DNA of 64,000 bases from Kribbella sp. ALI-6-A (GTDB taxonomy: Bacteria; Actinomycetota; Actinomycetes; Propionibacteriales; Kribbellaceae), in NCBI RefSeq assembly GCF_001984195.1, contig NZ_MTQN01000012.1, positions 1,240,001 through 1,304,000 on the forward strand, written 5' to 3'. The notes under the pieces are model-generated. The model did no database searches. It saw only the letters and a program-made list of their open reading frames with translations, and was not told the DNA's origin. A program made the position numbers and the translations under genes. Shown piece by piece: positions 1 to 64,000 of this stretch (the stretch's first letter is position 1; each line of letters begins with the position of its first letter).

Positions 1-2
1 AC

Positions 3-98
3 GACACGGTTCCGCCGGCACCTCGCGCGGAACCGCCGAGGTCGCCCTGGCCCACCCGGGAGTCCGGGCCACCCGAGTACCCCGCCGGCTCGCGCTGA
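3..98 (+). CDS. Possible C-terminal end of a Pro-rich protein (cut by window start)
   Basis: One plus-strand frame is open from the window edge to a TGA at 96-98 and gives a Pro/Arg-rich tail of about 31 residues ending PPEYPAGSR. Its third codon positions are mostly G or C, as in the real genes of this window, and more so than in the competing frames. Nothing identifies a family. It would converge on the PP2C-like gene that follows. Random open frames this short are common in DNA of this GC content, so the call is weak. Confidence 0.25.
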   Translation, partial: DTVPPAPRAEPPRSPWPTRESGPPEYPAGSR

Positions 99-180
99 CG
101 GCCGGAGGCCGCCGATGAGGTTGTCGGGCGGGCTGAGCGACCGGCCGGGCGAGAGGCGGCCGACGGACCGGCGGCTGCGG

Positions 181-939
181 TCAGCGGAGGCGGCCGAGCA
201 CGGCGGTCGCGTCGTCGTGCCGTTTGCCCCGGAAGCTGCCGTCCGCGGCCGCGACGTCGTACGCCCGGACCCGATCGATCAGCCCGCGCGGTCCGTGCGC
301 CTCGAGCACCGCGACCAGCTCCTCCCAGGAGTGCCCGTACCGCTCGGAGAACCGCGACGCCCCGTCGGTCATCACCGCGAGCGACGCCACCTCGCCGCGG
401 TCCGTCGTACCGGAGACCGCCTCGTACGCCGCCTTCGGCTCGGTGCTCGCCACCCAGAACCCGCCCGGCTGGTTCCGCGCCTTCCGGACCGCCTCCAGCG
501 TGTACTCCGGCAGGTAGTCGATGCGGTCGTCGGCGATCGTCGTCACCCGGCCGTCCGGCGCCCGCAGCACCACCGGCGAGTCCGCCAGCACAAGGTGCTC
601 GACCGTCTCGGCACCCACGCGCACCATCGCGACTGTGGACGAAGGACTGTCCGGATTGGTCAGATCGCACCCCCCGCCGTGCCCGGCGCCGACACCGACG
701 ATCGCCTCCGCGAGCAGATCGGCCAGCGCCGCCCCGGACCGCCCGATCAGCGGAGCGGCCAGCTGCGTCCCGAGCTGCCTGACCAACCAGGTCACGTCGT
801 GCCGGCAGCCCGAGTCCACCCCGGCCGGCGCCGTCGCTCCATCGAGCACGATCACGAAATCCGGCCCTGTGACCACCAGGTCCTCGTTCACTCCCACGAG
901 CCGATCAGGAGCGCCCTCACACACCGACGAGATGTCCAC
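181..939 (-). CDS. PP2C-like protein phosphatase domain protein
   Basis: The protein of about 252 residues has the order of motifs seen in PP2C-type Ser/Thr phosphatases: VNEDLV near the N-terminus, VLDGAT (metal-binding DG), SSTVAMV, LADSPVVL, VMTDGAS and a C-terminal HDDATAV. PP2C enzymes are soluble metal-dependent phosphatases that reverse Ser/Thr kinase signalling. It lies downstream of the epimerase gene on the same strand, so the two may be cotranscribed. I chose the GTG at 939 because it precedes the conserved start of the domain; an in-frame GTG at 978 would add 13 residues and neither has a clear ribosome binding site. The substrate is unknown. Confidence 0.65.
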   Translation of the reverse strand: MDISSVCEGAPDRLVGVNEDLVVTGPDFVIVLDGATAPAGVDSGCRHDVTWLVRQLGTQLAAPLIGRSGAALADLLAEAIVGVGAGHGGGCDLTNPDSPSSTVAMVRVGAETVEHLVLADSPVVLRAPDGRVTTIADDRIDYLPEYTLEAVRKARNQPGGFWVASTEPKAAYEAVSGTTDRGEVASLAVMTDGASRFSERYGHSWEELVAVLEAHGPRGLIDRVRAYDVAAADGSFRGKRHDDATAVLGRLR

Positions 940-1014
940 AGGCCCATTCAACCCGGCTGGTGTTCGCGCCCTCCGCACCGGTTGCCATCGGCCACGAAGC
1001 GGTGGCCGGGTGTG

Positions 1015-1953
1015 CTACGCGTGCGCCTGCTGGGACGTCGCCAGCTCCTGCTCGCGCCCGGCCCAGGTGTCGGCCAGCGACTCGTCGAGCGGAATCCGGC
1101 AGCTCCAGCCGAGCGTCTCCTCGATCAGGTGCGTGTCCGCCTGCTGCCACGGGACCGCGTCCGCCGACGATCCGGCCCGCCGTTTCTCCTCGGCCACCGT
1201 CGCCCCGGTGCCGCTGAGCTCGATCAGCCGCTGCACCACGTCCCGCGCCTGCGCCGCCTGGCCCGACCCGACGTTCAGGACGGGAGGCAGTTGCTCGTCC
1301 GTCACTGCCACCGCGACCACCGCCTCGGCGACGTCGCGGACGTCGACGAAGTCACGCCAGGCCTCCAGGGACCCCAGCTGCAGCGTGTCGGTCGCCTGGA
1401 CCTCCCGCACCACCCGTCCGAGCAGCGTGCTCGCCGGCGAGCCCGGACCACTGAGGTCGAACGACCGGAGCACGACCGCGTCGGCGCCGTTGCGCCGCGT
1501 CCGCAGGACCAACTCCGACCCTGCCAGCTTGGTGTACCCGTACGCCGTGTCCGGCCGAGGCTCGAACTGCTCGTCCTGGCCGGTACCGCGCGGCGCGGCG
1601 CCGTACTCGGCGGCGGAGCCGATCTGGACGAAGCGCGCGTTGTTCGCGGTCCGCTGCATCGCGGAGAGCAGCGCCTCGACCGCGACCACGTTGCCGCGGG
1701 TCAGCGCGACCGGGTCCCCCTCGGTGGTGGCGGCCGCGTTCACGATCACCGTCGGCTTGTACATCGACAGCAGCGCGTCGAGGGCATAGCAGTGCCCGGT
1801 GGCCAGGTCGAACCGCTGATGCGGCTCACCCGTGCTCCGAGTCATCCCGCGGTGCTCGATCCCGCGCTCGGTCAGCAGCGCGCAGATTCGGGTTCCGAGG
1901 AAGCCGCCGGCGCCGAACACCATCACCCGCTCCGATCCGGTCACCGAACTCAT
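1015..1953 (-). CDS. NAD(P)-dependent epimerase/dehydratase (extended SDR)
   Basis: A 312-residue extended short-chain dehydrogenase/reductase. The N-terminal Rossmann motif is GAGGFLGTR and the catalytic pair is in YGYTKLAGSE (Tyr-x3-Lys). VVNVGSG-like and DFVDVRDVAEA segments match the sugar-nucleotide epimerase family, cytoplasmic enzymes acting on NDP-sugars or related alcohols. The start is an ATG. It lies just upstream of the PP2C-like gene on the same strand. The exact substrate cannot be read from the sequence, and no glycan cluster is nearby to help. Confidence 0.8.
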   Translation of the reverse strand: MSSVTGSERVMVFGAGGFLGTRICALLTERGIEHRGMTRSTGEPHQRFDLATGHCYALDALLSMYKPTVIVNAAATTEGDPVALTRGNVVAVEALLSAMQRTANNARFVQIGSAAEYGAAPRGTGQDEQFEPRPDTAYGYTKLAGSELVLRTRRNGADAVVLRSFDLSGPGSPASTLLGRVVREVQATDTLQLGSLEAWRDFVDVRDVAEAVVAVAVTDEQLPPVLNVGSGQAAQARDVVQRLIELSGTGATVAEEKRRAGSSADAVPWQQADTHLIEETLGWSCRIPLDESLADTWAGREQELATSQQAHA

Positions 1954-2052
1954 CTTGCCCGCTGTGCTTGTCGATCTCGGAAACGTTGTCCGTCGAGGTC
2001 GTCACAATGCTGAGTACGAGGGCCCGCCCCGCGGGACCGAGAGGAGACTGCT

Positions 2053-2664
2053 GTGGCCGACCGCCTGCACGGGCGCCGAGCGCCCGCGACCGAGTCCACC
2101 GTCCGGGACTGGGACGACGCCGACCCGTCCGGCCGGACCTTCACCCGGGTGCTGTTCCTGGACTGTGACATGACCGAGATGGCGAACGTCGGCGGTGTGT
2201 TCGAGGAGTGCACGTTCCGCGGCGTGCGGTTCAACGCCTCGACCCACACCGACGCGGCGTTCGTGAACTGCACGTTCGTGCGCTGCTCGTTCTTCGACAC
2301 CACGCTGACCCGCTGCAAGCTGATGGGCAGCTTCTTCGACGACTGCACCTACAACCTGCTGAAGGCCGAAGGCGGCGACTGGTCGTTCACCGGTCTGCCC
2401 GGCGCGGACCTGCGCGGCGTGGAGTTGACCGGCACCAAGTTGCGCGAGGCCGACCTGACCGGCCTGCGCGCCGCGAAGGCCACCCTGCGCAACGTCGATC
2501 TGTCCGGCGCGATGCTGCAGCGCGCCGATCTGACCGGCGCCGATCTGCGTGGCTCGGACCTTTCGTCGCTCGATCCGCTCACCGTCCAGCTCCGTGGTGC
2601 GATCATCGATCTGCCCCAGGCGATGGCCGTCGCCCAGTCGCTGGGGCTCGATGTGCGGCCGTGA
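2053..2664 (+). CDS. Pentapeptide-repeat protein
   Basis: A 203-residue protein starting with GTG, with a strong GAGAGGAG ribosome binding site about 7 bases upstream. From about residue 40 onward it follows the A(D/N)LxX five-residue periodicity, clearest in the C-terminal half (ADLRGVEL, ADLTGLRA, VDLSGAML, ADLTGADL). These repeats fold as a right-handed four-sided beta helix. Some family members (MfpA, Qnr) mimic DNA and bind gyrase; this one lies about 11 kb from gyrA but no sequence feature proves that role. Several Cys residues in the first half alternate with hydrophobic positions of the same repeat. A DnaA-box-rich palindrome starts just after its stop codon. Confidence 0.8.
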   Translation: MADRLHGRRAPATESTVRDWDDADPSGRTFTRVLFLDCDMTEMANVGGVFEECTFRGVRFNASTHTDAAFVNCTFVRCSFFDTTLTRCKLMGSFFDDCTYNLLKAEGGDWSFTGLPGADLRGVELTGTKLREADLTGLRAAKATLRNVDLSGAMLQRADLTGADLRGSDLSSLDPLTVQLRGAIIDLPQAMAVAQSLGLDVRP

Positions 2665-2665
2665 C

Positions 2666-2719
2666 TGTGGACGATGCGAAAGTTATCCCCCGATTCGTCC
2701 ACAACCTGTGGATAACTTT
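2666..2719. promoter_or_regulatory. Cluster of DnaA-box-like sequences inside a long inverted repeat
   Basis: Between two convergent genes. TGTGGACGA (2666-2674), TCGTCCACA (2695-2703) and a perfect TGTGGATAA (2707-2715, reverse of TTATCCACA) lie within 50 bases; a weaker TTATCCCCC is at 2683. A perfect 10-bp inverted repeat (AAAGTTATCC at 2679-2688, GGATAACTTT at 2710-2719) encloses two of them. It could be a DnaA-binding site away from oriC, a bidirectional transcription terminator, or both. Confidence 0.5.
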
Positions 2720-2764
2720 GTACTCTCCGTGGTGGGGTGAGGAAGCGGACCGCTGATCGGTGAC

Positions 2765-3409
2765 TCAGCGCAGCCGAGCGACCGGCCGGAGCCGATTCGA
2801 CCGCAGCAGCTTCGCGGGCCGGGTGCTGACACCGGTACGACGGTGCCGCGCCGCCGGCCGGCCACGAACTGCCAGCACCGCGGCGTGCTCCACGACGTAC
2901 TCCGGCCTGCTGAGCGGCTGGATCCGGAGGAGCGCTTGCAGTCCTGCGACGAGCCCGACACCGACGAAGGCGCCGAAGGTGTTCGCGATCAGGTCGTGCA
3001 GCTGGCAGGACCGGCCGAGCTGGGGGATCAGCGCCTGGACGGCTTCGACCGAGGCCGACAGGCCGATGCCCGCCGCGATCCCGTCGGCCGGACGGCCGCT
3101 CGCCAGCGTCAGCAGGCCCGCCGCCGGGACGAAGAGCACCACGTTCAGCAGCCCCTGGATCGAGGTGAGCCCGCCGGTCGTGGTCAGGTGCGTACCGCAG
3201 GCGCCGAGTCCGCCGAGAGTGTGTGGCGTCGGACTCAGGGTTGCCGCCAGCACCAGCGCGAACCCGGCCGGCAGCGACAGCGATGCCAGCCGGGGAACGG
3301 GCGGGTCGGCGCGCCGCCGTACCGCCGAGACGGCGATCGGAATCGCCATCCCGGTGAGAACGAGCCACGTGTCCAGCAGGTGCGGGATACCGCGATAGGT
3401 CTCGAGCAC
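2765..3409 (-). CDS. VanZ-like membrane protein
   Basis: A 214-residue protein with about five hydrophobic segments. The family signature is visible in the middle: NVVLFVPAAGLL, then SVEAVQALIPQLGRSCQLHDLIANTFGA. VanZ-like proteins are integral membrane proteins of unknown biochemical role; the founding member gives low-level teicoplanin resistance. The C-terminal 45 residues are basic and probably cytoplasmic. The gene converges on the pentapeptide-repeat gene and is divergent from the AraC-type regulator. Confidence 0.8.
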   Translation of the reverse strand: MLETYRGIPHLLDTWLVLTGMAIPIAVSAVRRRADPPVPRLASLSLPAGFALVLAATLSPTPHTLGGLGACGTHLTTTGGLTSIQGLLNVVLFVPAAGLLTLASGRPADGIAAGIGLSASVEAVQALIPQLGRSCQLHDLIANTFGAFVGVGLVAGLQALLRIQPLSRPEYVVEHAAVLAVRGRPAARHRRTGVSTRPAKLLRSNRLRPVARLR

Positions 3410-3712
3410 CGATCCTCCGTCGTCGAACGGCCCACGCGCGCCCGACCGGACCCCGCGCGATTCACAACGTCAGTGGTTCATTGTGAAACTTTCCTCATCA
3501 GACGATCAGGGGACGGCTCGTCCGCTCGCCAGCCCCCTGCGGACATCTGCACGCACCCGCAAGCAAACGGAGGTCGCCTCGTGACAATCCGTGGCCGAAA
3601 CGTCACGCCATTCGTGGCCCAAGGCAACATCCATCCGGCCGGCCGCCGCGGTCGCGAATCCTGGAACGCTCGGCGCTCGACCGTGGACTGCCGTGATGGG
3701 AGGATTTCGGGC
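3410..3712. other. Divergent intergenic region, VanZ / AraC
   Basis: No gene seen in these 303 bases apart from a possible N-terminal extension of the AraC-type regulator. It must hold the promoters of two divergent units. A 7-bp inverted repeat TTCACAA (3461-3467) / TTGTGAA (3481-3487) is a candidate operator. A GGAGG with ideal spacing precedes a GTG at 3581 that is in frame with the regulator. Confidence 0.35.
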
Positions 3713-4156
<444 letters not shown>

Positions 4157-4161
4157 AGGCC

Positions 4162-4569
4162 ATGGACATCACCATCGACGCAAGCTTCCTGCCGCAGGAC
4201 GACCCCGAGGCCGCGATCGCCTTCTACCGCGACGCGCTCGGCTTCGAGGTCCGCAAGGACGTCGGCCAAGGCACCATGCGCTGGATCACGGTCGGCCCGC
4301 CCAACCAGCCGGACACCGCGATCGTGCTGCACCCGCCGCTGGTCGAGCCCGGCCTCACCGACGACGAACGAAAGACCATCACCGAGATGATGGCCAAGGG
4401 CACCTTCGCCACGATCGTGCTGGCCACCAAGGACCTCGACGGGCTGTTCGACAAGGTCCAGGCCACCGGCGCCGAGGTGATCCAGGAGCCGACCGACCAG
4501 CCGTACGGCGTGCGCGACTGCGCGTTCCGCGACCCGGCCGGCAACCACGTCCGCATCAACCAGGCCTGA
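4162..4569 (+). CDS. VOC family (glyoxalase/dioxygenase fold) protein
   Basis: A 135-residue single-module vicinal-oxygen-chelate protein: it begins MDITIDASFLPQDDPEAAIAF followed by YRDALGF, and ends RDPAGNHVRINQA, the typical metal-site Glu region being degenerate. VOC proteins include glyoxalases, ring-cleaving dioxygenases and antibiotic-binding proteins. It sits between a dedicated AraC-type regulator and a UvrA paralogue, which suggests a stress or drug-response module. I started at the ATG 6 bases after the regulator's stop rather than the upstream in-frame ATG inside the regulator. Confidence 0.85.
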   Translation: MDITIDASFLPQDDPEAAIAFYRDALGFEVRKDVGQGTMRWITVGPPNQPDTAIVLHPPLVEPGLTDDERKTITEMMAKGTFATIVLATKDLDGLFDKVQATGAEVIQEPTDQPYGVRDCAFRDPAGNHVRINQA

Positions 4570-4601
4570 TCCAGCCGCCGTACCAGACCGACGGAGCACC
4601 G

Positions 4602-7034
<2,433 letters not shown>

Positions 7035-7070
7035 GCGACCGCCGCGCGCCGGGCCGGCGCCGACGTGATT

Positions 7071-7096
7071 CCCGCACACCGCAGGTGGTGTGCGGG
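7071..7096 (+). terminator. Hairpin after the UvrA-like gene
   Basis: A perfect 10-bp stem, CCCGCACACC (7071-7080) with GGTGTGCGGG (7087-7096), around a 6-base loop, 36 bases after the UvrA-like stop codon. There is no T-run, as is usual for hairpin terminators in high-GC actinobacteria. Confidence 0.6.
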
Positions 7097-7131
7097 AGTC
7101 GATGCCCCTGCTGCTCCGTCACACTGACGCC

Positions 7132-7443
7132 ATGGGCCCACCGGCGTTCGCGATCGTGCTCGTGATCGCGCTGATCATCAGCGCCCAACTCGCCGTGATG
7201 CTGGACCGCGGTCGCACTCTCTCCCAACGCCTCCGAGACCTCGGCACCGGCGGCGACGCCTTCGGCCTCCTGTACATCGCGATGCTCGTGCTCGGCCCCA
7301 CCGGCACCCTCCTCGGCAGCCTCCTCGCCCACCCCGGCCCCGGCGCAGCCGCAGGCCTCGCCCTCGCCGTCCTCACCTGGCTCGCAGCCGTCGTACTGGC
7401 CCACCGACACCGACCGGGCCCCGGAAGGCACGCCTCGAGCTGA
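7132..7443 (+). CDS. Small membrane protein, unknown function
   Basis: A 103-residue protein with three predicted membrane segments: AFAIVLVIALIISAQLAVML, then FGLLYIAMLVLGPTGTLLGSLL, then AGLALAVLTWLAAVVLA. It ends in a short basic His/Arg tail. I used the ATG at 7132, which starts directly at the first membrane segment; an upstream ATG at 7102 would lie just after the terminator hairpin. No family recognised. It is followed after 13 bases by the NUDIX gene on the same strand. Confidence 0.55.
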   Translation: MGPPAFAIVLVIALIISAQLAVMLDRGRTLSQRLRDLGTGGDAFGLLYIAMLVLGPTGTLLGSLLAHPGPGAAAGLALAVLTWLAAVVLAHRHRPGPGRHASS

Positions 7444-7456
7444 CTTACGCGGCGCT

Positions 7457-7879
7457 GTGAAACCCACCAAGCACTTCGGCGTCTACGCGCTGTGGCGGCA
7501 GGATGCGCGCATCGTTCTGGTCCGGAAGGCCCGCGGCCCGTACTCGGGCCTGCTCGACCTCCCGGGCGGCTCACCCGAGCGCGGCGAGTCCGAACTCGTC
7601 ACGCTGCGCCGTGAGCTGCGGGAGGAGTGCGGGGTGGAACTCGCGCGAGTCCTCGCCGGCACTGCCTTCGAGTTCCACGTCGACAGGGACTCCGCCGGCC
7701 GCCCGATCGACTTCACGCACACCGGCGTCATCTCGCACGTGGAGGTCTCGGGCCCCGTCGTCCACGACATCACCGCAGAGGACGTGCGCGGCGCGGTCCT
7801 CGCGACCGCGGCCGACTCGGCGCTGTTCTCGCCGCTGGTGCTCCAAGCACTCCGCCATTTCCCCGACCTCATCCCGTGA
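7457..7879 (+). CDS. NUDIX hydrolase
   Basis: A 140-residue cytoplasmic protein with a complete Nudix box at residues 38-60: Gly38, Glu44, Arg52-Glu53-Leu54, Glu56-Glu57, Gly59-Val60. These enzymes cleave nucleoside diphosphates linked to another group, using Mg2+ held by the box glutamates. The GTG start is 13 bases after the preceding small membrane protein. The substrate cannot be deduced. It converges on the gene that ends at 7891. Confidence 0.88.
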   Translation: MKPTKHFGVYALWRQDARIVLVRKARGPYSGLLDLPGGSPERGESELVTLRRELREECGVELARVLAGTAFEFHVDRDSAGRPIDFTHTGVISHVEVSGPVVHDITAEDVRGAVLATAADSALFSPLVLQALRHFPDLIP

Positions 7880-7890
7880 GCCTCGGCGGT

Positions 7891-8328
7891 TCACGTGTCG
7901 TACTCGAGCCCGTCCCACGGCTCGTAGTACGCGATGAAGTCCCCGGGCTCGATGTTGATCGAGTACTCACCCTCGAACTGCTGGACCACCCAGCCGAAGG
8001 TCACACCGCCGACGTCCTCGGCGAACGGCTCGACCTCGATCGGCTCCAGGACGTAGTCGCCGAGCTCCGCCAGCCGGGCAGCGACCAGCCCGTCGTCATC
8101 GGCCGGCGCCGCCTGGCCCGGAGGCAGGCCCGCAGGACGCCCGACCTCGTCGATCCGCACCTCGTCGAACGTCCCGTCGGCCTTCCACAGGAACAGCCCG
8201 ACGAACGCCGACTCCTTGGCGAACAGCTCGTCGCTCAGGAAGAACCTCCGCCCGTCACCGGCGGTCCCGGCGTACGGCACGTGGTAGTCGTCCGGAACGA
8301 TCGTGAAACGGATTGGTGCTTGGGCCAT
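7891..8328 (-). CDS. Conserved hypothetical protein, acidic
   Basis: A 145-residue protein starting MAQAPIRFTIVPDDYHVPYAGTA and unusually rich in Asp and Glu (for example EVEPFAEDVGGVTF and YYEPWDGLEYDT at the C-terminus). No membrane segment and no motif that I recognise. Third codon positions and the clean start support it as a real gene. It converges on the NUDIX gene and is divergent from the YciI-like gene, so it is probably transcribed alone. Confidence 0.6.
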   Translation of the reverse strand: MAQAPIRFTIVPDDYHVPYAGTAGDGRRFFLSDELFAKESAFVGLFLWKADGTFDEVRIDEVGRPAGLPPGQAAPADDDGLVAARLAELGDYVLEPIEVEPFAEDVGGVTFGWVVQQFEGEYSINIEPGDFIAYYEPWDGLEYDT

Positions 8329-8476
8329 GCCAACTCCTCCATCCGGGCGGACTGCCTGACATCAACCGCCGCGTACGCTCCGCCACGTGGCGAACCACCT
8401 TTGTCGGATCCACCGACCGCCGTTCGTAGCGTAGATGGAGGCGGACAGCGGGTCCGCTCGAGCCGAAGGAGCAGTT

Positions 8477-8830
8477 ATGCCCGAGTACCTTCTCTACTTC
8501 AACCAGCAGTGGGTGGGCGACCACAGCGAGGAGTGGATCCGCAGCCGGTCGCCACTCGCGGCGGCGGTCGTGGAAGAGATGAAGGCCGCCGGCGTCTACG
8601 TCTTCGCCGGGGGACTCGAGGTGGACGGCCCGATCTACAGCGTCGACCCCACCGCCGACGACGTCATGATCACCGACGGACCGTACGTCGAGAGCAAGGA
8701 GTTCCTGGGCGGGTTCACAGTGGTGACCGTGCCGGACGACGAGACCGCGAAGTTCTGGGCGGGCAAGATCGCGGAAGGCTGCGGCTGGCCACACGAGGTC
8801 CGCCGCTTCGGACAGCTGCCGGCCGAGTGA
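8477..8830 (+). CDS. YciI/DGPF-domain protein
   Basis: A 117-residue protein with the YCII-related pattern: MPEYLLYF at the start, a central GGLEVDGPIYSV, then ITDGPYVESKEFLGGFTVVTV, the DGPF-type signature with the following ESKE. The fold is a ferredoxin-like dimer; biochemical role is unknown for most members, which in actinobacteria are often near ECF sigma factors (not here). The ATG at 8477 has GAAGGAG 6 bases upstream, so the longer in-frame ATG at 8435 was rejected. Confidence 0.82.
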   Translation: MPEYLLYFNQQWVGDHSEEWIRSRSPLAAAVVEEMKAAGVYVFAGGLEVDGPIYSVDPTADDVMITDGPYVESKEFLGGFTVVTVPDDETAKFWAGKIAEGCGWPHEVRRFGQLPAE

Positions 8831-8869
8831 GACCGGGCGTGCGCTTGCCGAACACCGCCTGACGATCGA

Positions 8870-8915
8870 CCGCGACCTCATCGGGAAGCGTCTGCCGCTC
8901 CAGATGAGGTCGCGG
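8870..8915. terminator. Inverted repeat downstream of the YciI-like gene
   Basis: Perfect 13-bp arms (8870-8882 and 8903-8915; inner part CGCGACCTCATC / GATGAGGTCGCG) separated by 20 bases, 39 bases after the stop. It could terminate transcription from either side, since the genes flanking 8831-9115 converge. The rest of this 285-base gap contains no gene. Confidence 0.45.
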
Positions 8916-9022
8916 ATACGCGGCACTCACCACCGTGAGCCGCTGACGGCCGATCGCACAGGTTCGACCTTCAGGGGATCGATTCCTTGCCCGTGCCGAA
9001 GTGCCAAGAAAACACCAAGCGT

Positions 9023-9063
9023 GGGCTCGACCGGTTGCGCCCCATGAATGACCGGTTGAGCCC
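9023..9063. repeat. Second inverted repeat in the convergent gap
   Basis: Arms at 9023-9035 and 9051-9063 (GGGCTCGACCGGT against ACCGGTTGAGCCC) pair with one mismatch around a 15-base loop, about 53 bases downstream of the end of the acetyltransferase gene on the minus strand. Probably that gene's terminator. Confidence 0.4.
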
Positions 9064-9115
9064 GCTGGCACGTTCTCGTTAGGGCACGCGGAGGGCACGC
9101 GATGTCCTGACCGGG

Positions 9116-9679
9116 TCAGGGGCTCGTGGGCCATTCTTCGCGGAGCAATGCGTAGGTGAAGCCGTCGTGCCAAGTGCCATCGCGGTGCAGAGCAGTGGAA
9201 CGGCTGTGTTCTTCACGGCGCAGACCAAGGCGTTCCATGAGACGCCACGACGCGGTGTTATCGGCGAAGCATCCGGCGTGAATCCGCCGCAGCTTGAGCT
9301 GGTCGAAGCACAGTCCAATGGTGGCTCTGACGGCTTCGGTGGCGTAGCCCTGTCCTCCGTATGTCGGGTCGAACATCCATCCAAGTTCGGCCTCCAAGCC
9401 CTTGGCGTGGATCGTGACGTCCATCTGCGCCCAACTGTCGCGCGGCATGACCATGATGTGACCGATGACCGTGGAGGCAAGACGAACCATGACGTGCCTG
9501 GTGTTGCTCGACTTGTCCTCCATCGCGTCGCGGAGTTCGTCGCGCGTGCGCGGTGCCCAGCCGAGCCAGTGCTGGACCTGGGGGAGCTGTTCGTAGGCCC
9601 ACAAGGCATCCAGATCGTCTGGCTTGTAGCCGCGTAGAGATAGACGTTCGGTGCTTACTGGCCACTCGATGGGCGTCAC
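9116..9679 (-). CDS. GNAT acetyltransferase, RimJ/RimL type
   Basis: A 187-residue GNAT protein of the RimL-like group: it starts with WPVSTERLSLRGYKPDD, has the acetyl-CoA loop region around DPTYGGQGYATEAVRATIG and the C-terminal ADNTASWRLMERLGLRRE, the classic N-x-x-S motif that closes the domain. Such enzymes acetylate protein N-termini or small molecules in the cytoplasm. Its base composition and codon use are visibly less GC-biased than the neighbours (for example TTGAGCTGGTCGAAG-like runs), which may reflect transfer. Substrate unknown. Confidence 0.85.
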   Translation of the reverse strand: MTPIEWPVSTERLSLRGYKPDDLDALWAYEQLPQVQHWLGWAPRTRDELRDAMEDKSSNTRHVMVRLASTVIGHIMVMPRDSWAQMDVTIHAKGLEAELGWMFDPTYGGQGYATEAVRATIGLCFDQLKLRRIHAGCFADNTASWRLMERLGLRREEHSRSTALHRDGTWHDGFTYALLREEWPTSP

Positions 9680-9857
9680 CCGGAGAGGTTAGCCAGATCG
9701 CGGTGTGTCCGGTCAGTTCGATCTCCACAAGGGGCTAACCGGCGGTCAGACGCCAGACACATCCGTCTGTGGCGGTTGGGATCGCGTGGAAATCGCTAGC
9801 CGGGTTGCAGGCGTTGGGAATCAGCCGCTGTAGCTCTGACCTGCGGAAACGTTGCGG

Positions 9858-9930
9858 TGGAGACGAGGGGACTCGAACCCCTAACCCCTGCCTTGCAAAG
9901 GCAGTGCTCTGCCAGTTGAGCTACGCCCCC
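9858..9930 (-). tRNA. tRNA-Ala (anticodon UGC)
   Basis: The minus strand folds as a full cloverleaf: acceptor GGGGGCG / CGTCTCC, D arm GCTC-GAGC, anticodon stem CTGCC/GGCAG with loop TTTGCAA (anticodon TGC), and T arm GGGGTTCGAGTCCCC. The acceptor contains the G3:U70 wobble pair that identifies alanine tRNAs. After discriminator A73 the genome reads CCG, so CCA is not encoded and must be added by the enzyme at 54913-56397. Confidence 0.95.
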
Positions 9931-9940
9931 GTGGGGGTGT

Positions 9941-10072
9941 TCAGCGGCCCGGGGTGACCGGGTCGACGGCCTCGGCCCAGAGGTCCTGCTCGGCGCGGGC
10001 CTGCTGGGACTTCTTGTAGACGAAGTATCCACCGACGCTCGCCAGCAGTACCAGCAGAATCTTCTTCAGCAC
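9941..10072 (-). CDS. DLW-39 family small protein
   Basis: A 43-residue protein: a hydrophobic start (LKKILLVLLASVGGYFVYKK) followed by SQQARAEQDLWAEAVDP and a short tail. The central DLW and the size match the actinobacterial DLW-39 family, small proteins of unknown function found beside the gyrA region. It starts with GTG (10070-10072) after an AAGGAG. One membrane segment, probably N-out or a membrane-anchored peptide. It lies between the tRNA-Ile and tRNA-Ala genes on the same strand. Confidence 0.8.
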   Translation of the reverse strand: MLKKILLVLLASVGGYFVYKKSQQARAEQDLWAEAVDPVTPGR

Positions 10073-10107
10073 CGGGACTCCTTGGATCGGCGTCGATCAG
10101 GGTGTTG

Positions 10108-10181
10108 TGGGCCTAACTGGACTTGAACCAGTGACCTCTGCCTTATCAGGGCAGCGCTCTAACCGTCTGAGCTATAGGCCC
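10108..10181 (-). tRNA. tRNA-Ile (anticodon GAU)
   Basis: The minus strand gives acceptor GGGCCTA / TAGGCCC, D arm GCTC-GAGC, anticodon stem with CTGCCCTGATAAGGGCAG (anticodon GAT) and T arm CTGGTTCAAGTCCAG. Discriminator A73 is followed by CAA, so the CCA end is not encoded. It lies downstream of the gyrBA operon, the usual actinobacterial position. Confidence 0.95.
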
Positions 10182-10250
10182 GCACTCGCGGGGTCGAACC
10201 CTCGAACCCCGGAGAGATTACCGTACTCCGGCCCCGAGTCCCAAACCGGT

Positions 10251-10281
10251 TCCGATCGGGCCTTCGGCAGGCCCGATCGGA
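10251..10281 (-). terminator. Terminator hairpin of the gyrB-gyrA-DUF3566 operon
   Basis: Perfect 12-bp stem, TCCGATCGGGCC (10251-10262) with GGCCCGATCGGA (10270-10281), around a 7-base loop, 27 bases beyond the stop of the DUF3566 gene. It separates that operon from the tRNA-Ile gene. Confidence 0.7.
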
Positions 10282-10308
10282 GGCGGTCGGACAGCGGCCG
10301 GCTGCCGG

Positions 10309-11259
10309 TCAGTCCTCGGACGCGAGCGTCACTTCGAGGCCCCCGAGCAGCGTGGCGGCGATGTTGTAGAGGAACGATCCGAGCGTCGCCAGCGCGGTGA
10401 TGATCAGCACGTCCGCGCAGGCCAGCAGGGTGGTGAATCCCATCACCTTGCCGGTGTTGACGTAGTTCTCGATGTCGAACGGCTCGGCCGCGGGGGTGCC
10501 GAGCACCTCGGTGACCGTGTTGTTGATGTTGTCGAACACACCGGCCGCACCGATCGCGGACCACACGATGAACACCGCGACCCAGGTCACGATGCCGAAC
10601 GCGATCGACAGCAGGAACGCCGTCTTCATCACCGACCACGGGTCGAGCCGGGACAGCCGGAGCCGGGCCTTGCGGACCTGACCCCGCGGCCGGGCGACCG
10701 GCTCGGTGGTGTCCGTGGGCCGGGTCTTCTCGGCCGCCGCGTCCTTGACCGCGGTTGCCTTCTCGAGCACCGCCGCCTTCGCCGCGTTGACCTTGTCGCC
10801 GAAGCTCTCGCCCTGCTTGGCCGGCGTGCTCACCTTCCCGGTCTGCCCGTACGCCGGGGCAGCGGGCGAGCTGGTCGCCTTCCCCGCGGCGCCGGCGGAC
10901 GGCGTAGCAGCCGTCGCGCCGGTGGACGGGGTGTTCGGCACCCGCGGCTCCGGGCGTCCAGGCGTGCTCGGAGCGGGCACCGGACGATTCGCCGGTGCCT
11001 GCTGCGCCACCGGGCGAACCGGGGGCTGCTGCGGCGGCCGGGACGGCGTACCGGGTTGGGCGGCCGGGCGGCCCGCCGATCGCGGGTCGGCCGGGCCGTT
11101 CGGGGTCGCCGGTCGCGGCTGCGCGCCGTTGGCACGACCGTTGGAGGCCGGTGTGGCCGGTGGGGTGGACGCGGCCTTCCCTTTGCCGCCTTGCGGCGGC
11201 CGCTGGGATTTGGCGCTGTCCGCCCCATCAGGCCAGTTCGGCCTCGAGCGGTTGGTCAT
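10309..11259 (-). CDS. DUF3566 membrane protein
   Basis: A 316-residue protein in two parts: residues 1-190 are low-complexity Pro/Ala/Ser/Gly-rich and probably disordered; the rest is the DUF3566 domain with two membrane segments (MKTAFLLSIAFGIVTWVAVFIVWSA and FTTLLACADVLIITALATLGSFLYNI). The domain is found in actinobacteria next to gyrA; its function is not known. Its ATG overlaps the gyrA stop by one base (TGATG), so translation is coupled to gyrA. Confidence 0.88.
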   Translation of the reverse strand: MTNRSRPNWPDGADSAKSQRPPQGGKGKAASTPPATPASNGRANGAQPRPATPNGPADPRSAGRPAAQPGTPSRPPQQPPVRPVAQQAPANRPVPAPSTPGRPEPRVPNTPSTGATAATPSAGAAGKATSSPAAPAYGQTGKVSTPAKQGESFGDKVNAAKAAVLEKATAVKDAAAEKTRPTDTTEPVARPRGQVRKARLRLSRLDPWSVMKTAFLLSIAFGIVTWVAVFIVWSAIGAAGVFDNINNTVTEVLGTPAAEPFDIENYVNTGKVMGFTTLLACADVLIITALATLGSFLYNIAATLLGGLEVTLASED

Positions 11260-13991
11260 CAGATGCCCTCCTGGCCGGCGTCGTCGTCTTCGACGGTAGC
11301 CGTGCCCTCGACGTCAGTCGAATGCTGGTCATCATTCTGGACGCTCTGAGGGGCGCTTTCGGTTGTCGCTGCGTCCACATCCTGAACACTCTCGGTGCCC
11401 TCGACCTCGCTGCTGTCGACCACGACGCCGTCCAGCGAGCCCGCCTCGTCCTGCACGACCCCGTCGACCACGACGGCGTCGGTGCCCGCCGCGGCGTCCA
11501 GCTCGTCGGCCACGGTCAGGTCGGTGTTGCGTGCGATCGCGACCACGGCGTCGGACGCGCCGACCCCGGCGAACCGGACGCCCATCGTGTCGCGGCCCTT
11601 GACCGGCACGCTGTCGACCCGGCTGCGCACGACCTGGCCGCTGGTCTTGATCGCCAGCACCTGGTCGGTCTCGACCACGATCAGCGCACCGACCAGCGAG
11701 CCACGCTCGTCGTTCAGCTTGACCGCCTTGATGCCCAGACCGCCACGGCCCTGCTGCCGGTACTCCGACACCCGCGAGCGCTTGGCGTACCCGGCGTCGG
11801 TCACGGTGAAGACGAACTGCGCGTCCTCGTCCGCGCCGGCCCGGATCACCGACATCGACAGCAGCTCGTCGCCGCTGCGGAACTTCATGCCGGTGACGCC
11901 GGAGGTGGCCCGGCCCATCGGCCGCAGCTGCTCGTCGTTCGCGGTGAAGCGGATCGACTGGCCCTTACGGGAGACCAGCAGCAGGTCGTCCTCGGCGGTG
12001 GCCAGGTCGGCGCCGATCAGCTCGTCGTCGGCCTCGCGGAAGTTCACCGCGATGATGCCGCTCTGCCGGGCCGAGTCGTAGTCGCGCAGCGGCGTCTTCT
12101 TGACCAGGCCCTTCTTGGTCGCCAGCACCAGGTAGTCGGCCTGGTCGTAGTCGCGCAGGGTCAGCACCTGCGCGATCTCCTCGTCCGGCTGGAACGACAG
12201 CAGGCCGGCCACGTGCGAGCCCTTGGCGTCGCGCGCGGACTCCGGCAGCTGCCACACCTTGGCCCGGTAGACCCGGCCCTTGGTGGTGAAGAACAGCATC
12301 CAGTGGTGGTTCGTAGTGGCGAAGAAGTGCCCGATCTCGTCCTCGGCCCGCATCGTCGCGCCGCGCACACCCTTGCCGCCGCGGTTCTGCACCCGGTACA
12401 GGTCGGTCTTGGTCCGCTTCGCGTAGCCGCCGCGGGTGATCGTCACCACGACGTCCTCGTCCGGCACCAGGTCCTGCACGGACAGGTCGCCGTCGGCCGC
12501 GATGATCTTGGTCCGTCGCTCGTCACCGAACTTCTCGACGATCTCGGCCAGCTCGTCGCGCACGATGTGCCGCTGCCGGACCGGGTCGGCCAGGATGTCC
12601 TCGAGGTCGGCGATGATCGCTTCCAGCTCGTTCAGCCGGTCGATGATCTTCTGCCGTTCCAGGGCGGCCAGCCGGCGCAGCTGCATGTCCAGGATCGCCT
12701 GGGCCTGCGTCTCGTCGATGTCCAGCAGGTTGATCAGGCCCTGCCGCGCCTCCTCGACGTCGGGGCTGCGCCGGATCAGCGCGATCACCTCGTCGAGGGC
12801 GTCCAGCGCCTTCACGTAGCCGCGGAAGATGTGGGCGTTCTTCTCCGCCTCGCGCAGCCGGTAGCGGGTCCGCCGCTGGATGACCTCGATCTGGTGGTCG
12901 ATCCAGTGCGTGATGAACAGGTCGACGCTGAGCGTGCGCGGTACGCCGTCGACCAGCGCGAGCATGTTGCAGCCGAAGGTGTCCTGCAGCTGGGTGTGCT
13001 TGTACAGGTTGTTCAGTACGACGCGCGGCTGGGCGTCGCGCTTCAGCACGATCACCAGGCGCTGGCCGGTCCGCGACGAGGTGTCGTCACGGATGTCGGC
13101 GATCCCGGTCATCTTGCCGGTGTTCACCAGCTCGGCGATCTTCTGCGCCAGGTTGTCCGGGTTGACCATGTACGGCAGTTCGCTGACGACCAGGCTGGTC
13201 CGCCCCTTGGCGTCCTCCTCGATGTCGACCACCGCGCGCATCGTGACCGAGCCACGACCGGTGCGGTAGGCGTCGTCGATGCCCTTGTAGCCGACGATCA
13301 GGGCGCCGTTCGGGAAGTCCGGACCCTTGATGTTCTCCATGCACGCCGCCAGGACCTCTTCCTGGGTGGCGTCCGGGTGCTCCAGGCACCACTGCGCCGC
13401 GGCGGCGACCTCGCGCAGGTTGTGCGGCGGGATCTGGGTCGCCATACCCACGGCGATACCGGCCGAGCCGTTCACCAGCAGGTTCGGGAAGCGGGCGGGC
13501 AGGATCACCGGCTCCTGCGAGCGGCCGTCGTAGTTGGGGCGGAAGTCGACCGTCTCCTGGTCGATGTCGCGCACCATCTCCATCGCCAGCGGGGCCAGCC
13601 GGCACTCGGTGTACCGCATCGCGGCGGCCGGGTCGTTGCCCGGGGAGCCGAAGTTGCCCTGGCTCTGGATCATCGGTGCGCGCATCACCCAAGGCTGCGC
13701 GAGCCGGACCAGGGTGTCGTAAATCGCGGAGTCGCCGTGCGGGTGGTACTGACCCATCACGTCACCGACGATGCGGGAGCACTTGGAGAAGCCGCGATCC
13801 GGGCGGTAGCCGCCGTCGTACATCGCGTAGAGGATCCGCCGGTGCACCGGCTTCAGGCCGTCGCGGACCTCGGGCAGCGCGCGGCCGACGATGACGGCCA
13901 TCGCGTAGTCCAGGTACGACTGCTGCATCTCCGTCTGCAGATCGAGGGGCTCGATCCGGTCGTGGCCCGGGGAAATGGGGGTCTCGGTCAT
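11259..13991 (-). CDS. gyrA: DNA gyrase subunit A
   Basis: The 910-residue subunit carries the breakage-reunion domain and the DNA-wrapping beta-pinwheel. The catalytic tyrosine is Tyr127 in AAAMRYTEC. The quinolone-determining region reads [11 protein letters not shown] with Ser88 and Asp92, the combination typical of quinolone-sensitive enzymes. The GyrA box is QGRGGLG. The C-terminal roughly 90 residues form an acidic, repetitive Asp/Glu/Val tail longer than in most gyrases. Gyrase introduces negative supercoils ahead of replication and transcription. It follows gyrB by 91 bases with a hairpin between them. Confidence 0.97.
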
Positions 13992-14049
13992 GTGAAGGTC
14001 GTCCCGTTCGGTTCAGACGTCGTACGTCGGTGAGTTCGGCGCTGGAGGG

Positions 14050-14076
14050 CGGCCCCGGTACGCCGTACCGGGGCCG
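14050..14076 (-). terminator. Hairpin between gyrB and gyrA
   Basis: A perfect 12-bp stem (14050-14061 with 14065-14076; core GGCCCCGGTAC / GTACCGGGGCC) with a 3-base loop, 6 bases after the gyrB stop. No T-run. It could partly terminate or stabilise the gyrB message, setting the GyrB:GyrA ratio. Confidence 0.55.
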
Positions 14077-14082
14077 GCACGC

Positions 14083-16122
14083 TCAGATGTCGAGGAAGCG
14101 GACGTCCTTGGCGTTGCGCTGGATGAAGTTCCGGCGCGCCTCGATGTCGTCGCCCATCAGCGTCGCGAACGTCTCGTCCGCGCGGGCGGCGTCGTCCAGG
14201 GTGATCTGCAGCAGCACCCGGTTGGCCGGGTCCATCGTGGTCTCCCACAGCTCCTGCGGGTTCATCTCACCCAGACCCTTGTACCGCTGGGTCGCGTTCT
14301 CCTTGGGGAACTTCTTGCCCGCCTCGAGGCCGGCCGCGATCAGGCCGTCCTTCTCGCGCTCGGTGTAGGCGAGCTCGTGCGGGGAGTTGCTCCAGCGCAG
14401 CTTGTACAGCGGCGGCTGCGCGGCGTACACGTGACCGCGCTCGATCAGCGGCCGCATGAAGCGGAACAGCAGGGTGAGCAGCAGGGTCCGGATGTGCTGG
14501 CCGTCGACGTCGGCGTCGGCCATGATCACGATCTTGTGGTACCGCAGCTTCTCCTCGTCGAAGTCCTCGTGGATCCCGGTGCCGAGCGCGGAGATGATCG
14601 CCTGGACCTCGTTGTTCTGCAGGACCTTGTCGATCCGGGCCTTCTCGACGTTCAGGATCTTGCCCCGGATCGGCAGGATCGCCTGGAACTTCGGATCGCG
14701 ACCACCCTTGGCGGAGCCACCGGCCGAGTCACCCTCGACGATGTAGACCTCGCACTCCTCCGGGTTGGTCGACTGGCAGTCCGACAGCTTGCCGGGCAGA
14801 CCGCCGCCGCCCAGCAGACCCTTGCGGTTGCGGGCCAGGTCGCGCGCCTTGCGGGCGGCCAGGCGGGCACTCGCGGCCGCGGTGGCCTTGCGGATGATCT
14901 CGCGGCCCTCCTGCGGGTTCTGCTCGAACCACGCGCCGAGCCGGTCGTTCACCACCCGCTGGACGAAGCCCTTGACCTCGGTGTTGCCGAGCTTGGTCTT
15001 GGTCTGGCCCTCGAACTGCGGGTTGCCCAGCTTGACCGAGATGATCGCGGTCAGGCCCTCGCGGATGTCGTCACCGGTGAGCCTGTCCTCCTTCTTCTTG
15101 ATCATGCCCTGGTCCTCGCCGAAGGAGTTGACCAGCGAGGTGAGCGCGGCCCGGAAGCCCTCTTCGTGGGTACCGCCCTCGTGGGTGTTGATCGCGTTGG
15201 CGAAGGTGTGCACCGACTCCTGGAACGAGCCGCTCCACTGCATCGCGACCTCGAGGCTCAGGCTGTCGTCGCCCTGCGCGGCCTCGAAGGCGATCACGTT
15301 CTGGTGCACGGTCTCGCGGATGCCGGTCAGGTACTTCACGTAGTCGACCAGGCCGTCGTCGTACTTGAACGACATCTCGACCGGGTTGCCGTCCTCGGTG
15401 TGGTCCGGGCGCTCGTCGCGGATGACCAGCTCGAGGCCCTTGTTGAGGAACGCGTACTCGCGGAAGCGGGTGGACAGCGTCTCGAACGAGTACGTCGTGG
15501 TCTCGAAGACGTCCGGGCTGGGCCAGAACGTGATCGTGGTGCCGGTGGAGTCGGCCGGACCGACCTCGGCCAGGTCCTCGTCCGGGACACCGATCGTGAA
15601 GGACTGGGTGTAGGCCTTGCCACCCGTGCGGACGTCGACCTGCAGCCGGCTGGACAGCGCGTTCACGACGGACACACCCACGCCGTGCAGACCACCGGAC
15701 ACCTTGTACCCGCCGCCGCCGAACTTGCCGCCGGCGTGCAGCACGGTCAGCACCACGGTGACGGCCGGCTTGCCCTCGGACTCGACGATGCCGACCGGGA
15801 TGCCGCGGCCGTTGTCGACGACGCGCACGCCGCCGTCGGGCAGCAGGGTGATGACGATCTTGTCGCAGTACCCGGCCAGCGCCTCGTCGACCGCGTTGTC
15901 CACCACCTCGTAGACCAGGTGGTGCAGGCCCCGCTCACCGGTGGACCCGATGTACATGCCCGGCCGTTTCCGGACCGCGTCGAGGCCCTCGAGGACCTGG
16001 ATCGCACTGGCGTCGTACTCCCGCTCGACGGCGCTGGACTGGATCTCTGTCAGCGGTGCCTCTTCGGTGCCCGTGCTGTCGGCGGACGGGATGGCGTCGG
16101 TCTCGGTCGGCTCGTCGGTCAC
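14083..16122 (-). CDS. gyrB: DNA gyrase subunit B
   Basis: The 679-residue ATPase subunit: GHKL ATPase motifs [23 protein letters not shown] and [14 protein letters not shown] in the N-terminal half; TOPRIM motifs [15 protein letters not shown] and [14 protein letters not shown] in the C-terminal half; the family end signature [11 protein letters not shown]. It starts with GTG preceded by GAGGAGG. Residues 1-35 are an acidic Thr/Glu-rich leader not seen in all gyrases; a later start is possible. Confidence 0.97.
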
Positions 16123-16488
16123 CGGCTGTTGTCCTCCTCGGACCCCGGGTCAGCGGGGCATCGATGCACAGTGGACGCCGCCCCTGACGGGCCTGTTGCG
16201 GGAGATACTGAGGTGAACCTCAGGGCCGTCCCGAGCAGATCCGGCAAGCGCGGCGCTCTCAACCCCTCCAGTCTACCCGTCGAGCGAAGCAGAACCTGCC
16301 ATGCGGCGGCCGAAACTCGGGTCAGGGCGTCTTTTCTCCCTCGTCACCATGTCCCCTCTCGCGGGTGGGGGCCCGGAAAGCGCTCACGGCCGCTCAGTGC
16401 CTTTTGGCCGGACCGCCCCCGGCCGTCTGGTTTCCGAGACCCCGCACGCCGGGACCCCGCGCACCCGGCGGCCCTTAGGATCGTCGCC
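16123..16488. other. Divergent promoter region, gyrB / three-gene cassette
   Basis: 366 bases without a gene. It must contain the gyrB promoter. A near-perfect palindrome CTGAGGTGAACCTCAG (16208-16223, 7-bp arms, 2-base spacer) lies 85 bases upstream of gyrB and is a candidate operator. At the other end is a TAGGAT -10 element for the cassette. Confidence 0.4.
16476..16481 (+). promoter_or_regulatory. Putative -10 element of a leaderless promoter
   Basis: TAGGAT lies 7 bases before the GTG at 16489, the spacing expected if transcription starts at the start codon itself. There is no ribosome binding site in front of that GTG, which agrees with a leaderless message. Confidence 0.45.
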
Positions 16489-17121
16489 GTGGAGAGTCTC
16501 GACGACGTCATCGACGCCATGATCGCCGACCGGGTGATCCATCGGCACCGGCGGAAATGGCTGATCGCGCTCGCCCTGGTCATCGCCCTGATCGTCGTCC
16601 TGCTGCTCACCGGCGGTTTCAAGGAGCACAAGGGCCGGGCGGTCCCGACCTTCGACGCCCCGACCACCGTGCAGGCCGGCCGGTTCGAGTACGGCTTCAC
16701 CGAGGCCAAGATCATCCGCCGGCCGAAGACGGACTACAGCGCGGCGGAGGCGTGGCTGCAGGTCTACTTCGACCTCAAGAACATCGACACCGAGACCAAG
16801 GCCGCCACCTCGATGCAGGGCCGGTTGCTCAGGCTGGTGCCGGGCGGCGGCGCGGAGCTGATCGAGTCCAACGGTGCCTCCTGCCACGACGAACTCAACG
16901 TGGTGGTGGTCTACGGCCTGCCCTCGCAGCCCTGCTACGCGAAGTTCGACGTACCGGCCGACTACGCCGAGGACGTGGTCGAGATCGCCGTGCTGGCCGA
17001 GGAGTACAAGTCCGACGAGGGGACCATGGGTGCCGACGAGAAGCCGTACTGGCACTCGGCCGGTGTCCCGCACAGCGTCGTCCGGCTCAAGGCCACCATC
17101 GAGACGGAGAAGGACGAATGA
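16489..17121 (+). CDS. Single-pass membrane-anchored protein, unknown function (cassette gene 1)
   Basis: A 210-residue protein with a cytoplasmic N-terminus of about 25 residues (VESLDDVIDAMIADRVIHRH), one membrane segment (WLIALALVIALIVVLLLTGG) and a roughly 165-residue outer domain. That domain has the beta-rich look of DUF4352/Ig-like extracellular modules (FEYGFTEAKI, AWLQVYFDLKNIDTE, DVVEIAVLAEEYKS) and two Cys (SCHDEL and PCYAKF) that could form a disulphide. Start chosen at the GTG after a TAGGAT -10 box. Its stop overlaps the next ATG by four bases. No family recognised with confidence. Confidence 0.7.
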   Translation: MESLDDVIDAMIADRVIHRHRRKWLIALALVIALIVVLLLTGGFKEHKGRAVPTFDAPTTVQAGRFEYGFTEAKIIRRPKTDYSAAEAWLQVYFDLKNIDTETKAATSMQGRLLRLVPGGGAELIESNGASCHDELNVVVVYGLPSQPCYAKFDVPADYAEDVVEIAVLAEEYKSDEGTMGADEKPYWHSAGVPHSVVRLKATIETEKDE

Positions 17122-17708
17122 AGCTGTACCGGCCCGTCACCGTCGCCGTCGGCGTGCTGTTCGTCCTGCTCGGCGGCCTGACCCGGCTGCTGCAGCCCGA
17201 CTCGGTCTACGAGGACCCGACCCGGATCATCACCCGGGGCGCGATCGGTGAGGACGTGCGCTACTTCGACTCGACCGTGACGGTGACCCGGATGCGGTTC
17301 GCCAAGTCGTTCGCCGAGAACAAGGACGACAGTCCCCGGGTCGACACCGAAGGGGTGTTCGTCGCGGTCGAGTACGACGCGGTCCGCGGCACGAAGAACC
17401 CGGGCAACAACGACGTCACGCTGACCGCCGACGACGGGTCCGTCTACAAGCCGGTCACCGAGATCATCGAGGCCTCCATCACGTTCGCCGAGCCCGGGTT
17501 CGCGCGCAGCGGCGCGCTGGTGTTCGAGGTCAATCCGAGCGACGTCGTCGGCCTGACCCTGGACGTGCACACCACGTCGTTCTTCAACGTGCTCAACCAG
17601 GACCTGGCCATCGACCTCGGCGTACCGGACGAGGAGATCGCCCAGCGCTCGATCGAGCAGGCCGAGGACCAGTACGTGATTCCCGACTCCGTCACCCGGG
17701 TGGCCTGA
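17118..17708 (+). CDS. Signal-anchored protein, unknown function (cassette gene 2)
   Basis: A 196-residue protein with an N-terminal membrane segment (YRPVTVAVGVLFVLLGGLTRLL) directly after the start and an outer domain of about 165 residues. The segments EGVFVAVEYDAVRGTKN, VTLTADDGSVYKPVTEI and ARSGALVFEVNPSDVVGLTLDV follow the pattern of a DUF4352-like beta sandwich. It overlaps gene 1 by ATGA and gene 3 by TGATG, so the three proteins are translationally coupled and probably made in fixed ratios. Function unknown. Confidence 0.7.
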   Translation: MKLYRPVTVAVGVLFVLLGGLTRLLQPDSVYEDPTRIITRGAIGEDVRYFDSTVTVTRMRFAKSFAENKDDSPRVDTEGVFVAVEYDAVRGTKNPGNNDVTLTADDGSVYKPVTEIIEASITFAEPGFARSGALVFEVNPSDVVGLTLDVHTTSFFNVLNQDLAIDLGVPDEEIAQRSIEQAEDQYVIPDSVTRVA

Positions 17709-18271
17709 TGCGTCTGTCCGACCGTGCGCTGCAGCTGACAGCGAGGATCTCCCTGCTGATCGCGCTGGCCTCGCTCAGTGCCTTCCTGCTGGTCCGGACC
17801 TATCTGGGCGACCCCGAGACCCTGTACAACCAGGGCACCGTCTCCGAGACCGTCTCCCGAGGGCCGGTCACGATGGAAAAGGTGCGCTGGCAGCTCGGGA
17901 CGATGCAGCTCTACACCCAGTTGATCGACGAGGACCGGCGCAAGGTCGTCCTGGAGAACAACGTGCCGGGCTCGGTGGTTGTCGCCGTCCACCTCGCGGT
18001 GACCCCACTGGACGGGGTCGACCAGCTGAGCGACGGCGGCTTCGTCTGCGACGCCGCACTGCGGGACGACCGCGGCAACGTCTGGAAGAACCAGAACGTC
18101 GACACGATGCTCGGCCCGTCGTCGTGCTCCGACGACGACCACCCGCTGAAGCTCAACCAGCCGAACAAGCTGGTCAAGCTCTTCGTCGTACCGGCGTCCG
18201 CCGTTCCCCACCTGGTCGGTGTCGAGGTCGGATCGCTGGCGGAGTACCGCCGGGTCCTGATCACCTTCTGA
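17708..18271 (+). CDS. Signal-anchored protein, unknown function (cassette gene 3)
   Basis: A 187-residue protein with an N-terminal membrane segment (LTARISLLIALASLSAFLLV) and an outer domain containing VVVAVHLAVTPLDGVDQLSDGGFVCDAALRDDRGNVWKNQN and a second Cys (GPSSCSDDD), compatible with a disulphide. The domain again looks like an Ig-like fold. It shares layout and size with gene 2 but little sequence. It converges on a large membrane-protein gene with only 7 bases between the stops. Confidence 0.7.
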   Translation: MRLSDRALQLTARISLLIALASLSAFLLVRTYLGDPETLYNQGTVSETVSRGPVTMEKVRWQLGTMQLYTQLIDEDRRKVVLENNVPGSVVVAVHLAVTPLDGVDQLSDGGFVCDAALRDDRGNVWKNQNVDTMLGPSSCSDDDHPLKLNQPNKLVKLFVVPASAVPHLVGVEVGSLAEYRRVLITF

Positions 18272-18278
18272 GGGAGGT

Positions 18279-19601
18279 TCAGACGCCCGCGGTCTGGTCC
18301 TGCACCTCGGGCTGGGCTTCGGCTGCTTCGGCCCGGCGCTGGGCACCGACCGAGATGCACAGGTCGAAGGCCGCGGCGAGCAGGGCGATCCGCAGGGTCT
18401 CGAAGACGACGTCGCGCAGGCCGCTGGCGATCTCGAAGTTCATCAGGTCCCATTTGTCGCCGTGGATCCCGATCGTCCGCTGAATGGCGATGAAGGTCCA
18501 TTCGGAGCCCAGCACCCAGAACGTGTAGACGAGGCACACCACGCCGAGGAACACCGGTCCGACCCGGACCAGCAGGCGGAACGCGTTCAGCGTCGGGTAG
18601 AACTTCTCCCGGATTCCACCCAGCACCAGATTCGGCGCCTGGTTGGTGAGCTTGACCAGTCGGCTCTGCGCGGGCGCCTCGACGGTCTGACCGCCGAGCC
18701 GGCGCTCGAGCCGGGTGCCGCGCAGGACGCCACCGCTGGACAGCACGCGATGACCGAAGACGACCGTCGTGATGGCCAGCCACGTCAGCGGCTCGCCGAC
18801 GCCGTCCTTGAACAGCGGCCACAGGGTTTCCCAGAAGAAGCCCCACAGCCACTCCAGACCGCCCGGGACCGGGATGTTGATCTTGTCGAAGAACTCCTTG
18901 ACGCCGTCCCACCAGTCCACCGTGACGAACCAGAAGTTGCGCAGGGACAGCCAGTCCTTCAGATCACCCAGGGCGTGCGGGATCACCACCACGGTGAGCA
19001 GCACGAAAAACGCCTCGGCCCAGACCTGCAGGAACTTGGCGGGCCGGCTCGGCCAGCGGTCGTCGACCGCCTCGACCACGCGGCGGATCACCAGCAGGAT
19101 CACGATCGCCGGCAGGTAGTCCTTCCAGCCGCCGTCGGTCAGGACGAAAAACGCGGCCCCCGGGCCGAGGCCGAGCTCGACGGTGTTGCTGATCGACAGC
19201 TCGGCCAGCCGCAGGTCGAGGAACCCCCAGGCCGACCAGACCGCGACCAGCGGCAGCAGCGTGACCGACAACAGCTCCATCAGGCCCTGCTGGGTCGGGT
19301 CCGAGGTCTCCTCGTTCTTGTTCGCCGCCGCGTCCCGCCAGCGGTACAGCGAGGTGGCGCAGGTCCGGATCATGCCGACCGAGGCGGCGATCTGGATCAG
19401 GACCCCGAAGGCGAACAGACCGACGCCGAGACTCTTGTGCTGGTGCTGCCCGAGCCAGATGGCGCCGTTGATGCTCGCCCGGAACCCGACATAACCGGCC
19501 AGGAACCAGGTGGCCAGAGGCAGCAGGTTGCGCCACCACAACCGGAAGGTGTCTCCGATCAGGTGGACCATCTCGCGGAAGCCGTCGACGAGCGTGCGCA
19601 T
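18279..19601 (-). CDS. Polytopic membrane protein, unknown function
   Basis: A 440-residue protein with about eight predicted membrane segments, among them LLPLATWFLAGYVGFRASI, VGLFAFGVLIQIAASVGMIR, LPAIVILLVIRRVVEAV and FLGVVCLVYTFWVLG. It is rich in Trp in the loops (DWWDGVKEFFDKI, LEWLWGFFWETLWPLF). The C-terminus is a short cytoplasmic Ala/Glu-rich tail. I do not recognise the family. The gene ends 7 bases from the end of the three-gene cassette and lies downstream of dciA on the same strand, about 165 bases away. Confidence 0.75.
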   Translation of the reverse strand: MRTLVDGFREMVHLIGDTFRLWWRNLLPLATWFLAGYVGFRASINGAIWLGQHQHKSLGVGLFAFGVLIQIAASVGMIRTCATSLYRWRDAAANKNEETSDPTQQGLMELLSVTLLPLVAVWSAWGFLDLRLAELSISNTVELGLGPGAAFFVLTDGGWKDYLPAIVILLVIRRVVEAVDDRWPSRPAKFLQVWAEAFFVLLTVVVIPHALGDLKDWLSLRNFWFVTVDWWDGVKEFFDKINIPVPGGLEWLWGFFWETLWPLFKDGVGEPLTWLAITTVVFGHRVLSSGGVLRGTRLERRLGGQTVEAPAQSRLVKLTNQAPNLVLGGIREKFYPTLNAFRLLVRVGPVFLGVVCLVYTFWVLGSEWTFIAIQRTIGIHGDKWDLMNFEIASGLRDVVFETLRIALLAAAFDLCISVGAQRRAEAAEAQPEVQDQTAGV

Positions 19602-19696
19602 CGCGCCGATCCTAGGGGAGGCCCGGGTCGGGGCCGCAACCGATCCGGAGTCGACGCTCGCCGGATGCCGTGCGCCAAGACGCCACCGGCGGCGAG

Positions 19697-19720
19697 ACCC
19701 CGGAATTCCTCTGAGAGCGG
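19697..19720. repeat. Left arm of a 24-base inverted repeat flanking dciA
   Basis: Matches the reverse complement of 20311-20334 at 23 of 24 positions (shared core CCGGAATTCCTCTGA). It lies 46 bases beyond the dciA stop. The other arm encodes the first residues of DciA. Confidence 0.7.
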
Positions 19721-19766
19721 CGTTGTGAGCGTCCTGGCGGCGTCACCGGCCAGACGTATCGGCGGC

Positions 19767-20342
19767 TCAGCCGTACGTGTCGCGCGGCCCGCGGCCGCCG
19801 CGGACCGTGCGAGGGCCCTTGCGCCAGCTCGGCGCGTGCGGGCCCTGGACGTTCACGTGGGTGACGGTGCCCTCGCCGAGTTCGGCGTTGAGGCGGCGGA
19901 TCAGGTCGGGGGCGAGCATTTTCAGCTGGGTCGCCCACGCGGTCGAACTGGTGCGGACGGTGAGCTGGGTGTCCTCGTAGCTCTCCGGCTTGCAGTGTTC
20001 GGCCATTTCCGGGCCGACGATCGACGGCCAGCGGGCCATCACGCCGTGGACGGCGACGTCGACCTCCCAGCCCTGGTCGCGCATCAGCCGGCCGAGGGTC
20101 GCGGTGAGTTTCTGCGGGTCCCGGTCGTCCGGGCGGGCGCCGCTGACCTGGAAGCCGTCGCTCGTCGTCCGGCGGCGCCGCGTACGTCGTACCGGCTGGA
20201 CCGGGCCCGCGCCCTTGAGCCGGCCGGCCAGCGACTTCGCCAGGTCGAGTCCGTGCTTGTCGTGTTCCGGTTCGTCCGCCGGCAGCGTGGGGGCGTCGTC
20301 GCTCTCGTTGCCGCTGTCAGAGGAATTCCGGGGTTCAGGCAC
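19767..20342 (-). CDS. dciA: DciA-like replication protein (DUF721)
   Basis: A 191-residue protein whose C-terminal half is the DUF721 domain: [36 protein letters not shown], then [23 protein letters not shown]. DciA proteins load or assist the replicative helicase DnaB in bacteria without DnaC. The N-terminal 75 residues are polar and probably disordered, followed by a basic stretch (RRTRRRRTT). The GTG at 20342 overlaps the recF stop by 8 bases, the normal actinobacterial arrangement. The gene is bracketed by a 24-base inverted repeat whose right arm covers codons 3 to 11. Confidence 0.88.
20311..20334. repeat. Right arm of the 24-base inverted repeat flanking dciA
   Basis: Pairs with 19697-19720 with one mismatch. 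It lies inside the first codons of dciA (residues PRNSSDSG), just after the recF stop codon. Confidence 0.7.
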
Positions 20343-21474
20343 GACTGACCAGCCCGTCCCCGACCGCGAACCGCACCCCCGACAGCTCACCCGGTACGTC
20401 GGCGCCGACCGCGGCCGTGACCAGGACCTGCCGCGCGGGCGCGACCAGCTCGGCCAATCGGTCCCGGCGCTGCGCGTCGAGCTCGGCGAACACGTCGTCC
20501 AGGATCAGCACCGGTTCACCTCCGTCGGCCCGCAGCAGTTCGTACGACGCCAGTCGCAGCGCGAGCGCGAACGACCAGGACTCACCGTGACTCGCATACC
20601 CCTTCGCCGGCAAGTCCCCGAGCCCGAGCAGAACGTCGTCGCGGTGCGGCCCGACCAGCGAGACGCCTCGGTCGAGCTCGTCCTGGCGCTTGTCACGGAC
20701 CGCGGCGAGCAGCGCTTCGGCCAACTGCTCGCGCGACCGCATCCCGGGCTCGAGCGGCACCGACGACTTGTACTCCAGCCGCGCATCACCCTTGCCTCGG
20801 GCAACAGCGTCGTACCCGCCGGAGACCAACGGACGCAGGGATTCCAGCAGTTCCAGCCGGGTGGCGAGCAGCTCGGCGCCGGTCCGGGCCAGGTTGGAGT
20901 CCCACACCTCGAGGGTCCGGAGCTGACCGTCGGCCGCGGACGAGCGGTTCTGCCGGCGGGCCATCTGGGCGCTGCGCAGCAACGAGTTCCGTTGCTTGAG
21001 GACCCGGTCGTAGTCCTGCCGGACACCGGCCATCCGTGGTGTCCGCAGCGTGAGCAGCTCGTCCAGGAACCGGCGCCGCTCGGACGGATCGCCCTTCACC
21101 AGCGCGAGATCCTCCGGCGCGAACAGCACCGTCCGGAGCAGACCGAGCACTTCGCGCGGCCGGGGGACCGGCGACCGGTTGATCCGGGCCCGATTTGCCT
21201 TGCCAGGATTGATTTCCAGCTCGACGACGACGTCGCGCTCGTACTCGTCACGGATCTCGGTCCGCACGATCGCGCGGGACGCGCCGGCGCGCACGAGCGG
21301 TGCGTCGGTCGCGACCCGGTGCGAACCGAGTGTCGCGGTGTAGTGGATCGCCTCGACCAGGTTGGTCTTGCCGTGGCCGTTGGGGCCGACGAAGGCCGTC
21401 ACGCCCGGGGTGAGCTCGACCTCCGCCTGCTGGTACGACCGGAAGTCGAGCAATCCCAGGGCGGTGACGTACAC
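20335..21474 (-). CDS. recF: DNA replication/repair protein RecF
   Basis: 379 residues with the SMC-like ATPase layout: Walker A GPNGHGKT at residues 30-37, Walker B in [14 protein letters not shown] near residue 325, and the N-terminal signature [14 protein letters not shown]. RecF helps load RecA at single-strand gaps and acts with RecO and RecR in the cytoplasm. One base separates it from gnd upstream, and its stop overlaps the start of dciA, so dnaN-gnd-recF-dciA behaves as an operon. Confidence 0.97.
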
Positions 21475-21475
21475 C

Positions 21476-22393
21476 TCAGTGCTTGCTGGGCGGCGTCGCG
21501 TACGACGGGTCCTCGGCGCCCTTCACCGCGTGCCCGCCGAACTGGTTGCGCATCGCGGCGATCGCCTTCATCGCCGGCGAGTCCTCCTGCCGGGAGGCGA
21601 ACCGGGCGAACAGCGACGCGGCGATCGCCGGCACCGGTACGGCGTGGTCGATCGCGGCCTCGACGGTCCAGCGGCCCTCGCCGGAGTCCTCGGCGTAGCC
21701 GCGGATCTTGTCCAGGTGGGTGTCGTCCTTGAGCGCGTTCACCATCAGGTCGAGCAGCCAGGACCGGATCACGGTGCCCTCGCGCCAGGACTCGAACGCC
21801 TCCGGCACGCTGTCGACGATGTCGGCGGCCTCGAGCAGCTCGAAGCCCTCGGCGTACGCCTGCATGATCGCGTACTCGATGCCGTTGTGGACCATCTTGG
21901 TGAAGTGCCCGGCGCCGACCTTGCCGGCGTGCACGAAGCCGAACTCGCCCTCGGGCTTGAGCGCCTCGAAGATCGGCATCAGCGTGGAGATCGTCTCGGA
22001 CTCGCCGCCGACCATCAGGGCGTAGCCGTTCTCCAGGCCCCAGACGCCGCCGGAGACACCGCAGTCGACGAACTTGATGCCCTTCTCGGCCAGCTGAGCG
22101 GCCCGGCGGGTGTCGTCGGTCCAGCGGCTGTTGCCCCCGTCGATCACGATGTCACCGGGTGAGAGCAGCTCGGCGAGTTCGGTGATCACCGGGTCGATCG
22201 CCTGCACCGGGACCATCACCCAGACCACCTTCGGCTGACCGTCGGCGGTCAGCTTGCCGACCATGTCGGCGGTGTCCTTGGCGTCGGAGATCTCCTGGTT
22301 GTGATCCAGGCCGATCACCGTGTGGCCCGCGTTGCGGATCCGCTGGCGCATGTTGCCGCCCATCTTGCCGAGACCGACAAGCCCGAGCTCCAT
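21476..22393 (-). CDS. gnd: 6-phosphogluconate dehydrogenase (short form)
   Basis: A 305-residue enzyme: nucleotide-binding motif [12 protein letters not shown], substrate motif [13 protein letters not shown] and catalytic helix [18 protein letters not shown]. It oxidatively decarboxylates 6-phosphogluconate to ribulose 5-phosphate. At about 300 residues it belongs to the short GndA-like class, some of which use NAD+. Its place between dnaN and recF is a known actinobacterial feature and not an insertion. Confidence 0.95.
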
Positions 22394-22441
22394 CGTGAAA
22401 TCCCCTTGTTCTGTTGGCTTTTCCCGTTGGTCTGCTACTGG

Positions 22442-23587
22442 TCAGCTGTTCAGGCGGACCGGCATCAGCACGTACCGGAACTCGCTGATCGGGTCGCCGT
22501 CGAAGTCGGTGACGCCGGTCAGCTCGGCCGGCTTCGTCGCTTGGGTGAACGCCAGATGGGCCACCGGTGTTCCGATCGCGTTCAGCCCGTCCAGCAGGTA
22601 CGTCGGGTTGAAGCCGACGGTGACCGGCTCGCCGACCACGCGGGCCTCGATCGACTCCGACGCCTGGGCCTCGTCGCCGCTGCCGGCGTCCAAGGTCACC
22701 GAGTCCTCGGAGAAGGTCAGCCGGACCGGCGCGTTGCGCTCGGCGACCAGGGCGACGCGCTTGACCGCCTCGACCAGCGTCGCCGTGTCGAGCCGGACGC
22801 GGGTGGCGATCGCGGAGTCGGTCGGGATGATGCCGCGGACCTTCGGGAACTCGCCGTCGAGCAGCCGGGTGGTGGCCCGCCGGTTGCCACCGGAGACCTG
22901 GCCCTCGAAGCCGACGATGCCGTCGCCACTGCCGGGAGCCGCCAGCGACACGATGATGTCGGTGCCGGTCATCGCCTTCGCGGTCTCCGACAGCACCCGG
23001 GCCGGGATCAGCGCGGCGGCCGAGGCGTCGGGGGACTGCGGGTTCCACTCCAGCTCGCGGATCGCCAGCCGGTAGCGGTCGGTCGCCAGCAGCGAGATCG
23101 TGGATCCTTCGATCTCGACCCGGACGCCGGTGAGCACCGGAAGCGTGTCCTCACGCCCGGCCGCGGTGACGACCTGGGCGACCGCCTGGGCGAACACGTC
23201 GCTGCGGACGGTACCGCTGGCCGCCGGGAGGTCGGGCAGAGCCGGATATTCGTCCGTGGGAAGCGTCTGGAGCGTGAACCGCGAGCTGCCACAGGTGACC
23301 TGGGCCTTCGCGCCGTCCACAGCGATGTCCACGGGCTGGTTGGGCAGGCTCTTGGAGATGTCGGCCACGAGCCGGCCGGAGATCAGGCACTTGCCGGTGT
23401 CGGCCACCTGGGCCGGCACGGTGACCCGCACGGAGGTCTCGTAGTCGAAGCCGGACAGGGTGATCTGCCCTTCCTCGGCCTCGACGAGGAGTCCGGCGAG
23501 GATCGGGACGCTGGGACGACTGGGCAAGCTGCGCGCGGCCCAGGCCACCGACTCGGCCAGTACGTCGCGCTCGACGCGGAACTTCAC
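22442..23587 (-). CDS. dnaN: DNA polymerase III sliding clamp (beta subunit)
   Basis: 381 residues; the start is a GTG at 23587 giving VKFRVERDVLAESVAWAARSL, the typical first strand and helix of the clamp. Three similar clamp domains follow and the protein ends EFRYVLMPVRLNS, the conserved C-terminus that forms the partner-binding pocket. It forms a ring that tethers polymerase to DNA. The 97 residues that could be added upstream lie within the dnaA-dnaN origin region and are not coding. Confidence 0.97.
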   Translation of the reverse strand: MKFRVERDVLAESVAWAARSLPSRPSVPILAGLLVEAEEGQITLSGFDYETSVRVTVPAQVADTGKCLISGRLVADISKSLPNQPVDIAVDGAKAQVTCGSSRFTLQTLPTDEYPALPDLPAASGTVRSDVFAQAVAQVVTAAGREDTLPVLTGVRVEIEGSTISLLATDRYRLAIRELEWNPQSPDASAAALIPARVLSETAKAMTGTDIIVSLAAPGSGDGIVGFEGQVSGGNRRATTRLLDGEFPKVRGIIPTDSAIATRVRLDTATLVEAVKRVALVAERNAPVRLTFSEDSVTLDAGSGDEAQASESIEARVVGEPVTVGFNPTYLLDGLNAIGTPVAHLAFTQATKPAELTGVTDFDGDPISEFRYVLMPVRLNS

Positions 23588-24107
23588 CGCTGGGTGCCTC
23601 CTGATTCGGCTGTGTGCCAGGCAGATCCTGCCACGGACGGATGTGATGTGTGTCCACCGCCCTTGACGCGGCGGTTCGTCACCTTCCACGGACAGCCTGA
23701 CAGGTTCCGTCGACAGTGCCCAGGAGTGTGTGCACAAGTGTGCCCGGCCCGGGGCCGGAATCGGGCCCGAACGTGGAGTTTTCCCCAGGTTGGGCCGCTC
23801 GAACCATTTGTGGACTTGGAACTCTCTAGGGATTCCATAGGGTTCTTCGCACCGGTGGATAGTGTGGAAAAGCCGCAAAACCGCAGGTCAGAGGCCAAAT
23901 CACCCTGTGTGTGGGGTGTGGACGAAATCGGGCTTGCCTGGGGACGCCTGGGTACGACGCCGGCTGTCCCCACAGGGCTTCCACAGCGAAGTGCCCGTCG
24001 TCCACCGGGATACCCACAGTTATCCACAGTGGTATCCCCAACCTGTGAGCTTCCCCGGACCGCGTCGGAGTGCCTGTGCAGGCTGTGGACGACGCGGTCC
24101 GCGGTGG
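23588..24107. other. dnaA-dnaN intergenic region, probable part of oriC
   Basis: 520 bases without a gene. One perfect DnaA box TTATCCACA (24020-24028) and several one-mismatch boxes are visible: TGTGCACAA (23729-23737), TGTGGAAAA (23863-23871), TGTGGACGA (23917-23925 and 24084-24092). The stretch 23760-23930 is lower in GC than its surroundings (CATTTGTGG, CCGCAAAACC, CCAAATCACC) and is the likeliest unwinding region. The dnaA-dnaN gap is the usual actinobacterial oriC site. Confidence 0.75.
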
Positions 24108-26021
24108 TCATTGCTGCTTGGCCTGGTGCTTGATCCGGTTGGTCAGTTCGGTGACCTGGTTGAAGACGCTGCGCCGTTCCGACATCAGCTGCCGGATCTT
24201 CCGCTCGGCGTGCATCACGGTGGTGTGGTCCCGGCCGCCGAACTGCTGGCCGATCTTCGGCAGCGACAGGTCGGTCAGCTCGCGGCACAGGTACATCGCG
24301 ATCTGCCGGGCCGTCACCAGCACCCGGCTGCGGCTCGAACCGCACAGGTCGTCGATCGACAGGCCGAAGTACGACGCCGTCTGGCCCATGATCATGCTGG
24401 CCGTCACCTCGGGCTTGCTGCCTTCGGGGATCAGGTCCTTGAGCACGATCTCGGCGAGGCTCAGGTCGACCGGCTGGCGGTTGAGGCTGGCGAACGCCGT
24501 GACCCGGATCAGCGCGCCCTCGAGCTCACGGATGTTGGTCTGCACCTTGCTGGCGATGAACTCCAGTACCTCCGGCGGCGCGGTCAGCCGCTCGGTGGCC
24601 GCCTTCTTGCGCAGGATCGCGATCCGGGTCTCCAGGTCGGGCGGCTGGATGTCGGTGATCAGCCCCCACTCGAACCGGTTGCGCAGCCGGTCCTCCAGCG
24701 CCTCCAGGCGCTTCGGCGCCCGGTCGGAGCTGATCACGATCTGCTTGTTCGCGTTGTGCAGCGTGTTGAAGGTGTGGAAGAACTCTTCCTGGGTCTGGAT
24801 CTTGCCTTCCAGGAACTGGATGTCGTCGATCAGCAGTACGTCGACGTCGCGGTACCGGCGCTGGAACTGGGACGCCTTGTCGTCGCGGATCGCGTTGATG
24901 AAGTCGTTGGTGAACTCTTCGCTGGACACGTACCGGACCCGCGCGCCGGTGTAGAGACTGCGGACGTAGTGCCCGATGGCGTGCAGCAGGTGGGTCTTGC
25001 CCAGACCGGAGTCGCCGTAGATCAGCTGCGGGTTGTACGCCTTGCCCGGCGCCTCGGCGACCGCGACGGCGGCGGCGTGCGCGAAACGGTTCGAGCTGCC
25101 GATGACGAACGTCTCGAAGGTGTACTTCGGGTTCAGCCGCGCCTCGCCCTGCGCGTCGGTCGGCGAGCCGATCGGTGCGGAGCCGTTCGGGGGCGGGGCG
25201 ACCGAGCCGAGCGGCTGCTGGTGACCGATGCCGTAGCCGGTGCCCTGGGCGTACTGGTCGTGGGGCTGGGTGTTCTGCTGCTCGTGCTGCTGACCCAACT
25301 GCTGGTTGTGCTGCTGCTGTGCGGGCGCCTGGTGCTGCTGGCCGATCTGGTCCGGCGCGGTCAGGTCCGACTGCAGGGTCGGCTGGTAGGAGCCGTCGGT
25401 CTGCAGTGGCTGGCTCTGCTGGTGCTGACCTTGCTGGTGCTGGTTGTGCTGCGGGGCCTGCTGGTGCTGGGGCTGCTGCTGGGTGTGCTGCTCGGCCTGC
25501 TGGGACTGGCTCCGCTGGTACTGGTTCTGCCCCAGCGGGCTCGGCTGCATCTGCGGCGGGTGCTGTTGCTGGTGCTGCAGTTGCCCAGGCTGGCTCTGGT
25601 CGTACTGCTGCCCCTGCTGATGACCGGACTGCTGGCCGGGCCGCAGGTGGTTCGGCGGCTGGTACTGCGGCGCCGGCTGCTGGAACGGGTTCTGCTGCCG
25701 GACCGGCTCGGGCTGGGGCGCCGGCTCGCGGAGCTCGGGGTCCAGCGACGGGTCGACGGTGACGGCGATCCGGATGTCGCGGCCGAAGCTCTCGCTCAGG
25801 ATCCGCTCGAGGTCCGGGCGGAGCCGGGTCTCCAACTGCCCGCGGGTGAAGTCGTCCGGTACGGCGACGATCGCGGTGCTCTCGTGCAGAGTGACGGGCC
25901 GGCTGTTGGTCAGCCAGGCCCGCTGGTTCGGGGGCAGTCCGGCGAGCACCCTGGTCCAGGCCTCGTCCAAGTCCTTCACTTCTGCCCTGCCGTCCGCACT
26001 GGCGGACTGGTCCTCGACCAC
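24108..26021 (-). CDS. dnaA: Chromosomal replication initiator DnaA
   Basis: Domain I is around [20 protein letters not shown]; domain II is a very long Gln/His/Pro-rich linker of about 190 residues; domain III is the AAA+ core with [18 protein letters not shown] and [16 protein letters not shown]; domain IV ends with the DnaA-box-reading signature [16 protein letters not shown] chose the GTG at 26021 (637 residues) because it has GGGGAG 6 bases upstream and starts just before domain I. A GTG at 26192 would place the start codon within a consensus DnaA box and add 57 residues with no family match. A GTG at 25979 is also possible. Confidence 0.93.
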
Positions 26022-26662
26022 GCGTTGCTCCCCGAATCCGTTGCTGCGGTGGCCGGTCCGTCCGGGCAGTGCTGCCCCGGCCGGTGCGACCTCGTCCCGA
26101 TCACCGGCCACTGCGGGTGCGCCCGGTGGCCGCACGTCGCAATCGCTGGTCTCCTCAACCGGGTTCTCCTCATTGTCCACACGGTTGTCCACAGTTGTGA
26201 ACGAAGCGCGGAGCAGGTTGGTTACCGGTTGGGGAAAGTGGGACCTCTGGTGTGAAGGGCTGACGCTAACAAGTCCCGTCCCGCTGCTTCAAGCCGTCAT
26301 CCACAGGCTGTGCACGCCAAATTGGGGGCAACCTGCGGCGTGTCGGGTGGACGCCGGGGCGGTGTTGTGGTGCGTCCATCGCTGTGAGTAGCTGGCCCGC
26401 CACCCCGTCACCGGCTACTGACAGAGGGTTTCGTCCACATGTCTGTGGAAAACTCTGGGGACGGCTGGTTTGACCTGTCCACAGGCCGCCACGTACCGTG
26501 GATCGGTCGGCGTTGAGCCGGCTGTTTCGTGCTGCGCTCCAGCGGGACCAGGTTGTCTTCAGCTAGTTGACTGGGTTCTGGATCGGTGAGCAGACCGCAC
26601 CAAGGGACAGATCTACCAGTGGATTTGTCGACAATCGTGATCGAGTAACCGGAGTCATTCCA
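26022..26662. promoter_or_regulatory. rpmH-dnaA intergenic region: dnaA promoter and second DnaA-box cluster
   Basis: 641 bases without a gene. Two perfect TTGTCCACA boxes at 26173-26181 and 26185-26193, 12 bases apart, lie about 150 bases upstream of the chosen dnaA start. One-mismatch boxes follow: TCATCCACA (26297-26305), TCGTCCACA (26431-26439), TGTGGAAAA (26444-26452), CTGTCCACA (26475-26483) and the palindromic TTGTCGACAA (26625-26634). This fits DnaA autoregulation and a second half of a bipartite origin. Confidence 0.7.
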
Positions 26663-26800
26663 GTGAGCAAGCGGACGTTCCAGCCGAACAACCGTCGCCG
26701 GCACAAGAAGCACGGCTTCCGTCTTCGGATGCGCACCCGTGCGGGCCGCGCGATCCTCGCCTCCCGTCGCAGCAAGGGCCGTCAGCGCCTCGCAGCCTGA
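26663..26800 (+). CDS. rpmH: 50S ribosomal protein L34
   Basis: 45 residues, start [18 protein letters not shown] and end [10 protein letters not shown], the full L34 sequence pattern, strongly basic. The GTG start is the family start; longer in-frame starts run into the origin region. L34 is part of the large subunit. rpmH followed by rnpA is universal beside bacterial dnaA. Confidence 0.97.
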
Positions 26801-26829
26801 GGTCCGCCGACCGACGCGGTGACCACCTC

Positions 26830-27189
26830 GTGCTGCCCCCGTCGCACCGGCTCCGCCGGTCCGACGACTTCCGCCGCGCCGTCCGATCGGGACGGCGGGC
26901 CGGTCGGCGTGCCCTGGTGGTGCACTACCTGTCCGGAACCGGCCTGGCCGGGACTTCGGACGACGCTGCTCGTGTCGGATTCGTGGTGAGCAAGGCGGTG
27001 GGCAACGCGGTTGTACGCAACCGGGTCCACCGCCGGCTGCGTGCTGTCATGGCATCGCGGCTGCCCGATCTGCCGACCGGCAGCTTGACCGTCGTCCGGG
27101 CACTACCCGCGTCGGCCACGGCGTCGTACGCCGAGCTCGTGGCGGACGTCGACGGCGCGCTGCGACGCGTCCTGGTGGACTCCCGATGA
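26830..27189 (+). CDS. rnpA: Ribonuclease P protein component
   Basis: 119 residues starting with [23 protein letters not shown] and the RNA-binding signature [22 protein letters not shown]. The protein binds the catalytic RNase P RNA and helps it cut the 5' leader of tRNA precursors. It follows rpmH by 29 bases and overlaps yidD by four bases (ATGA). Confidence 0.96.
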
Positions 27190-27497
27190 AGTTCGCGCCC
27201 GTGAAGTACGGGCTGATCGGGTTCCTCAAGCTCTACCGGAAGTTCGTGAGCCCGATGTACGGGCAGGTCTGCCGGTTCTATCCCAGTTGTTCGGCGTACG
27301 CCCTGGAAGCGGTCGAGCGGCACGGCGCGGTGCGCGGTAGCTGGCTGGCGGCGAGGAGACTCGCCCGCTGCCACCCGTGGAACCCCGGCGGCTACGACCC
27401 CGTTCCACCCACAGATGTCGACCAGCGCGGAGAGCCACTCTCCGCCAACCAGCCCGGATCGTCGACCGACGCCGGGCCTGTGCAGCGAGGTGCCTGA
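27186..27497 (+). CDS. yidD: Membrane protein insertion efficiency factor YidD
   Basis: 103 residues. The conserved core is [34 protein letters not shown] followed by [17 protein letters not shown], with the three conserved Cys. The amphipathic N-terminal helix binds the inner face of the membrane, and the protein assists YidC. The last 25 residues are a polar extension. Overlaps rnpA (ATGA) and directly abuts yidC. Confidence 0.95.
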
Positions 27498-28733
27498 GTG
27501 ATCATTCCCCTGGCCATCCCCGAGCTCGCCTTGTGGGACGGGATCGTCGATCTCTTCAACACGGTCATGACTCCGCTCTACTGGGCTGTCTCGGCACTGC
27601 TGGTGGGGTGGCACTGGCTGCTCTCGCAGGTGCTGGACCCGAACGGCGGCTGGGCCTGGGCGCTGTCGATCGCCGGCCTGACGATCGTCATCCGGACGCT
27701 GCTGATCCCGCTGTTCGTGCGGCAGATCCGCTCCAGCCGGAACATGCAGCTGCTGCAGCCCAAGATGAAGGAGCTGCAGAAGAAGTACGGCCATGACCGG
27801 GAGAAGCTCGGTCAGGAAATGATGAAGCTGTACAAGGAGACGGGCACCAACCCGTTCTCCTCGTGCTTGCCGCTGCTGCTCCAGTCGCCCGTGTTCCTGG
27901 CGCTGTTCCGGGTGCTCGACGGCGCCTCGAAGGGTGAGGCGCACAGCAGCATCATCGCGCCCCACGTGAACTCGCTGCGGCACGCGAAGATCTTCGGTGC
28001 CGAGATCTCGCAGACCTTCCTGCGGGCCAACGGTGACGGCGCGACGAACGTCAAGATCGTTGCCGTCGTGCTGATCATCCTGATGACCGCCACGATGTTC
28101 ATCACCCAGCTGCAGCTGATGCGCAAGAACATGCCGAAGGAGGCCCTCGAGGGCCAGGCGGCGCAGATGCAGAAGATCATGCTCTACGTCTTCCCGATCT
28201 TCTTCCTGATCGGTGGCTTCAACTTCCCGATCGGTGTGCTCATCTACTGGTTCGTCTCGAACGTGTGGACGATGGGCCAGCAGTTCTACGTGATCCGCCG
28301 CAACCCGGCCCCGGGCACCCCGGCCTTCGACGCGATGGAAGCCCGCAAGCGCGAGCACAACCGGCGCGCGGGCAAGCCGGAGGACTCCGGTCTGGCGACC
28401 GCGGAAGACGACGGTGAGGCCGGTTCTGACCGTCGTCCGGCCAACCGGCAGCAGCCGAAGCGTCAGTCCCGCAGTACGCGGAAGACCGGCGGTCCGACGG
28501 CCGGTGCCGCCGGTGCCGCCGGCGCGCAGGACGAGCCGAAGCCGTCGAGCAACGGGCAGCAGCCCGCGACCCCGGCCAAGAAGGCGCCCGCCGCGAAGAA
28601 GGCCGCAGCCGGTGGCAAGCGTCAGCCGGCCGCGAAGTCCCGTGCGCAGCGGACGGCCCAGCAGAAGGCCGCGCAGCAGAAGGCCGGCCCGAAGAAGTCC
28701 GGCGGCGGAGCGCCCCGCAAGACCGACAGCTGA
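27498..28733 (+). CDS. yidC: Membrane protein insertase YidC/Oxa1
   Basis: 411 residues of the short Gram-positive form without the large outer domain. Membrane segments include WALSIAGLTIVIRTLLIPLFV (with the conserved groove Arg), SSCLPLLLQSPVFLALFRVL, VLIILMTATMFITQLQ and PIGVLIYWFVSNVWTMGQQ. From about residue 290 a long Lys/Ala/Pro/Gln-rich basic tail follows, likely to contact the ribosome. It begins with the GTG next to the yidD stop. A lipoprotein signal is not evident at the N-terminus. Confidence 0.96.
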   Translation: MIIPLAIPELALWDGIVDLFNTVMTPLYWAVSALLVGWHWLLSQVLDPNGGWAWALSIAGLTIVIRTLLIPLFVRQIRSSRNMQLLQPKMKELQKKYGHDREKLGQEMMKLYKETGTNPFSSCLPLLLQSPVFLALFRVLDGASKGEAHSSIIAPHVNSLRHAKIFGAEISQTFLRANGDGATNVKIVAVVLIILMTATMFITQLQLMRKNMPKEALEGQAAQMQKIMLYVFPIFFLIGGFNFPIGVLIYWFVSNVWTMGQQFYVIRRNPAPGTPAFDAMEARKREHNRRAGKPEDSGLATAEDDGEAGSDRRPANRQQPKRQSRSTRKTGGPTAGAAGAAGAQDEPKPSSNGQQPATPAKKAPAAKKAAAGGKRQPAAKSRAQRTAQQKAAQQKAGPKKSGGGAPRKTDS

Positions 28734-28812
28734 GCCTTCGGCCGCTGGACATCCCTGCTTTTGTACGCACCGGGTCCCCGTGGGGCGGATCTCGAACTGT
28801 GAAGGAGTGGCC

Positions 28813-29334
28813 GTGAGCGACGGCATGCAGAACGCCGAGTCGGCGGAGAAGTCCGCCGCGAGTGGTGCGGACGAGCGCCTGAAGGCGCTGGAGGCCGAGA
28901 GCGACATCGCGGCCGACTACCTGGAGGAACTGCTCGACATCGCCGACCTGGACGGCGACATCGACATGGACATCGACGGCGACCGCGCGGCGGTGTCGAT
29001 CGTCGGCGCGGACCTCAGCAACCTGGTCGGCGAGAACGGCAAGGTGCTTGAGGCGCTGCAGGAGCTCACCCGGCTGGCGGTCTACCGGGAGACCGGCGAG
29101 CGCTCGCGGCTGATGCTCGACGTGTCGAACTACCGCGCCAACCGCAAGGCCGAACTGGAGAAGGTCGGCAAGAAGGCGGTCGAGGACGCGCAAGCGACGG
29201 GCAAGCCGGTGCGGCTGGACCCGATGACGCCGTTCGAGCGCAAGGTCGTGCACGACGTCGTCGCCGCGGCGGGTCTGACCAGCGAGTCCGAAGGCGAGGA
29301 GCCGCGCCGCCGGGTCGTCGTCCAGCCGGCCTGA
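28813..29334 (+). CDS. khpB: RNA-binding protein KhpB (Jag)
   Basis: 173 residues: a KH domain around DIDGDRAAVSIVGADLSNLVGENGKVLEALQEL and a C-terminal R3H domain with RSRLMLDVSNYRANRKAEL and LDPMTPFERKVVHDVVAA. These proteins bind RNA, often with KhpA. The short form here lacks the N-terminal Jag-N domain. GTG start with GAAGGAG 5 bases upstream. It lies between yidC and rsmG as in most Gram-positive bacteria. Confidence 0.93.
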   Translation: MSDGMQNAESAEKSAASGADERLKALEAESDIAADYLEELLDIADLDGDIDMDIDGDRAAVSIVGADLSNLVGENGKVLEALQELTRLAVYRETGERSRLMLDVSNYRANRKAELEKVGKKAVEDAQATGKPVRLDPMTPFERKVVHDVVAAAGLTSESEGEEPRRRVVVQPA

Positions 29335-29349
29335 CGTCGTGTTCTGCTC

Positions 29350-30021
29350 GTGACAGGTGACGTTTCACGTGAAACCCCGCCGCTCGTGGAGGAGCTCTTC
29401 CCCCGGGCGGCGGGCCGGCTCGAGGTGTACGCCGAGCTGCTCGCAACCGAAGGAACTCTGCGCGGCCTGATCGGCCCGCGGGAGGTACCCCGGCTCTGGG
29501 ACCGGCACCTCCTGAACTGCGCCGTGCTCGAACGCCTCGTGCCGGAGGAGGCCACGGTCGCCGACATCGGCACCGGAGCCGGCCTGCCCGGGATCGTGCT
29601 CGCTCTGGTCCGGCCCGACCTCCAGGTGTCGCTCGTCGAGCCGCTGCTCCGGCGCACCACCTTCCTGGAGGAGGCCGTCGAGAAGCTCGGCCTCGACAAC
29701 GCCGAGGTCGTCCGGGGCCGGGCCGAGGATCTGCGCGGTACGACGTACGACGTGGTGACGTCGCGGGCGGTCGCGCCACTGGGCAAACTCGCCGGCTGGT
29801 GCCTCCCTCTGCTCGACGAAGGTGGCCTGATGCTGGCCATGAAGGGGGAGTCGGCGGAGGACGAACTGGCCGGTGCCGAGGGCGAGTTGGAGGCTTTGGG
29901 CGCGGAAGTTTGGCACGTTCATCAACTCGGCGTCGAAGAACTGGCACAGCCGACGACTGTCGTGAGTATTGTGGCCGGACGTGCTGCACGGGGATCCCAG
30001 CACAGAAGACGCGGGAGGTGA
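29350..30021 (+). CDS. rsmG: 16S rRNA (guanine-N7) methyltransferase RsmG
   Basis: 223 residues. SAM-binding motif [18 protein letters not shown], followed by [22 protein letters not shown] and [17 protein letters not shown], all family signatures. It methylates G527 of 16S rRNA. The codons for VSRET near the N-terminus are a perfect parS site. The start is a GTG 15 bases after khpB. Confidence 0.95.
29362..29375. other. parS: parS site (perfect consensus) inside rsmG
   Basis: GTTTCACGTGAAAC, the 14-bp palindrome bound by actinobacterial ParB. It is read as V-S-R-E-T in rsmG. Confidence 0.9.
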
Positions 30022-30029
30022 ACGGGTTG

Positions 30030-32066
30030 GTGAGTCACGCCGTCGGATGGCCGGTAAGGACTACCGGGGAACCCCGGACGACCGAAGGAATCGGCTGGCC
30101 GACAGATCCCGGTACGCCGGTTGTCCGGATCGAGATCACTCACCTCGCCACACCCAGCTTGGCCCCGTCCGCCGACGTGGTGCCGCCTGCAAACGTGCCC
30201 TCTGCGGAGCCCGCTTCGCCGGCTGATGAAAGCCCTGCCGCGATGCCGCCTGCGGCCGACGCCGCGCCTGCAGTTGGCCCGACGTCCCGTGATGCCGAGT
30301 CCGCAGAGTCGTCCACCGGTGCGCCTGCGGAGTTGTCCACCAGTGCGTCCACGGAGGCCGCAGCGCCTCGCGATGCGGACCCCGCTGTGGATGCTGCGCC
30401 CACCGAGGCCGTGTCTGAGGCGGGAGCGACGGGACCCGAGGCACTGACGCAGGCCCACGGCTCCTGGTCCGAGCCCATGACCCCAGCCACGCCCGCAGCC
30501 TCCGCTCCGGTTGAGTTGCACGCACAGGCTGAGCCCGTCGTCCCCACCCAGCCCTTCACTCCGGCCGAGTCCGCGATCGCAGTTGATCCCACTTCAGCCG
30601 AGCCCTCACCGTCGGTCGAGCCGTTGACTTCTGTCGAGCCCGCCGATGCGGTGGAGTCCGCCAGTTCGGTGGACTCCGCCGGTTCGGTCGAGTCCACCAC
30701 GTCGGACCAGCGCCCGGACTCGGCTGAGATCTCGCCCGCTGCTGCTTCGGCGGCTCAGCTCGTCGACGCCGACTCAGCGGCCGACGTTCCCCCGCCGTCG
30801 ACCGATCCCGCGATGACGGCGGCTGTGGAAAACGATCGGACCGACTCGGGCGATCGCCCGTCGATGCTGCAGGCCGCTGCCGCGCTCGACTTCGGCGGCT
30901 CCTCGACGACGCCCCAGGCTGCGCCGGTTTCACGTGAAACACAGCCGACCCCGACGCCTGAGGAAGATTTCCCCGAGTCTCCACGACCTGTGGATGACTA
31001 CCCTCTGGAGACCCCCTCCCACGCGGGAATTCATCCACAGACCCCTGTGGATGAACCTGGGGAGAAGCCGGCTCCCTCCCCGACCGACATCCTTTTCGGG
31101 CCACGTCCCGTACCTCTTGGAATGGGCGCCATGACTGCCGCACAGATCGCCGCGCGGGCCACCTCGGACGAGCTTCAGCGACGACTCCTCGAAACTCCGA
31201 TCGCCGCCGCCACCGAACGGACCCTGCTCGTGAACGAAGGACGCACGATGGGCCGCGAGTTCCCGCTGCCCGCCGAGACCCGGGTATTCGTCGTTGCCAA
31301 CCAGAAGGGTGGCGTTGGCAAGACGACCACCACCGTCAACGTGGCGGCCGGCCTCGCCCTCTACGGCGCGCGGATCCTGGTGATCGACCTCGACCCCCAG
31401 GGCAACGCGTCGACGGCACTGGGCATCGAGCACTCGGAGGGAACGCCCGGCGTCTACGAGGCGATCATCGAGGGCGAGCCGCTGAGCAAGCTGCTGCAGC
31501 CGTGCGAGGAGCACCCGGGCATCGTCGTCGTACCGGCGACCATCGACCTCGCCGGCGCGGAGATCGAACTGGTCAGCATCGTGGCCCGAGAGAGCCGGCT
31601 GAAGCGCGCACTCGACGCCCACCTGGCCGAGACCGAGGCCGCCGGCGAGAAGTACGACTACGTGTTCATCGACTGCCCGCCGTCCCTCGGCCTGCTGACG
31701 GTGAACGCGTTGACCGCGGCCCGCGAGGTCCTCGTCCCGATCCAGAGCGAGTACTACGCCCTCGAAGGTCTGTCCCAGCTGCTGCGCCATATCGACATGG
31801 TGAAGTCGCACCTGAACCCGACACTGGACGTCTCGACCATCCTGCTCACCATGTACGACGCCCGCACGAAGCTCGCGGGCGAGGTCGCCGCGGAGGTTCG
31901 GGGTCACTTCCAGGACGCCGTACTGCGCACCGCCGTGCCGCGCTCGGTACGGATCTCCGAGGCTCCCAGCCACGGGCAGACCGTCCTGGCCTACGACCCG
32001 GCATCCGCCGGCGCGCTGTCGTACCTCGAGGCTTCGCGAGAGATCGCGATGCGCAACAGCTCCTGA
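30030..32066 (+). CDS. parA: Chromosome partitioning ATPase ParA with a long disordered N-terminal extension
   Basis: The C-terminal 260 residues are a typical ParA/Soj ATPase: deviant Walker A NQKGGVGKTTTTVN (first Lys at residue 426), VIDLDPQGNASTALG and DYVFIDCPPSLGLL. Residues 30 to about 365 are low-complexity Pro/Ala/Ser/Glu/Asp-rich, with imperfect repeats such as SVEPADAVESASSVDSAGSVES. I extended the gene to the GTG at 30030 because GGGAGG precedes it after the rsmG stop and because the region reads as one uninterrupted biased protein frame. A shorter protein from the ATG at 31131, without a good ribosome binding site, cannot be excluded. It drives segregation of the ParB-parS complex. 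Confidence 0.85.
   Translation: MSHAVGWPVRTTGEPRTTEGIGWPTDPGTPVVRIEITHLATPSLAPSADVVPPANVPSAEPASPADESPAAMPPAADAAPAVGPTSRDAESAESSTGAPAELSTSASTEAAAPRDADPAVDAAPTEAVSEAGATGPEALTQAHGSWSEPMTPATPAASAPVELHAQAEPVVPTQPFTPAESAIAVDPTSAEPSPSVEPLTSVEPADAVESASSVDSAGSVESTTSDQRPDSAEISPAAASAAQLVDADSAADVPPPSTDPAMTAAVENDRTDSGDRPSMLQAAAALDFGGSSTTPQAAPVSRETQPTPTPEEDFPESPRPVDDYPLETPSHAGIHPQTPVDEPGEKPAPSPTDILFGPRPVPLGMGAMTAAQIAARATSDELQRRLLETPIAAATERTLLVNEGRTMGREFPLPAETRVFVVANQKGGVGKTTTTVNVAAGLALYGARILVIDLDPQGNASTALGIEHSEGTPGVYEAIIEGEPLSKLLQPCEEHPGIVVVPATIDLAGAEIELVSIVARESRLKRALDAHLAETEAAGEKYDYVFIDCPPSLGLLTVNALTAAREVLVPIQSEYYALEGLSQLLRHIDMVKSHLNPTLDVSTILLTMYDARTKLAGEVAAEVRGHFQDAVLRTAVPRSVRISEAPSHGQTVLAYDPASAGALSYLEASREIAMRNSS
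30928..30941. other. parS: parS site (perfect consensus) inside parA
   Basis: GTTTCACGTGAAAC, read as V-S-R-E-T in the low-complexity part of ParA, about 200 bases upstream of the ATPase start. Confidence 0.9.
31030..31055. repeat. Perfect inverted repeat built of DnaA-box-like halves in parA
   Basis: TTCATCCACAG (31030-31040) and CTGTGGATGAA (31045-31055) around a 4-base loop. Each arm contains TCATCCACA, one mismatch from TTATCCACA. A third copy, TGTGGATGA, is at 30989-30997. Confidence 0.6.
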
Positions 32067-32080
32067 TCGTAGATCGAAAG

Positions 32081-32114
32081 CAGAAGGCCCGGACCACTCG
32101 GTCCGGGCCTTCTG
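32081..32114 (+). terminator. Strong terminator hairpin after parA
   Basis: A perfect 14-bp stem (32081-32094, CAGAAGGCCCGGAC, with 32101-32114) and a 6-base loop, 14 bases after the parA stop. It separates parA from parB transcription, so parB must have its own promoter in the parS-rich gap. Confidence 0.8.
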
Positions 32115-32140
32115 TGGTTTCACGACGAACCCTCGGCGCC

Positions 32141-32569
32141 GTTCCACGTGAAACGCGCTCCGGCGCCCTTCCCTTGTGGTCGAGTCGATGCTCAAGCCAC
32201 AGCTGCCGCCGGGTGACCCGGGGCGTCGCGCCGCGGGCGTTGGGTTCGCTGCTCGACCCGTCGCGAAGGGTACGAGCCATCGGACCGGATCGCTCCATCC
32301 GGCGGAGTTGCAGTGTGCATCCAAGCCGCTCGGAGAGAGCGCGTCGCGTCCACGTGAAACGGGCCTCCGGACTTTCCTGTCGGTTCCACGTGAAACGCCC
32401 ATCGGCGGCACCCATCACGATCCTCGTTCCACGTGAAACATATGTCGTCGGCGCCGCCCGTCACGTGCTCGACCTGAAACGCTCGGCGGCCGGACGCCTC
32501 GCCGATGTCGCCCGTTCCACGTGAAACGCTCCGCAGGTCGATCCGCCTCAGCTTCGTTCCACGTGAAAC
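32141..32569. other. parS: Cluster of parS-like sites between parA and parB
   Basis: Five identical GTTCCACGTGAAAC sites (32141-32154, 32383-32396, 32426-32439, 32514-32527, 32556-32569), each one base from the consensus, plus a weaker CGTCCACGTGAAAC at 32347-32360. They fill most of the 661-base gap 32067-32727, which has no gene. They should nucleate the ParB complex next to parB and probably repress or insulate its promoter. Confidence 0.85.
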
Positions 32570-32727
32570 ATGCGCGCGTGACGAGATTGGCGACCCGACA
32601 AGGTGGGGTCGAAGATGTTGGCGACGCAGTCACCGGTTACCGTTGCGTTGGCCGAGTCGTGAGGGGGGAGGGGCATTTCCTCTCGCGCCGGCCGGTCGAT
32701 CCGGCGGCAGCTGACACGAGGAGCGGA

Positions 32728-33702
32728 ATGAACACCAGGCTTGGACGTGGACTCGGTGCGTTGATTCCGAGCAACCCTGCCGCTGGCAGCTCGACGCTCG
32801 GCAGCAAGTCGAGCTCGATCCCGGGCGCACCGCCGATCACGCCGGAGATGTCCGCGACTCCGGTGGGCAAGGGCTCGGAGCTGGCCGCAGTGCCGGGTGC
32901 GGAGTTCGCCGAGATCGAGGTCGGCAAGATCAGCCCGAACCCCAAGCAGCCGCGCAGCGTGTTCGACGAGGACGCGATGGCCGAGCTGGTGCACTCGGTC
33001 AAGGAGATCGGTCTGCTGCAGCCGATCGTCGTCCGACGCCTCGGGGACGACAAGTACGAACTGGTGATGGGCGAACGCCGCTGGCGCGCGACCCAGGAAG
33101 CCGGCCTGGAGACGATCCCCGCGATCGTCCGCGACACGTCCGACGACGTGATGCTGCGGGATGCGCTCCTGGAGAACCTCCACCGCAGCCAACTGAACCC
33201 GCTGGAAGAAGCGGCGGCCTACCAGCAGATGCTCGACGACTTCGGCTGCACCCAGGAAGACCTGGCGAGCCGCATCGGTCGCTCTCGCCCGCAGATCTCG
33301 AACACGCTGCGGCTGCTGAAGCTCCCGGCTTCGGTTCAGCGCCGCGTCGCCGCCGGCGTTCTCTCCGCCGGGCACGCCCGAGCTCTCCTCGGTCTTCCCA
33401 GCGGCGACGCGATCGAGCGCCTCGCCCAGCGCATCGTCGCGGAAGGTCTCTCCGTCCGCACCGTCGAAGAGATCGTCGCGATGGGGGACATGTCGGCCGA
33501 CGACCCCACGCCGGCCCGCCGCCGCAACAAGCCGGTGGCGCCGCGCCTGGTCGATCTCGCCGATCGCCTGTCCGACCGCTTCGAGACGAGGGTCAAGGTC
33601 GACCTCGGCAAGACCAAGGGCAAGATCACCGTCGAGTTCGCCTCGATCGACGACCTCGAGCGAATCGTGTCTCTGATGGACCCGAACAAGAAGTCGGAGT
33701 AA
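32728..33702 (+). CDS. parB: Chromosome partitioning protein ParB
   Basis: 324 residues. N-terminal [15 protein letters not shown] (the ParA-contact Arg-Leu-Gly-rich start), then the CTP-binding ParB/Srx domain with [23 protein letters not shown] (box GERRWRA) and [16 protein letters not shown]; a helix-turn-helix [20 protein letters not shown]; and a C-terminal dimer domain. It binds parS and slides on DNA as a CTP-dependent clamp. The ATG at 32728 has GAGGAG at 32718-32723; upstream in-frame codons run into parS sites. Confidence 0.96.
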
Positions 33703-33720
33703 CTGGCCCCTCCCGTACGT

Positions 33721-33758
33721 CGCTGCCATGCTCGCCGTGCCCGGCGGGTGTGGCAGCG
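33721..33758 (+). terminator. Intrinsic terminator of parB
   Basis: A long imperfect hairpin: CGCTGCCA (33721-33728) pairs with TGGCAGCG (33751-33758) and the inner bases continue the stem with GU pairs around a GTGCCC loop. It is followed by CTTGTTTTCC. The stem starts 18 bases after the parB stop. Confidence 0.75.
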
Positions 33759-34876
33759 CTTGTTTTCCGGAAGGTGTGTTGGTGCAGCCGGCGTCCACTG
33801 GCAGTGCCGACGGCCGTCGGTTCGAGCGCGGCCTCGGTCATCGTGCTGCGTCCACCCGCGCACCGCGTGTTCGGCCGGGATCGCCGCCGCGCCGTCCCCG
33901 CTCGAGCACGGCCGGCTTCTACGGGAGCTGACGGAGGACCCGCTGCGCTACGGCACCGCCGAGCTAGCTGAAACAGGACGTGCAGCGGCGGGCGGCGATG
34001 CTGAGGAGCCCGCCGAGTCATCAAGCCCTCTGAGGGACACGGGCTCTCATCAGCGGAGCATGCACTACCGAGTGGGCGCTGGATTCAGTTCTCGTGATCG
34101 GATCGCCCGGTGGCTGCCAGGCGCTGGTCGCGGCTGGCCTTGTCGGCGCTTCAGGCCCTGGACGGGGCACGCCGGCATACCGACGGCAGGTCCGCCGACT
34201 GCAAGCCACCGATCCGGTTGGGGTGATTGGCGCGCGATGTCCTACGGGCGGGCAGTCGACGTCTCCGCAGCGCTGCGGTGTTTGCGGCAGGCAGCAATTG
34301 GTGTCAGGCCGATAGGCGACCGGGACGGCTCGCTGCGGATGCGGCCTCGTCGGTGTTGTTCCGAGAGCCACGCGGGTTGCCTCATCTCCGCCCTGGACGG
34401 ACCGACCGGCTGAGCTGCGGCCGTCAGCTCTGCTCTCCATCGCGCCGAACAGAAGGTCGTCACACCCGGCGCGGGCGTCCGTCCGCGGCAAGGGCCAGAC
34501 GCCGGCGTGATGTCGCACGAGGCGCGTTCACTCGGCGCGGGTGGCCGGAGGCAGCTGTACATGCGTGCCGAAGAGTGCCGGCGGCGACGCGCCGCCGGGG
34601 AGGGTCGCGTGCGGGCGTACTGCACACGCGATACCTCAGGTGGCAGCTTGTCTCGCTGCCAGGAACGTCGGGCCACTCGACTGTGGCGCGACCGCGAAGG
34701 CGGGCCGGACGTCTTGTGCCCGGTGCGACCGGTGTGGCTGCCTACCGCACCGCGCGTCGTCGCGTCACACCGGCGTCGCGCTGCACTGGGGTCGTTGCGC
34801 CACCTGCGGTACGGGTCAGGCCGGCGACCTGGTCCGACTGCGGGCGGTCCGGACCCGCGTCGTCGCCGTGCGACGA

Positions 34877-34962
34877 CGGCGAGCGGCGAGCGGCGAGGGC
34901 GAGGGCGATCGGCGAGGGTGAGCGGCGAGGGTGGGCGGCGAGGGCGGGCGGCGAGGGCGAGC
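34877..34962. repeat. GGCGAG-type simple repeat
   Basis: About 86 bases of imperfect tandem GGCGAG/GGCGAGG units with interruptions (GATC, GGTG, GGGC). Slippage-prone; on the minus strand it gives Ser/Pro/Ala/Arg runs typical of spurious frames. Confidence 0.7.
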
Positions 34963-35452
34963 GCCGGGCGGCCGCGGGCTGCAGGGCGCAGGTGCGACGC
35001 GCGAGACGTTGAGTACATGACTGGCGGACGTGCGCGGATCGTAGTGAGGCGTTCGGGGAACAGCGGGAGAGCCGCGCAACTGCTGTGCACGACCTCCGGC
35101 GATCGCACGGGGCGACGCTGGCTGCGAACCAGTCCAGATACCGGCCTATCCACGGGAGTCGAACGGCGGGAGCGGGTCGCGTCCCAGATCGCATTGACGA
35201 TCACGGGGTGCGCGCTCGCTGCGGCGTCTGCCGACGGTGTGCCGAGTTGGACTGCCGCGTCACCCTCATCTCGGCAAGCTTCTGCGCCAGTTCGGGCGGT
35301 CCAGCGGGAGTCACGCGGAGCGGTCGGGCATCTGTCGGAACCGGCGCAAGTCGAACGACAGTGGTGATCCCTAGCTGATTGGACCCCGGTGCGAGTGGCG
35401 ATGAGTCGGCGGGCGCATCATCCCCTCGGGGGTGGCAGACACATTCATAGGT

Positions 35453-36278
35453 CGATATGTCGACCATGGACTGGTCTTGCGCAAGCGATCGCGCGGCGCC
35501 GGGCGAGCGGTGGGTCAGGCTGGCCTACTCCTAACAAGTTGGCCGCGGGGGGAGGGGACTGCATCGGCTTTGCCTGCCTACCTGCCTGCCATCCGGCCGT
35601 CGCCGTTTCGCGCGGACCGCCTTCCCGTGAGCAGGGACCTCTCCTGCGTTCGCACCGGGACGGAACGCTGGGGGTCATTGGCCTTCGCGATCGAGCGGAA
35701 ACACGTCCGAGTCCCCGTCGGCCCCCGGGGACCGGCCCACCCAAATCGAGGGCTCAGGAGGGCGCTTTGGGAGCGGTTTTGCTCGATCGGCAGCGCCAGA
35801 GCGTCGGCGCGAGGCGGCTTAGGATCGCGCTCACAGAACTCTTTGAGGGCCGAAACATCGACCATGATCCGGTCTCGTTCGACTGGTCGGGCGGCGCCGG
35901 CGAGGGGCAGCGGGCCAGGCTGGTTGACTGCCCGTTGAGGTGGCGGCGGCGAAGGGACCTCGATCGGTCCTCGTCCGTCGGCCGGCCGTCGTAGTTTCGC
36001 GTGGACCGCCGCTCCCGCGATCAGCGAGCCCATGCGCGCCAGGACGGACCGCTGGGGCGGCACTGGCCTCGGTGCCTCGCGATCGCGTGTCGTCGGTCCG
36101 GTCGTGGCCGGCCCGGCCGATGGGCGCACCCGGGATCGTGCTCAGGAGGAGGCGCTTCTGGGAGCGGTTTTGCTCGGTTACCAGCGCCGGACCGTCAGTC
36201 GAAGGCGGCTTAGGATCGCGCTCACAGAACTATTTGAGGCCTGCCCCACCCAATCCGAGCACGTCGCGATATGTCGAC
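35453..36278. repeat. Diverged tandem duplication, units of about 400 bp
   Basis: Unit A starts at TCGACCATG (35460) and unit B at the same string (35858), 398 bases apart; a third, truncated start TCGAC is at 36274. The most similar block is GGGAGCGGTTTTGCTCG ... GGCGGCTTAGGATCGCGCTC ... ACAGAACTnTTTGAGG (about 35768-35850 and 36159-36240), with further matches such as GTTTCGCG(C/T)GGACCGCC. The 12-mer CGATATGTCGAC stands at both outer edges (35453-35464, 36267-36278). On the minus strand the block reads LKEFCERDPKPP in A but has a stop in B, so it is not a maintained gene in both copies. Confidence 0.65.
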
Positions 36279-36305
36279 AAATTTATATAGCTGTTTGCGG
36301 TGGTT

Positions 36306-36319
36306 GTTTCACGTGAAAC
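36306..36319. other. parS: parS site (perfect consensus) downstream of the tandem duplication
   Basis: GTTTCACGTGAAAC, 9 bases beyond the stop of the DUF3817 gene on the minus strand and directly after an AT-rich stretch (AAATTTATATAG). Confidence 0.9.
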
Positions 36320-36327
36320 GGGAAGGC

Positions 36328-36678
36328 CTAGCGGGTGAGGTCGTGGTGGACCTTGCGCTCGGCATAGAAGGACAAGAACGGAATCGTGCCGGCGAGGGCG
36401 ACCAGGACCAGGCGGGTGAGGGGCCAGCGGACGCGGCGGGCCAGGTCGAAGGAGAAGAGTAGGTAGACGACGTAGAGGAAGCCGTGGAGTGGGCCGACTA
36501 CGTTCATCACCGCGGGGTTGTCCGCGAAGTACTTGAGGGGCATCGCGACGAAGACCAGCAGGAGGAGCATCACGCCGACGATGTAGGCGATGATCCGGTA
36601 GCGGACGAGGGCGCCTCGGGTCGATGCCGGCAGGGTCGGCGTGGGTGAGGGCGTGGCGGGGTCTGCGGGGGAGGTCAC
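36328..36678 (-). CDS. DUF3817 membrane protein
   Basis: 116 residues with three membrane segments: YRIIAYIVGVMLLLLVFVAMPL, then VGPLHGFLYVVYLLFSFDLA, then TRLVLVALAGTIPFLSFYAE. The HGFLYVVY and PFLSFYAERK motifs are characteristic of DUF3817 (integral membrane protein of unknown role, also seen attached to transporters). The GTG start overlaps the stop of SURF1 by four bases (GTGA), so it is the last gene of the ddl-SURF1-DUF3817 operon. Confidence 0.88.
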   Translation of the reverse strand: MTSPADPATPSPTPTLPASTRGALVRYRIIAYIVGVMLLLLVFVAMPLKYFADNPAVMNVVGPLHGFLYVVYLLFSFDLARRVRWPLTRLVLVALAGTIPFLSFYAERKVHHDLTR

Positions 36679-37538
36679 GCAGAAACGGTACCGCTTTGAT
36701 CCTCTTCGTCCGGGGGCTGGTGGTCGGGATCACCCGAGCGGTGGGCGTCGAGCACCATGCGGCCCCACATCCAGAGGGTGAAGGCGGCGAAGATCCACCA
36801 CTGGAAGGCATAGGCCACGTTGCGCAGGCCGGCGTGATCTGTGGGTGGGGCCGGGGGATCGACGGGAGTGAGCGCGGGTGATGAGGTGCCCGCCGCGGGA
36901 GTGCTGGCGTCCGACGCGGTCTGGACTACGAAAGCGTCGTAGATGCGGTAGTCGACCATGTGGACGATGGTGGGGATTCGCAGGGACTTCAGGATGCGGC
37001 TCTGGTTGACGTCGCCCGAGGAGTCCTGAGCTTCGGAAGCGGCGATGCCGCCGGTCAAGGTGGCTGGGCCGGTGGGCGCTTTGGCAGCCGGGTCGTTGAC
37101 GGAGGGCACCCAGCCCCGGACGACCATGACACCGCCGGAGTTCGACGAGCCGGTGTCCTTCAGGAGCAGGGGAGTGACGACCCAGAAACCGTCCCGGCCG
37201 TTGTGGGCACGGTCCGAGATGAAGATCTGGTCGCTGGGCGAGGCCCAGGTGCCGGTGACAGTGACGCGTCGCGCTACTGCCGAGGCCGGAAGACCGGAGT
37301 CGATCGGGAAGAGCGACTGCAGAGGTACCGGCGGGATCGCCGCCCGTCCCGCGGTGGCCGCCGCGGTCTTGGACTGGTAGACGTCGAGCTGCCAAACCCC
37401 CAGCACCGACATCACCGCCGCGATCGCCAAAGCCAGCAGAAACAGCGCCGACCAGCGAGGGGTCAGCGCCGTACGCCAGACAGGACGCTCGGACCGCGGA
37501 GGTGAAGCCACTGGTTCGGTGGTCGGTGCTACGGGCAT
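36675..37538 (-). CDS. SURF1 family cytochrome oxidase assembly protein
   Basis: 287 residues with the SURF1 layout: one membrane segment near the N-terminus (LFLLALAIAAVMSVLGVWQLDVY, with the family WQL), a large outer domain (RRVTVTGTWASPSDQIFISDR, GFWVVTPLLL, VVRGWVPS) and a second membrane segment at the C-terminus (NVAYAFQWWIFAAFTLWMWGRM). SURF1 helps assemble haem a in cytochrome c oxidase. The ATG at 37538 was chosen because upstream codons overlap the ddl C-terminus. It lies 7 bases after ddl. Confidence 0.9.
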   Translation of the reverse strand: MPVAPTTEPVASPPRSERPVWRTALTPRWSALFLLALAIAAVMSVLGVWQLDVYQSKTAAATAGRAAIPPVPLQSLFPIDSGLPASAVARRVTVTGTWASPSDQIFISDRAHNGRDGFWVVTPLLLKDTGSSNSGGVMVVRGWVPSVNDPAAKAPTGPATLTGGIAASEAQDSSGDVNQSRILKSLRIPTIVHMVDYRIYDAFVVQTASDASTPAAGTSSPALTPVDPPAPPTDHAGLRNVAYAFQWWIFAAFTLWMWGRMVLDAHRSGDPDHQPPDEEDQSGTVSA

Positions 37539-37545
37539 CAGAAAC

Positions 37546-38493
37546 TCAACGGGCAGCGGCCGCGGCCAGCAGATCGCGGCACAGCACACCTAGCTCGATC
37601 CCCGCGGCCTCCGCCGCGAGCGGGACCAGCGAGGTCTCGGTCATCCCAGGCGCCACATTGACCTCGAGGAACCACGGCACACCGTCGGCGTCGACGACCA
37701 GGTCGGAGCGCGAGAGGTCGCGCAGCCCGAGCGCCCGGTGGGCAGTCACCGCGGCCTCCGCGCACGCAGCCGCCACAGCGGCGTCGAGCCGAGCCGGTAC
37801 GACGAACTGCGTCGCCCCCGCCGTGTACCGAGCTTCGTAGTCGTAGAAGCCCGAGTCGGGCTGGATCTCCACAGCCGGCAGCGCCCGCGGCCCGTCGCCC
37901 GTGTCGACCACGGTGACGGCGACCTCCGTGCCGTCCACGTAGCGCTCGATCAGCGCGACCGGCCCGTACGCGTAGCAGTTGACCATCGCCGACGGCAGCT
38001 CGTCGATCGTGCGCACGATCGACGCACCGAGTGCCGAACCGCCACGCGCCGGCTTCACCACGAGTGGCAGGCCGATCTGACCGACGACCGCCTCCATCAA
38101 GGCCGCAGCGCCGAGCTCCCGGAAGGTGTCGTGGCCGAGCACGACCGACTCCGGAGTGTGCAGTCCAGCCGACTGGACCATCGTGCTGGCGACCGGCTTG
38201 TCGAACGCCGTCCGGCACGCGGCCGCGTCGGCGCCGACGTACGGGACGCCGTAGAGGTCGAGGACCTGGCGCAGGGCGCCGTCCTCACCGGTGACGCCGT
38301 GCAGCACCGGGAAGACCGCGTCGGGCGGATCGTTGCGCAGGCGGTCGACCAGGCTCGCGTCGACATCGCGCTGCTCGACCTCGACAGCGACACTGCGCAA
38401 GGCGTCCGCCACGCGCCGCCCGGAGCGCAGCGAGACGTCCCGCTCGTGCGACAGACCACCGGCCAGTACCAGCACTCGACCCAGATCACTCAT
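37546..38493 (-). CDS. ddl: D-alanine-D-alanine ligase family enzyme
   Basis: 315 residues of the ATP-grasp D-Ala-D-Ala ligase fold: GGLSHERDVSLRSG at the start, HGVTGEDGALRQVLDLYGVPYVG, the phosphate loop PARGGSALGASIV, and metal ligands in LVVDADGVPWFLEVNVAPGMTETS. It makes the D-Ala-D-Ala dipeptide for peptidoglycan. Actinobacteria have another Ddl beside murF-type genes, so this could be a paralogue; the substrate preference cannot be read here. The ATG at 38493 precedes the conserved start, longer options do not. Confidence 0.88.
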   Translation of the reverse strand: MSDLGRVLVLAGGLSHERDVSLRSGRRVADALRSVAVEVEQRDVDASLVDRLRNDPPDAVFPVLHGVTGEDGALRQVLDLYGVPYVGADAAACRTAFDKPVASTMVQSAGLHTPESVVLGHDTFRELGAAALMEAVVGQIGLPLVVKPARGGSALGASIVRTIDELPSAMVNCYAYGPVALIERYVDGTEVAVTVVDTGDGPRALPAVEIQPDSGFYDYEARYTAGATQFVVPARLDAAVAAACAEAAVTAHRALGLRDLSRSDLVVDADGVPWFLEVNVAPGMTETSLVPLAAEAAGIELGVLCRDLLAAAAAR

Positions 38494-38655
38494 AGAACTT
38501 TCCCGATCACTCGTGGGCGATTCCGGCTCGGCGCCGGTCCCGAGGCCCATGGGAACGGTACCGCTACCCGCTCGCGGACCCACGGGCCGCCTGACGATCC
38601 CTGCACGAATTTTGCGCTCGACCGGCCGCGCCCGAAGCGACAGTCCGGCCGCGCA

Positions 38656-39966
38656 TCAGCTCAGCTCCGGACCAGGAGCGTCGTAGTCGTGGCCGGCGCC
38701 GGGCTGCAGCGGCCCGAAGGTCTGCCGCAGCTCGAGCTCCTCGTTGATCACCGCGGCGAGCCGGGCGACTCCCTCGGTGATTCGCTCCGGCGTCGGATGA
38801 CAGTACGACAAGCGCATGCACTGCGAGCCGAAACCGTCGGAGAAAAAGGCCGTTCCGGGCACGTAGGCCACCCGGGCCGTCACCGCGCGCGGCAGCATCG
38901 CCTTCGCGTCGAGGCCTTCGGGCAGCGTCAGCCAGACGTAGAACCCACCGCCCGGCTTCGTCCACGTCGTTGCCGCGGGCATCTTCTCGGCCAGCGCCGC
39001 GAGCATCGCGTCCCGGCGTTCGCGGTACATCTCCTGGAACTGCTTCACCTGGCCGAGCCAGTCGTGCCGCGCCAGGTACGACGAGATCGCCAGCTGGCTG
39101 AACACCGGCGGGCACAGCGTCGCCGACTCCTGCGCCAGCACGAGCTTCTCCCGGACGGCGTGCGGCGCGACCGCCCAGCCGACCCGGAACCCCGGCGCGA
39201 ACGTCTTCGAGAACGAGCCGAGATAGATCACGCCTTCGCGGTCGTCCGCGCGCAGCGCCCGGCGCGGCTCACCGTCGAAGCCGAGCAACCCGTACGGGTT
39301 GTCCTCCAGCACCAGCAGGTCGTAACGCTGGCAGATCTCCAGCACGCGGCTGCGCCGCTCGTCCGCGAGCGAGACACCGGCCGGGTTGTGGAAGTTCGGG
39401 ATCGTGTAGAAGAACTTGATCCGCTTGCCGGCCGCCCGGACCGCGGTGATCGCCTGCTCCAGCGCCTCCGGGACCACGCCGTCGTCGTCCATCGCGACAT
39501 GCACGACCTCACACTGGTACGCGCGAAACACCCCGAGCGCCCCCACGTACGACGGTGCTTCGCAGATCACCACGTCGCCCGGGTCGCAGAACACCCGGGT
39601 GACCAGGTCGACGGCCTGCTGACTGCCGACGGTGACCACCACGTCGTCAGGATGCGCGTCGATGCCTTCCAGCCGCATCACGTCGCAGATCTGGTCGCGC
39701 AGGGTCGGATCGCCCTGGCCGGAGCCGTACTGCATCGCGGTCGCGCCGTGGTCGATCACCAGGTCCCGGACGGCGGAGCCGACGACGTCGAGCGGCAGGC
39801 CGCCGATGTTCGGCATGCCACCGGCCAGTGAGACCACCTCGGGCCGGCTGGCCACCGAGAAGAGGGCGCGGATCTCCGATGCGGTCATGCCCTTGGTCCG
39901 TGCCGCGTACCGGTCGACGTAGTTGTCGAGACGGGTCTGCCGGACGTCGGGCAGGTCAGCACTCAC
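38656..39966 (-). CDS. PLP-dependent class I/II aminotransferase (2-aminoadipate type)
   Basis: 436 residues starting with GTG (39964-39966). The PLP lysine is Lys254 in GSFSKTFAPGFRVGW; other PLP contacts are Asn194 (NFHNPAG), Asp222 and Tyr225 (LEDNPYG). The sequence is closest in pattern to LysN/multi-substrate aminotransferases of the domain found also in MocR regulators, but here without the GntR helix-turn-helix. The reaction moves an amino group between an amino acid and a 2-oxo acid. It is conserved near parAB in actinobacteria. Confidence 0.87.
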   Translation of the reverse strand: MSADLPDVRQTRLDNYVDRYAARTKGMTASEIRALFSVASRPEVVSLAGGMPNIGGLPLDVVGSAVRDLVIDHGATAMQYGSGQGDPTLRDQICDVMRLEGIDAHPDDVVVTVGSQQAVDLVTRVFCDPGDVVICEAPSYVGALGVFRAYQCEVVHVAMDDDGVVPEALEQAITAVRAAGKRIKFFYTIPNFHNPAGVSLADERRSRVLEICQRYDLLVLEDNPYGLLGFDGEPRRALRADDREGVIYLGSFSKTFAPGFRVGWAVAPHAVREKLVLAQESATLCPPVFSQLAISSYLARHDWLGQVKQFQEMYRERRDAMLAALAEKMPAATTWTKPGGGFYVWLTLPEGLDAKAMLPRAVTARVAYVPGTAFFSDGFGSQCMRLSYCHPTPERITEGVARLAAVINEELELRQTFGPLQPGAGHDYDAPGPELS

Positions 39967-40177
39967 GGAGCGGCTCCAGGGACTCGAGGGGGAAGTCTCA
40001 AGGCTACGCCGACGTCGCCGGGCGTGTTCCCGTGCCCGGACTGCCGATCGGCGCTTCCTCTCACTACCATGCCTTATAGGGGCAGGTTCGACCATGCCGC
40101 GGACTGGCAGCTGAGACGGCGGCCGGGCCTGACCACACCTGGCGCGACCTGGCGGTACCGCGGAAGGCAGGATCGGA

Positions 40178-40354
40178 ATGAGCGTGGGCAAGGCGTTCGG
40201 CTTGGCACTCGGCGGACTGGTTCTCGGCGTGCTCGCCGGGTTCGCCGGAGAGCTGTTCAGACGGCAACCGGCCGGCAAGGTGCAGCAGCGGTACGTCGCA
40301 CCGCAGGCCGCCGAGACCCCCGACGCGCGTACCCCGGCGCCGGCGGCCCGATGA
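40178..40354 (+). CDS. Small single-pass membrane protein
   Basis: 58 residues: MSVGKAFGLALGGLVLGVLA forms one Gly-rich membrane helix, followed by GELFRRQPAGKVQQR and a Pro/Ala-rich tail. It starts with ATG and ends 31 bases before the acetyltransferase gene on the same strand. Gly-rich helices of this kind resemble YtxH-like or similar small anchors, but I cannot assign a family. It is below the usual ORF-length cutoff and could be missed by gene callers. Confidence 0.5.
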   Translation: MSVGKAFGLALGGLVLGVLAGFAGELFRRQPAGKVQQRYVAPQAAETPDARTPAPAAR

Positions 40355-40385
40355 CCCCCGAGAGCACCTGGCACCGGAGCAGCTG

Positions 40386-41066
40386 ATGTCACGCCGGCTG
40401 GAACCGCTGACGCTCGCCAACCTGGACGAGGTCCCAGCGCCCTGCCGGGCCTGTGTGTTCTGGGAGCTCGACCCCGTCGCCGCGCGGAACGCGGCCCGGA
40501 CCGGCGACACCGAGCTGGAGAAGGAAGCCTGGCTGTCCCAGCTGCTGCTCGACTGGGGGTCGGCCGGATTCCTGCTGTACGTCGACGACCAGCCGGCCGG
40601 CTACGTGATCTACGGCCCGGCCGCCAACCTGCCGCGGATCCAGGCGTTCCCGACCGCGCCGGTCAGCCCGGACGCCGTGGTGATGGCGACCGGGCGAATT
40701 CTGCCGCGCTACCTCGGCATGGGACTCGGCAAGGTGCTGGTCCAGGGCGTCGCGAAGGACGTGCTGAAGCGGGGATTCCGGGCCGTCGAGGCGTTCGGCG
40801 ACTCCCGCTGGGACGGGCCGGGCTGTGTCTGGCCGACGGACTTCCTGCGCGCGGTCGGCTTCGGCGTCGTACGAGAGCATCCGCGTCATCCGCGGTTGCG
40901 GCTGGATCTGCGCTCGACGGTGACGTGGCGCAGCGAGATGGAGGCCGCCGTCGAGCGGGTACTGGGAGTCATCCGGCCCGAACACTCACCGCCCCGGCCG
41001 GTCACGGTGCGCGAGGTCCTGCCTCGCGAGCCGCAGCGCCTCCGGCACGGCGCAGCGCCGAGCTGA
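40386..41066 (+). CDS. GNAT acetyltransferase
   Basis: 226 residues. After an N-terminal segment with two Cys (CRACVFWELD) the GNAT core follows: FLLYVDDQPAGYVIYGP, then the acetyl-CoA loop region RILPRYLGMGLGKVLVQGVAKDVLKRG. Orthologues of this type are found near parB in many actinobacteria. The substrate is not known. It is probably cotranscribed with the small membrane protein upstream and the DUF2784 gene 25 bases downstream. Confidence 0.82.
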   Translation: MSRRLEPLTLANLDEVPAPCRACVFWELDPVAARNAARTGDTELEKEAWLSQLLLDWGSAGFLLYVDDQPAGYVIYGPAANLPRIQAFPTAPVSPDAVVMATGRILPRYLGMGLGKVLVQGVAKDVLKRGFRAVEAFGDSRWDGPGCVWPTDFLRAVGFGVVREHPRHPRLRLDLRSTVTWRSEMEAAVERVLGVIRPEHSPPRPVTVREVLPREPQRLRHGAAPS

Positions 41067-41091
41067 CCTGAGCAGAGAAAGGCCGCCCCTG

Positions 41092-41487
41092 ATGGTGTAC
41101 CGATGGCTCGCCGACGCGGTGATGGTCTTTCACGGCGCGTTCCTGCTGTTCTTCGTGATCGGCGGCTTCCTGGCCTGGCGCTGGCGCAAGCTGATCTGGG
41201 TGCACCTGGCAGTCGGCCTGTACAGCCTGTTCAACGTGATCATGGACTTCGCCTGCCCGCTGACCGAGCCGGAGAAGTACTTCCGCCGTCAGGGCGGCGA
41301 GCAGGCCTACGAGGGCGGGTACATCAATCACTACCTGGACGGCACGCTCTGGCCCGAGGGCGCCACGCCGACCGCCGAGAAGGTCGGGTTCGCACTGCTG
41401 ATCATCTCGTACGTCGGCTTCTTCGTCACCGGCCACCTGCGCAAACGCCGGACAACCAGGGACGGATCAGTGGTCACCCGGACGTGA
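41092..41487 (+). CDS. DUF2784 membrane protein
   Basis: 131 residues with three membrane segments: DAVMVFHGAFLLFFVIGGFLAW, then VHLAVGLYSLFNVIMDFACPLT and VGFALLIISYVGFFVTGHL. The motifs CPLTEPEKYFRRQGG and GGYINHYLDGTLWP identify DUF2784. Role unknown. ATG start 25 bases after the acetyltransferase. Confidence 0.88.
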   Translation: MVYRWLADAVMVFHGAFLLFFVIGGFLAWRWRKLIWVHLAVGLYSLFNVIMDFACPLTEPEKYFRRQGGEQAYEGGYINHYLDGTLWPEGATPTAEKVGFALLIISYVGFFVTGHLRKRRTTRDGSVVTRT

Positions 41488-41517
41488 TCCGGGCGCCGAG
41501 TCGCCATACTGGTAGCC

Positions 41518-42174
41518 GTGTCCATCACCACGCAGAGTCCGGTCGACGTCTACATGGCCGACCTGAACCGCGCTCTCAGCGGTCCGCGCCGGCGCCGGGC
41601 CGACCTGATGGCCGAGGCGCGGGACAGCCTCGAGGACGCCACCGAGGCGTACGAAGCGGACGGCCTCGATCGGCTCGAGGCCGAACGACGCGCGGTGGAC
41701 GATTTCGGCGATCTGGTTGTGGTGGTGCCCGGCTACCGGGCCGAGCTGGGCATCGCCCAGAGCCGCCGGACCGCCGTCCTGCTGTTCCTGGTGATGATCG
41801 CCCAGCCGATCGTCTGGCAGGAGGGCGCCTGGGCCTGGACCCAGCAGCCGAACGAGACCACACCGCTGCTCGAGTTGCTCAACCGATCGGTGATGGTGAC
41901 CGGCTCGCTCGCCATCGCCGGCGCCGTCCTGGCCGTCGTGGGCACCGGTCTGGGCCTGCGCTATCCGTGGCTGCGGGACCATGTGGCACGGGCGACAGCC
42001 CTGTTCGCCCTGGTCAGCGCCGGAGCGGTCGCGGTGATCGCGACCGGTATGGGCCTGTTCAGCACCGAGCTCGAGGGCTCCAACCTGGCGGGTCTCAGCG
42101 TCGTCGGCGGGTTCGTGCTGCTCCCGATGCTGCTGGTCTCGTACTCCGCGCAGCGCTGCCTCCGCCTCGTCTGA
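41518..42174 (+). CDS. Membrane protein with permease-prefix/HAAS-like N-terminal domain
   Basis: 218 residues: a soluble helical N-terminal domain of about 75 residues (VDVYMADLNRALSGPRRRRADLMAEARDSLEDATEAYEADG...) of the kind found in proteins encoded beside PadR regulators, then four membrane segments (TAVLLFLVMIAQPIVW, VMVTGSLAIAGAVLAVVGTG, LFALVSAGAVAVIATGMGLF, VGGFVLLPMLLVSYSA). A CATACT -10 box ends 7 bases before the GTG start, so the message may be leaderless. It converges on the PadR gene 9 bases away, its likely functional partner. Confidence 0.7.
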   Translation: MSITTQSPVDVYMADLNRALSGPRRRRADLMAEARDSLEDATEAYEADGLDRLEAERRAVDDFGDLVVVVPGYRAELGIAQSRRTAVLLFLVMIAQPIVWQEGAWAWTQQPNETTPLLELLNRSVMVTGSLAIAGAVLAVVGTGLGLRYPWLRDHVARATALFALVSAGAVAVIATGMGLFSTELEGSNLAGLSVVGGFVLLPMLLVSYSAQRCLRLV

Positions 42175-42183
42175 GCGGCGCGG

Positions 42184-42510
42184 TCAGCTCGTCCGGGGGC
42201 GCAGCACGCCCTCGATGACCGTGCGGAACGTCTCCCACTCACCGCGCCCGTCCGCCAGCATCTTCTGCCCGGCCGACGTGAGCTGGTACGTACGGCGCTT
42301 GCGCCCGCTCACCGTGCTCCACTCGCTCGCCAGGTAGCCGGCGCGCTCGAGCCGCCGCAGCGCGGGGTAAAGCGTGCCGGTCGGCAGGTCCACCGCGCCA
42401 CCGCTGCGCTCCTGCAGCGCCTCCATGATCGCGTAGCCGTGCAGGGGCTCGTGCTCCACGACCGCCAGGATCATCGGGTCGAGGTGTCCACGCAGCGCAT
42501 CCGCCTTCAT
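42184..42510 (-). CDS. PadR-family transcriptional regulator
   Basis: 108 residues of the PadR winged helix-turn-helix: LDPMILAVVEHEPLHGYAIMEALQERSGG, then LPTGTLYPALRRLERAGYLASEW and GRKRRTYQLTSAG. PadR proteins repress transporter or stress genes until a small ligand binds. It is divergent from the MMPL transporter with 82 bases between, a typical repressor-target arrangement. Confidence 0.9.
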   Translation of the reverse strand: MKADALRGHLDPMILAVVEHEPLHGYAIMEALQERSGGAVDLPTGTLYPALRRLERAGYLASEWSTVSGRKRRTYQLTSAGQKMLADGRGEWETFRTVIEGVLRPRTS

Positions 42511-42562
42511 GTAGCCAGTCTACCCATAGACCTGCTACCGTCGACAGTGGATAGGTAGAACG

Positions 42563-42574
42563 GCTACATGTAGC
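42563..42574. promoter_or_regulatory. Palindromic operator candidate for PadR
   Basis: GCTACATGTAGC, a perfect 12-bp palindrome containing the ATGT/ACAT half-sites often bound by PadR proteins. It lies 18 bases before the MMPL start codon. Related half-sites (ATGTAG, CTACC) recur across 42510-42565. Confidence 0.55.
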
Positions 42575-42592
42575 AAAGCGAGGCAGAAACCG

Positions 42593-44749
42593 ATGAGCGT
42601 TCGAACTCCCGCCAAGCCGCACACGGGCGGCAGCCCACCCGGCCTGCTGGCGCGGATCGCCGGCTGGGCCCAGCGGCACGCCGGACCGGCGGTCGCCCTG
42701 TGGCTGCTGGCATTGATCGCCGTGACCGCGGCCTCGACGCTGGTGGGCAGCGCGTACAAGAACGACACGTCGCTCCCCGGCACCGACTCGCAGCGGGTGA
42801 TCGAGGTGCTCGACCAGCACCAGCCCCGCGGCACCGCCGACACGGTGCAGATCGTGGTCGCCGACCAGCAAGGCCTCAGCCGGCCGGCCACCAAGTCCCG
42901 CGTCGACGCGATGCTGGCGAAGGTGGGCGACCTGCCACACGTCGCCCAGGTCGAGAGCCCGTACGCCGGCCGAGCCACCCTCTCCGACGACGGCCGGACG
43001 GCGTACGCGACGGTGACGCTGGACGGGACCGACGTGGACCCGGAGGCGGTTCGCGCGATCATCACCGAGGCGCAGGCAGCCGCGGGCGACGGACTCCAGG
43101 TCGAGCTCGGCGGCGACGCGGTCCGGGCGGCGGCCGAAAGCGGCGGCGGTGCGGCCGAAGGGGCGGGAATCCTGGCCGCGCTGGTGATTCTCGTCTTCCT
43201 CTTCGGATCGTTGCTAGCGGCAACACTTCCGCTGCTGACCGCACTCTTCGCCGTGGGCAGCACGCTCGGCCTGCTGGTGCTGGCCTCGCACGTGTTCACC
43301 GTGCCGAACTACACCGCGCCGGTGATGATGCTGGTCGGGCTCGGCGTCGGTATCGACTACGCCCTGCTGATCTTCTCGCGCTACCGCAGCGAACTCCGGC
43401 ACGGTGTGGAACGCCGCCGCGCGGCCGAGATCGCCCTGGACACCGCGGGCCGCTCGGTGATGTTCGCCGGCTGCACGGTGGTCATCGCGCTGCTCGGTCT
43501 GCTGGCTCTGGGACTGGGAGCTCTGCAAGGTGTCGCGCTCGGGGTCACCCTGACCGTCCTGATGACGATGCTCGCCGCCGTGACGCTCCTGCCCGCCCTA
43601 CTCACCCTGTTCGGCAAGCGGATCGAGCGCAGCGTGCTCAAGCACGCCGCCAAAGCCCGCCGTACGCCGGGCGACGGCTGGCGCAAGCTCGCCGGAGTCG
43701 TGCAGCGCCGGCCCTGGACGCCGCTGCTGCTCGGCACGGTCGCGCTCGTCGTCCTCTGCCTGCCCGCGCTGGATCTGCGGCTCGGCTTCGCGGACGCGGG
43801 CACCGACGACCCGGCGAAGACCACCCGCAAGGCGTACGATCTGCTGGCGCAGGGATTCGGCCCGGGCTTCAACGGTCCGCTGATCGTCGTGTCCGAAGGC
43901 GATCGCGCGGCGGCCGAGGCGCTGAACCGCGAGCTGGCCACGGATTCCGGCATCGCCGCGGTCACCCCGCCGCAGGTCAGCCCCAACGGCGCGGTCGCCA
44001 CCATGCTGGTCTTCCCGACGTCGGCGCCGCAGGACGAGGCGACGAGCCAACTCGTCGAACGCCTGCGCGACGAGACGTTGCCGGCGGTCGCCGCGGACAC
44101 CAAGGCGACGTACCTGGTCGGTGGATCGACGGCGGCGGCGGACGATTTCGCGGCGGCGGTGAGCAGCCGGCTGCCGATCTTCGTCCTGGTGGTCGTCGGC
44201 CTGTCGGCGCTGCTCCTGCTGGTGGTCTTCCGGTCCGTACTGATCCCGCTCAAGGCGGCCGTGCTCAACCTGCTCAGCATCGGCGCCTCGCTCGGCGTCA
44301 TCACACTGGTCTTCCAGCAGGGCTGGTTCGGCGCGCAGCCGGGACCGATCGAGGCGTTCGTGCCGGTGATGATCTTCGCGATCGTCTTCGGGCTCTCGAT
44401 GGACTACGAGGTGTTCTTGATCTCCCGCATCCACGAGGAGTGGCGGCGGACCGGTGATCCGATCCAGGCGGTGCGCGAGGGCCTGGCCAACACCGGCAGC
44501 GTGATCACCGCCGCGGCCGCGATCATGATCGTCGTGTTCGGCGCGTTCCTGCTCAGCCCGGATCGGATGCTGCAGCAGTTCGGCCTCGGGCTGGCGACCG
44601 CCGTACTGATCGACGCGTTGCTGATCCGGTGCGTCATCGTCCCGTCGGTCCTGCGGCTGCTCGGCAACCGTGCCTGGTGGCTGCCGCGAAGCCTCGAGCG
44701 GGTCGTCCCGACGGTCGCCCTGGAGCGCGACCACCGATCAGAAAACTGA
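42593..44749 (+). CDS. MMPL-family RND transporter
   Basis: 718 residues with two repeats of six membrane segments. The proton-relay regions are LGVGIDYALLIFSRYRSEL in the first half and VFGLSMDYEVFLISRIHEEW in the second, the Asp-Tyr pairs typical of MMPL/MmpL3-type pumps. Two outer loops follow the first segment of each half. Such proteins export lipids or drugs using the proton gradient. The neighbouring PadR suggests drug-inducible expression. Confidence 0.93.
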   Translation: MSVRTPAKPHTGGSPPGLLARIAGWAQRHAGPAVALWLLALIAVTAASTLVGSAYKNDTSLPGTDSQRVIEVLDQHQPRGTADTVQIVVADQQGLSRPATKSRVDAMLAKVGDLPHVAQVESPYAGRATLSDDGRTAYATVTLDGTDVDPEAVRAIITEAQAAAGDGLQVELGGDAVRAAAESGGGAAEGAGILAALVILVFLFGSLLAATLPLLTALFAVGSTLGLLVLASHVFTVPNYTAPVMMLVGLGVGIDYALLIFSRYRSELRHGVERRRAAEIALDTAGRSVMFAGCTVVIALLGLLALGLGALQGVALGVTLTVLMTMLAAVTLLPALLTLFGKRIERSVLKHAAKARRTPGDGWRKLAGVVQRRPWTPLLLGTVALVVLCLPALDLRLGFADAGTDDPAKTTRKAYDLLAQGFGPGFNGPLIVVSEGDRAAAEALNRELATDSGIAAVTPPQVSPNGAVATMLVFPTSAPQDEATSQLVERLRDETLPAVAADTKATYLVGGSTAAADDFAAAVSSRLPIFVLVVVGLSALLLLVVFRSVLIPLKAAVLNLLSIGASLGVITLVFQQGWFGAQPGPIEAFVPVMIFAIVFGLSMDYEVFLISRIHEEWRRTGDPIQAVREGLANTGSVITAAAAIMIVVFGAFLLSPDRMLQQFGLGLATAVLIDALLIRCVIVPSVLRLLGNRAWWLPRSLERVVPTVALERDHRSEN

Positions 44750-44768
44750 TCAGTCCGGCAGAAATTAA

Positions 44769-44802
44769 ACCACCCACCCGCCTGAGCAGGCGGGTGGGTG
44801 GT
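44769..44802. terminator. Bidirectional terminator between the MMPL gene and cwlM
   Basis: A GC-rich stem of 14 bp (44769-44782 with 44789-44802; ACCACCCACCCGCC / GGCGGGTGGGTGGT) between convergent genes. Read on the minus strand it is followed by TTTAATTTC, an intrinsic terminator for cwlM; on the plus strand it ends the MMPL transcript. Confidence 0.8.
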
Positions 44803-44815
44803 GTGCGTTGAAGGG

Positions 44816-45949
44816 TCAGACAGTCAACTGGCCGAAGCGCAGCATGCCGGTGGCGGCGTCCTGCTCCGGCGGCAGGTAGACCCGCTGGATCGCGACCACG
44901 ATCGCCTCGGCGACCACGTCGCGGAAGTCGGGGTCGGCCAGCCGGGACGCGTCGTGCGGGTTGGTCACGTAGCCGATCTCGAGCCGGACGGCGGGCATCT
45001 TGGTCCGGCGCAGCAGGTCCCAGGTCTTCTGGTGGGTGCGGCAGTTCAGCAGGTCGGTCCGGGCGACGATCTCGCGCTGGACCAGCCCGGCGAACTGCTC
45101 GCCGACACTGGACGAGGCTCCGTGCAGGTCGGTGCCGTAGTAGTACGTCGCGACGCCCTGGGCCTCGGGGTTCATCGAGCCGTCGGTGTGCAGCGAGACG
45201 CACAGGTTCGCGTCCGTGTCGTTCGCGAACGCCGCCCGGGCGAGCTCGTCGGGACCCTGGTCCCGGCCCCGCGACAGATAAGCCCGTACGCCGGTCGCGC
45301 CCAGCCGGCCCTCGATCCGGGCCGCCAGGTCGTAGGCCACGTCGGACTCGCGCAGGCCGAAGCCTTCCCAGCCGTAGTCGAAGCCGCCGTGACCGGGGTC
45401 GATCACCACGGTCTTGCCGGACAGCCGCGGACCCGCCGCCCGGACCGCCTCCGCGGACCGCAGCGCGTCCGGCCGGCCGCCGGTGGCCATCGGGCGGATC
45501 CGCTGCAGCGCCTTGAAGGTGGACGGGCCGCACGTGCCGTCGGCGGGCAGGCCCATGTTGCGCTGGAACTCGGTCACCGCGCGCTGGGTGTCGGCTCCGA
45601 AGATCCCGTCCACCCGCGCCACGGCGAACCCGAGCTCCTGCAGCTTGGCCTGCAGCGCGACCACGTCGTCCCCGGTCATCGGGTGCGACACGACGAACGT
45701 CAGCAGCCGGTCGCCCAGCCGCCAGCGGGCGTCGTCGATCGCCCGGTACGTCTGCGGGCCGACGATGCCGTCGATCATCAGCCCACGCTGCTGCTGGAAG
45801 CCCCGCACGGCGCGGGCGGTCTCCTCGTCGTACACCGAGCGCGGGGCCGCGTCCAGCAGGCCGAGGCGCTGCAACTTGCCGATGATCTCGGCCACGGCCT
45901 CGCCGCTGTCACCGATCCGGTAGATCCGGGCGCCGTTGGGGGCTTCCAT
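44816..45949 (-). CDS. cwlM: CwlM-like N-acetylmuramoyl-L-alanine amidase domain protein
   Basis: 377 residues: two peptidoglycan-binding domains (YRIGDSGEAVAEIIGKLQ... and VVALQAKLQELGF...DGIFGADTQRAVTEFQ) followed by an Amidase_3 domain. The zinc and catalytic positions appear intact: His187 (DPGHGG), Glu201, His254 (SLHTDG) and Glu324 (RLEIGY). There is no signal peptide. In mycobacteria the orthologue beside trxA-trxB is cytoplasmic and regulates peptidoglycan precursor synthesis (MurA) when phosphorylated. The ATG at 45949 has AAGGAG 5 bases upstream. Confidence 0.88.
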   Translation of the reverse strand: MEAPNGARIYRIGDSGEAVAEIIGKLQRLGLLDAAPRSVYDEETARAVRGFQQQRGLMIDGIVGPQTYRAIDDARWRLGDRLLTFVVSHPMTGDDVVALQAKLQELGFAVARVDGIFGADTQRAVTEFQRNMGLPADGTCGPSTFKALQRIRPMATGGRPDALRSAEAVRAAGPRLSGKTVVIDPGHGGFDYGWEGFGLRESDVAYDLAARIEGRLGATGVRAYLSRGRDQGPDELARAAFANDTDANLCVSLHTDGSMNPEAQGVATYYYGTDLHGASSSVGEQFAGLVQREIVARTDLLNCRTHQKTWDLLRRTKMPAVRLEIGYVTNPHDASRLADPDFRDVVAEAIVVAIQRVYLPPEQDAATGMLRFGQLTV

Positions 45950-45974
45950 CAATGCTCCTTGCCGTGCGGCGGTC

Positions 45975-45996
45975 GGCGCCCCGGTGAGGGGGCGCC
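45975..45996 (-). terminator. Hairpin after trxA
   Basis: GGCGCCCC (45975-45982) pairs with GGGGCGCC (45989-45996) around a 6-base loop, 13 bases after the trxA stop and 25 bases before cwlM. It would limit read-through from trxBA into cwlM. Confidence 0.55.
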
Positions 45997-46009
45997 CAGG
46001 CAGTCTGTG

Positions 46010-46339
46010 TCAGCCGGTGAAGTCGGCCAGTTCCTTCAGCAGCGCCGCCTTCGGCTTCGCGCCGACGATGGACTTGGCCAGCTCACCGTTCACGTAGACG
46101 TTGATGGTAGGGATACCGGTGACGCGGTAGTTGCTCGGGGTGACCGGGTTCTCGTCCACGTTCATCTTCAGGAAGGTCAGCTTGTCGCTGTGGTCCTGCG
46201 CCAGCTCCTCCAGGATCGGGGAGACCTGGCGGCACGGGCCACACCACTCGGCCCAGAAGTCCACCAGCACCGGCTTGTCGCTCTTCAGCACGGTCTGGTC
46301 GAACTCGGCATCGGTGACAGCGTTCATCTTCTCGCCCAC
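46010..46339 (-). CDS. trxA: Thioredoxin
   Basis: 109 residues with the active site WAEWCGPCRQVSPIL and the cis-Pro loop GIPTINVYVNGE. It reduces protein disulphides in the cytoplasm and is recharged by the reductase encoded 33 bases upstream. The GTG start has AAGGAG 6 bases upstream. Operon trxB-trxA, as in other actinobacteria. Confidence 0.96.
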   Translation of the reverse strand: MGEKMNAVTDAEFDQTVLKSDKPVLVDFWAEWCGPCRQVSPILEELAQDHSDKLTFLKMNVDENPVTPSNYRVTGIPTINVYVNGELAKSIVGAKPKAALLKELADFTG

Positions 46340-46372
46340 GGCGAACTCCTTCGGTTGTTTCTCGAGTAGGTG

Positions 46373-47362
46373 TCAGACGGAGACAGGCTCGGTGGCCGCG
46401 GCCGCCGCGGCGGATTGGCTGTCGGCGAAGTCCAGCGTGGCCAGGTAGCGCTCCGCGTCCAGCGCCGCGGAACAGCCGGTGCCGGCCGCGGTGATCGCCT
46501 GGCGGTAGGTGTGGTCGACCAGGTCGCCGGCCGCGAAAACGCCCGGCAGGTTGGTGTTGGTGGTGCCCGGCTGGACCAGCACGTAGCCGTCCTCGTCCAG
46601 GTGCACCTGGCCCTTGACCAGCTCCGAGCGCGGGTCGTGGCCGATCGCGATGAACAGACCGGTCACCGGCAGCTCACGCGTCGCACCGGTGACGGTGTCG
46701 GTCAGCGTCACGCCGGTCAGCTTGTCGTCACCGTGGATCTCCGAGACCGCGGAGTTCCAGGCGAACTCGATCTTGTCGTTGCCGAACGCCCGCTCGGCCA
46801 TGATCTTCGAGGCCCGCAGCTCGTCACGACGGTGCACGATCGTCACCTTGTCGGCGAACCGGGTCAGGAAGGTCGCCTCCTCGATCGCGGTGTCGCCACC
46901 ACCGACCACGGCGATCTCGTGCTGCTTGAAGAAGAACCCGTCACAGGTCGCACACCACGACACACCACGACCGGACAGCTGCTCCTCGCGCGGCAGGCCC
47001 AGCTTGCGGTAGCCCGACCCCATCGCCAGGATCACGGTCTTGGCCCGGTACTGGGTGCCGGCCGAGTCGGTGACGACCTTGAGGTCACCGGTCAGGTCCA
47101 CGCTCACGATGTCGTCCGGGACCAGCTCGGCGCCGAAACGCTCGGCCTGGTCGCGCATCTCCGACATCAGGTTCGGGCCCATGATGCCCTGCGAGAAACC
47201 GGGGTAGTTCTCCACCTCGGTGGTCGTCATCAGCGCGCCACCGGCGGTCACCGACCCCTCGAACACGAGCGGCTCCAGCTGCGCGCGCGCGGCGTACACC
47301 GCGGCGGTGTAGCCCGCCGGGCCGGAGCCGATGATGATCACGTTGCGAACTGCGTCGCTCAT
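46373..47362 (-). CDS. trxB: Thioredoxin reductase (NADPH)
   Basis: 329 residues: FAD-binding [16 protein letters not shown] near the N-terminus, redox pair CATC in [16 protein letters not shown]-binding [15 protein letters not shown] and the C-terminal [23 protein letters not shown]. It passes electrons from NADPH through FAD to thioredoxin. A match to a SigR-type promoter lies upstream, so expression should rise with disulphide stress. Confidence 0.97.
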
Positions 47363-47403
47363 GAAGGCGTTCCTCGTTGTCGTCGAGACTGGACGTCGTA
47401 CTC

Positions 47404-47429
47404 AACGGATCCTAGAGGCCGACCATTCC
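47404..47429 (-). promoter_or_regulatory. SigR/SigH-type promoter of trxBA
   Basis: On the minus strand GGAAT (47425-47429) is followed after exactly 18 bases by GTT (47404-47406), the consensus of disulphide-stress ECF sigma factors (SigR in Streptomyces, SigH in mycobacteria), about 42 bases before the trxB ATG. Confidence 0.75.
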
Positions 47430-47479
47430 CAAGGTACCCACCGCGCCCGCCCAGCAAGCCAGGGGCTCACCGAGCGGTC

Positions 47480-48235
47480 TCAGCGGTTGCGCAGCGTGAC
47501 AGTCGTGTCGTAGAACGGCGTCGCGGGACCCCCGGAACCGCTGCAACCGGTGACCACGAACACCTTCACGTCGCCGGCGGAGCCACCCGGCAGCCCGATC
47601 ACCGTCGACCGCTTGCCGTCGACCGTGGCGGGCTGGACCAGCTGTAGCTCCGAGTCTGGCTGGGTGGTCGCGAACTGCCGGGCACAGTCGATCTCGGCCG
47701 CTTCACCGTGCAGGATCGGGCCCTTGGCGCCCTCCAGCCAGCGCTGAGCGTCCGGACCGACCTGCTCGGTGGTGATGCTGGGCACGGACGTCGGGCTGCC
47801 GATGCCGGCGGCGCCGTCGGTGCTGTGATCGGCCGTGGCCAGCACGACGCCGACCACGCCGGCTCCGGCGACGACGACCACCGCGGCCGCCGCGAGCAGC
47901 AGCTTCGGCAGGTGCCGGTGGGGCTCCTCGCGGAGCTGGACCAGCGAGTGCACGCCGACCGTCGAGGCACGCAGCACGGACTCCGACGCGATCACGGCGT
48001 TCAGGTGCTCGGCCACGTCGGCCGGCATCGGGATGTCGGTGCGGCCCTCGTCGGCCAGGTCCTCGGTCAGCTGCAGCAGGGCGTCGTACGTCTGCTGGCA
48101 GTCCGGGCAGGCCTTCACGTGCTCCCGGGCGCGGTGCGCCTCCGGAGCGGGCAGCAGGTTCTCGATCAGGTCGGCGATCGTGTCGGTGTCGAGGTGCTCG
48201 AGGTGCTCACTGGTCGGCAGACCGGCGTCGGTCAT
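47480..48235 (-). CDS. rsmA: Anti-sigma factor (SigM partner, zinc-finger type)
   Basis: 251 residues. The N-terminal cytoplasmic part has a zf-HC2 anti-sigma motif, HRAREHVKACPDCQQTYDAL (His-x3-Cys-x2-Cys), then a membrane segment (LPKLLLAAAAVVVVAGAGVVGVVLA) and an outer domain of about 100 residues with two Cys (DCARQF and TGCSGS). It should hold SigM at the membrane. ATG at 48235 preceded by GAGGGGG; a longer start would add 14 residues. It lies downstream of sigM with a 124-base gap. The symbol is used by analogy. Confidence 0.8.
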   Translation of the reverse strand: MTDAGLPTSEHLEHLDTDTIADLIENLLPAPEAHRAREHVKACPDCQQTYDALLQLTEDLADEGRTDIPMPADVAEHLNAVIASESVLRASTVGVHSLVQLREEPHRHLPKLLLAAAAVVVVAGAGVVGVVLATADHSTDGAAGIGSPTSVPSITTEQVGPDAQRWLEGAKGPILHGEAAEIDCARQFATTQPDSELQLVQPATVDGKRSTVIGLPGGSAGDVKVFVVTGCSGSGGPATPFYDTTVTLRNR

Positions 48236-48359
48236 CGGGGATCCGCCCCCTCGCGGGACGTGCCCGTGGTTGTGCACAGTGTGGTCATCGGTGGAGTGCT
48301 CCGGTCGGGATGCGCTGACTGATCGCGGGTGGGCGACTCCGCTTCGACGGGCGACCCGG

Positions 48360-49076
48360 TCATTCGGTTCCCCCCGTTCCCGAACTCGTTGCGGCGGCCG
48401 TCGGAGCCGTCTGCCGCGCCTTCGCCGGTACGTCGTCGGCGCTGCCGCCGCGGGTGGTCTGCCAGTGCCGCAGCAGCGGCAGCAACTTGGCCCGTCCCCG
48501 CGCGCAGCGGCTCTTCACGGTGCCCGGAGCGCAGCCGAGGATCGCGGCCGCCTCCTCGATCGAGTACCCCTCCATGTCGACCAGGACCAACGCGCTGCGC
48601 TGGTCCACGTTGATCTGCTTCAGTGCGTTCAGTACGTCCAGCCGGCGCTCGCGCACCTCGGCCGGGTCGTCCTCGGCCGGACCGGCCAGCTCGGCGGCGC
48701 GGTCCTCGTCCTCCGGCAGCGGATCCGCGGCCCGGACCTGCCGGCGGCGGATCCGGTCCAGGCAGGCGTTCACCACGATCCGGTGCAGCCAGGTGGTCAC
48801 CTTCGCGTCACCGCGGAACGAGTCGGCCCGGCGGAACGCCGAGATGAACGCCTCCTGCAGCGCGTCGGCGGCCTCCTCGGGCTCGCCCAGCGTCCGGATC
48901 GCGACCGCCCACATCCGGTCGCGATGCCGTTTGACCAGATAGCCGAACGTGTCGGGATTGCCGGCCACGTGCAGCCGGAGCAGCTCGTGGTCGTCCATCG
49001 CCTCGTAGCCCTGCGGCGGCACAGGACCCGCGCCCGGGCTGGGGGGCGGACCGATCCGGGTGATGTCGGAGGTCAT
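48360..49076 (-). CDS. sigM: ECF RNA polymerase sigma factor SigM
   Basis: 238 residues: region 2 with HRDRMWAVAIRTLGEPEEAADALQEAFISAFRRADSF and TTWLHRIVVNACLDRIRRR; region 4 with LVDMEGYSIEEAAAILGCAPGTVKSRCARGRAKL. The C-terminal 35 residues are an Ala/Thr/Gly-rich tail. The position beside trxB-trxA, the anti-sigma factor and murJ is that of mycobacterial and Streptomyces sigM. Its start overlaps the pseudokinase stop by four bases. Confidence 0.92.
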   Translation of the reverse strand: MTSDITRIGPPPSPGAGPVPPQGYEAMDDHELLRLHVAGNPDTFGYLVKRHRDRMWAVAIRTLGEPEEAADALQEAFISAFRRADSFRGDAKVTTWLHRIVVNACLDRIRRRQVRAADPLPEDEDRAAELAGPAEDDPAEVRERRLDVLNALKQINVDQRSALVLVDMEGYSIEEAAAILGCAPGTVKSRCARGRAKLLPLLRHWQTTRGGSADDVPAKARQTAPTAAATSSGTGGTE

Positions 49077-50707
49077 TTCTGGATCTTGACCTCCGAGATC
49101 TCGCCGCGGTAGCCGCTGCCTTCCTTCGGCAGCTTCGTCAGCCAGACCAGAACGTACCGCGACTCGACCGGCGCGGGCGGCTTCAGCGTCGCCGACTCGC
49201 CCGCGTCCTCGGCCTTGGCCACCGACTTCCAGCCACCGACGGTGGCCGGCGACTTGGCCGGGTCGGACTCCGGCACCATCAGCTCGAGGTCGGTGCCCTC
49301 ACCGACCAGGTCGACCGTCACCTGCGAGACCGGGGTCACGTCGCCGAGGTCGTAGACGATCCCGACGCCGGGCTTGGTGCCGCCGAGGTCGGGCCGGTTC
49401 TTGTACGACATCGTCGTCCAGGTCGTGCCGGCCTTCTTGTCGTAGGTGTTCGGCACGTCCTCCGGGTGCTCCTCGCCGTTGCCCTTCGGCTCCGGGTCGA
49501 AGTCCTTGGCGCCGGTGATGGTGACGGCCTCGTTGGTCGGCGCGGCCGGGCCGGTGGTCTGCGGGACCTCCGGCGTCGCGTCGCCGCTCTGTTCCTTGTT
49601 GATCGCGCCCTTGACCAGGAACTGCGCCATCAGGATCACCGAGAGCAGAGCCAGGACCGCCAGCAGAATCAGGATGCGGCCGCCCCAACCGCCACCCCGG
49701 CGCGGCTCGTCGGCCGGCGGGCGTCGCCGGCCGTTGCCGTTCTGCGTCGGCTGGCGGCGGATCGGCTGAGTCTCCTGGGCCTGCGCGTACGTCGACTGGA
49801 CCTGGCCGTTGCTGGAAACACGGGGAGGAGTCGGGTCGAGCGCGGGCGGGGGCGAGGCCGGCACGATCTGGGTGGCGTCGTCGATGCTGCCGTTCTGCCG
49901 GGCGACCGCGACCGTCTCGTCCATCTGGCTGGGCGGCTCGTGCGAGCTGCCGACGACGCCGGACAGGGCGGCCGAGAGTCCCGCCGCGCTGGTGATCGGT
50001 GCGGCGTGGTGCCGGGGCGGGTCGCCGAGCAGCCGGTCCGCGATGTCGTCGAGCGAGCGCGGCACACCGGCACGCACCTGACGCGGGCTCAGCAGCCGAC
50101 CGTGCTCGACCGGAGCGGGCTGCAGCCCCCAGGCCGGGCCCGGACCGGGCCAGCGACCGGTCAGCGAGGCGTAGAGGATCTCACCGAGCGCACGGACGTC
50201 CTGCTCCGGCGTACCGGGACCGGTGGAGCGCAGTGCGGCCTCGGTGGCCAGACCGACGACCTTGATCGCTCCGGCGTCGGTGACCACCACGGTGGCGGGG
50301 CTGATCGATCCGTGCGAGTGACCGGTGCGGTGCAGGTTCTCCAGCGCTTCGGAGACCTCGCGGGCCAGCCAGCCGGCCTGCTGGCCGGTCAGCGGTCCGG
50401 CGCTCAGCATCCGCTCCAGTGGGCGACCGCCCGCCCACTCGCGCACGCAGTAGGTGACGCCTTCGAAGACGTCGCAGTCGAGCACCCGGAGAAAGCGGGG
50501 GTCGTTCGCGGCCGCGGCGCGCCGGGCCGCGTCGAAGAGCACGTTGGTCCGCGGGTCCCCGACCGGGAGGACGTCCACGACGACCGCTCGGCTGAGCACC
50601 TCGTCCACTGCCCGCCACACCCGCGCACCGTCGATCTCCGCGAGCAGCTCGGCGATCCGGTAGCGGCCGGCGAGCAGGGCACCAGGACTGACGGTCTGGT
50701 TCGACAC
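49073..50707 (-). CDS. Membrane pseudokinase with C-terminal outer domain (MurJ partner)
   Basis: 544 residues. Residues 10-260 have a protein-kinase fold, but the key residues are lost: the catalytic loop is HGSISPATV (132-140) in place of HRDLKPxN, the DFG is KVVGLA (149-154) and the ATP lysine region reads VVVDVLP. A disordered Pro/Gln linker, one membrane segment (GRILILLAVLALLSVILMAQFL) and a beta-rich outer domain of about 160 residues follow. In mycobacteria a similar pseudokinase-membrane-outer-domain unit is fused to MurJ and binds FhaA when phosphorylated; here it is a separate protein encoded just after murJ. Overlaps sigM. Confidence 0.87.
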   Translation of the reverse strand: MSNQTVSPGALLAGRYRIAELLAEIDGARVWRAVDEVLSRAVVVDVLPVGDPRTNVLFDAARRAAAANDPRFLRVLDCDVFEGVTYCVREWAGGRPLERMLSAGPLTGQQAGWLAREVSEALENLHRTGHSHGSISPATVVVTDAGAIKVVGLATEAALRSTGPGTPEQDVRALGEILYASLTGRWPGPGPAWGLQPAPVEHGRLLSPRQVRAGVPRSLDDIADRLLGDPPRHHAAPITSAAGLSAALSGVVGSSHEPPSQMDETVAVARQNGSIDDATQIVPASPPPALDPTPPRVSSNGQVQSTYAQAQETQPIRRQPTQNGNGRRRPPADEPRRGGGWGGRILILLAVLALLSVILMAQFLVKGAINKEQSGDATPEVPQTTGPAAPTNEAVTITGAKDFDPEPKGNGEEHPEDVPNTYDKKAGTTWTTMSYKNRPDLGGTKPGVGIVYDLGDVTPVSQVTVDLVGEGTDLELMVPESDPAKSPATVGGWKSVAKAEDAGESATLKPPAPVESRYVLVWLTKLPKEGSGYRGEISEVKIQK

Positions 50708-50882
50708 GGTGTCTCTCGCCCTCCTCGATGCACTGGTCGGCCTGCGTCTCCCGCTCCGGTCGGGCGGCAGCCAGATCCGGTCCCTACAGGCGGTCGCGAG
50801 CGGATGGCGGTCCGATCGCAGCCCCCATGCTAGTGCCCACCCCCACCCAACTGGCGGTACGAGTGCACAAGCGGGCCGGGGG

Positions 50883-52538
50883 TCAGGAGCGGCGGGCCCT
50901 TCCGGGCAGCTTCGATGTGACCATGGACACCACGTCGGTCACTTCGTGGATCCGCAGCAGCCGGGCCACCCCGAGGTAGACGGGCAGCATGACGACGGCG
51001 CCGATGCCGAGCTGGAGCACGGCGGCCAGCGGGCCGCTCCAGTCCAGCTGGGCGTTCACGACCTCCAGTACGCCGCGGCCGAGCCCGGCGCCGACCACCG
51101 CGGCGATCACCATCGCCAGCATCGGCAGTCCGATCCCGGCGCCGTGCACCCGCGGCACCTTGCGGGACAGCACCCGCCGTGACAGCACCACCGCGACCAG
51201 GTAGGACAGCGCGTACGCCGCGCCGAGTACGACACCGCTGTAGCGCAGGTGCTTCTCGTCCAGCAGCACCCGTACACCGACCACCGCGGCGGTGATGTTG
51301 GTGGCGGCGATGGCGACCTGCAGGAAGAACGGCGTCCGGGTGTCCTCGAACGCGTAGAACGTGCGCAGCTGGAAGTACTGCACCGTGTACGGCACCAGGC
51401 CGAGCGCCAGCGTCATCAGCGTGTACGCCATCAGCGTCAGGTTGTTCTTGCCGGACCCGTAGCCGGCGATCACGGTCACGATCGGCTGCGCGAAGGCCAC
51501 CATCGCCGCCGCGGCCGGGACGACGATCGCCAGTGTCTGCCGGATCGACCGCGCCGACAGCCGGGCCACCTCGGTCACGTCGCCGTCGGCGGCCAGCGAG
51601 GACATCTGCGGCATCGCGGCCGTCGCCAGCGACACCGTGACGATGCCGTGCGGGACCAGGATGATCAGCATCGCCGTGCTGTACGCGAACAGACCCGCCT
51701 TCGCGCCCGGGTCGTTGTTCGCGCTACCGGCGATCGCGAGCTGCGTGACGACCACCAGCGTCACCTGGTTCACCGCGACGAACAGGACCGTCCACATCCC
51801 CAGCCGCGCCGTGTGACCCAGACCGGTGCCTCGCAGCCCGAACTTCGGACGGTAGTGGTGGCCGCTGGCCCGCAAGTACGGCAGCAGCACGAGCAGCTGC
51901 ACGGCAATGCCGACGGTGTGGCCCAGTCCGAGCAGCAGCTCTTCGCCGTGGCTGTACGTTGCCGGGTTGTCACCGGTGCGGTAGATCAGCAGGAAGGCCA
52001 CGATCGACGCGCACGCGACGATGTTGTTCGCGATCGGCGCCCACATCATCGGGCCGAACCGGCGCCTCGCGTTCAGTACCTGGCCGACCAGCACGAACGC
52101 GCCGTAGAAGAAGATCTGGGGCAGGCAGAGCCGGACGAACATGATCATGTTCGCCTTCTCGGTCGCCCGCGACGGGTCGTGCAGCTCCTTGGGCAGGTAC
52201 AGCTCGGCGATCGCCGGCGCCAGCAGCACGCAGCCGACGGTGACCACCGCCAGGACGACGAAGCCGAAGGTCAGCAGCCGGTTGGTGAAGTCCTGCCCGC
52301 CGTCGTCGTGGTTCTTGATCGCGCGGACCAGCTGCGGCACGAGCACGGTGTTGAAGACGCCACCGGCCAGCAGGATGTAGAGGCTGTTCGGGATCGTGTT
52401 CGCGGCGGTGAAGATGTCGCCGCGCAGCGCGGTGCCGATGGCGGCCGCGAGCAGGGCGATCCGGACGAATCCGAGCAGGCGGGACAGGACCGTTCCGGCT
52501 GCCATCACCGCCGCGGAACGCAGGGTGCGGTCAGCCAT
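50883..52538 (-). CDS. murJ: Lipid II flippase MurJ
   Basis: 551 residues with about 14 membrane segments and the MviN/MurJ signatures: LRSAAVMAAGTVLSRLLGFVRIALLAAAIG, ANTIPNSLYILLAGGVFNTVLVPQLVRA and FYGAFVLVGQVLNARRRFGPMMWAPIANNIV. It moves the peptidoglycan precursor lipid II across the membrane. Its start overlaps the DUF6049 stop by 8 bases, and the pseudokinase gene follows after 175 bases. Confidence 0.95.
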   Translation of the reverse strand: MADRTLRSAAVMAAGTVLSRLLGFVRIALLAAAIGTALRGDIFTAANTIPNSLYILLAGGVFNTVLVPQLVRAIKNHDDGGQDFTNRLLTFGFVVLAVVTVGCVLLAPAIAELYLPKELHDPSRATEKANMIMFVRLCLPQIFFYGAFVLVGQVLNARRRFGPMMWAPIANNIVACASIVAFLLIYRTGDNPATYSHGEELLLGLGHTVGIAVQLLVLLPYLRASGHHYRPKFGLRGTGLGHTARLGMWTVLFVAVNQVTLVVVTQLAIAGSANNDPGAKAGLFAYSTAMLIILVPHGIVTVSLATAAMPQMSSLAADGDVTEVARLSARSIRQTLAIVVPAAAAMVAFAQPIVTVIAGYGSGKNNLTLMAYTLMTLALGLVPYTVQYFQLRTFYAFEDTRTPFFLQVAIAATNITAAVVGVRVLLDEKHLRYSGVVLGAAYALSYLVAVVLSRRVLSRKVPRVHGAGIGLPMLAMVIAAVVGAGLGRGVLEVVNAQLDWSGPLAAVLQLGIGAVVMLPVYLGVARLLRIHEVTDVVSMVTSKLPGRARRS

Positions 52539-54888
52539 CCTTCGACCCGACTCCTTCTTTCAGACTCTCGGGGGTGACGCGCAGCGGCTCGACCGGCGCC
52601 AGCGGGTTGGGTTCGTCGGGGTGCGGACCGTCGGTCGCCGCGTCCGCCGGCAGGTCGGCGGCCAGCGCGGACGGGTCGATCGGAGCGGGGTGCAACGGGT
52701 CGTCGCCGGGCTCCGGCGCCGGGTTACGCCGCTCCGAGCGCACCCGCCGGTAGATCCGGACCGCCGACGTACCGAACAGCAGCGCGACCGCGGAGCCGAC
52801 CAGGATCCAGCCGACGCTGCCGTACTGCGCGGCCTGGATCACCAGCTCGCGCGGATTGCCGACCGGCAGCTCGTCGACCGACATCACCTGGGCCTCGGCC
52901 CGGATCAGGCCGTTCTGCTCGGCGCTCGCGTTGATCTGGTACGTCGCCTTCTGCCCCGGCGGCACGATCTTGACCTGCAGCGGCTCGATCCGCAGGTCGG
53001 TCCGGTTCACCGACCGGACCACGACCCGGACCCGGACCGAGACGTTCAGCTCGTTCGCGATCGTCAGCGGGAACGTGCCCTTGCTGCCGGACAGGTTCAC
53101 CTTGAGCTCGCGGTGCGCGCCGCTCGTGCCGCCGGAGTTCGTCACCAGGTGGACCTTGCCGAGCTGCCCGTTGACCGAGTTCAGCTCGGCGTTCGCGAAC
53201 CACTGCGACTCGTCCGGGAAGCCGCGCCAACTGGTCGACGTACTGCGCAGCAGGGCGCGGCGCAGGTTCTCGTCGGCGCGCTCGCGATCGCTCAGCAGTG
53301 AGACGAACGTCGTGGTCGCGGTGGCCAGCGACTTGATCTGCTGCAACTGGTTGCCGGTCAGGCCGGGCGTCGACCGGGGCACGGTCGGGCCCTTGGTCCG
53401 CACCGGCTTGGGCTGTGGGTGCTTCGGGTCGTTGCGGTAGAACACATCCAGCCCGACCGGCGTGATCCACGGCAGCGACAGGCTGCCGGCCAGCGCGGTC
53501 GTCGACCGGCCGGTCTCGTCCCAGCCGCGCGGCGGCAGGGCGACCACGGTGATCGGGGTCTTGCCGGTCGAGGCGAGCAACGCGGTCTCGGCCGCGAACC
53601 GCTGCTGCACCTGGATCGGATCGTTCGCGGTCGCCGGGTCCGGGCCGCCGGCGGTCAGCGCCGAGTCGGCGATCACCGTGCGGACGCTCTTCACCGGGCC
53701 TTCGGGCGTCACGATGTCGTACATCGGCGACGGGGACAGCGCCGGGCGGGTCTCGGGCGTCCACGAGGAACTGGGGACCAGGTTCACGTCGTCGGGCTTC
53801 GTCCCGGCGTACCCGGTGGAGCCGGCGGCGAGGGTGCGGCTGCTGGCGACGCCGCTCTCCAGCCAGAGGCCGGACTGGAAGTACTGCGAGCCGCCGAGGT
53901 TGTACTGCTCGGTCGCCGTCCGGGCCTGGCCGACCAGGTCGCGCAGCGGGCTTCCGCCGTCGATCAGGCTGCCGACGTCCGGGTCGCCGTACGGGAGCAG
54001 GACGACGGGGTTGCGGGCGCGGGTGGCGGTGAAGGCGCTGTACCAGGCGGCGGCGAGCTTCTGCCCCTTGCCGGCGCGGGTCTGGCCGCCGTCGATCACC
54101 CGGTAGCCGGCCGCCATCCGCTTGACCTCGTCGATCATCGCCGGGTCGACCAGCCAGGTGACCTTGCGCTTCTTGCCGATCTCCAGCAGCCGGCCGAGCT
54201 CACCGGTCGGCGCGAGCGCGTCGGCCAGGGACTCGTTCGTGAACCGGTCGCCGGTGAGCAGAGTCGGGCGGTGCCGCAGCGGGACCACCAGCGCGGTGGT
54301 CACCTTGCGGGCGGTGGGCTTGCCGGAGACGACGGGCATCAGGGTCCGGGTCAGTCCGGCCGAGATCCGGCCGGTCGTGCCGGTGTCCTCGTTGCGGTAG
54401 TCGCCGCGGAAGCGGACGCCGACCGTGTAGACGCCGGGGCGGCCGGTGACGCCCCAGTCCTTCCAGGGCACCACCAGCCGGAACGGCACCGAGGCCTTCG
54501 GGACCAGCGGGGCGGCGTACTCCTGGAAGCTGGTGGAGTCGGAGTTGTTCAGCCCGACGCAGTCGTTGCGCCCGTTGACCGGCTCGTCGGCCTCGGTCGG
54601 GATCGAGGCCAGCTGGGCGCGGGTGGTCAGCCTGGTGTCGTCGATGCAGACCGCGGCCTGGGTGTTGGTCAGCGTCGCCGAGCTGGTGTTCGTGACCCGG
54701 CCGGTGATCACCACCTGGTCGCCGGGTTTCGGGGCCGACGGCGCGAACGAGTCGATGGCCACCTCGACCACCGGGTCCTCCGCCGAGGGGCTCGCGACCG
54801 CGTCCGGGCCCGGCTGGGCCGCCACCGACGCAGCGATCACCAGGCTCGCGCCCACGCTCGCGCAGAGCCTCAGTCGCCGTCTGAACAC
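52531..54888 (-). CDS. DUF6049 family secreted membrane-anchored protein
   Basis: 785 residues. An N-terminal signal peptide (RRRLRLCASVGASLVIAASVAAQ), a large outer domain starting with Ig-like repeats (VVITGRVTNTSSATLTN), and a C-terminal membrane segment (VGWILVGSAVALLFGTSAV) with a Pro/Asp-rich cytoplasmic tail. The family is encoded upstream of murJ in most actinobacteria; the role is unknown but linked to cell-wall synthesis by context. GTG start. It is divergent from the CCA-adding enzyme with only 24 bases between. Confidence 0.85.
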   Translation of the reverse strand: MFRRRLRLCASVGASLVIAASVAAQPGPDAVASPSAEDPVVEVAIDSFAPSAPKPGDQVVITGRVTNTSSATLTNTQAAVCIDDTRLTTRAQLASIPTEADEPVNGRNDCVGLNNSDSTSFQEYAAPLVPKASVPFRLVVPWKDWGVTGRPGVYTVGVRFRGDYRNEDTGTTGRISAGLTRTLMPVVSGKPTARKVTTALVVPLRHRPTLLTGDRFTNESLADALAPTGELGRLLEIGKKRKVTWLVDPAMIDEVKRMAAGYRVIDGGQTRAGKGQKLAAAWYSAFTATRARNPVVLLPYGDPDVGSLIDGGSPLRDLVGQARTATEQYNLGGSQYFQSGLWLESGVASSRTLAAGSTGYAGTKPDDVNLVPSSSWTPETRPALSPSPMYDIVTPEGPVKSVRTVIADSALTAGGPDPATANDPIQVQQRFAAETALLASTGKTPITVVALPPRGWDETGRSTTALAGSLSLPWITPVGLDVFYRNDPKHPQPKPVRTKGPTVPRSTPGLTGNQLQQIKSLATATTTFVSLLSDRERADENLRRALLRSTSTSWRGFPDESQWFANAELNSVNGQLGKVHLVTNSGGTSGAHRELKVNLSGSKGTFPLTIANELNVSVRVRVVVRSVNRTDLRIEPLQVKIVPPGQKATYQINASAEQNGLIRAEAQVMSVDELPVGNPRELVIQAAQYGSVGWILVGSAVALLFGTSAVRIYRRVRSERRNPAPEPGDDPLHPAPIDPSALAADLPADAATDGPHPDEPNPLAPVEPLRVTPESLKEGVGSKDG

Positions 54889-54912
54889 GCCGTCACCGTA
54901 ACCTAGTTCCCC

Positions 54913-56397
54913 GTGTCTCCTACTCCCGACCAGTCGCGCTCCTCCGGATCACTGTCCGCCGTCCAGCGGCAAGGGGTCCAGGCGTTGCTGAAGATCGCCC
55001 CGGTGGTCGACGAGCTGGGTGCCCGCTTCGACGCGGCCGGCCATGAGATCGCGCTGGTCGGAGGTCCTGTACGCGACATTCTCCTCGATCGTGGGAGCAA
55101 GGATCTCGACTTCGCCACCTCGGCCCGGCCCGACGTCGTCCAGCGGCTGCTGGCCGGCTGGGCCGATCACGTCTGGGACATCGGCAAGGCCTTCGGCACC
55201 ATCGGCTGCCGCAAGGACGACTGGGTCCTGGAGATCACCACCTATCGCTCGGAGTCCTACGATCCCACCTCGCGCAAACCGGAGGTCGCCTACGGCGACA
55301 CCCTCGAGCAGGATCTGGCGCGCCGCGACTTCGCGATGAACGCGATGGCCGTGCTGCTGCCGTCGCACAAGTTCGTCGACCCCTACGGCGGGCTCGAGGA
55401 CGTCGCCGGCAAGGTGATCCGGACCCCGGGCACCCCGGAGGACTCGTTCTCCGACGACCCGCTGCGGATGATGCGGGCGGCCCGGTTCGCGGCGCAACTG
55501 GCGTTCACGCCGGACCCGGCGGTGGTGACGGCGATGACCGCGATGGCCGAGCGGATCACGATCGTGTCGGCGGAGCGGGTCCGCGACGAGCTGGAGAAGC
55601 TGGTCTGCGCGCCGTACCCGCGAATCGGGCTCGACCTGCTGGTGTCGACCGGGCTGGCCGACCACGTGCTGCCCGAACTGCCGGCGCTGCGGCTGGAGCT
55701 GGATGAGCACCACCGGCACAAGGACGTCTACCAGCACTCGCTGACCGTGCTCGACCAGGCGATCGACCTGGAGCCGCGGCTGAAGAAGGACGGCATCGAG
55801 GCGCCGGACTTCGTGGTCCGATTCGCCGCGCTGATCCACGACATCGGCAAGCCGAAGACCCGCAAGTTCGAGGGCGACGGCAAGGTCACCTTCCATCACC
55901 ACGACGTGGTCGGGGCGAAGCTGGCCAAGAAGCGGATGCACGCGCTGCGGTTCAGCAACGAGCAGATCGAGGACGTCCGCAAGCTGGTCGAGCTGCACCT
56001 GCGGTTCCACGGCTACGGGACCGGCGAATGGACCGACTCCGCCGTCCGCCGGTACGTCCGCGACGCCGGCAAGCTGCTCAGCCGCCTGCACGTGCTGACC
56101 CGGGCCGACTCGACCACGCGCAACAAGCGCAAGGCCGAGGCGCTGCGCTCGGCGTACGACGATCTGGAGGAGCGGATCGACCGGTTGCGGGAGCAGGAGG
56201 AGCTGGACTCGATCCGCCCCGACCTGGACGGCAACCAGATCATGGAGATCCTCGGCATCGGTCCCGGCCGCGAGGTCGGCGAGGCGTACAAGTTCCTGAT
56301 GGAGCTGCGGATGGACCAGGGCGAGATCGGCGCCGACGCGGCCCGGGAGGCGTTGCTCGCGTGGTGGGCCGAACGGAATCCACCTGGTTCCGCCTGA
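54913..56397 (+). CDS. pcnA: CCA tRNA nucleotidyltransferase
   Basis: 494 residues. The nucleotidyltransferase head has VGGPVRDILLDRGSKDLDFAT (the metal-binding D-x-D) and RRDFAMNAMAV; a C-terminal HD domain has HDIGKPKTRKFEGD and HHHDVVGAKLAKKRM. It adds or repairs the CCA end of tRNAs, needed here because both tRNA genes of the window lack an encoded CCA. A TAACCT -10 box ends 8 bases before the GTG start and there is no ribosome binding site, so the message may be leaderless. Confidence 0.95.
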   Translation: MSPTPDQSRSSGSLSAVQRQGVQALLKIAPVVDELGARFDAAGHEIALVGGPVRDILLDRGSKDLDFATSARPDVVQRLLAGWADHVWDIGKAFGTIGCRKDDWVLEITTYRSESYDPTSRKPEVAYGDTLEQDLARRDFAMNAMAVLLPSHKFVDPYGGLEDVAGKVIRTPGTPEDSFSDDPLRMMRAARFAAQLAFTPDPAVVTAMTAMAERITIVSAERVRDELEKLVCAPYPRIGLDLLVSTGLADHVLPELPALRLELDEHHRHKDVYQHSLTVLDQAIDLEPRLKKDGIEAPDFVVRFAALIHDIGKPKTRKFEGDGKVTFHHHDVVGAKLAKKRMHALRFSNEQIEDVRKLVELHLRFHGYGTGEWTDSAVRRYVRDAGKLLSRLHVLTRADSTTRNKRKAEALRSAYDDLEERIDRLREQEELDSIRPDLDGNQIMEILGIGPGREVGEAYKFLMELRMDQGEIGADAAREALLAWWAERNPPGSA

Positions 56398-56398
56398 G

Positions 56399-56430
56399 TT
56401 GTACACAGCTCTGTCCACAGGGGGTTAACT
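56399..56430 (+). promoter_or_regulatory. Promoter with two DnaA-box-like sequences
   Basis: TTGTACACA (56399-56407) and CTGTCCACA (56411-56419), each one mismatch from TTGTCCACA, sit just upstream of a TTAACT -10 box (56425-56430) that ends 7 bases before the ATG of the next gene. A weaker TGTGGATGG overlaps that start codon (56433-56441). Confidence 0.45.
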
Positions 56431-56437
56431 TCTGTGG

Positions 56438-57106
56438 ATGGAGTGGTTGCTGGCCGCGCTGGGTGGTGGTGGAGTCGCGCTGCTGGGCCGCTACGTGTGG
56501 GACCGGCGCACCGCGCGGCGTACCGACGCCGAGGAGCTCGACCAGATCCGCCGGCTGGCCAACGAGGACATCACGTTGCTCGGCGAGGAGCTGCGCCGGC
56601 TCGACGCCCGGGTGACCGGCCGGGAGCTGGACGCCGACGCGCAGGTCGACTTCCAGGTGGCGCTCGACGCCTACGAAGCGGCGCAGCGCGCGGTCAAGGG
56701 AATCCGGTCCGCGGAGGGGATCAGCGCGGTGACCGACGCGCTGGCGACCGGGCGGTACGCGATCGTCTGCGTCCAGGCCCGGGTGGCGGGGGAGCCGATT
56801 CCCGAACGGCGGGTGCCGTGCTTCTTCAACCCGCAGCACGGACCGTCGACCACCGACGTGGTGTGGACCCAGCCGAAGTACGGGACCCGGACCGTGCCGG
56901 CGTGTGCACAGGACGCCGCGCGCGTGCGAGCCGGCGACGATCCGGAGGTGCGGTACGTCCGGTACCGCCTCAGGCGGGTGCCGTACTGGCAGGCCGGCGA
57001 CGCGGTCACGCCGTACGGGCAGGGGTACTTCGCGCTCGGTCCGTGGACGAGCTACGTTCCGCTCACCGGCTTCGAGAAGAACCGCGACGGCGGAACCGAC
57101 ACCTGA
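56438..57106 (+). CDS. Membrane-anchored protein, unknown function
   Basis: 222 residues: a Gly-rich hydrophobic N-terminus (EWLLAALGGGGVALLGRYVW), a helical probably coiled-coil stretch (ARRTDAEELDQIRRLANEDITLLGEELRRLDARV), then a C-terminal domain containing VPCFFNPQHGPSTTDVVWTQP and YVRYRLRRVPYWQAGDAV. I have seen no motif that defines a family. The start is the ATG after the TTAACT -10 box; no ribosome binding site, so probably leaderless. DnaA-box-like sequences in the promoter could link it to the cell cycle. Confidence 0.65.
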   Translation: MEWLLAALGGGGVALLGRYVWDRRTARRTDAEELDQIRRLANEDITLLGEELRRLDARVTGRELDADAQVDFQVALDAYEAAQRAVKGIRSAEGISAVTDALATGRYAIVCVQARVAGEPIPERRVPCFFNPQHGPSTTDVVWTQPKYGTRTVPACAQDAARVRAGDDPEVRYVRYRLRRVPYWQAGDAVTPYGQGYFALGPWTSYVPLTGFEKNRDGGTDT

Positions 57107-57112
57107 TCGACC

Positions 57113-57126
57113 GTTCCACGTGGAAC
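57113..57126. other. parS-like palindrome, distant from parAB
   Basis: GTTCCACGTGGAAC, a perfect palindrome differing from the parS consensus at two symmetric positions. It lies 6 bases after one gene's stop and about 40 bases upstream of the next gene's -10 box, 24 kb from parB. Confidence 0.5.
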
Positions 57127-57166
57127 AAACAGCAGTCCAGACGAATCGCTGGTCTACTCTCTGGCC

Positions 57167-57781
57167 GTGGACTTCTGGAGCATCATCGGCTGGGGCGGAT
57201 CGGCCCTGGTGGTCGTGTCGTTGCTGCAGACCCGGATCCTGCGCCTGCGCCTGCTGAACCTGGTCGGCTGCGTGGTCCTGGTCGCGTTCAACCTGGCGAT
57301 CGGCGTCTGGCCGATGGTCGGCATGAACGCGGTGCTCGCGGTGATCAACGTCGTCCAGCTCTACCGCCTGCTCCGGCACCGCCACGACATCGCCGAGTAC
57401 GCCGTCCTGCAGGTCGGCTCCGACGACACCTACCTGCGGCACGTGCTGGACGCCCACGCCAAGGACATCGCCCGCTTCAACCCCGGCTTCACCACCGCCA
57501 CCGGCCCGTACGCCTTCCTGGTCCAGCGCGGCGAACGCACCGTCGGCGTCGTCCTCGCCCACGACGCGGGCCAGGGCCGCGCCCAGATCGACCTCGACTA
57601 CGTCCTGCCCGAGTACCGCGACTTCACCCCTGGCGAGTTCGTCTACCGCCGCAGCGACGTCTTCACCGACCACGGCTTCCGCCAGGTCCTGGCTCCCCGC
57701 CGAATGCGCGAGTCCGCCTCCTACCTGAACAAACTCGGCTTCCACCGCGTGGGCGCGGACCTGGTGCTCGACCTGGTGTGA
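57167..57781 (+). CDS. Membrane protein with C-terminal GNAT-like domain (YgjV-like)
   Basis: 204 residues: three membrane segments in the first 75 (WSIIGWGGSALVVVSLLQ, LNLVGCVVLVAFNLAIGVW, MNAVLAVINVVQLYRLL), a YgjV-like pattern, then a soluble domain (YAFLVQRGERTVGVVLAHDAG, IDLDYVLPEYRDFTPGEFVY, LNKLGFHRVGADLVLDL) that resembles a GNAT fold without a clear acetyl-CoA loop. GTG start; a TACTCT -10 box ends 6 bases upstream, so the message is probably leaderless. A parS-like palindrome precedes the promoter. Confidence 0.75.
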   Translation: MDFWSIIGWGGSALVVVSLLQTRILRLRLLNLVGCVVLVAFNLAIGVWPMVGMNAVLAVINVVQLYRLLRHRHDIAEYAVLQVGSDDTYLRHVLDAHAKDIARFNPGFTTATGPYAFLVQRGERTVGVVLAHDAGQGRAQIDLDYVLPEYRDFTPGEFVYRRSDVFTDHGFRQVLAPRRMRESASYLNKLGFHRVGADLVLDLV

Positions 57782-57828
57782 ATGTGCAGGTTGTAGAACT
57801 GCATTTATAATAAGTACACTTCTATATC

Positions 57829-59265
57829 ATGCAGAAGCCTTCCTGGATCTTCGCGCGCGACGCCGAGTGGCAGCATCTGGCGCGGTTCGCCGCAGGAGCG
57901 CCTGAGCGTCCGCGGCTGGGCGTGGTCAGTGGCCGTCGCCGGCAAGGCAAGACGTTCCTGCTCCAGGCCCTGGCCGAGCAGGCCGGTGGGCTCTACTTCG
58001 GAGCGACGCAGGCGACCGAGACGGAGTCGCTGTCGCTGTTCGCCGCTGCGCTCGCCGCACACACTGGAGCCACCTCCCCGCCGAGGTTCGACGGCTGGGA
58101 CGACGCCGTCCGGTTCCTGTTCGCGCTACCGCCGTCGACCGGTCCGCTGGTGATCGACGAGTTCCCGTACCTGAGCAAGATGTCGCCGTCGCTGCCGTCG
58201 ATCCTGCAACGGGAGTTCGACCGGGCCGTGCCGGCGGGCCGCGCGACGCAACTGCTGCTCTGCGGGTCGGCGATGTCCGTGATGGGCGGACTGCTGTCCG
58301 GTACGGCGCCGCTGCGCGGCCGGGCGAACCTCGAGTTGATCGTCAAGCCGTTCGACCACCTGCTCGCCGCCGAGTTCTGGCAGGTGGGGGATCCGCGGCT
58401 CGCGGTCCTGCTGCACTCGGTCGTCGGCGGCACTCCGGCGTACCGGCGGTTCGTCGACGAGGACAGTCCGCAGTCGGTGGACACCTTCGACGACTGGCTG
58501 CTGCGGACCGTGCTCAGTCCGGCCAGTCCGCTCTTCCGCGAGGCGCGCTACCTGCTGGAGGAGGAGACCGACGTCCGGGACACCGCCCTCTACCACTCCG
58601 TGCTCGCAGCAGTGGCCAACGGCAACGGCACTCGGGGTGGGATCGCCAACTACATCGGCCGGAAGGCAACCGACATCGGTCATCACCTGCTGGTGCTGGA
58701 AGACAGCGGGCTGCTCCGACGGCAGCAGGATCTCTTCCGGTCCGGCCGGTCGGTGTACCAGGTGGCCGAGCCGCTGGTCGTCTTCTACCAGGTGGTGATG
58801 CGCCCGCAGTGGGGTCTGCTGGAGAGCGGACGCGCGGAGAACGTCTGGTCGGCGGCCCGGCAGCGGTTCGCCTCCCAGGTCGTCGGGCCACACTTCGAGC
58901 AGCTCTGTCGCGAGTACGCGATCACCGCACCACCCGACCTGTACGGCGACCTGCCGGGCGAGATCGGCGCGGGCGTGGTCGCCGATCGCTCCCGGCGGTC
59001 CCAGATCGAGATCGACGTCGTCGTGCTCGCGCCGGCCCAGCCGGGAGAGCGACGGCGAATCCTGTCGCTCGGTGAGGCCAAGTGGGGCGAGGTGATGGGC
59101 CGCCGTCACATCGCTCGCCTGGAACGCGCCCGGGAGTTGCTCTCTAAGGACTACGACACCAGCGGCACGGTCCTCGCTTGCTACAGCGGCGCCGGCTTCG
59201 AACCCGACCTGGATCCCGCAGTGCTCACCATCGGCCTCGACGAGCTCTACCGCCCGCTCAACTGA
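57829..59265 (+). CDS. Archaeal-type ATPase with DUF234 nuclease-like C-terminus
   Basis: 478 residues. N-terminal P-loop ATPase: Walker A in VVSGRRRQGKTFLLQAL, Walker B in GPLVIDEFPYLSK. The C-terminal domain holds RRSQIEIDVVVLAPAQ and ILSLGEAKWGEV, matching the E/D...E-x-K core of DUF234/PD-(D/E)xK domains. Such proteins are scattered widely by transfer and their role is unknown. The 45 bases upstream are strikingly AT-rich (TTTATAATAAGTACAC), unlike the rest of the window, supporting recent arrival. It ends 8 bases inside the convergent GNAT gene. Confidence 0.88.
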   Translation: MQKPSWIFARDAEWQHLARFAAGAPERPRLGVVSGRRRQGKTFLLQALAEQAGGLYFGATQATETESLSLFAAALAAHTGATSPPRFDGWDDAVRFLFALPPSTGPLVIDEFPYLSKMSPSLPSILQREFDRAVPAGRATQLLLCGSAMSVMGGLLSGTAPLRGRANLELIVKPFDHLLAAEFWQVGDPRLAVLLHSVVGGTPAYRRFVDEDSPQSVDTFDDWLLRTVLSPASPLFREARYLLEEETDVRDTALYHSVLAAVANGNGTRGGIANYIGRKATDIGHHLLVLEDSGLLRRQQDLFRSGRSVYQVAEPLVVFYQVVMRPQWGLLESGRAENVWSAARQRFASQVVGPHFEQLCREYAITAPPDLYGDLPGEIGAGVVADRSRRSQIEIDVVVLAPAQPGERRRILSLGEAKWGEVMGRRHIARLERARELLSKDYDTSGTVLACYSGAGFEPDLDPAVLTIGLDELYRPLN

Positions 59266-59707
59266 GGTGTTTGGCGAAGCAGAGCGAGGCGGGTTCGTGT
59301 TCGAAGGGTGGGTAGGCGGGGATCGGGTGGTAGCCGTGGCGGGTGTAGAGGGCAATGGCGGCGTGCTGTTCGGGGCCGGTTTCGAGGCGCAGGGTGGTCA
59401 GGCCTTGCGCGCGGGCCTGGGTTTCCAGGTGGGTGAGCAGCAGGCGGGACAGGCCCCAGCCGCGGGAGGACGGTTCGATGTACAGGCGTTTGATCTCGCC
59501 GGTGTCGGCGGTGACCGGCTGGAGGCCGATGCAGCCGACGGGGGTGTTGTCGACGAGCAGCAGGGTGAAGGACGTGTCGGAGTGCGGGGTGACCAGGGGC
59601 TGGTCGTCGCCGTAGAGCGCGGCCAGCTCTGACTGCTGGGCTGTCGTGAGGGCGAGCAGGGCCGGATCGGTGGACTCGACCGGGTGGAGAACTGCGCCGT
59701 CGATCAT
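59258..59707 (-). CDS. GNAT acetyltransferase
   Basis: 149 residues. The GNAT core is clear: GEIKRLYIEPSSRGWGLSRLLLTHLETQARAQG (acetyl-CoA loop near RGWGLS, slightly altered from the usual RGxGIG) and AIALYTRHGYHPIPAY. ATG start. Overlaps the end of the convergent ATPase gene by 8 bases. Substrate unknown. Confidence 0.88.
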   Translation of the reverse strand: MIDGAVLHPVESTDPALLALTTAQQSELAALYGDDQPLVTPHSDTSFTLLLVDNTPVGCIGLQPVTADTGEIKRLYIEPSSRGWGLSRLLLTHLETQARAQGLTTLRLETGPEQHAAIALYTRHGYHPIPAYPPFEHEPASLCFAKHLS

Positions 59708-59801
59708 GCGGCGGACGCTAGCAAGTAGGCGTGACGGGGTTGTTTCCGGAAACTCTCGGGCATCGACGGGTGGGTGTGAGGTCGAGGTGCTCCGGTCCGC
59801 C

Positions 59802-59832
59802 TTGACCTCAAGCGAGCTTGAGCGCCCAGGAT
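59802..59832 (+). promoter_or_regulatory. SoxR/MerR-type promoter of the VOC gene
   Basis: -35 TTGACC (59802-59807) and -10 CAGGAT (59827-59832) are separated by 19 bases, the stretched spacing of MerR-family-controlled promoters. In the spacer lies a palindrome CTCAAGCGAGCTTGAG (59807-59822) that matches the SoxR box pattern CCTCAAG-N4-CTTGAGG at nearly every position. The -10 ends 7 bases before the ATG. Confidence 0.7.
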
Positions 59833-59839
59833 CCTCGGC

Positions 59840-60220
59840 ATGGTGATGACGTTGCGGGTCGAGGTGTTCGCGTGGGACCTGGAGGCGGCCGGTGAGTTCT
59901 ACCGCCGGGTGCTCGGCTTCGAGGAGCTGAACCGCCGGCCGGGCTACCTGTGGATGGGCCGGGGGACGGCACGGATCGGGATCGGCGAGCGGCCGGAGGT
60001 GGTCGACCCGGCGTCCCGGCGAGTGCCGGCCGGAACCGAGCTCGTGCTCGAGGTGGACGACCTGGATGCGGAATACGCGCGGGTCGTCGCCAGTGGGTGG
60101 CCGGTCGAGAGCGAGCCGCGGACGCAGGAGTGGGGACTGCGTGACTTTCGCCTGTTCGATGCCGATGGTTACTACCTGAGGCTCACCAGCCGTGGCAGAA
60201 CGGCGGCCGGCATGCTCTGA
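59840..60220 (+). CDS. VOC family protein (SoxR-type regulon candidate)
   Basis: 126 residues of the vicinal-oxygen-chelate fold: LRVEVFAWDLEAAGEFYRRVLGFEELNR, PAGTELVLEVDDLDAEYARVVASGWPVESEP, and RLFDADGYYLRLTSR. Members detoxify or sequester reactive small molecules. The ATG lies 7 bases after a -10 box in a MerR-type promoter, so it is probably leaderless and induced by redox-active compounds. A second ATG two codons later is possible. The amidase gene follows after 8 bases. Confidence 0.85.
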   Translation: MVMTLRVEVFAWDLEAAGEFYRRVLGFEELNRRPGYLWMGRGTARIGIGERPEVVDPASRRVPAGTELVLEVDDLDAEYARVVASGWPVESEPRTQEWGLRDFRLFDADGYYLRLTSRGRTAAGML

Positions 60221-60228
60221 TTGGCCGG

Positions 60229-61494
60229 GTGCTTTCGCTCGAGGAGATCGCTGCCCACGTCCGTTCCGGTCAGCTCGAACCGGCCGAGCTGGTTGAGGAG
60301 GCGCTCTCGCGGGCGCGCGCCGCGGCCGCGCTGAACGCCGTCGTTCACCTGGACGAGAACGGCGCCCGCGCCGCCGCGGCCTGGCACGACCGGAAAGGAC
60401 CGTTGGCCGGCGTCCCGGTGCTGGTGAAGGAGATCATCGAGGTCGAGGGGCTTCCGTACCGCTGCGGCTCGGCGGCGATGGACGAGCTCGGCCGGCACGA
60501 CGCCGACGTCGTTCGCCGGCTGCACGCCGCGGGAGCGATCGTGATCGGCCTCAGTCACTCGCACGAATTCGCTTACGGCTGCACCGGTACGTCGAACCGC
60601 GCCGGCCCGTGCCGCAACCCGCACGACCCCGAGCGGATGACCGGCGGTTCCAGTTCGGGCGCGGGAGCGGCTGTCGCGGCCGGCGTCGTCCCGCTCGCGA
60701 TCGGGACCGACACGGCCGGCTCGGTGCGAATCCCGGCAGCGCTGTGCGGAGTGGTCGGCTTCAAGCCGGCGTACGGGACGTTGCCGACCGACGGGGTGTT
60801 CCCGCTCGCGCAGAGCCTCGACCATGTCGGCGTTCTGACCGAGACCGTCGCCGATGCCGCCTACGCCCTGGCCGCGCTGACGAACTCGATGCCCACGGCA
60901 CCGTTGGCGGCGCCGCCGCGGCTCGGCATCGTGGCCGGCCGGAGCGAGTACGACGCCGAGGTCGCCGAGGCCTGGTCGGCCGGGCTCGGGCGGTTGCAGA
61001 CGGCCGGAGCGACGACCGAGCCGGTCAGCCTTCCCGACGACATCACCCGGACCGCGATCGACCTGCAGGGCCCGGAGGCGGTCGCGAACCATGCCGGGCG
61101 CAGCACCGACACGTACCAGCCCGACGTTCAGCTCCGCCTGAAGGAGGCGGCCGAAGTCCCTGCCTGGCGGTACGTCCAGGCCCGCCGGGACACCGAAACG
61201 ATCCGCGCCCAGGTGAAGGCTGTGCTGGATCGCCACGACGCCGTCGTGCTGCCGACCGTCCCGCTCGTCGCGCCGCCCATCTCGGCCGTGGCGGACCTGA
61301 GCGGATCGACCGCCGTCCGGGCCCAGCTGATGCGCAACACACGCCTGGCCAACCTCACCGGATTTCCCGCGATCACCCTGCCGTTGCCGGTCCGCGGCCT
61401 GCCGGTCGGTCTGCAAGTGATTGCCAAGGACAACGAAACCGCGGCCGCCACAGCCGGCTGGATCGCCGGTCGGCTGGCGGCCGCGAAGGGCTGA
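60229..61494 (+). CDS. Amidase (amidase-signature family)
   Basis: 421 residues with the amidase-signature Ser-cisSer-Lys triad: Lys67 in GVPVLVKEIIEV, cis-Ser in MTGGSSSGAGAAVA (141-142), and the nucleophile Ser165 in GTDTAGSVRIPAALCG. The enzyme hydrolyses amide bonds of an unknown small substrate; the GatA-like partner genes are absent, so it is not the tRNA amidotransferase. GTG start 8 bases after the VOC stop; the two are probably one operon under the SoxR-type promoter. Confidence 0.9.
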   Translation: MLSLEEIAAHVRSGQLEPAELVEEALSRARAAAALNAVVHLDENGARAAAAWHDRKGPLAGVPVLVKEIIEVEGLPYRCGSAAMDELGRHDADVVRRLHAAGAIVIGLSHSHEFAYGCTGTSNRAGPCRNPHDPERMTGGSSSGAGAAVAAGVVPLAIGTDTAGSVRIPAALCGVVGFKPAYGTLPTDGVFPLAQSLDHVGVLTETVADAAYALAALTNSMPTAPLAAPPRLGIVAGRSEYDAEVAEAWSAGLGRLQTAGATTEPVSLPDDITRTAIDLQGPEAVANHAGRSTDTYQPDVQLRLKEAAEVPAWRYVQARRDTETIRAQVKAVLDRHDAVVLPTVPLVAPPISAVADLSGSTAVRAQLMRNTRLANLTGFPAITLPLPVRGLPVGLQVIAKDNETAAATAGWIAGRLAAAKG

Positions 61495-61497
61495 GGC

Positions 61498-61521
61498 CGG
61501 CCCCCAGGGCAGTGGGGGCCG
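61498..61521. terminator. Shared terminator of the amidase and GH30 genes
   Basis: CGGCCCCC (61498-61505) pairs with GGGGGCCG (61514-61521) around an 8-base loop, in the 36-base gap between two convergent stop codons. Confidence 0.65.
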
Positions 61522-61530
61522 ACCGGTCCG

Positions 61531-63453
61531 TCAGCTGTAGACCCGGACGTCGGCCAAGGTCCACCAGTGGTCGCTCGCACTCGTCGAGGTGATCCGCAGG
61601 TAGCGGGCCCGCGTCGGTGTGACGTCGACGTTCGTGAGCTGACCGTCGGACGTGCCGGTCTTCAGCGGCCGCCACGTCGTACCGTCGTTGCTGTAGGACA
61701 GTTGCCAAGTGCCCGGGTAGTCCCCGAGGTTGCCACCGCTGTCGAGCGCGACCCGGCGGACGGTGCGCGCGGTGCCGAGATCGACCTGCACGTACTGCCC
61801 GGAGGTCAGCGCCTGCTTGCTCTGCCACAGCGTCGAACCGTCCGCGTCGATCGCCAGCGGAGCCAGCTCCGCCCCGACCGAGGCCATCGCCCCGGCAAGC
61901 GGCACCGGCTTGTACGACGACGGAAGCTCCCGCGCCCAGACGAACGTCCCGATCGCGCCACCGGGCAGCGTGTACTCGAAGGACTGATCGCCGACCGCGA
62001 CCGCGAAGCTGCGCGGCTCGTCGTTCTCGTTGTGCACGAGCAGCGCCGTCGACCCGTCCCGGTTGCGGAACGCGGACGACATCAGCTGCCCGTTCCATCC
62101 GGTCGTCCCGTACGACGTGGAGGCGATCCGCTGCGCGCCGGGCTTCACGAACTTCGACAGGTGGCCGATCGTGTAGTACTCCGCGTCGGTGCTGACCGAG
62201 CCGTCCGGGTGCCGGGTGACCAGACCGGTGCAGGTGTCGCAGCCGCCGTTGTGCGGACCACCGTCGGCGTTCAGCGCGATGTTCCAGTTGACCACCGACT
62301 TCGCCCAGTTCCGGGTGGTGCCGAGCATCAGCGTGCGGGCGTGCCAGGTGAGCGTGCCGCGGAAGATCTGCGGCGGGGTGTCGTTCGGTCCGTGCGAGCC
62401 GGAGCACTCGGTGAACCAGATCCCCTTGTCCGGGAACGCCTGCCGCAGCGCCGACTGGGCCGCGGGCGTACCGGAGTAGCAGTGGTACGCCGTACCGGCG
62501 ATCCAGCGCGCCGCCGGCGAGCTGAGCAGCTGGTAGGGGTAGTCGGTCTCGGGATCCTCACCGGGCGGGGTGTTGGCGACGTCGCCCGGGTGGGTGGTCC
62601 AGTTGTGGTCGTAGCCGAGGATCTTCGTCCGCGGGCTGGCCACGCGCAGCATCGGGCCGAGCTGCTCGATCACCGCGGCCGCCTGGCGGACCGGCAGGTC
62701 GGTGCCGGGGTAGCCGCTCGGCGTCCGGTTCTGCGGCTCGTTCTGGATCGAGAGGAAGTCGACCGGTACGCCGGCCGCGGTGTACGCCTTGACGAACTTC
62801 ACCAGGTAGCGCGCGTAGGCGTTGTAGATCGCCGGGTCGTCCTTCAGCCGGCCGCCGACGAGCGAGTCGCCGGTCTTCATCCAGGCCGGCGGACTCCACG
62901 GCGTCGCCATCACCTTGAGTTCCGGGTTGAGCTGCTTGGCCCGGCGCAGCAACGGCAGGATCTGCTTGTGCTCGTGCGCGATGCTGAAGTGCCGCAGGCC
63001 AAAGTCGGTCTGGCCGGCGGGCATGTCGTCGTACGTGTAGTGCTCGGTCTGGGCGGTGAAGTCGGACGAGCCGACGACCTGGCGCAGGAAGCTGACGCCG
63101 ATGCCCTGCTTCGGGTCGAACAACTTGCGCATCGTCTTCTCGCGGTCCGCGGTCGACAGTTGGTAGAGCACGGCGGCCGAGGAGTCGGTGATCGAGGCGC
63201 CGAAGCCGTCGATGGTCTGGTACGTCGTACCGGGGTCGACGGTGATCGTCGTCTGCCGGCTCGAGCCCTGGGCGAACGCGACCGGCGCCCGCTCGTGCAG
63301 CAGTTCGGCGCGGTCGGGGGTGGTCACCCAGACGCGGGCCTGGGTGGTCGATCCACCGCCACGACCGTCGCCGGTCGCCTCGGCCGACGGGACCAGGCCG
63401 GTCGCCAGCAGGGCGGTGGCCGTGACGGCGGCGCCCAGCGTGTGCCTTCTCAT
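61531..63453 (-). CDS. Secreted GH30 glycoside hydrolase with C-terminal F5/8C-type domain
   Basis: 640 residues. Signal peptide RRHTLGAAVTATALLATGLVPSAEA; glycoside hydrolase family 30 barrel from about residue 70 (TYQTIDGFGASITDSSA, TPWSPPAWMKTG) with acid/base Glu239 in SIQNEPQ and nucleophile Glu349 in WFTECSG; a small beta domain; and a C-terminal discoidin (F5/8 type C) sugar-binding module from about residue 510. Likely beta-1,6-glucanase or glucosylceramidase activity on extracellular glycans. ATG at 63453 with AAGGAG upstream. Divergent from a LacI-type regulator that probably controls it. Confidence 0.92.
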   Translation of the reverse strand: MRRHTLGAAVTATALLATGLVPSAEATGDGRGGGSTTQARVWVTTPDRAELLHERAPVAFAQGSSRQTTITVDPGTTYQTIDGFGASITDSSAAVLYQLSTADREKTMRKLFDPKQGIGVSFLRQVVGSSDFTAQTEHYTYDDMPAGQTDFGLRHFSIAHEHKQILPLLRRAKQLNPELKVMATPWSPPAWMKTGDSLVGGRLKDDPAIYNAYARYLVKFVKAYTAAGVPVDFLSIQNEPQNRTPSGYPGTDLPVRQAAAVIEQLGPMLRVASPRTKILGYDHNWTTHPGDVANTPPGEDPETDYPYQLLSSPAARWIAGTAYHCYSGTPAAQSALRQAFPDKGIWFTECSGSHGPNDTPPQIFRGTLTWHARTLMLGTTRNWAKSVVNWNIALNADGGPHNGGCDTCTGLVTRHPDGSVSTDAEYYTIGHLSKFVKPGAQRIASTSYGTTGWNGQLMSSAFRNRDGSTALLVHNENDEPRSFAVAVGDQSFEYTLPGGAIGTFVWARELPSSYKPVPLAGAMASVGAELAPLAIDADGSTLWQSKQALTSGQYVQVDLGTARTVRRVALDSGGNLGDYPGTWQLSYSNDGTTWRPLKTGTSDGQLTNVDVTPTRARYLRITSTSASDHWWTLADVRVYS

Positions 63454-63464
63454 GGACGGGCTCC

Positions 63465-63591
63465 TTACATCGGGCGGGATGTAACAAATGAAACAAAGAA
63501 CAACGCGCGTGGGGACAGAAAACGCTCGCTCTGGCCAGCTGTCAAGACTGGAGATAGAGTCCGGATGTGAAACAAAGCCGTGTAACAAATG
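63465..63591. promoter_or_regulatory. GH30/LacI divergent control region
   Basis: TTACATC-N6-GATGTAA (63465-63484) is a palindrome over the GH30 leader. TGTAACAAATG occurs at 63480-63490 and again at 63581-63591 (over the regulator's start), and TGAAACAAAG at 63489-63498 and 63568-63577. These paired sites suggest two operators bound by the LacI-type regulator, with looping possible. Confidence 0.55.
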
Positions 63592-64000
63592 CCTAGGCGG
63601 GTCACCGTCCGGGACGTCGCGGCGGAGACCGGGGTCTCGATCGCGACCGTCTCGCGGGTGCTCAACCAGGCGGGCAACGTCTCGCCGCGCACGCGCGAGC
63701 TGGTCGAACAAGCGGTCCAGCGGCTCGGCACGGCCGCACCAGGCCCCCGCGGCGGTACGCCGAAGCCGGCGGCGGGCGCGGTCTACGTACGCTGCCCGTA
63801 CCTGCTGACCGACTACTTCGGCCTGATCGTCTCCTCGATCGCCGAGTCCCTCGACCGCCACGCCCGCCAACTGATCCTGAACGCCGGCCAAGCCGTCGCA
63901 GCCGACGCGACGCTCGGCAACCGGCCAGGTGTCGGCGGGGCGATCCTCATCCTTCCCCCGGAGTCGGCGGACGACCTGGTCCGCCTGCGCGAGCGCCGCT
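63589..64000 (+). CDS. LacI-family transcriptional regulator (partial, cut by window end)
   Basis: The first 137 residues are present: the LacI helix-turn-helix VTVRDVAAETGVSIATVSRVLNQAGNVSPRTRELVEQAVQRLG and the start of the sugar-binding domain (YLLTDYFGLIVSSIAESLDRHARQLIL). Members repress catabolic genes until a sugar binds. It is divergent from the GH30 gene, its likely target. The ATG is in a repeated operator-like motif, suggesting autoregulation. Confidence 0.9.
   Translation, partial: MPRRVTVRDVAAETGVSIATVSRVLNQAGNVSPRTRELVEQAVQRLGTAAPGPRGGTPKPAAGAVYVRCPYLLTDYFGLIVSSIAESLDRHARQLILNAGQAVAADATLGNRPGVGGAILILPPESADDLVRLRERR

Follow-up and report, generated by a model that had tools for sequence, protein, structure and literature searches.

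A putative SoxR-type promoter ahead of a VOC gene in Kribbella sp. ALI-6-A

In the soil bacterium Kribbella sp. ALI-6-A, a gene of the VOC (glyoxalase/bleomycin-resistance) type and an amidase gene stand one behind the other, preceded by what looks like the promoter of a redox-sensing regulator. This raises the question of whether the promoter belongs to a SoxR regulon, which regulator would read it and whether the two gene products act together. The question was addressed computationally in a stretch of 64,000 nucleotides (hereafter the window), in the genome of the strain and in related genomes.

The VOC promoter and its surroundings

The VOC gene (59840..60220, forward strand) encodes a protein of 126 aa that was recognized by Pfam PF00903 (E 2.4e-15). 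The score of 57.4 bits with this Glyoxalase model, for a gathering score of 20.6, assigns it to the VOC superfamily. The amidase-signature enzyme (421 aa, 60229..61494, forward strand) was recognized by Pfam PF01425 (E 3.1e-81) and starts 8 bases after the VOC stop, a gap that had been claimed in an earlier sequence-only reading and that follows from the coordinates 60220 and 60229. Two conserved neighbours, identified by Pfam and synteny, enclose the pair: a divergent GNAT acetyltransferase (59258..59707, reverse strand; PF00583) and a convergent GH30 glycoside hydrolase (61531..63465, reverse strand; PF02055). None of the four neighbours identified looks biosynthetic (GNAT, an ATPase-like protein, GH30 and a tRNA nucleotidyltransferase which we take to be of the CCA type). 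Behind the amidase stop, folding energy indicates a G+C-rich hairpin without a T run (61498..61521, forward strand), which is a possible transcript end; the fold of 61488-61535 reached -31 kcal/mol (z -2.39), and 3 of 200 shuffled sequences were equally stable.

In promoters of the SoxR/MerR type, a spacer of 19 bases keeps transcription nearly silent until SoxR with an oxidised [2Fe-2S] cluster distorts the DNA at the dyad, upon which transcription takes place. Ahead of the VOC gene, a -35 hexamer TTGACC (59802..59807, forward strand) was read in the sequence at the position of TTTACC in the E. coli soxS promoter. It is separated by 19 bases from a -10 hexamer CAGGAT (59827..59832, forward strand), which fits xAxxxT at this spacing. 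The SoxR-type dyad CTCAAGCGAGCTTGAG (59807..59822, forward strand) starts on the final base of the -35 hexamer and lies within the spacer, so that the order from 59802 is TTGACC-TCAAGCGAGCTTGAGCGCC-CAGGAT-CCTCGGC-ATG, with the ATG at 59840. The soxS promoter of E. coli (TTTACC-TCAAGTTAACTTGAGGAAT-TATACT), used as positive control, displays the same geometry of -35, dyad in a 19-base spacer and -10, and agrees with the consensus at 15 of 16 positions. The sequence-only reading had proposed a SoxR/MerR-type promoter with a 19-base spacer, and the -35, spacer, -10, dyad and ATG are all exactly as it described them. Allowing for at most one mismatch, the dyad pattern occurs a single time in the window, compared to an average of 0.09 in shuffled sequences (9 of 100 shuffles contained a match). 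Because the ATG falls 7 bases after the -10 hexamer, the VOC mRNA is probably leaderless and transcribed from about its own ATG.

Conservation of the box was examined in the genus and beyond. The VOC gene was detected in 6 of 37 Kribbella genomes searched (E 1e-20), and it is preceded by the box in all six, with 15 or 16 of 16 positions conserved and the ATG at +37 or +38 from the -35 in a common promoter geometry. Outside the genus, the best 80 of 109 homologue matches included three Kribbella entries (L079, L080 and L083, repeating the genomes G017, G019 and G014), which were set apart; of the remaining 77 loci, 75 had no box (at least 14/16, within 150 bases) and two had one, in Rhodococcus rhodnii and Micromonospora sp. 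KC606. In three of four relatives (L021, L022 and L023) the dyad before the VOC gene doubles as the 3' end of the amidase reading frame; a coding constraint may thus account for some of its conservation there, even though the encoded residues differ. In the locus L020, the amidase stop falls inside the -35 hexamer of the VOC promoter.

Related boxes and their candidate regulator

The combined pattern of -35 and dyad, TTGACYTCAASN4STTGA, was searched in the whole genome. Six exact matches were obtained in 8.1 Mb, where base composition predicts 0.003. With up to one mismatch 15 sites were found and none with the reversed pattern, and with up to two mismatches 22 sites against 4 in the control. 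The same was seen in 38 genomes of the genus, with 512 sites at up to one mismatch (9 to 20 per genome) and 7 in the reversed controls. The dyad alone (CTCAAGN4CTTGAG, one mismatch) was not enriched in the genome, with 5 palindromic places against 10 for the reversed control, so the signal sits in the combination, and the dyad plus -35 was taken as the marker of the regulon. A variant with a five-base centre, which served as spacing control, was not enriched either (14 against 21 in its reversed control). Two features outside the search pattern lend independent support to the sites: xAxxxT lies at exactly 19 bases in 13 of the 15 (among other spacings from 14 to 24, only 22 bases was seen, with n=3), and an ATG followed by an open frame of 60 codons lies at +36 to +39 from the -35 in 10 of the 15, the VOC site included. 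The VOC promoter is one of a well-known type, of which the genome holds about fifteen.

Redox enzymes, transporters or a soxR gene stand behind 12 of these 15 sites. Besides the VOC gene, the sites with at most one mismatch precede a soxR gene (soxR3), an Fe/Mn superoxide dismutase, three MFS transporters with the ATG at +38 (L029, L037 and L041), two short-chain dehydrogenases, an FMN reductase, a PNPOx-type protein, a DUF4440/SnoaL-like protein, two zinc-type dehydrogenases resembling quinone oxidoreductase, an arylamine N-acetyltransferase and an NmrA-like protein. An ABC transporter, a methyltransferase and an MFS gene divergent from soxR3 are found behind the seven sites with two mismatches; two others of the seven (L043 and L044) look spurious, since no suitable gene lies downstream.

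Two of the targets deserve a separate description. The superoxide dismutase gene is preceded by an exact SoxR-type box, TTGACCTCAACCGTGGTTGA, with the -10 CAAGCT (L028, G000 C5:252524-252543). An identical box occurs in 9 of 10 relatives with sites listed, and precedes the superoxide dismutase gene in all three relative loci retrieved (L160, L161 and L164). In E. coli, SoxR acts on superoxide dismutase via SoxS, from which direct control by SoxR would differ. The arylamine N-acetyltransferase (L039, G000 C7:314038) has a one-mismatch box and its ATG at +38, which makes it a candidate SoxR target; its -10, TGAGAT, lies outside xAxxxT.

The genome encodes three proteins above the NCBIfam TIGR01950 cut-off, of which SoxR1 and SoxR3 were rechecked as equivalog matches. 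SoxR1, SoxR2 and SoxR3 each carry the cysteine motif CxGCxC...C (four-cysteine cluster) and were assigned to SoxR, and SoxR1 matches the SoxR structure 2zhg with E 6.7e-46. A search elsewhere in the genome, on which the sequence-only reading had let its assignment depend, therefore did find SoxR homologues. Its statement that the window itself is devoid of soxR holds as well, as tblastn with the three genomic SoxR proteins (low-complexity filter off, control loci detected) gave no match there at E<=1. The same three proteins revealed no soxR at 1e-4 beside the VOC gene in the window, in five loci from Kribbella or in 80 loci of homologues (best 80 of 109); a repeat with detectable control loci yielded a sole match beyond the controls, at E 0.63.

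The choice between the three proteins rests on their distribution and on their own upstream regions. All 38 genomes of the genus contain at least two SoxR matches, 30 having only two and 8 having three. Four of the six VOC genomes are among those with only two; since box and VOC gene are present there, no need arises for a third SoxR. Upstream of soxR1, 30 loci were examined, of which 24 of the SoxR1 type were kept and 6 others dropped. The dyad TCAAS-N4-STTGA is perfect in 19 of the 24 and has at most one mismatch (9 of 10 positions or better) in 23. A TCAAG left arm is present in 23 of 24, and the box of the window likewise has TCAAG arms. In two genomes (L058 and L065) the 14 bases of the soxR1 dyad, TCAAGCGAGCTTGA, are identical to those of the VOC box. 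Two dyads count against such a likeness: the one in the window's own genome has one mismatch, and the one in the VOC genome G019 matches 8 of 10 positions, the lowest score among the 24. On the overall resemblance, and with a third SoxR unneeded, SoxR1 is the first choice and appears more likely than SoxR2 or SoxR3 to be the regulator of the VOC box.

The position of the soxR1 dyad is a further point against this choice. In these loci (L052-L077) it stops 17 or 18 bases short of a TAGGGT-like -10, covering the presumed -35 and lying outside the spacer. With such a placement the dyad may regulate soxR1 in a different manner; repression or another mode of autoregulation would suit it. The third, lower-scoring soxR (soxR3, L027/L030, G000 C7:23345-23445) has a box of its own and a second dyad toward a divergent MFS gene.

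Other regulators were weighed against SoxR1. That SoxR2 or SoxR3 reads the VOC promoter is rather unlikely, though several observations speak for it: a perfect box, identical in geometry, lies 71 bases ahead of the soxR3 match start, a CCTC...GAGG dyad, of which CCTCGACTTCGGTTGAGG is an example, was present in each of the four soxR2 loci read, and the VOC boxes of the relatives G023 and G014 have a TCAAC arm. Boxes of the TCAAG and TCAAC types may have different readers. The observations in favour are outweighed by the four VOC genomes that manage with two SoxR matches and by the TCAAG arms that the window's box has in common with the soxR1 upstream regions. Further from SoxR1, a drug- or metal-sensing MerR regulator might read these promoters instead. 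MerR relatives are numerous in the genome (29 proteins match the SoxR model at E 1e-3, 26 of them under its cut-off), and a dyad within a 19-base spacer is common in the MerR family. Yet soxR3 is the only gene of the 29 within 1 kb of a site, the arms of the box agree with those of E. coli soxS and the classes of targets agree with SoxR regulons, which leaves a non-SoxR regulator very improbable. The assignment of the VOC promoter to SoxR, as judged from these sequence comparisons, is well supported.

The VOC protein and the amidase

Among solved structures, the VOC protein is closest in sequence to TioX (E 1.8e-10). An extract of PMC4052310 describes the capture of thiocoraline by TioX, and the sandramycin cluster of a Kribbella contains a TioX homologue according to an extract of PMC9962454. 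The predicted structural model was moderate (pLDDT 75.6, pTM 0.57). With it, the fold search gave TM-scores of about 0.33-0.43 for TioX, TnmS and BLMT and of about 0.4 to 0.65 for MRD, and several glyoxalase-like and epimerase entries reached 0.6-0.7. The VOC fold is common to TioX, TnmS1/2, the mitomycin-binding MRD, BLMT and the protein of the window, for which drug binding is a prediction. The latter falls below the NCBIfam cut-offs of BLMT (24.1 against 210 bits) and BLMA (19.6 against 140 bits).

To judge from the sequence match and the modelled fold, the most likely role of the VOC protein is to bind a redox-active aromatic compound and keep it sequestered, in the way that TioX acts on thiocoraline. 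It could instead be a metabolic enzyme, for example of an epimerase or lyase type, and this is a serious though lesser possibility: methylmalonyl-CoA epimerases and glyoxalases were retrieved in the fold search at similar E-values, often with higher TM-scores. Against an enzyme count the rank of TioX at the top of the sequence matches among solved structures and the box, which ties the gene to the redox-drug response.

The amidase is by sequence a member of the amidase signature family. It scores 274 bits with the Amidase Pfam model, its top match among solved structures is 2dc0 (E 2.4e-60), and the stretches VKE, GGSSSG and GTDTAGSVRIPA align to that protein; its Lys and its Gly/Ser-rich motifs presumably form the catalytic triad. 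Amidase-signature enzymes (the probable amidase 2dc0 and biuret hydrolase) match it over nearly the whole length, and its scores with the 25 NCBIfam models shown all remain under the respective cut-offs.

The amidase has a much wider spread than the VOC gene, with an orthologue in 28 of 38 genomes (E 1e-100) against 6 of 37. Its typical arrangement is GNAT-amidase-GH30: among 23 genomes with the amidase and no VOC gene found, 12 loci were inspected, 10 of which contain all three genes, and none of the 12 has a box (at least 14/16) near the amidase. One genome, G058, was outside the VOC search, and no VOC gene was seen in the 10 kb examined. All four relatives that possess both genes show the arrangement amidase-box-VOC, and box-VOC-amidase occurs in the window's genome only. 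Identities to the window for amidase and VOC in these relatives are 80/82, 69/75, 68/72 and 67/64 percent; this parallel fall would suit a pair inherited from a common ancestor, whose VOC gene many lineages have lost, rather than a recent arrival. In Kribbella sp. ALI-6-A, the amidase gene is probably co-transcribed with the VOC gene as a by-product of the altered gene order, and control of the amidase by SoxR, should it exist, is thus seen in one strain.

It had been suggested that the two proteins may act together, as one redox-drug module or dedicated two-step pathway for a single redox-active natural product. The 8 bases between the genes in the window would suit this, as would their adjacency in five of the six VOC genomes, K. 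steppae (G017) among them, where the pair occurs without GNAT and GH30 within the 17 kb examined. The relatives speak against it: the amidase stands upstream of the box in all four relatives with both genes, it is boxless in the inspected loci that lack the VOC gene, and its distribution is far broader. Moreover, K. albertanoniae (G014) has box and VOC gene and no genomic amidase match at E 1e-100 (with 240 bases between its VOC gene and the end of a contig), and the Rhodococcus and Micromonospora VOC loci have no amidase match at 1e-8. A dedicated module is therefore quite improbable, and the VOC-amidase partnership remains a weak proposition.

Proposed action and relation to known systems

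Taken as a whole, it is quite probable on these data that the box belongs to the SoxR regulon as a MerR-type promoter through which SoxR, more likely SoxR1, drives a VOC sequesterer, the amidase being co-transcribed. The 19-base spacer would hold the VOC promoter nearly silent. On exposure to redox-active compounds, dyad-bound SoxR would have its [2Fe-2S] cluster oxidised, and the DNA would be distorted. The distorted promoter would then allow leaderless transcription of VOC from about its own ATG, the VOC protein would, as its sequence and fold suggest, bind and sequester a redox-active aromatic compound, and in the window's strain the amidase would be read off the same transcript. A bolder version may be called 'sense, then sequester': the leaderless, oxidation-triggered VOC would remove the same compound to which SoxR responds, and the change of gene order in this strain would have brought the conserved amidase newly under SoxR, with a hydrolytic step as the addition. 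In this full form the proposal is speculative and unlikely.

The Kribbella boxes differ from the soxS promoter of E. coli in what they control. There the product is a second regulator, whereas in Kribbella the boxes stand directly before effector genes, often with no room for a leader. The closer comparison is with S. coelicolor, whose SoxR regulon comprises six genes in the excerpted text of PMC4146615. As far as this excerpt describes them, both organisms have boxes before a quinone oxidoreductase, a flavoprotein reductase, an NAD-dependent epimerase/dehydratase and an ABC transporter. The Kribbella targets that resemble these are the quinone oxidoreductase-like enzymes, the FMN reductase, the NmrA/epimerase-like protein and, at a two-mismatch site, the ABC transporter. 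In contrast to the six genes given there, Kribbella has 15 sites with at most one mismatch and three soxR genes, and boxes are predicted before the Fe/Mn superoxide dismutase, the arylamine N-acetyltransferase, the three MFS transporters and the VOC gene. According to the same excerpt, the S. coelicolor soxR gene does not undergo autoregulation, and a potential soxbox accompanies about 13 percent of the soxR homologues in other streptomycetes; in Kribbella, by contrast, box-like dyads lie upstream of soxR1 and soxR3. Activators of SoxR in S. coelicolor include plumbagin, benzoquinone and phenazine methosulfate, among others, in an extract of PMC5288332. Among the matches listed from open-licence titles and abstract openings, none described a glyoxalase, bleomycin resistance or amidase gene as SoxR target, or a SoxR target in Kribbella. 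The open-licence matches listed for leaderless SoxR promoters and actinobacterial SoxR regulons likewise held no closer case.

By its box, an uncharacterised VOC gene becomes tied to the redox-drug response, and a concrete and testable set of SoxR genes becomes available for an actinomycete genus. The box set exceeds the six genes of S. coelicolor in the excerpt cited and includes an Fe/Mn superoxide dismutase whose gene immediately follows a SoxR-type box. The swapped order of amidase and VOC would exemplify the natural capture of a gene by a new promoter.
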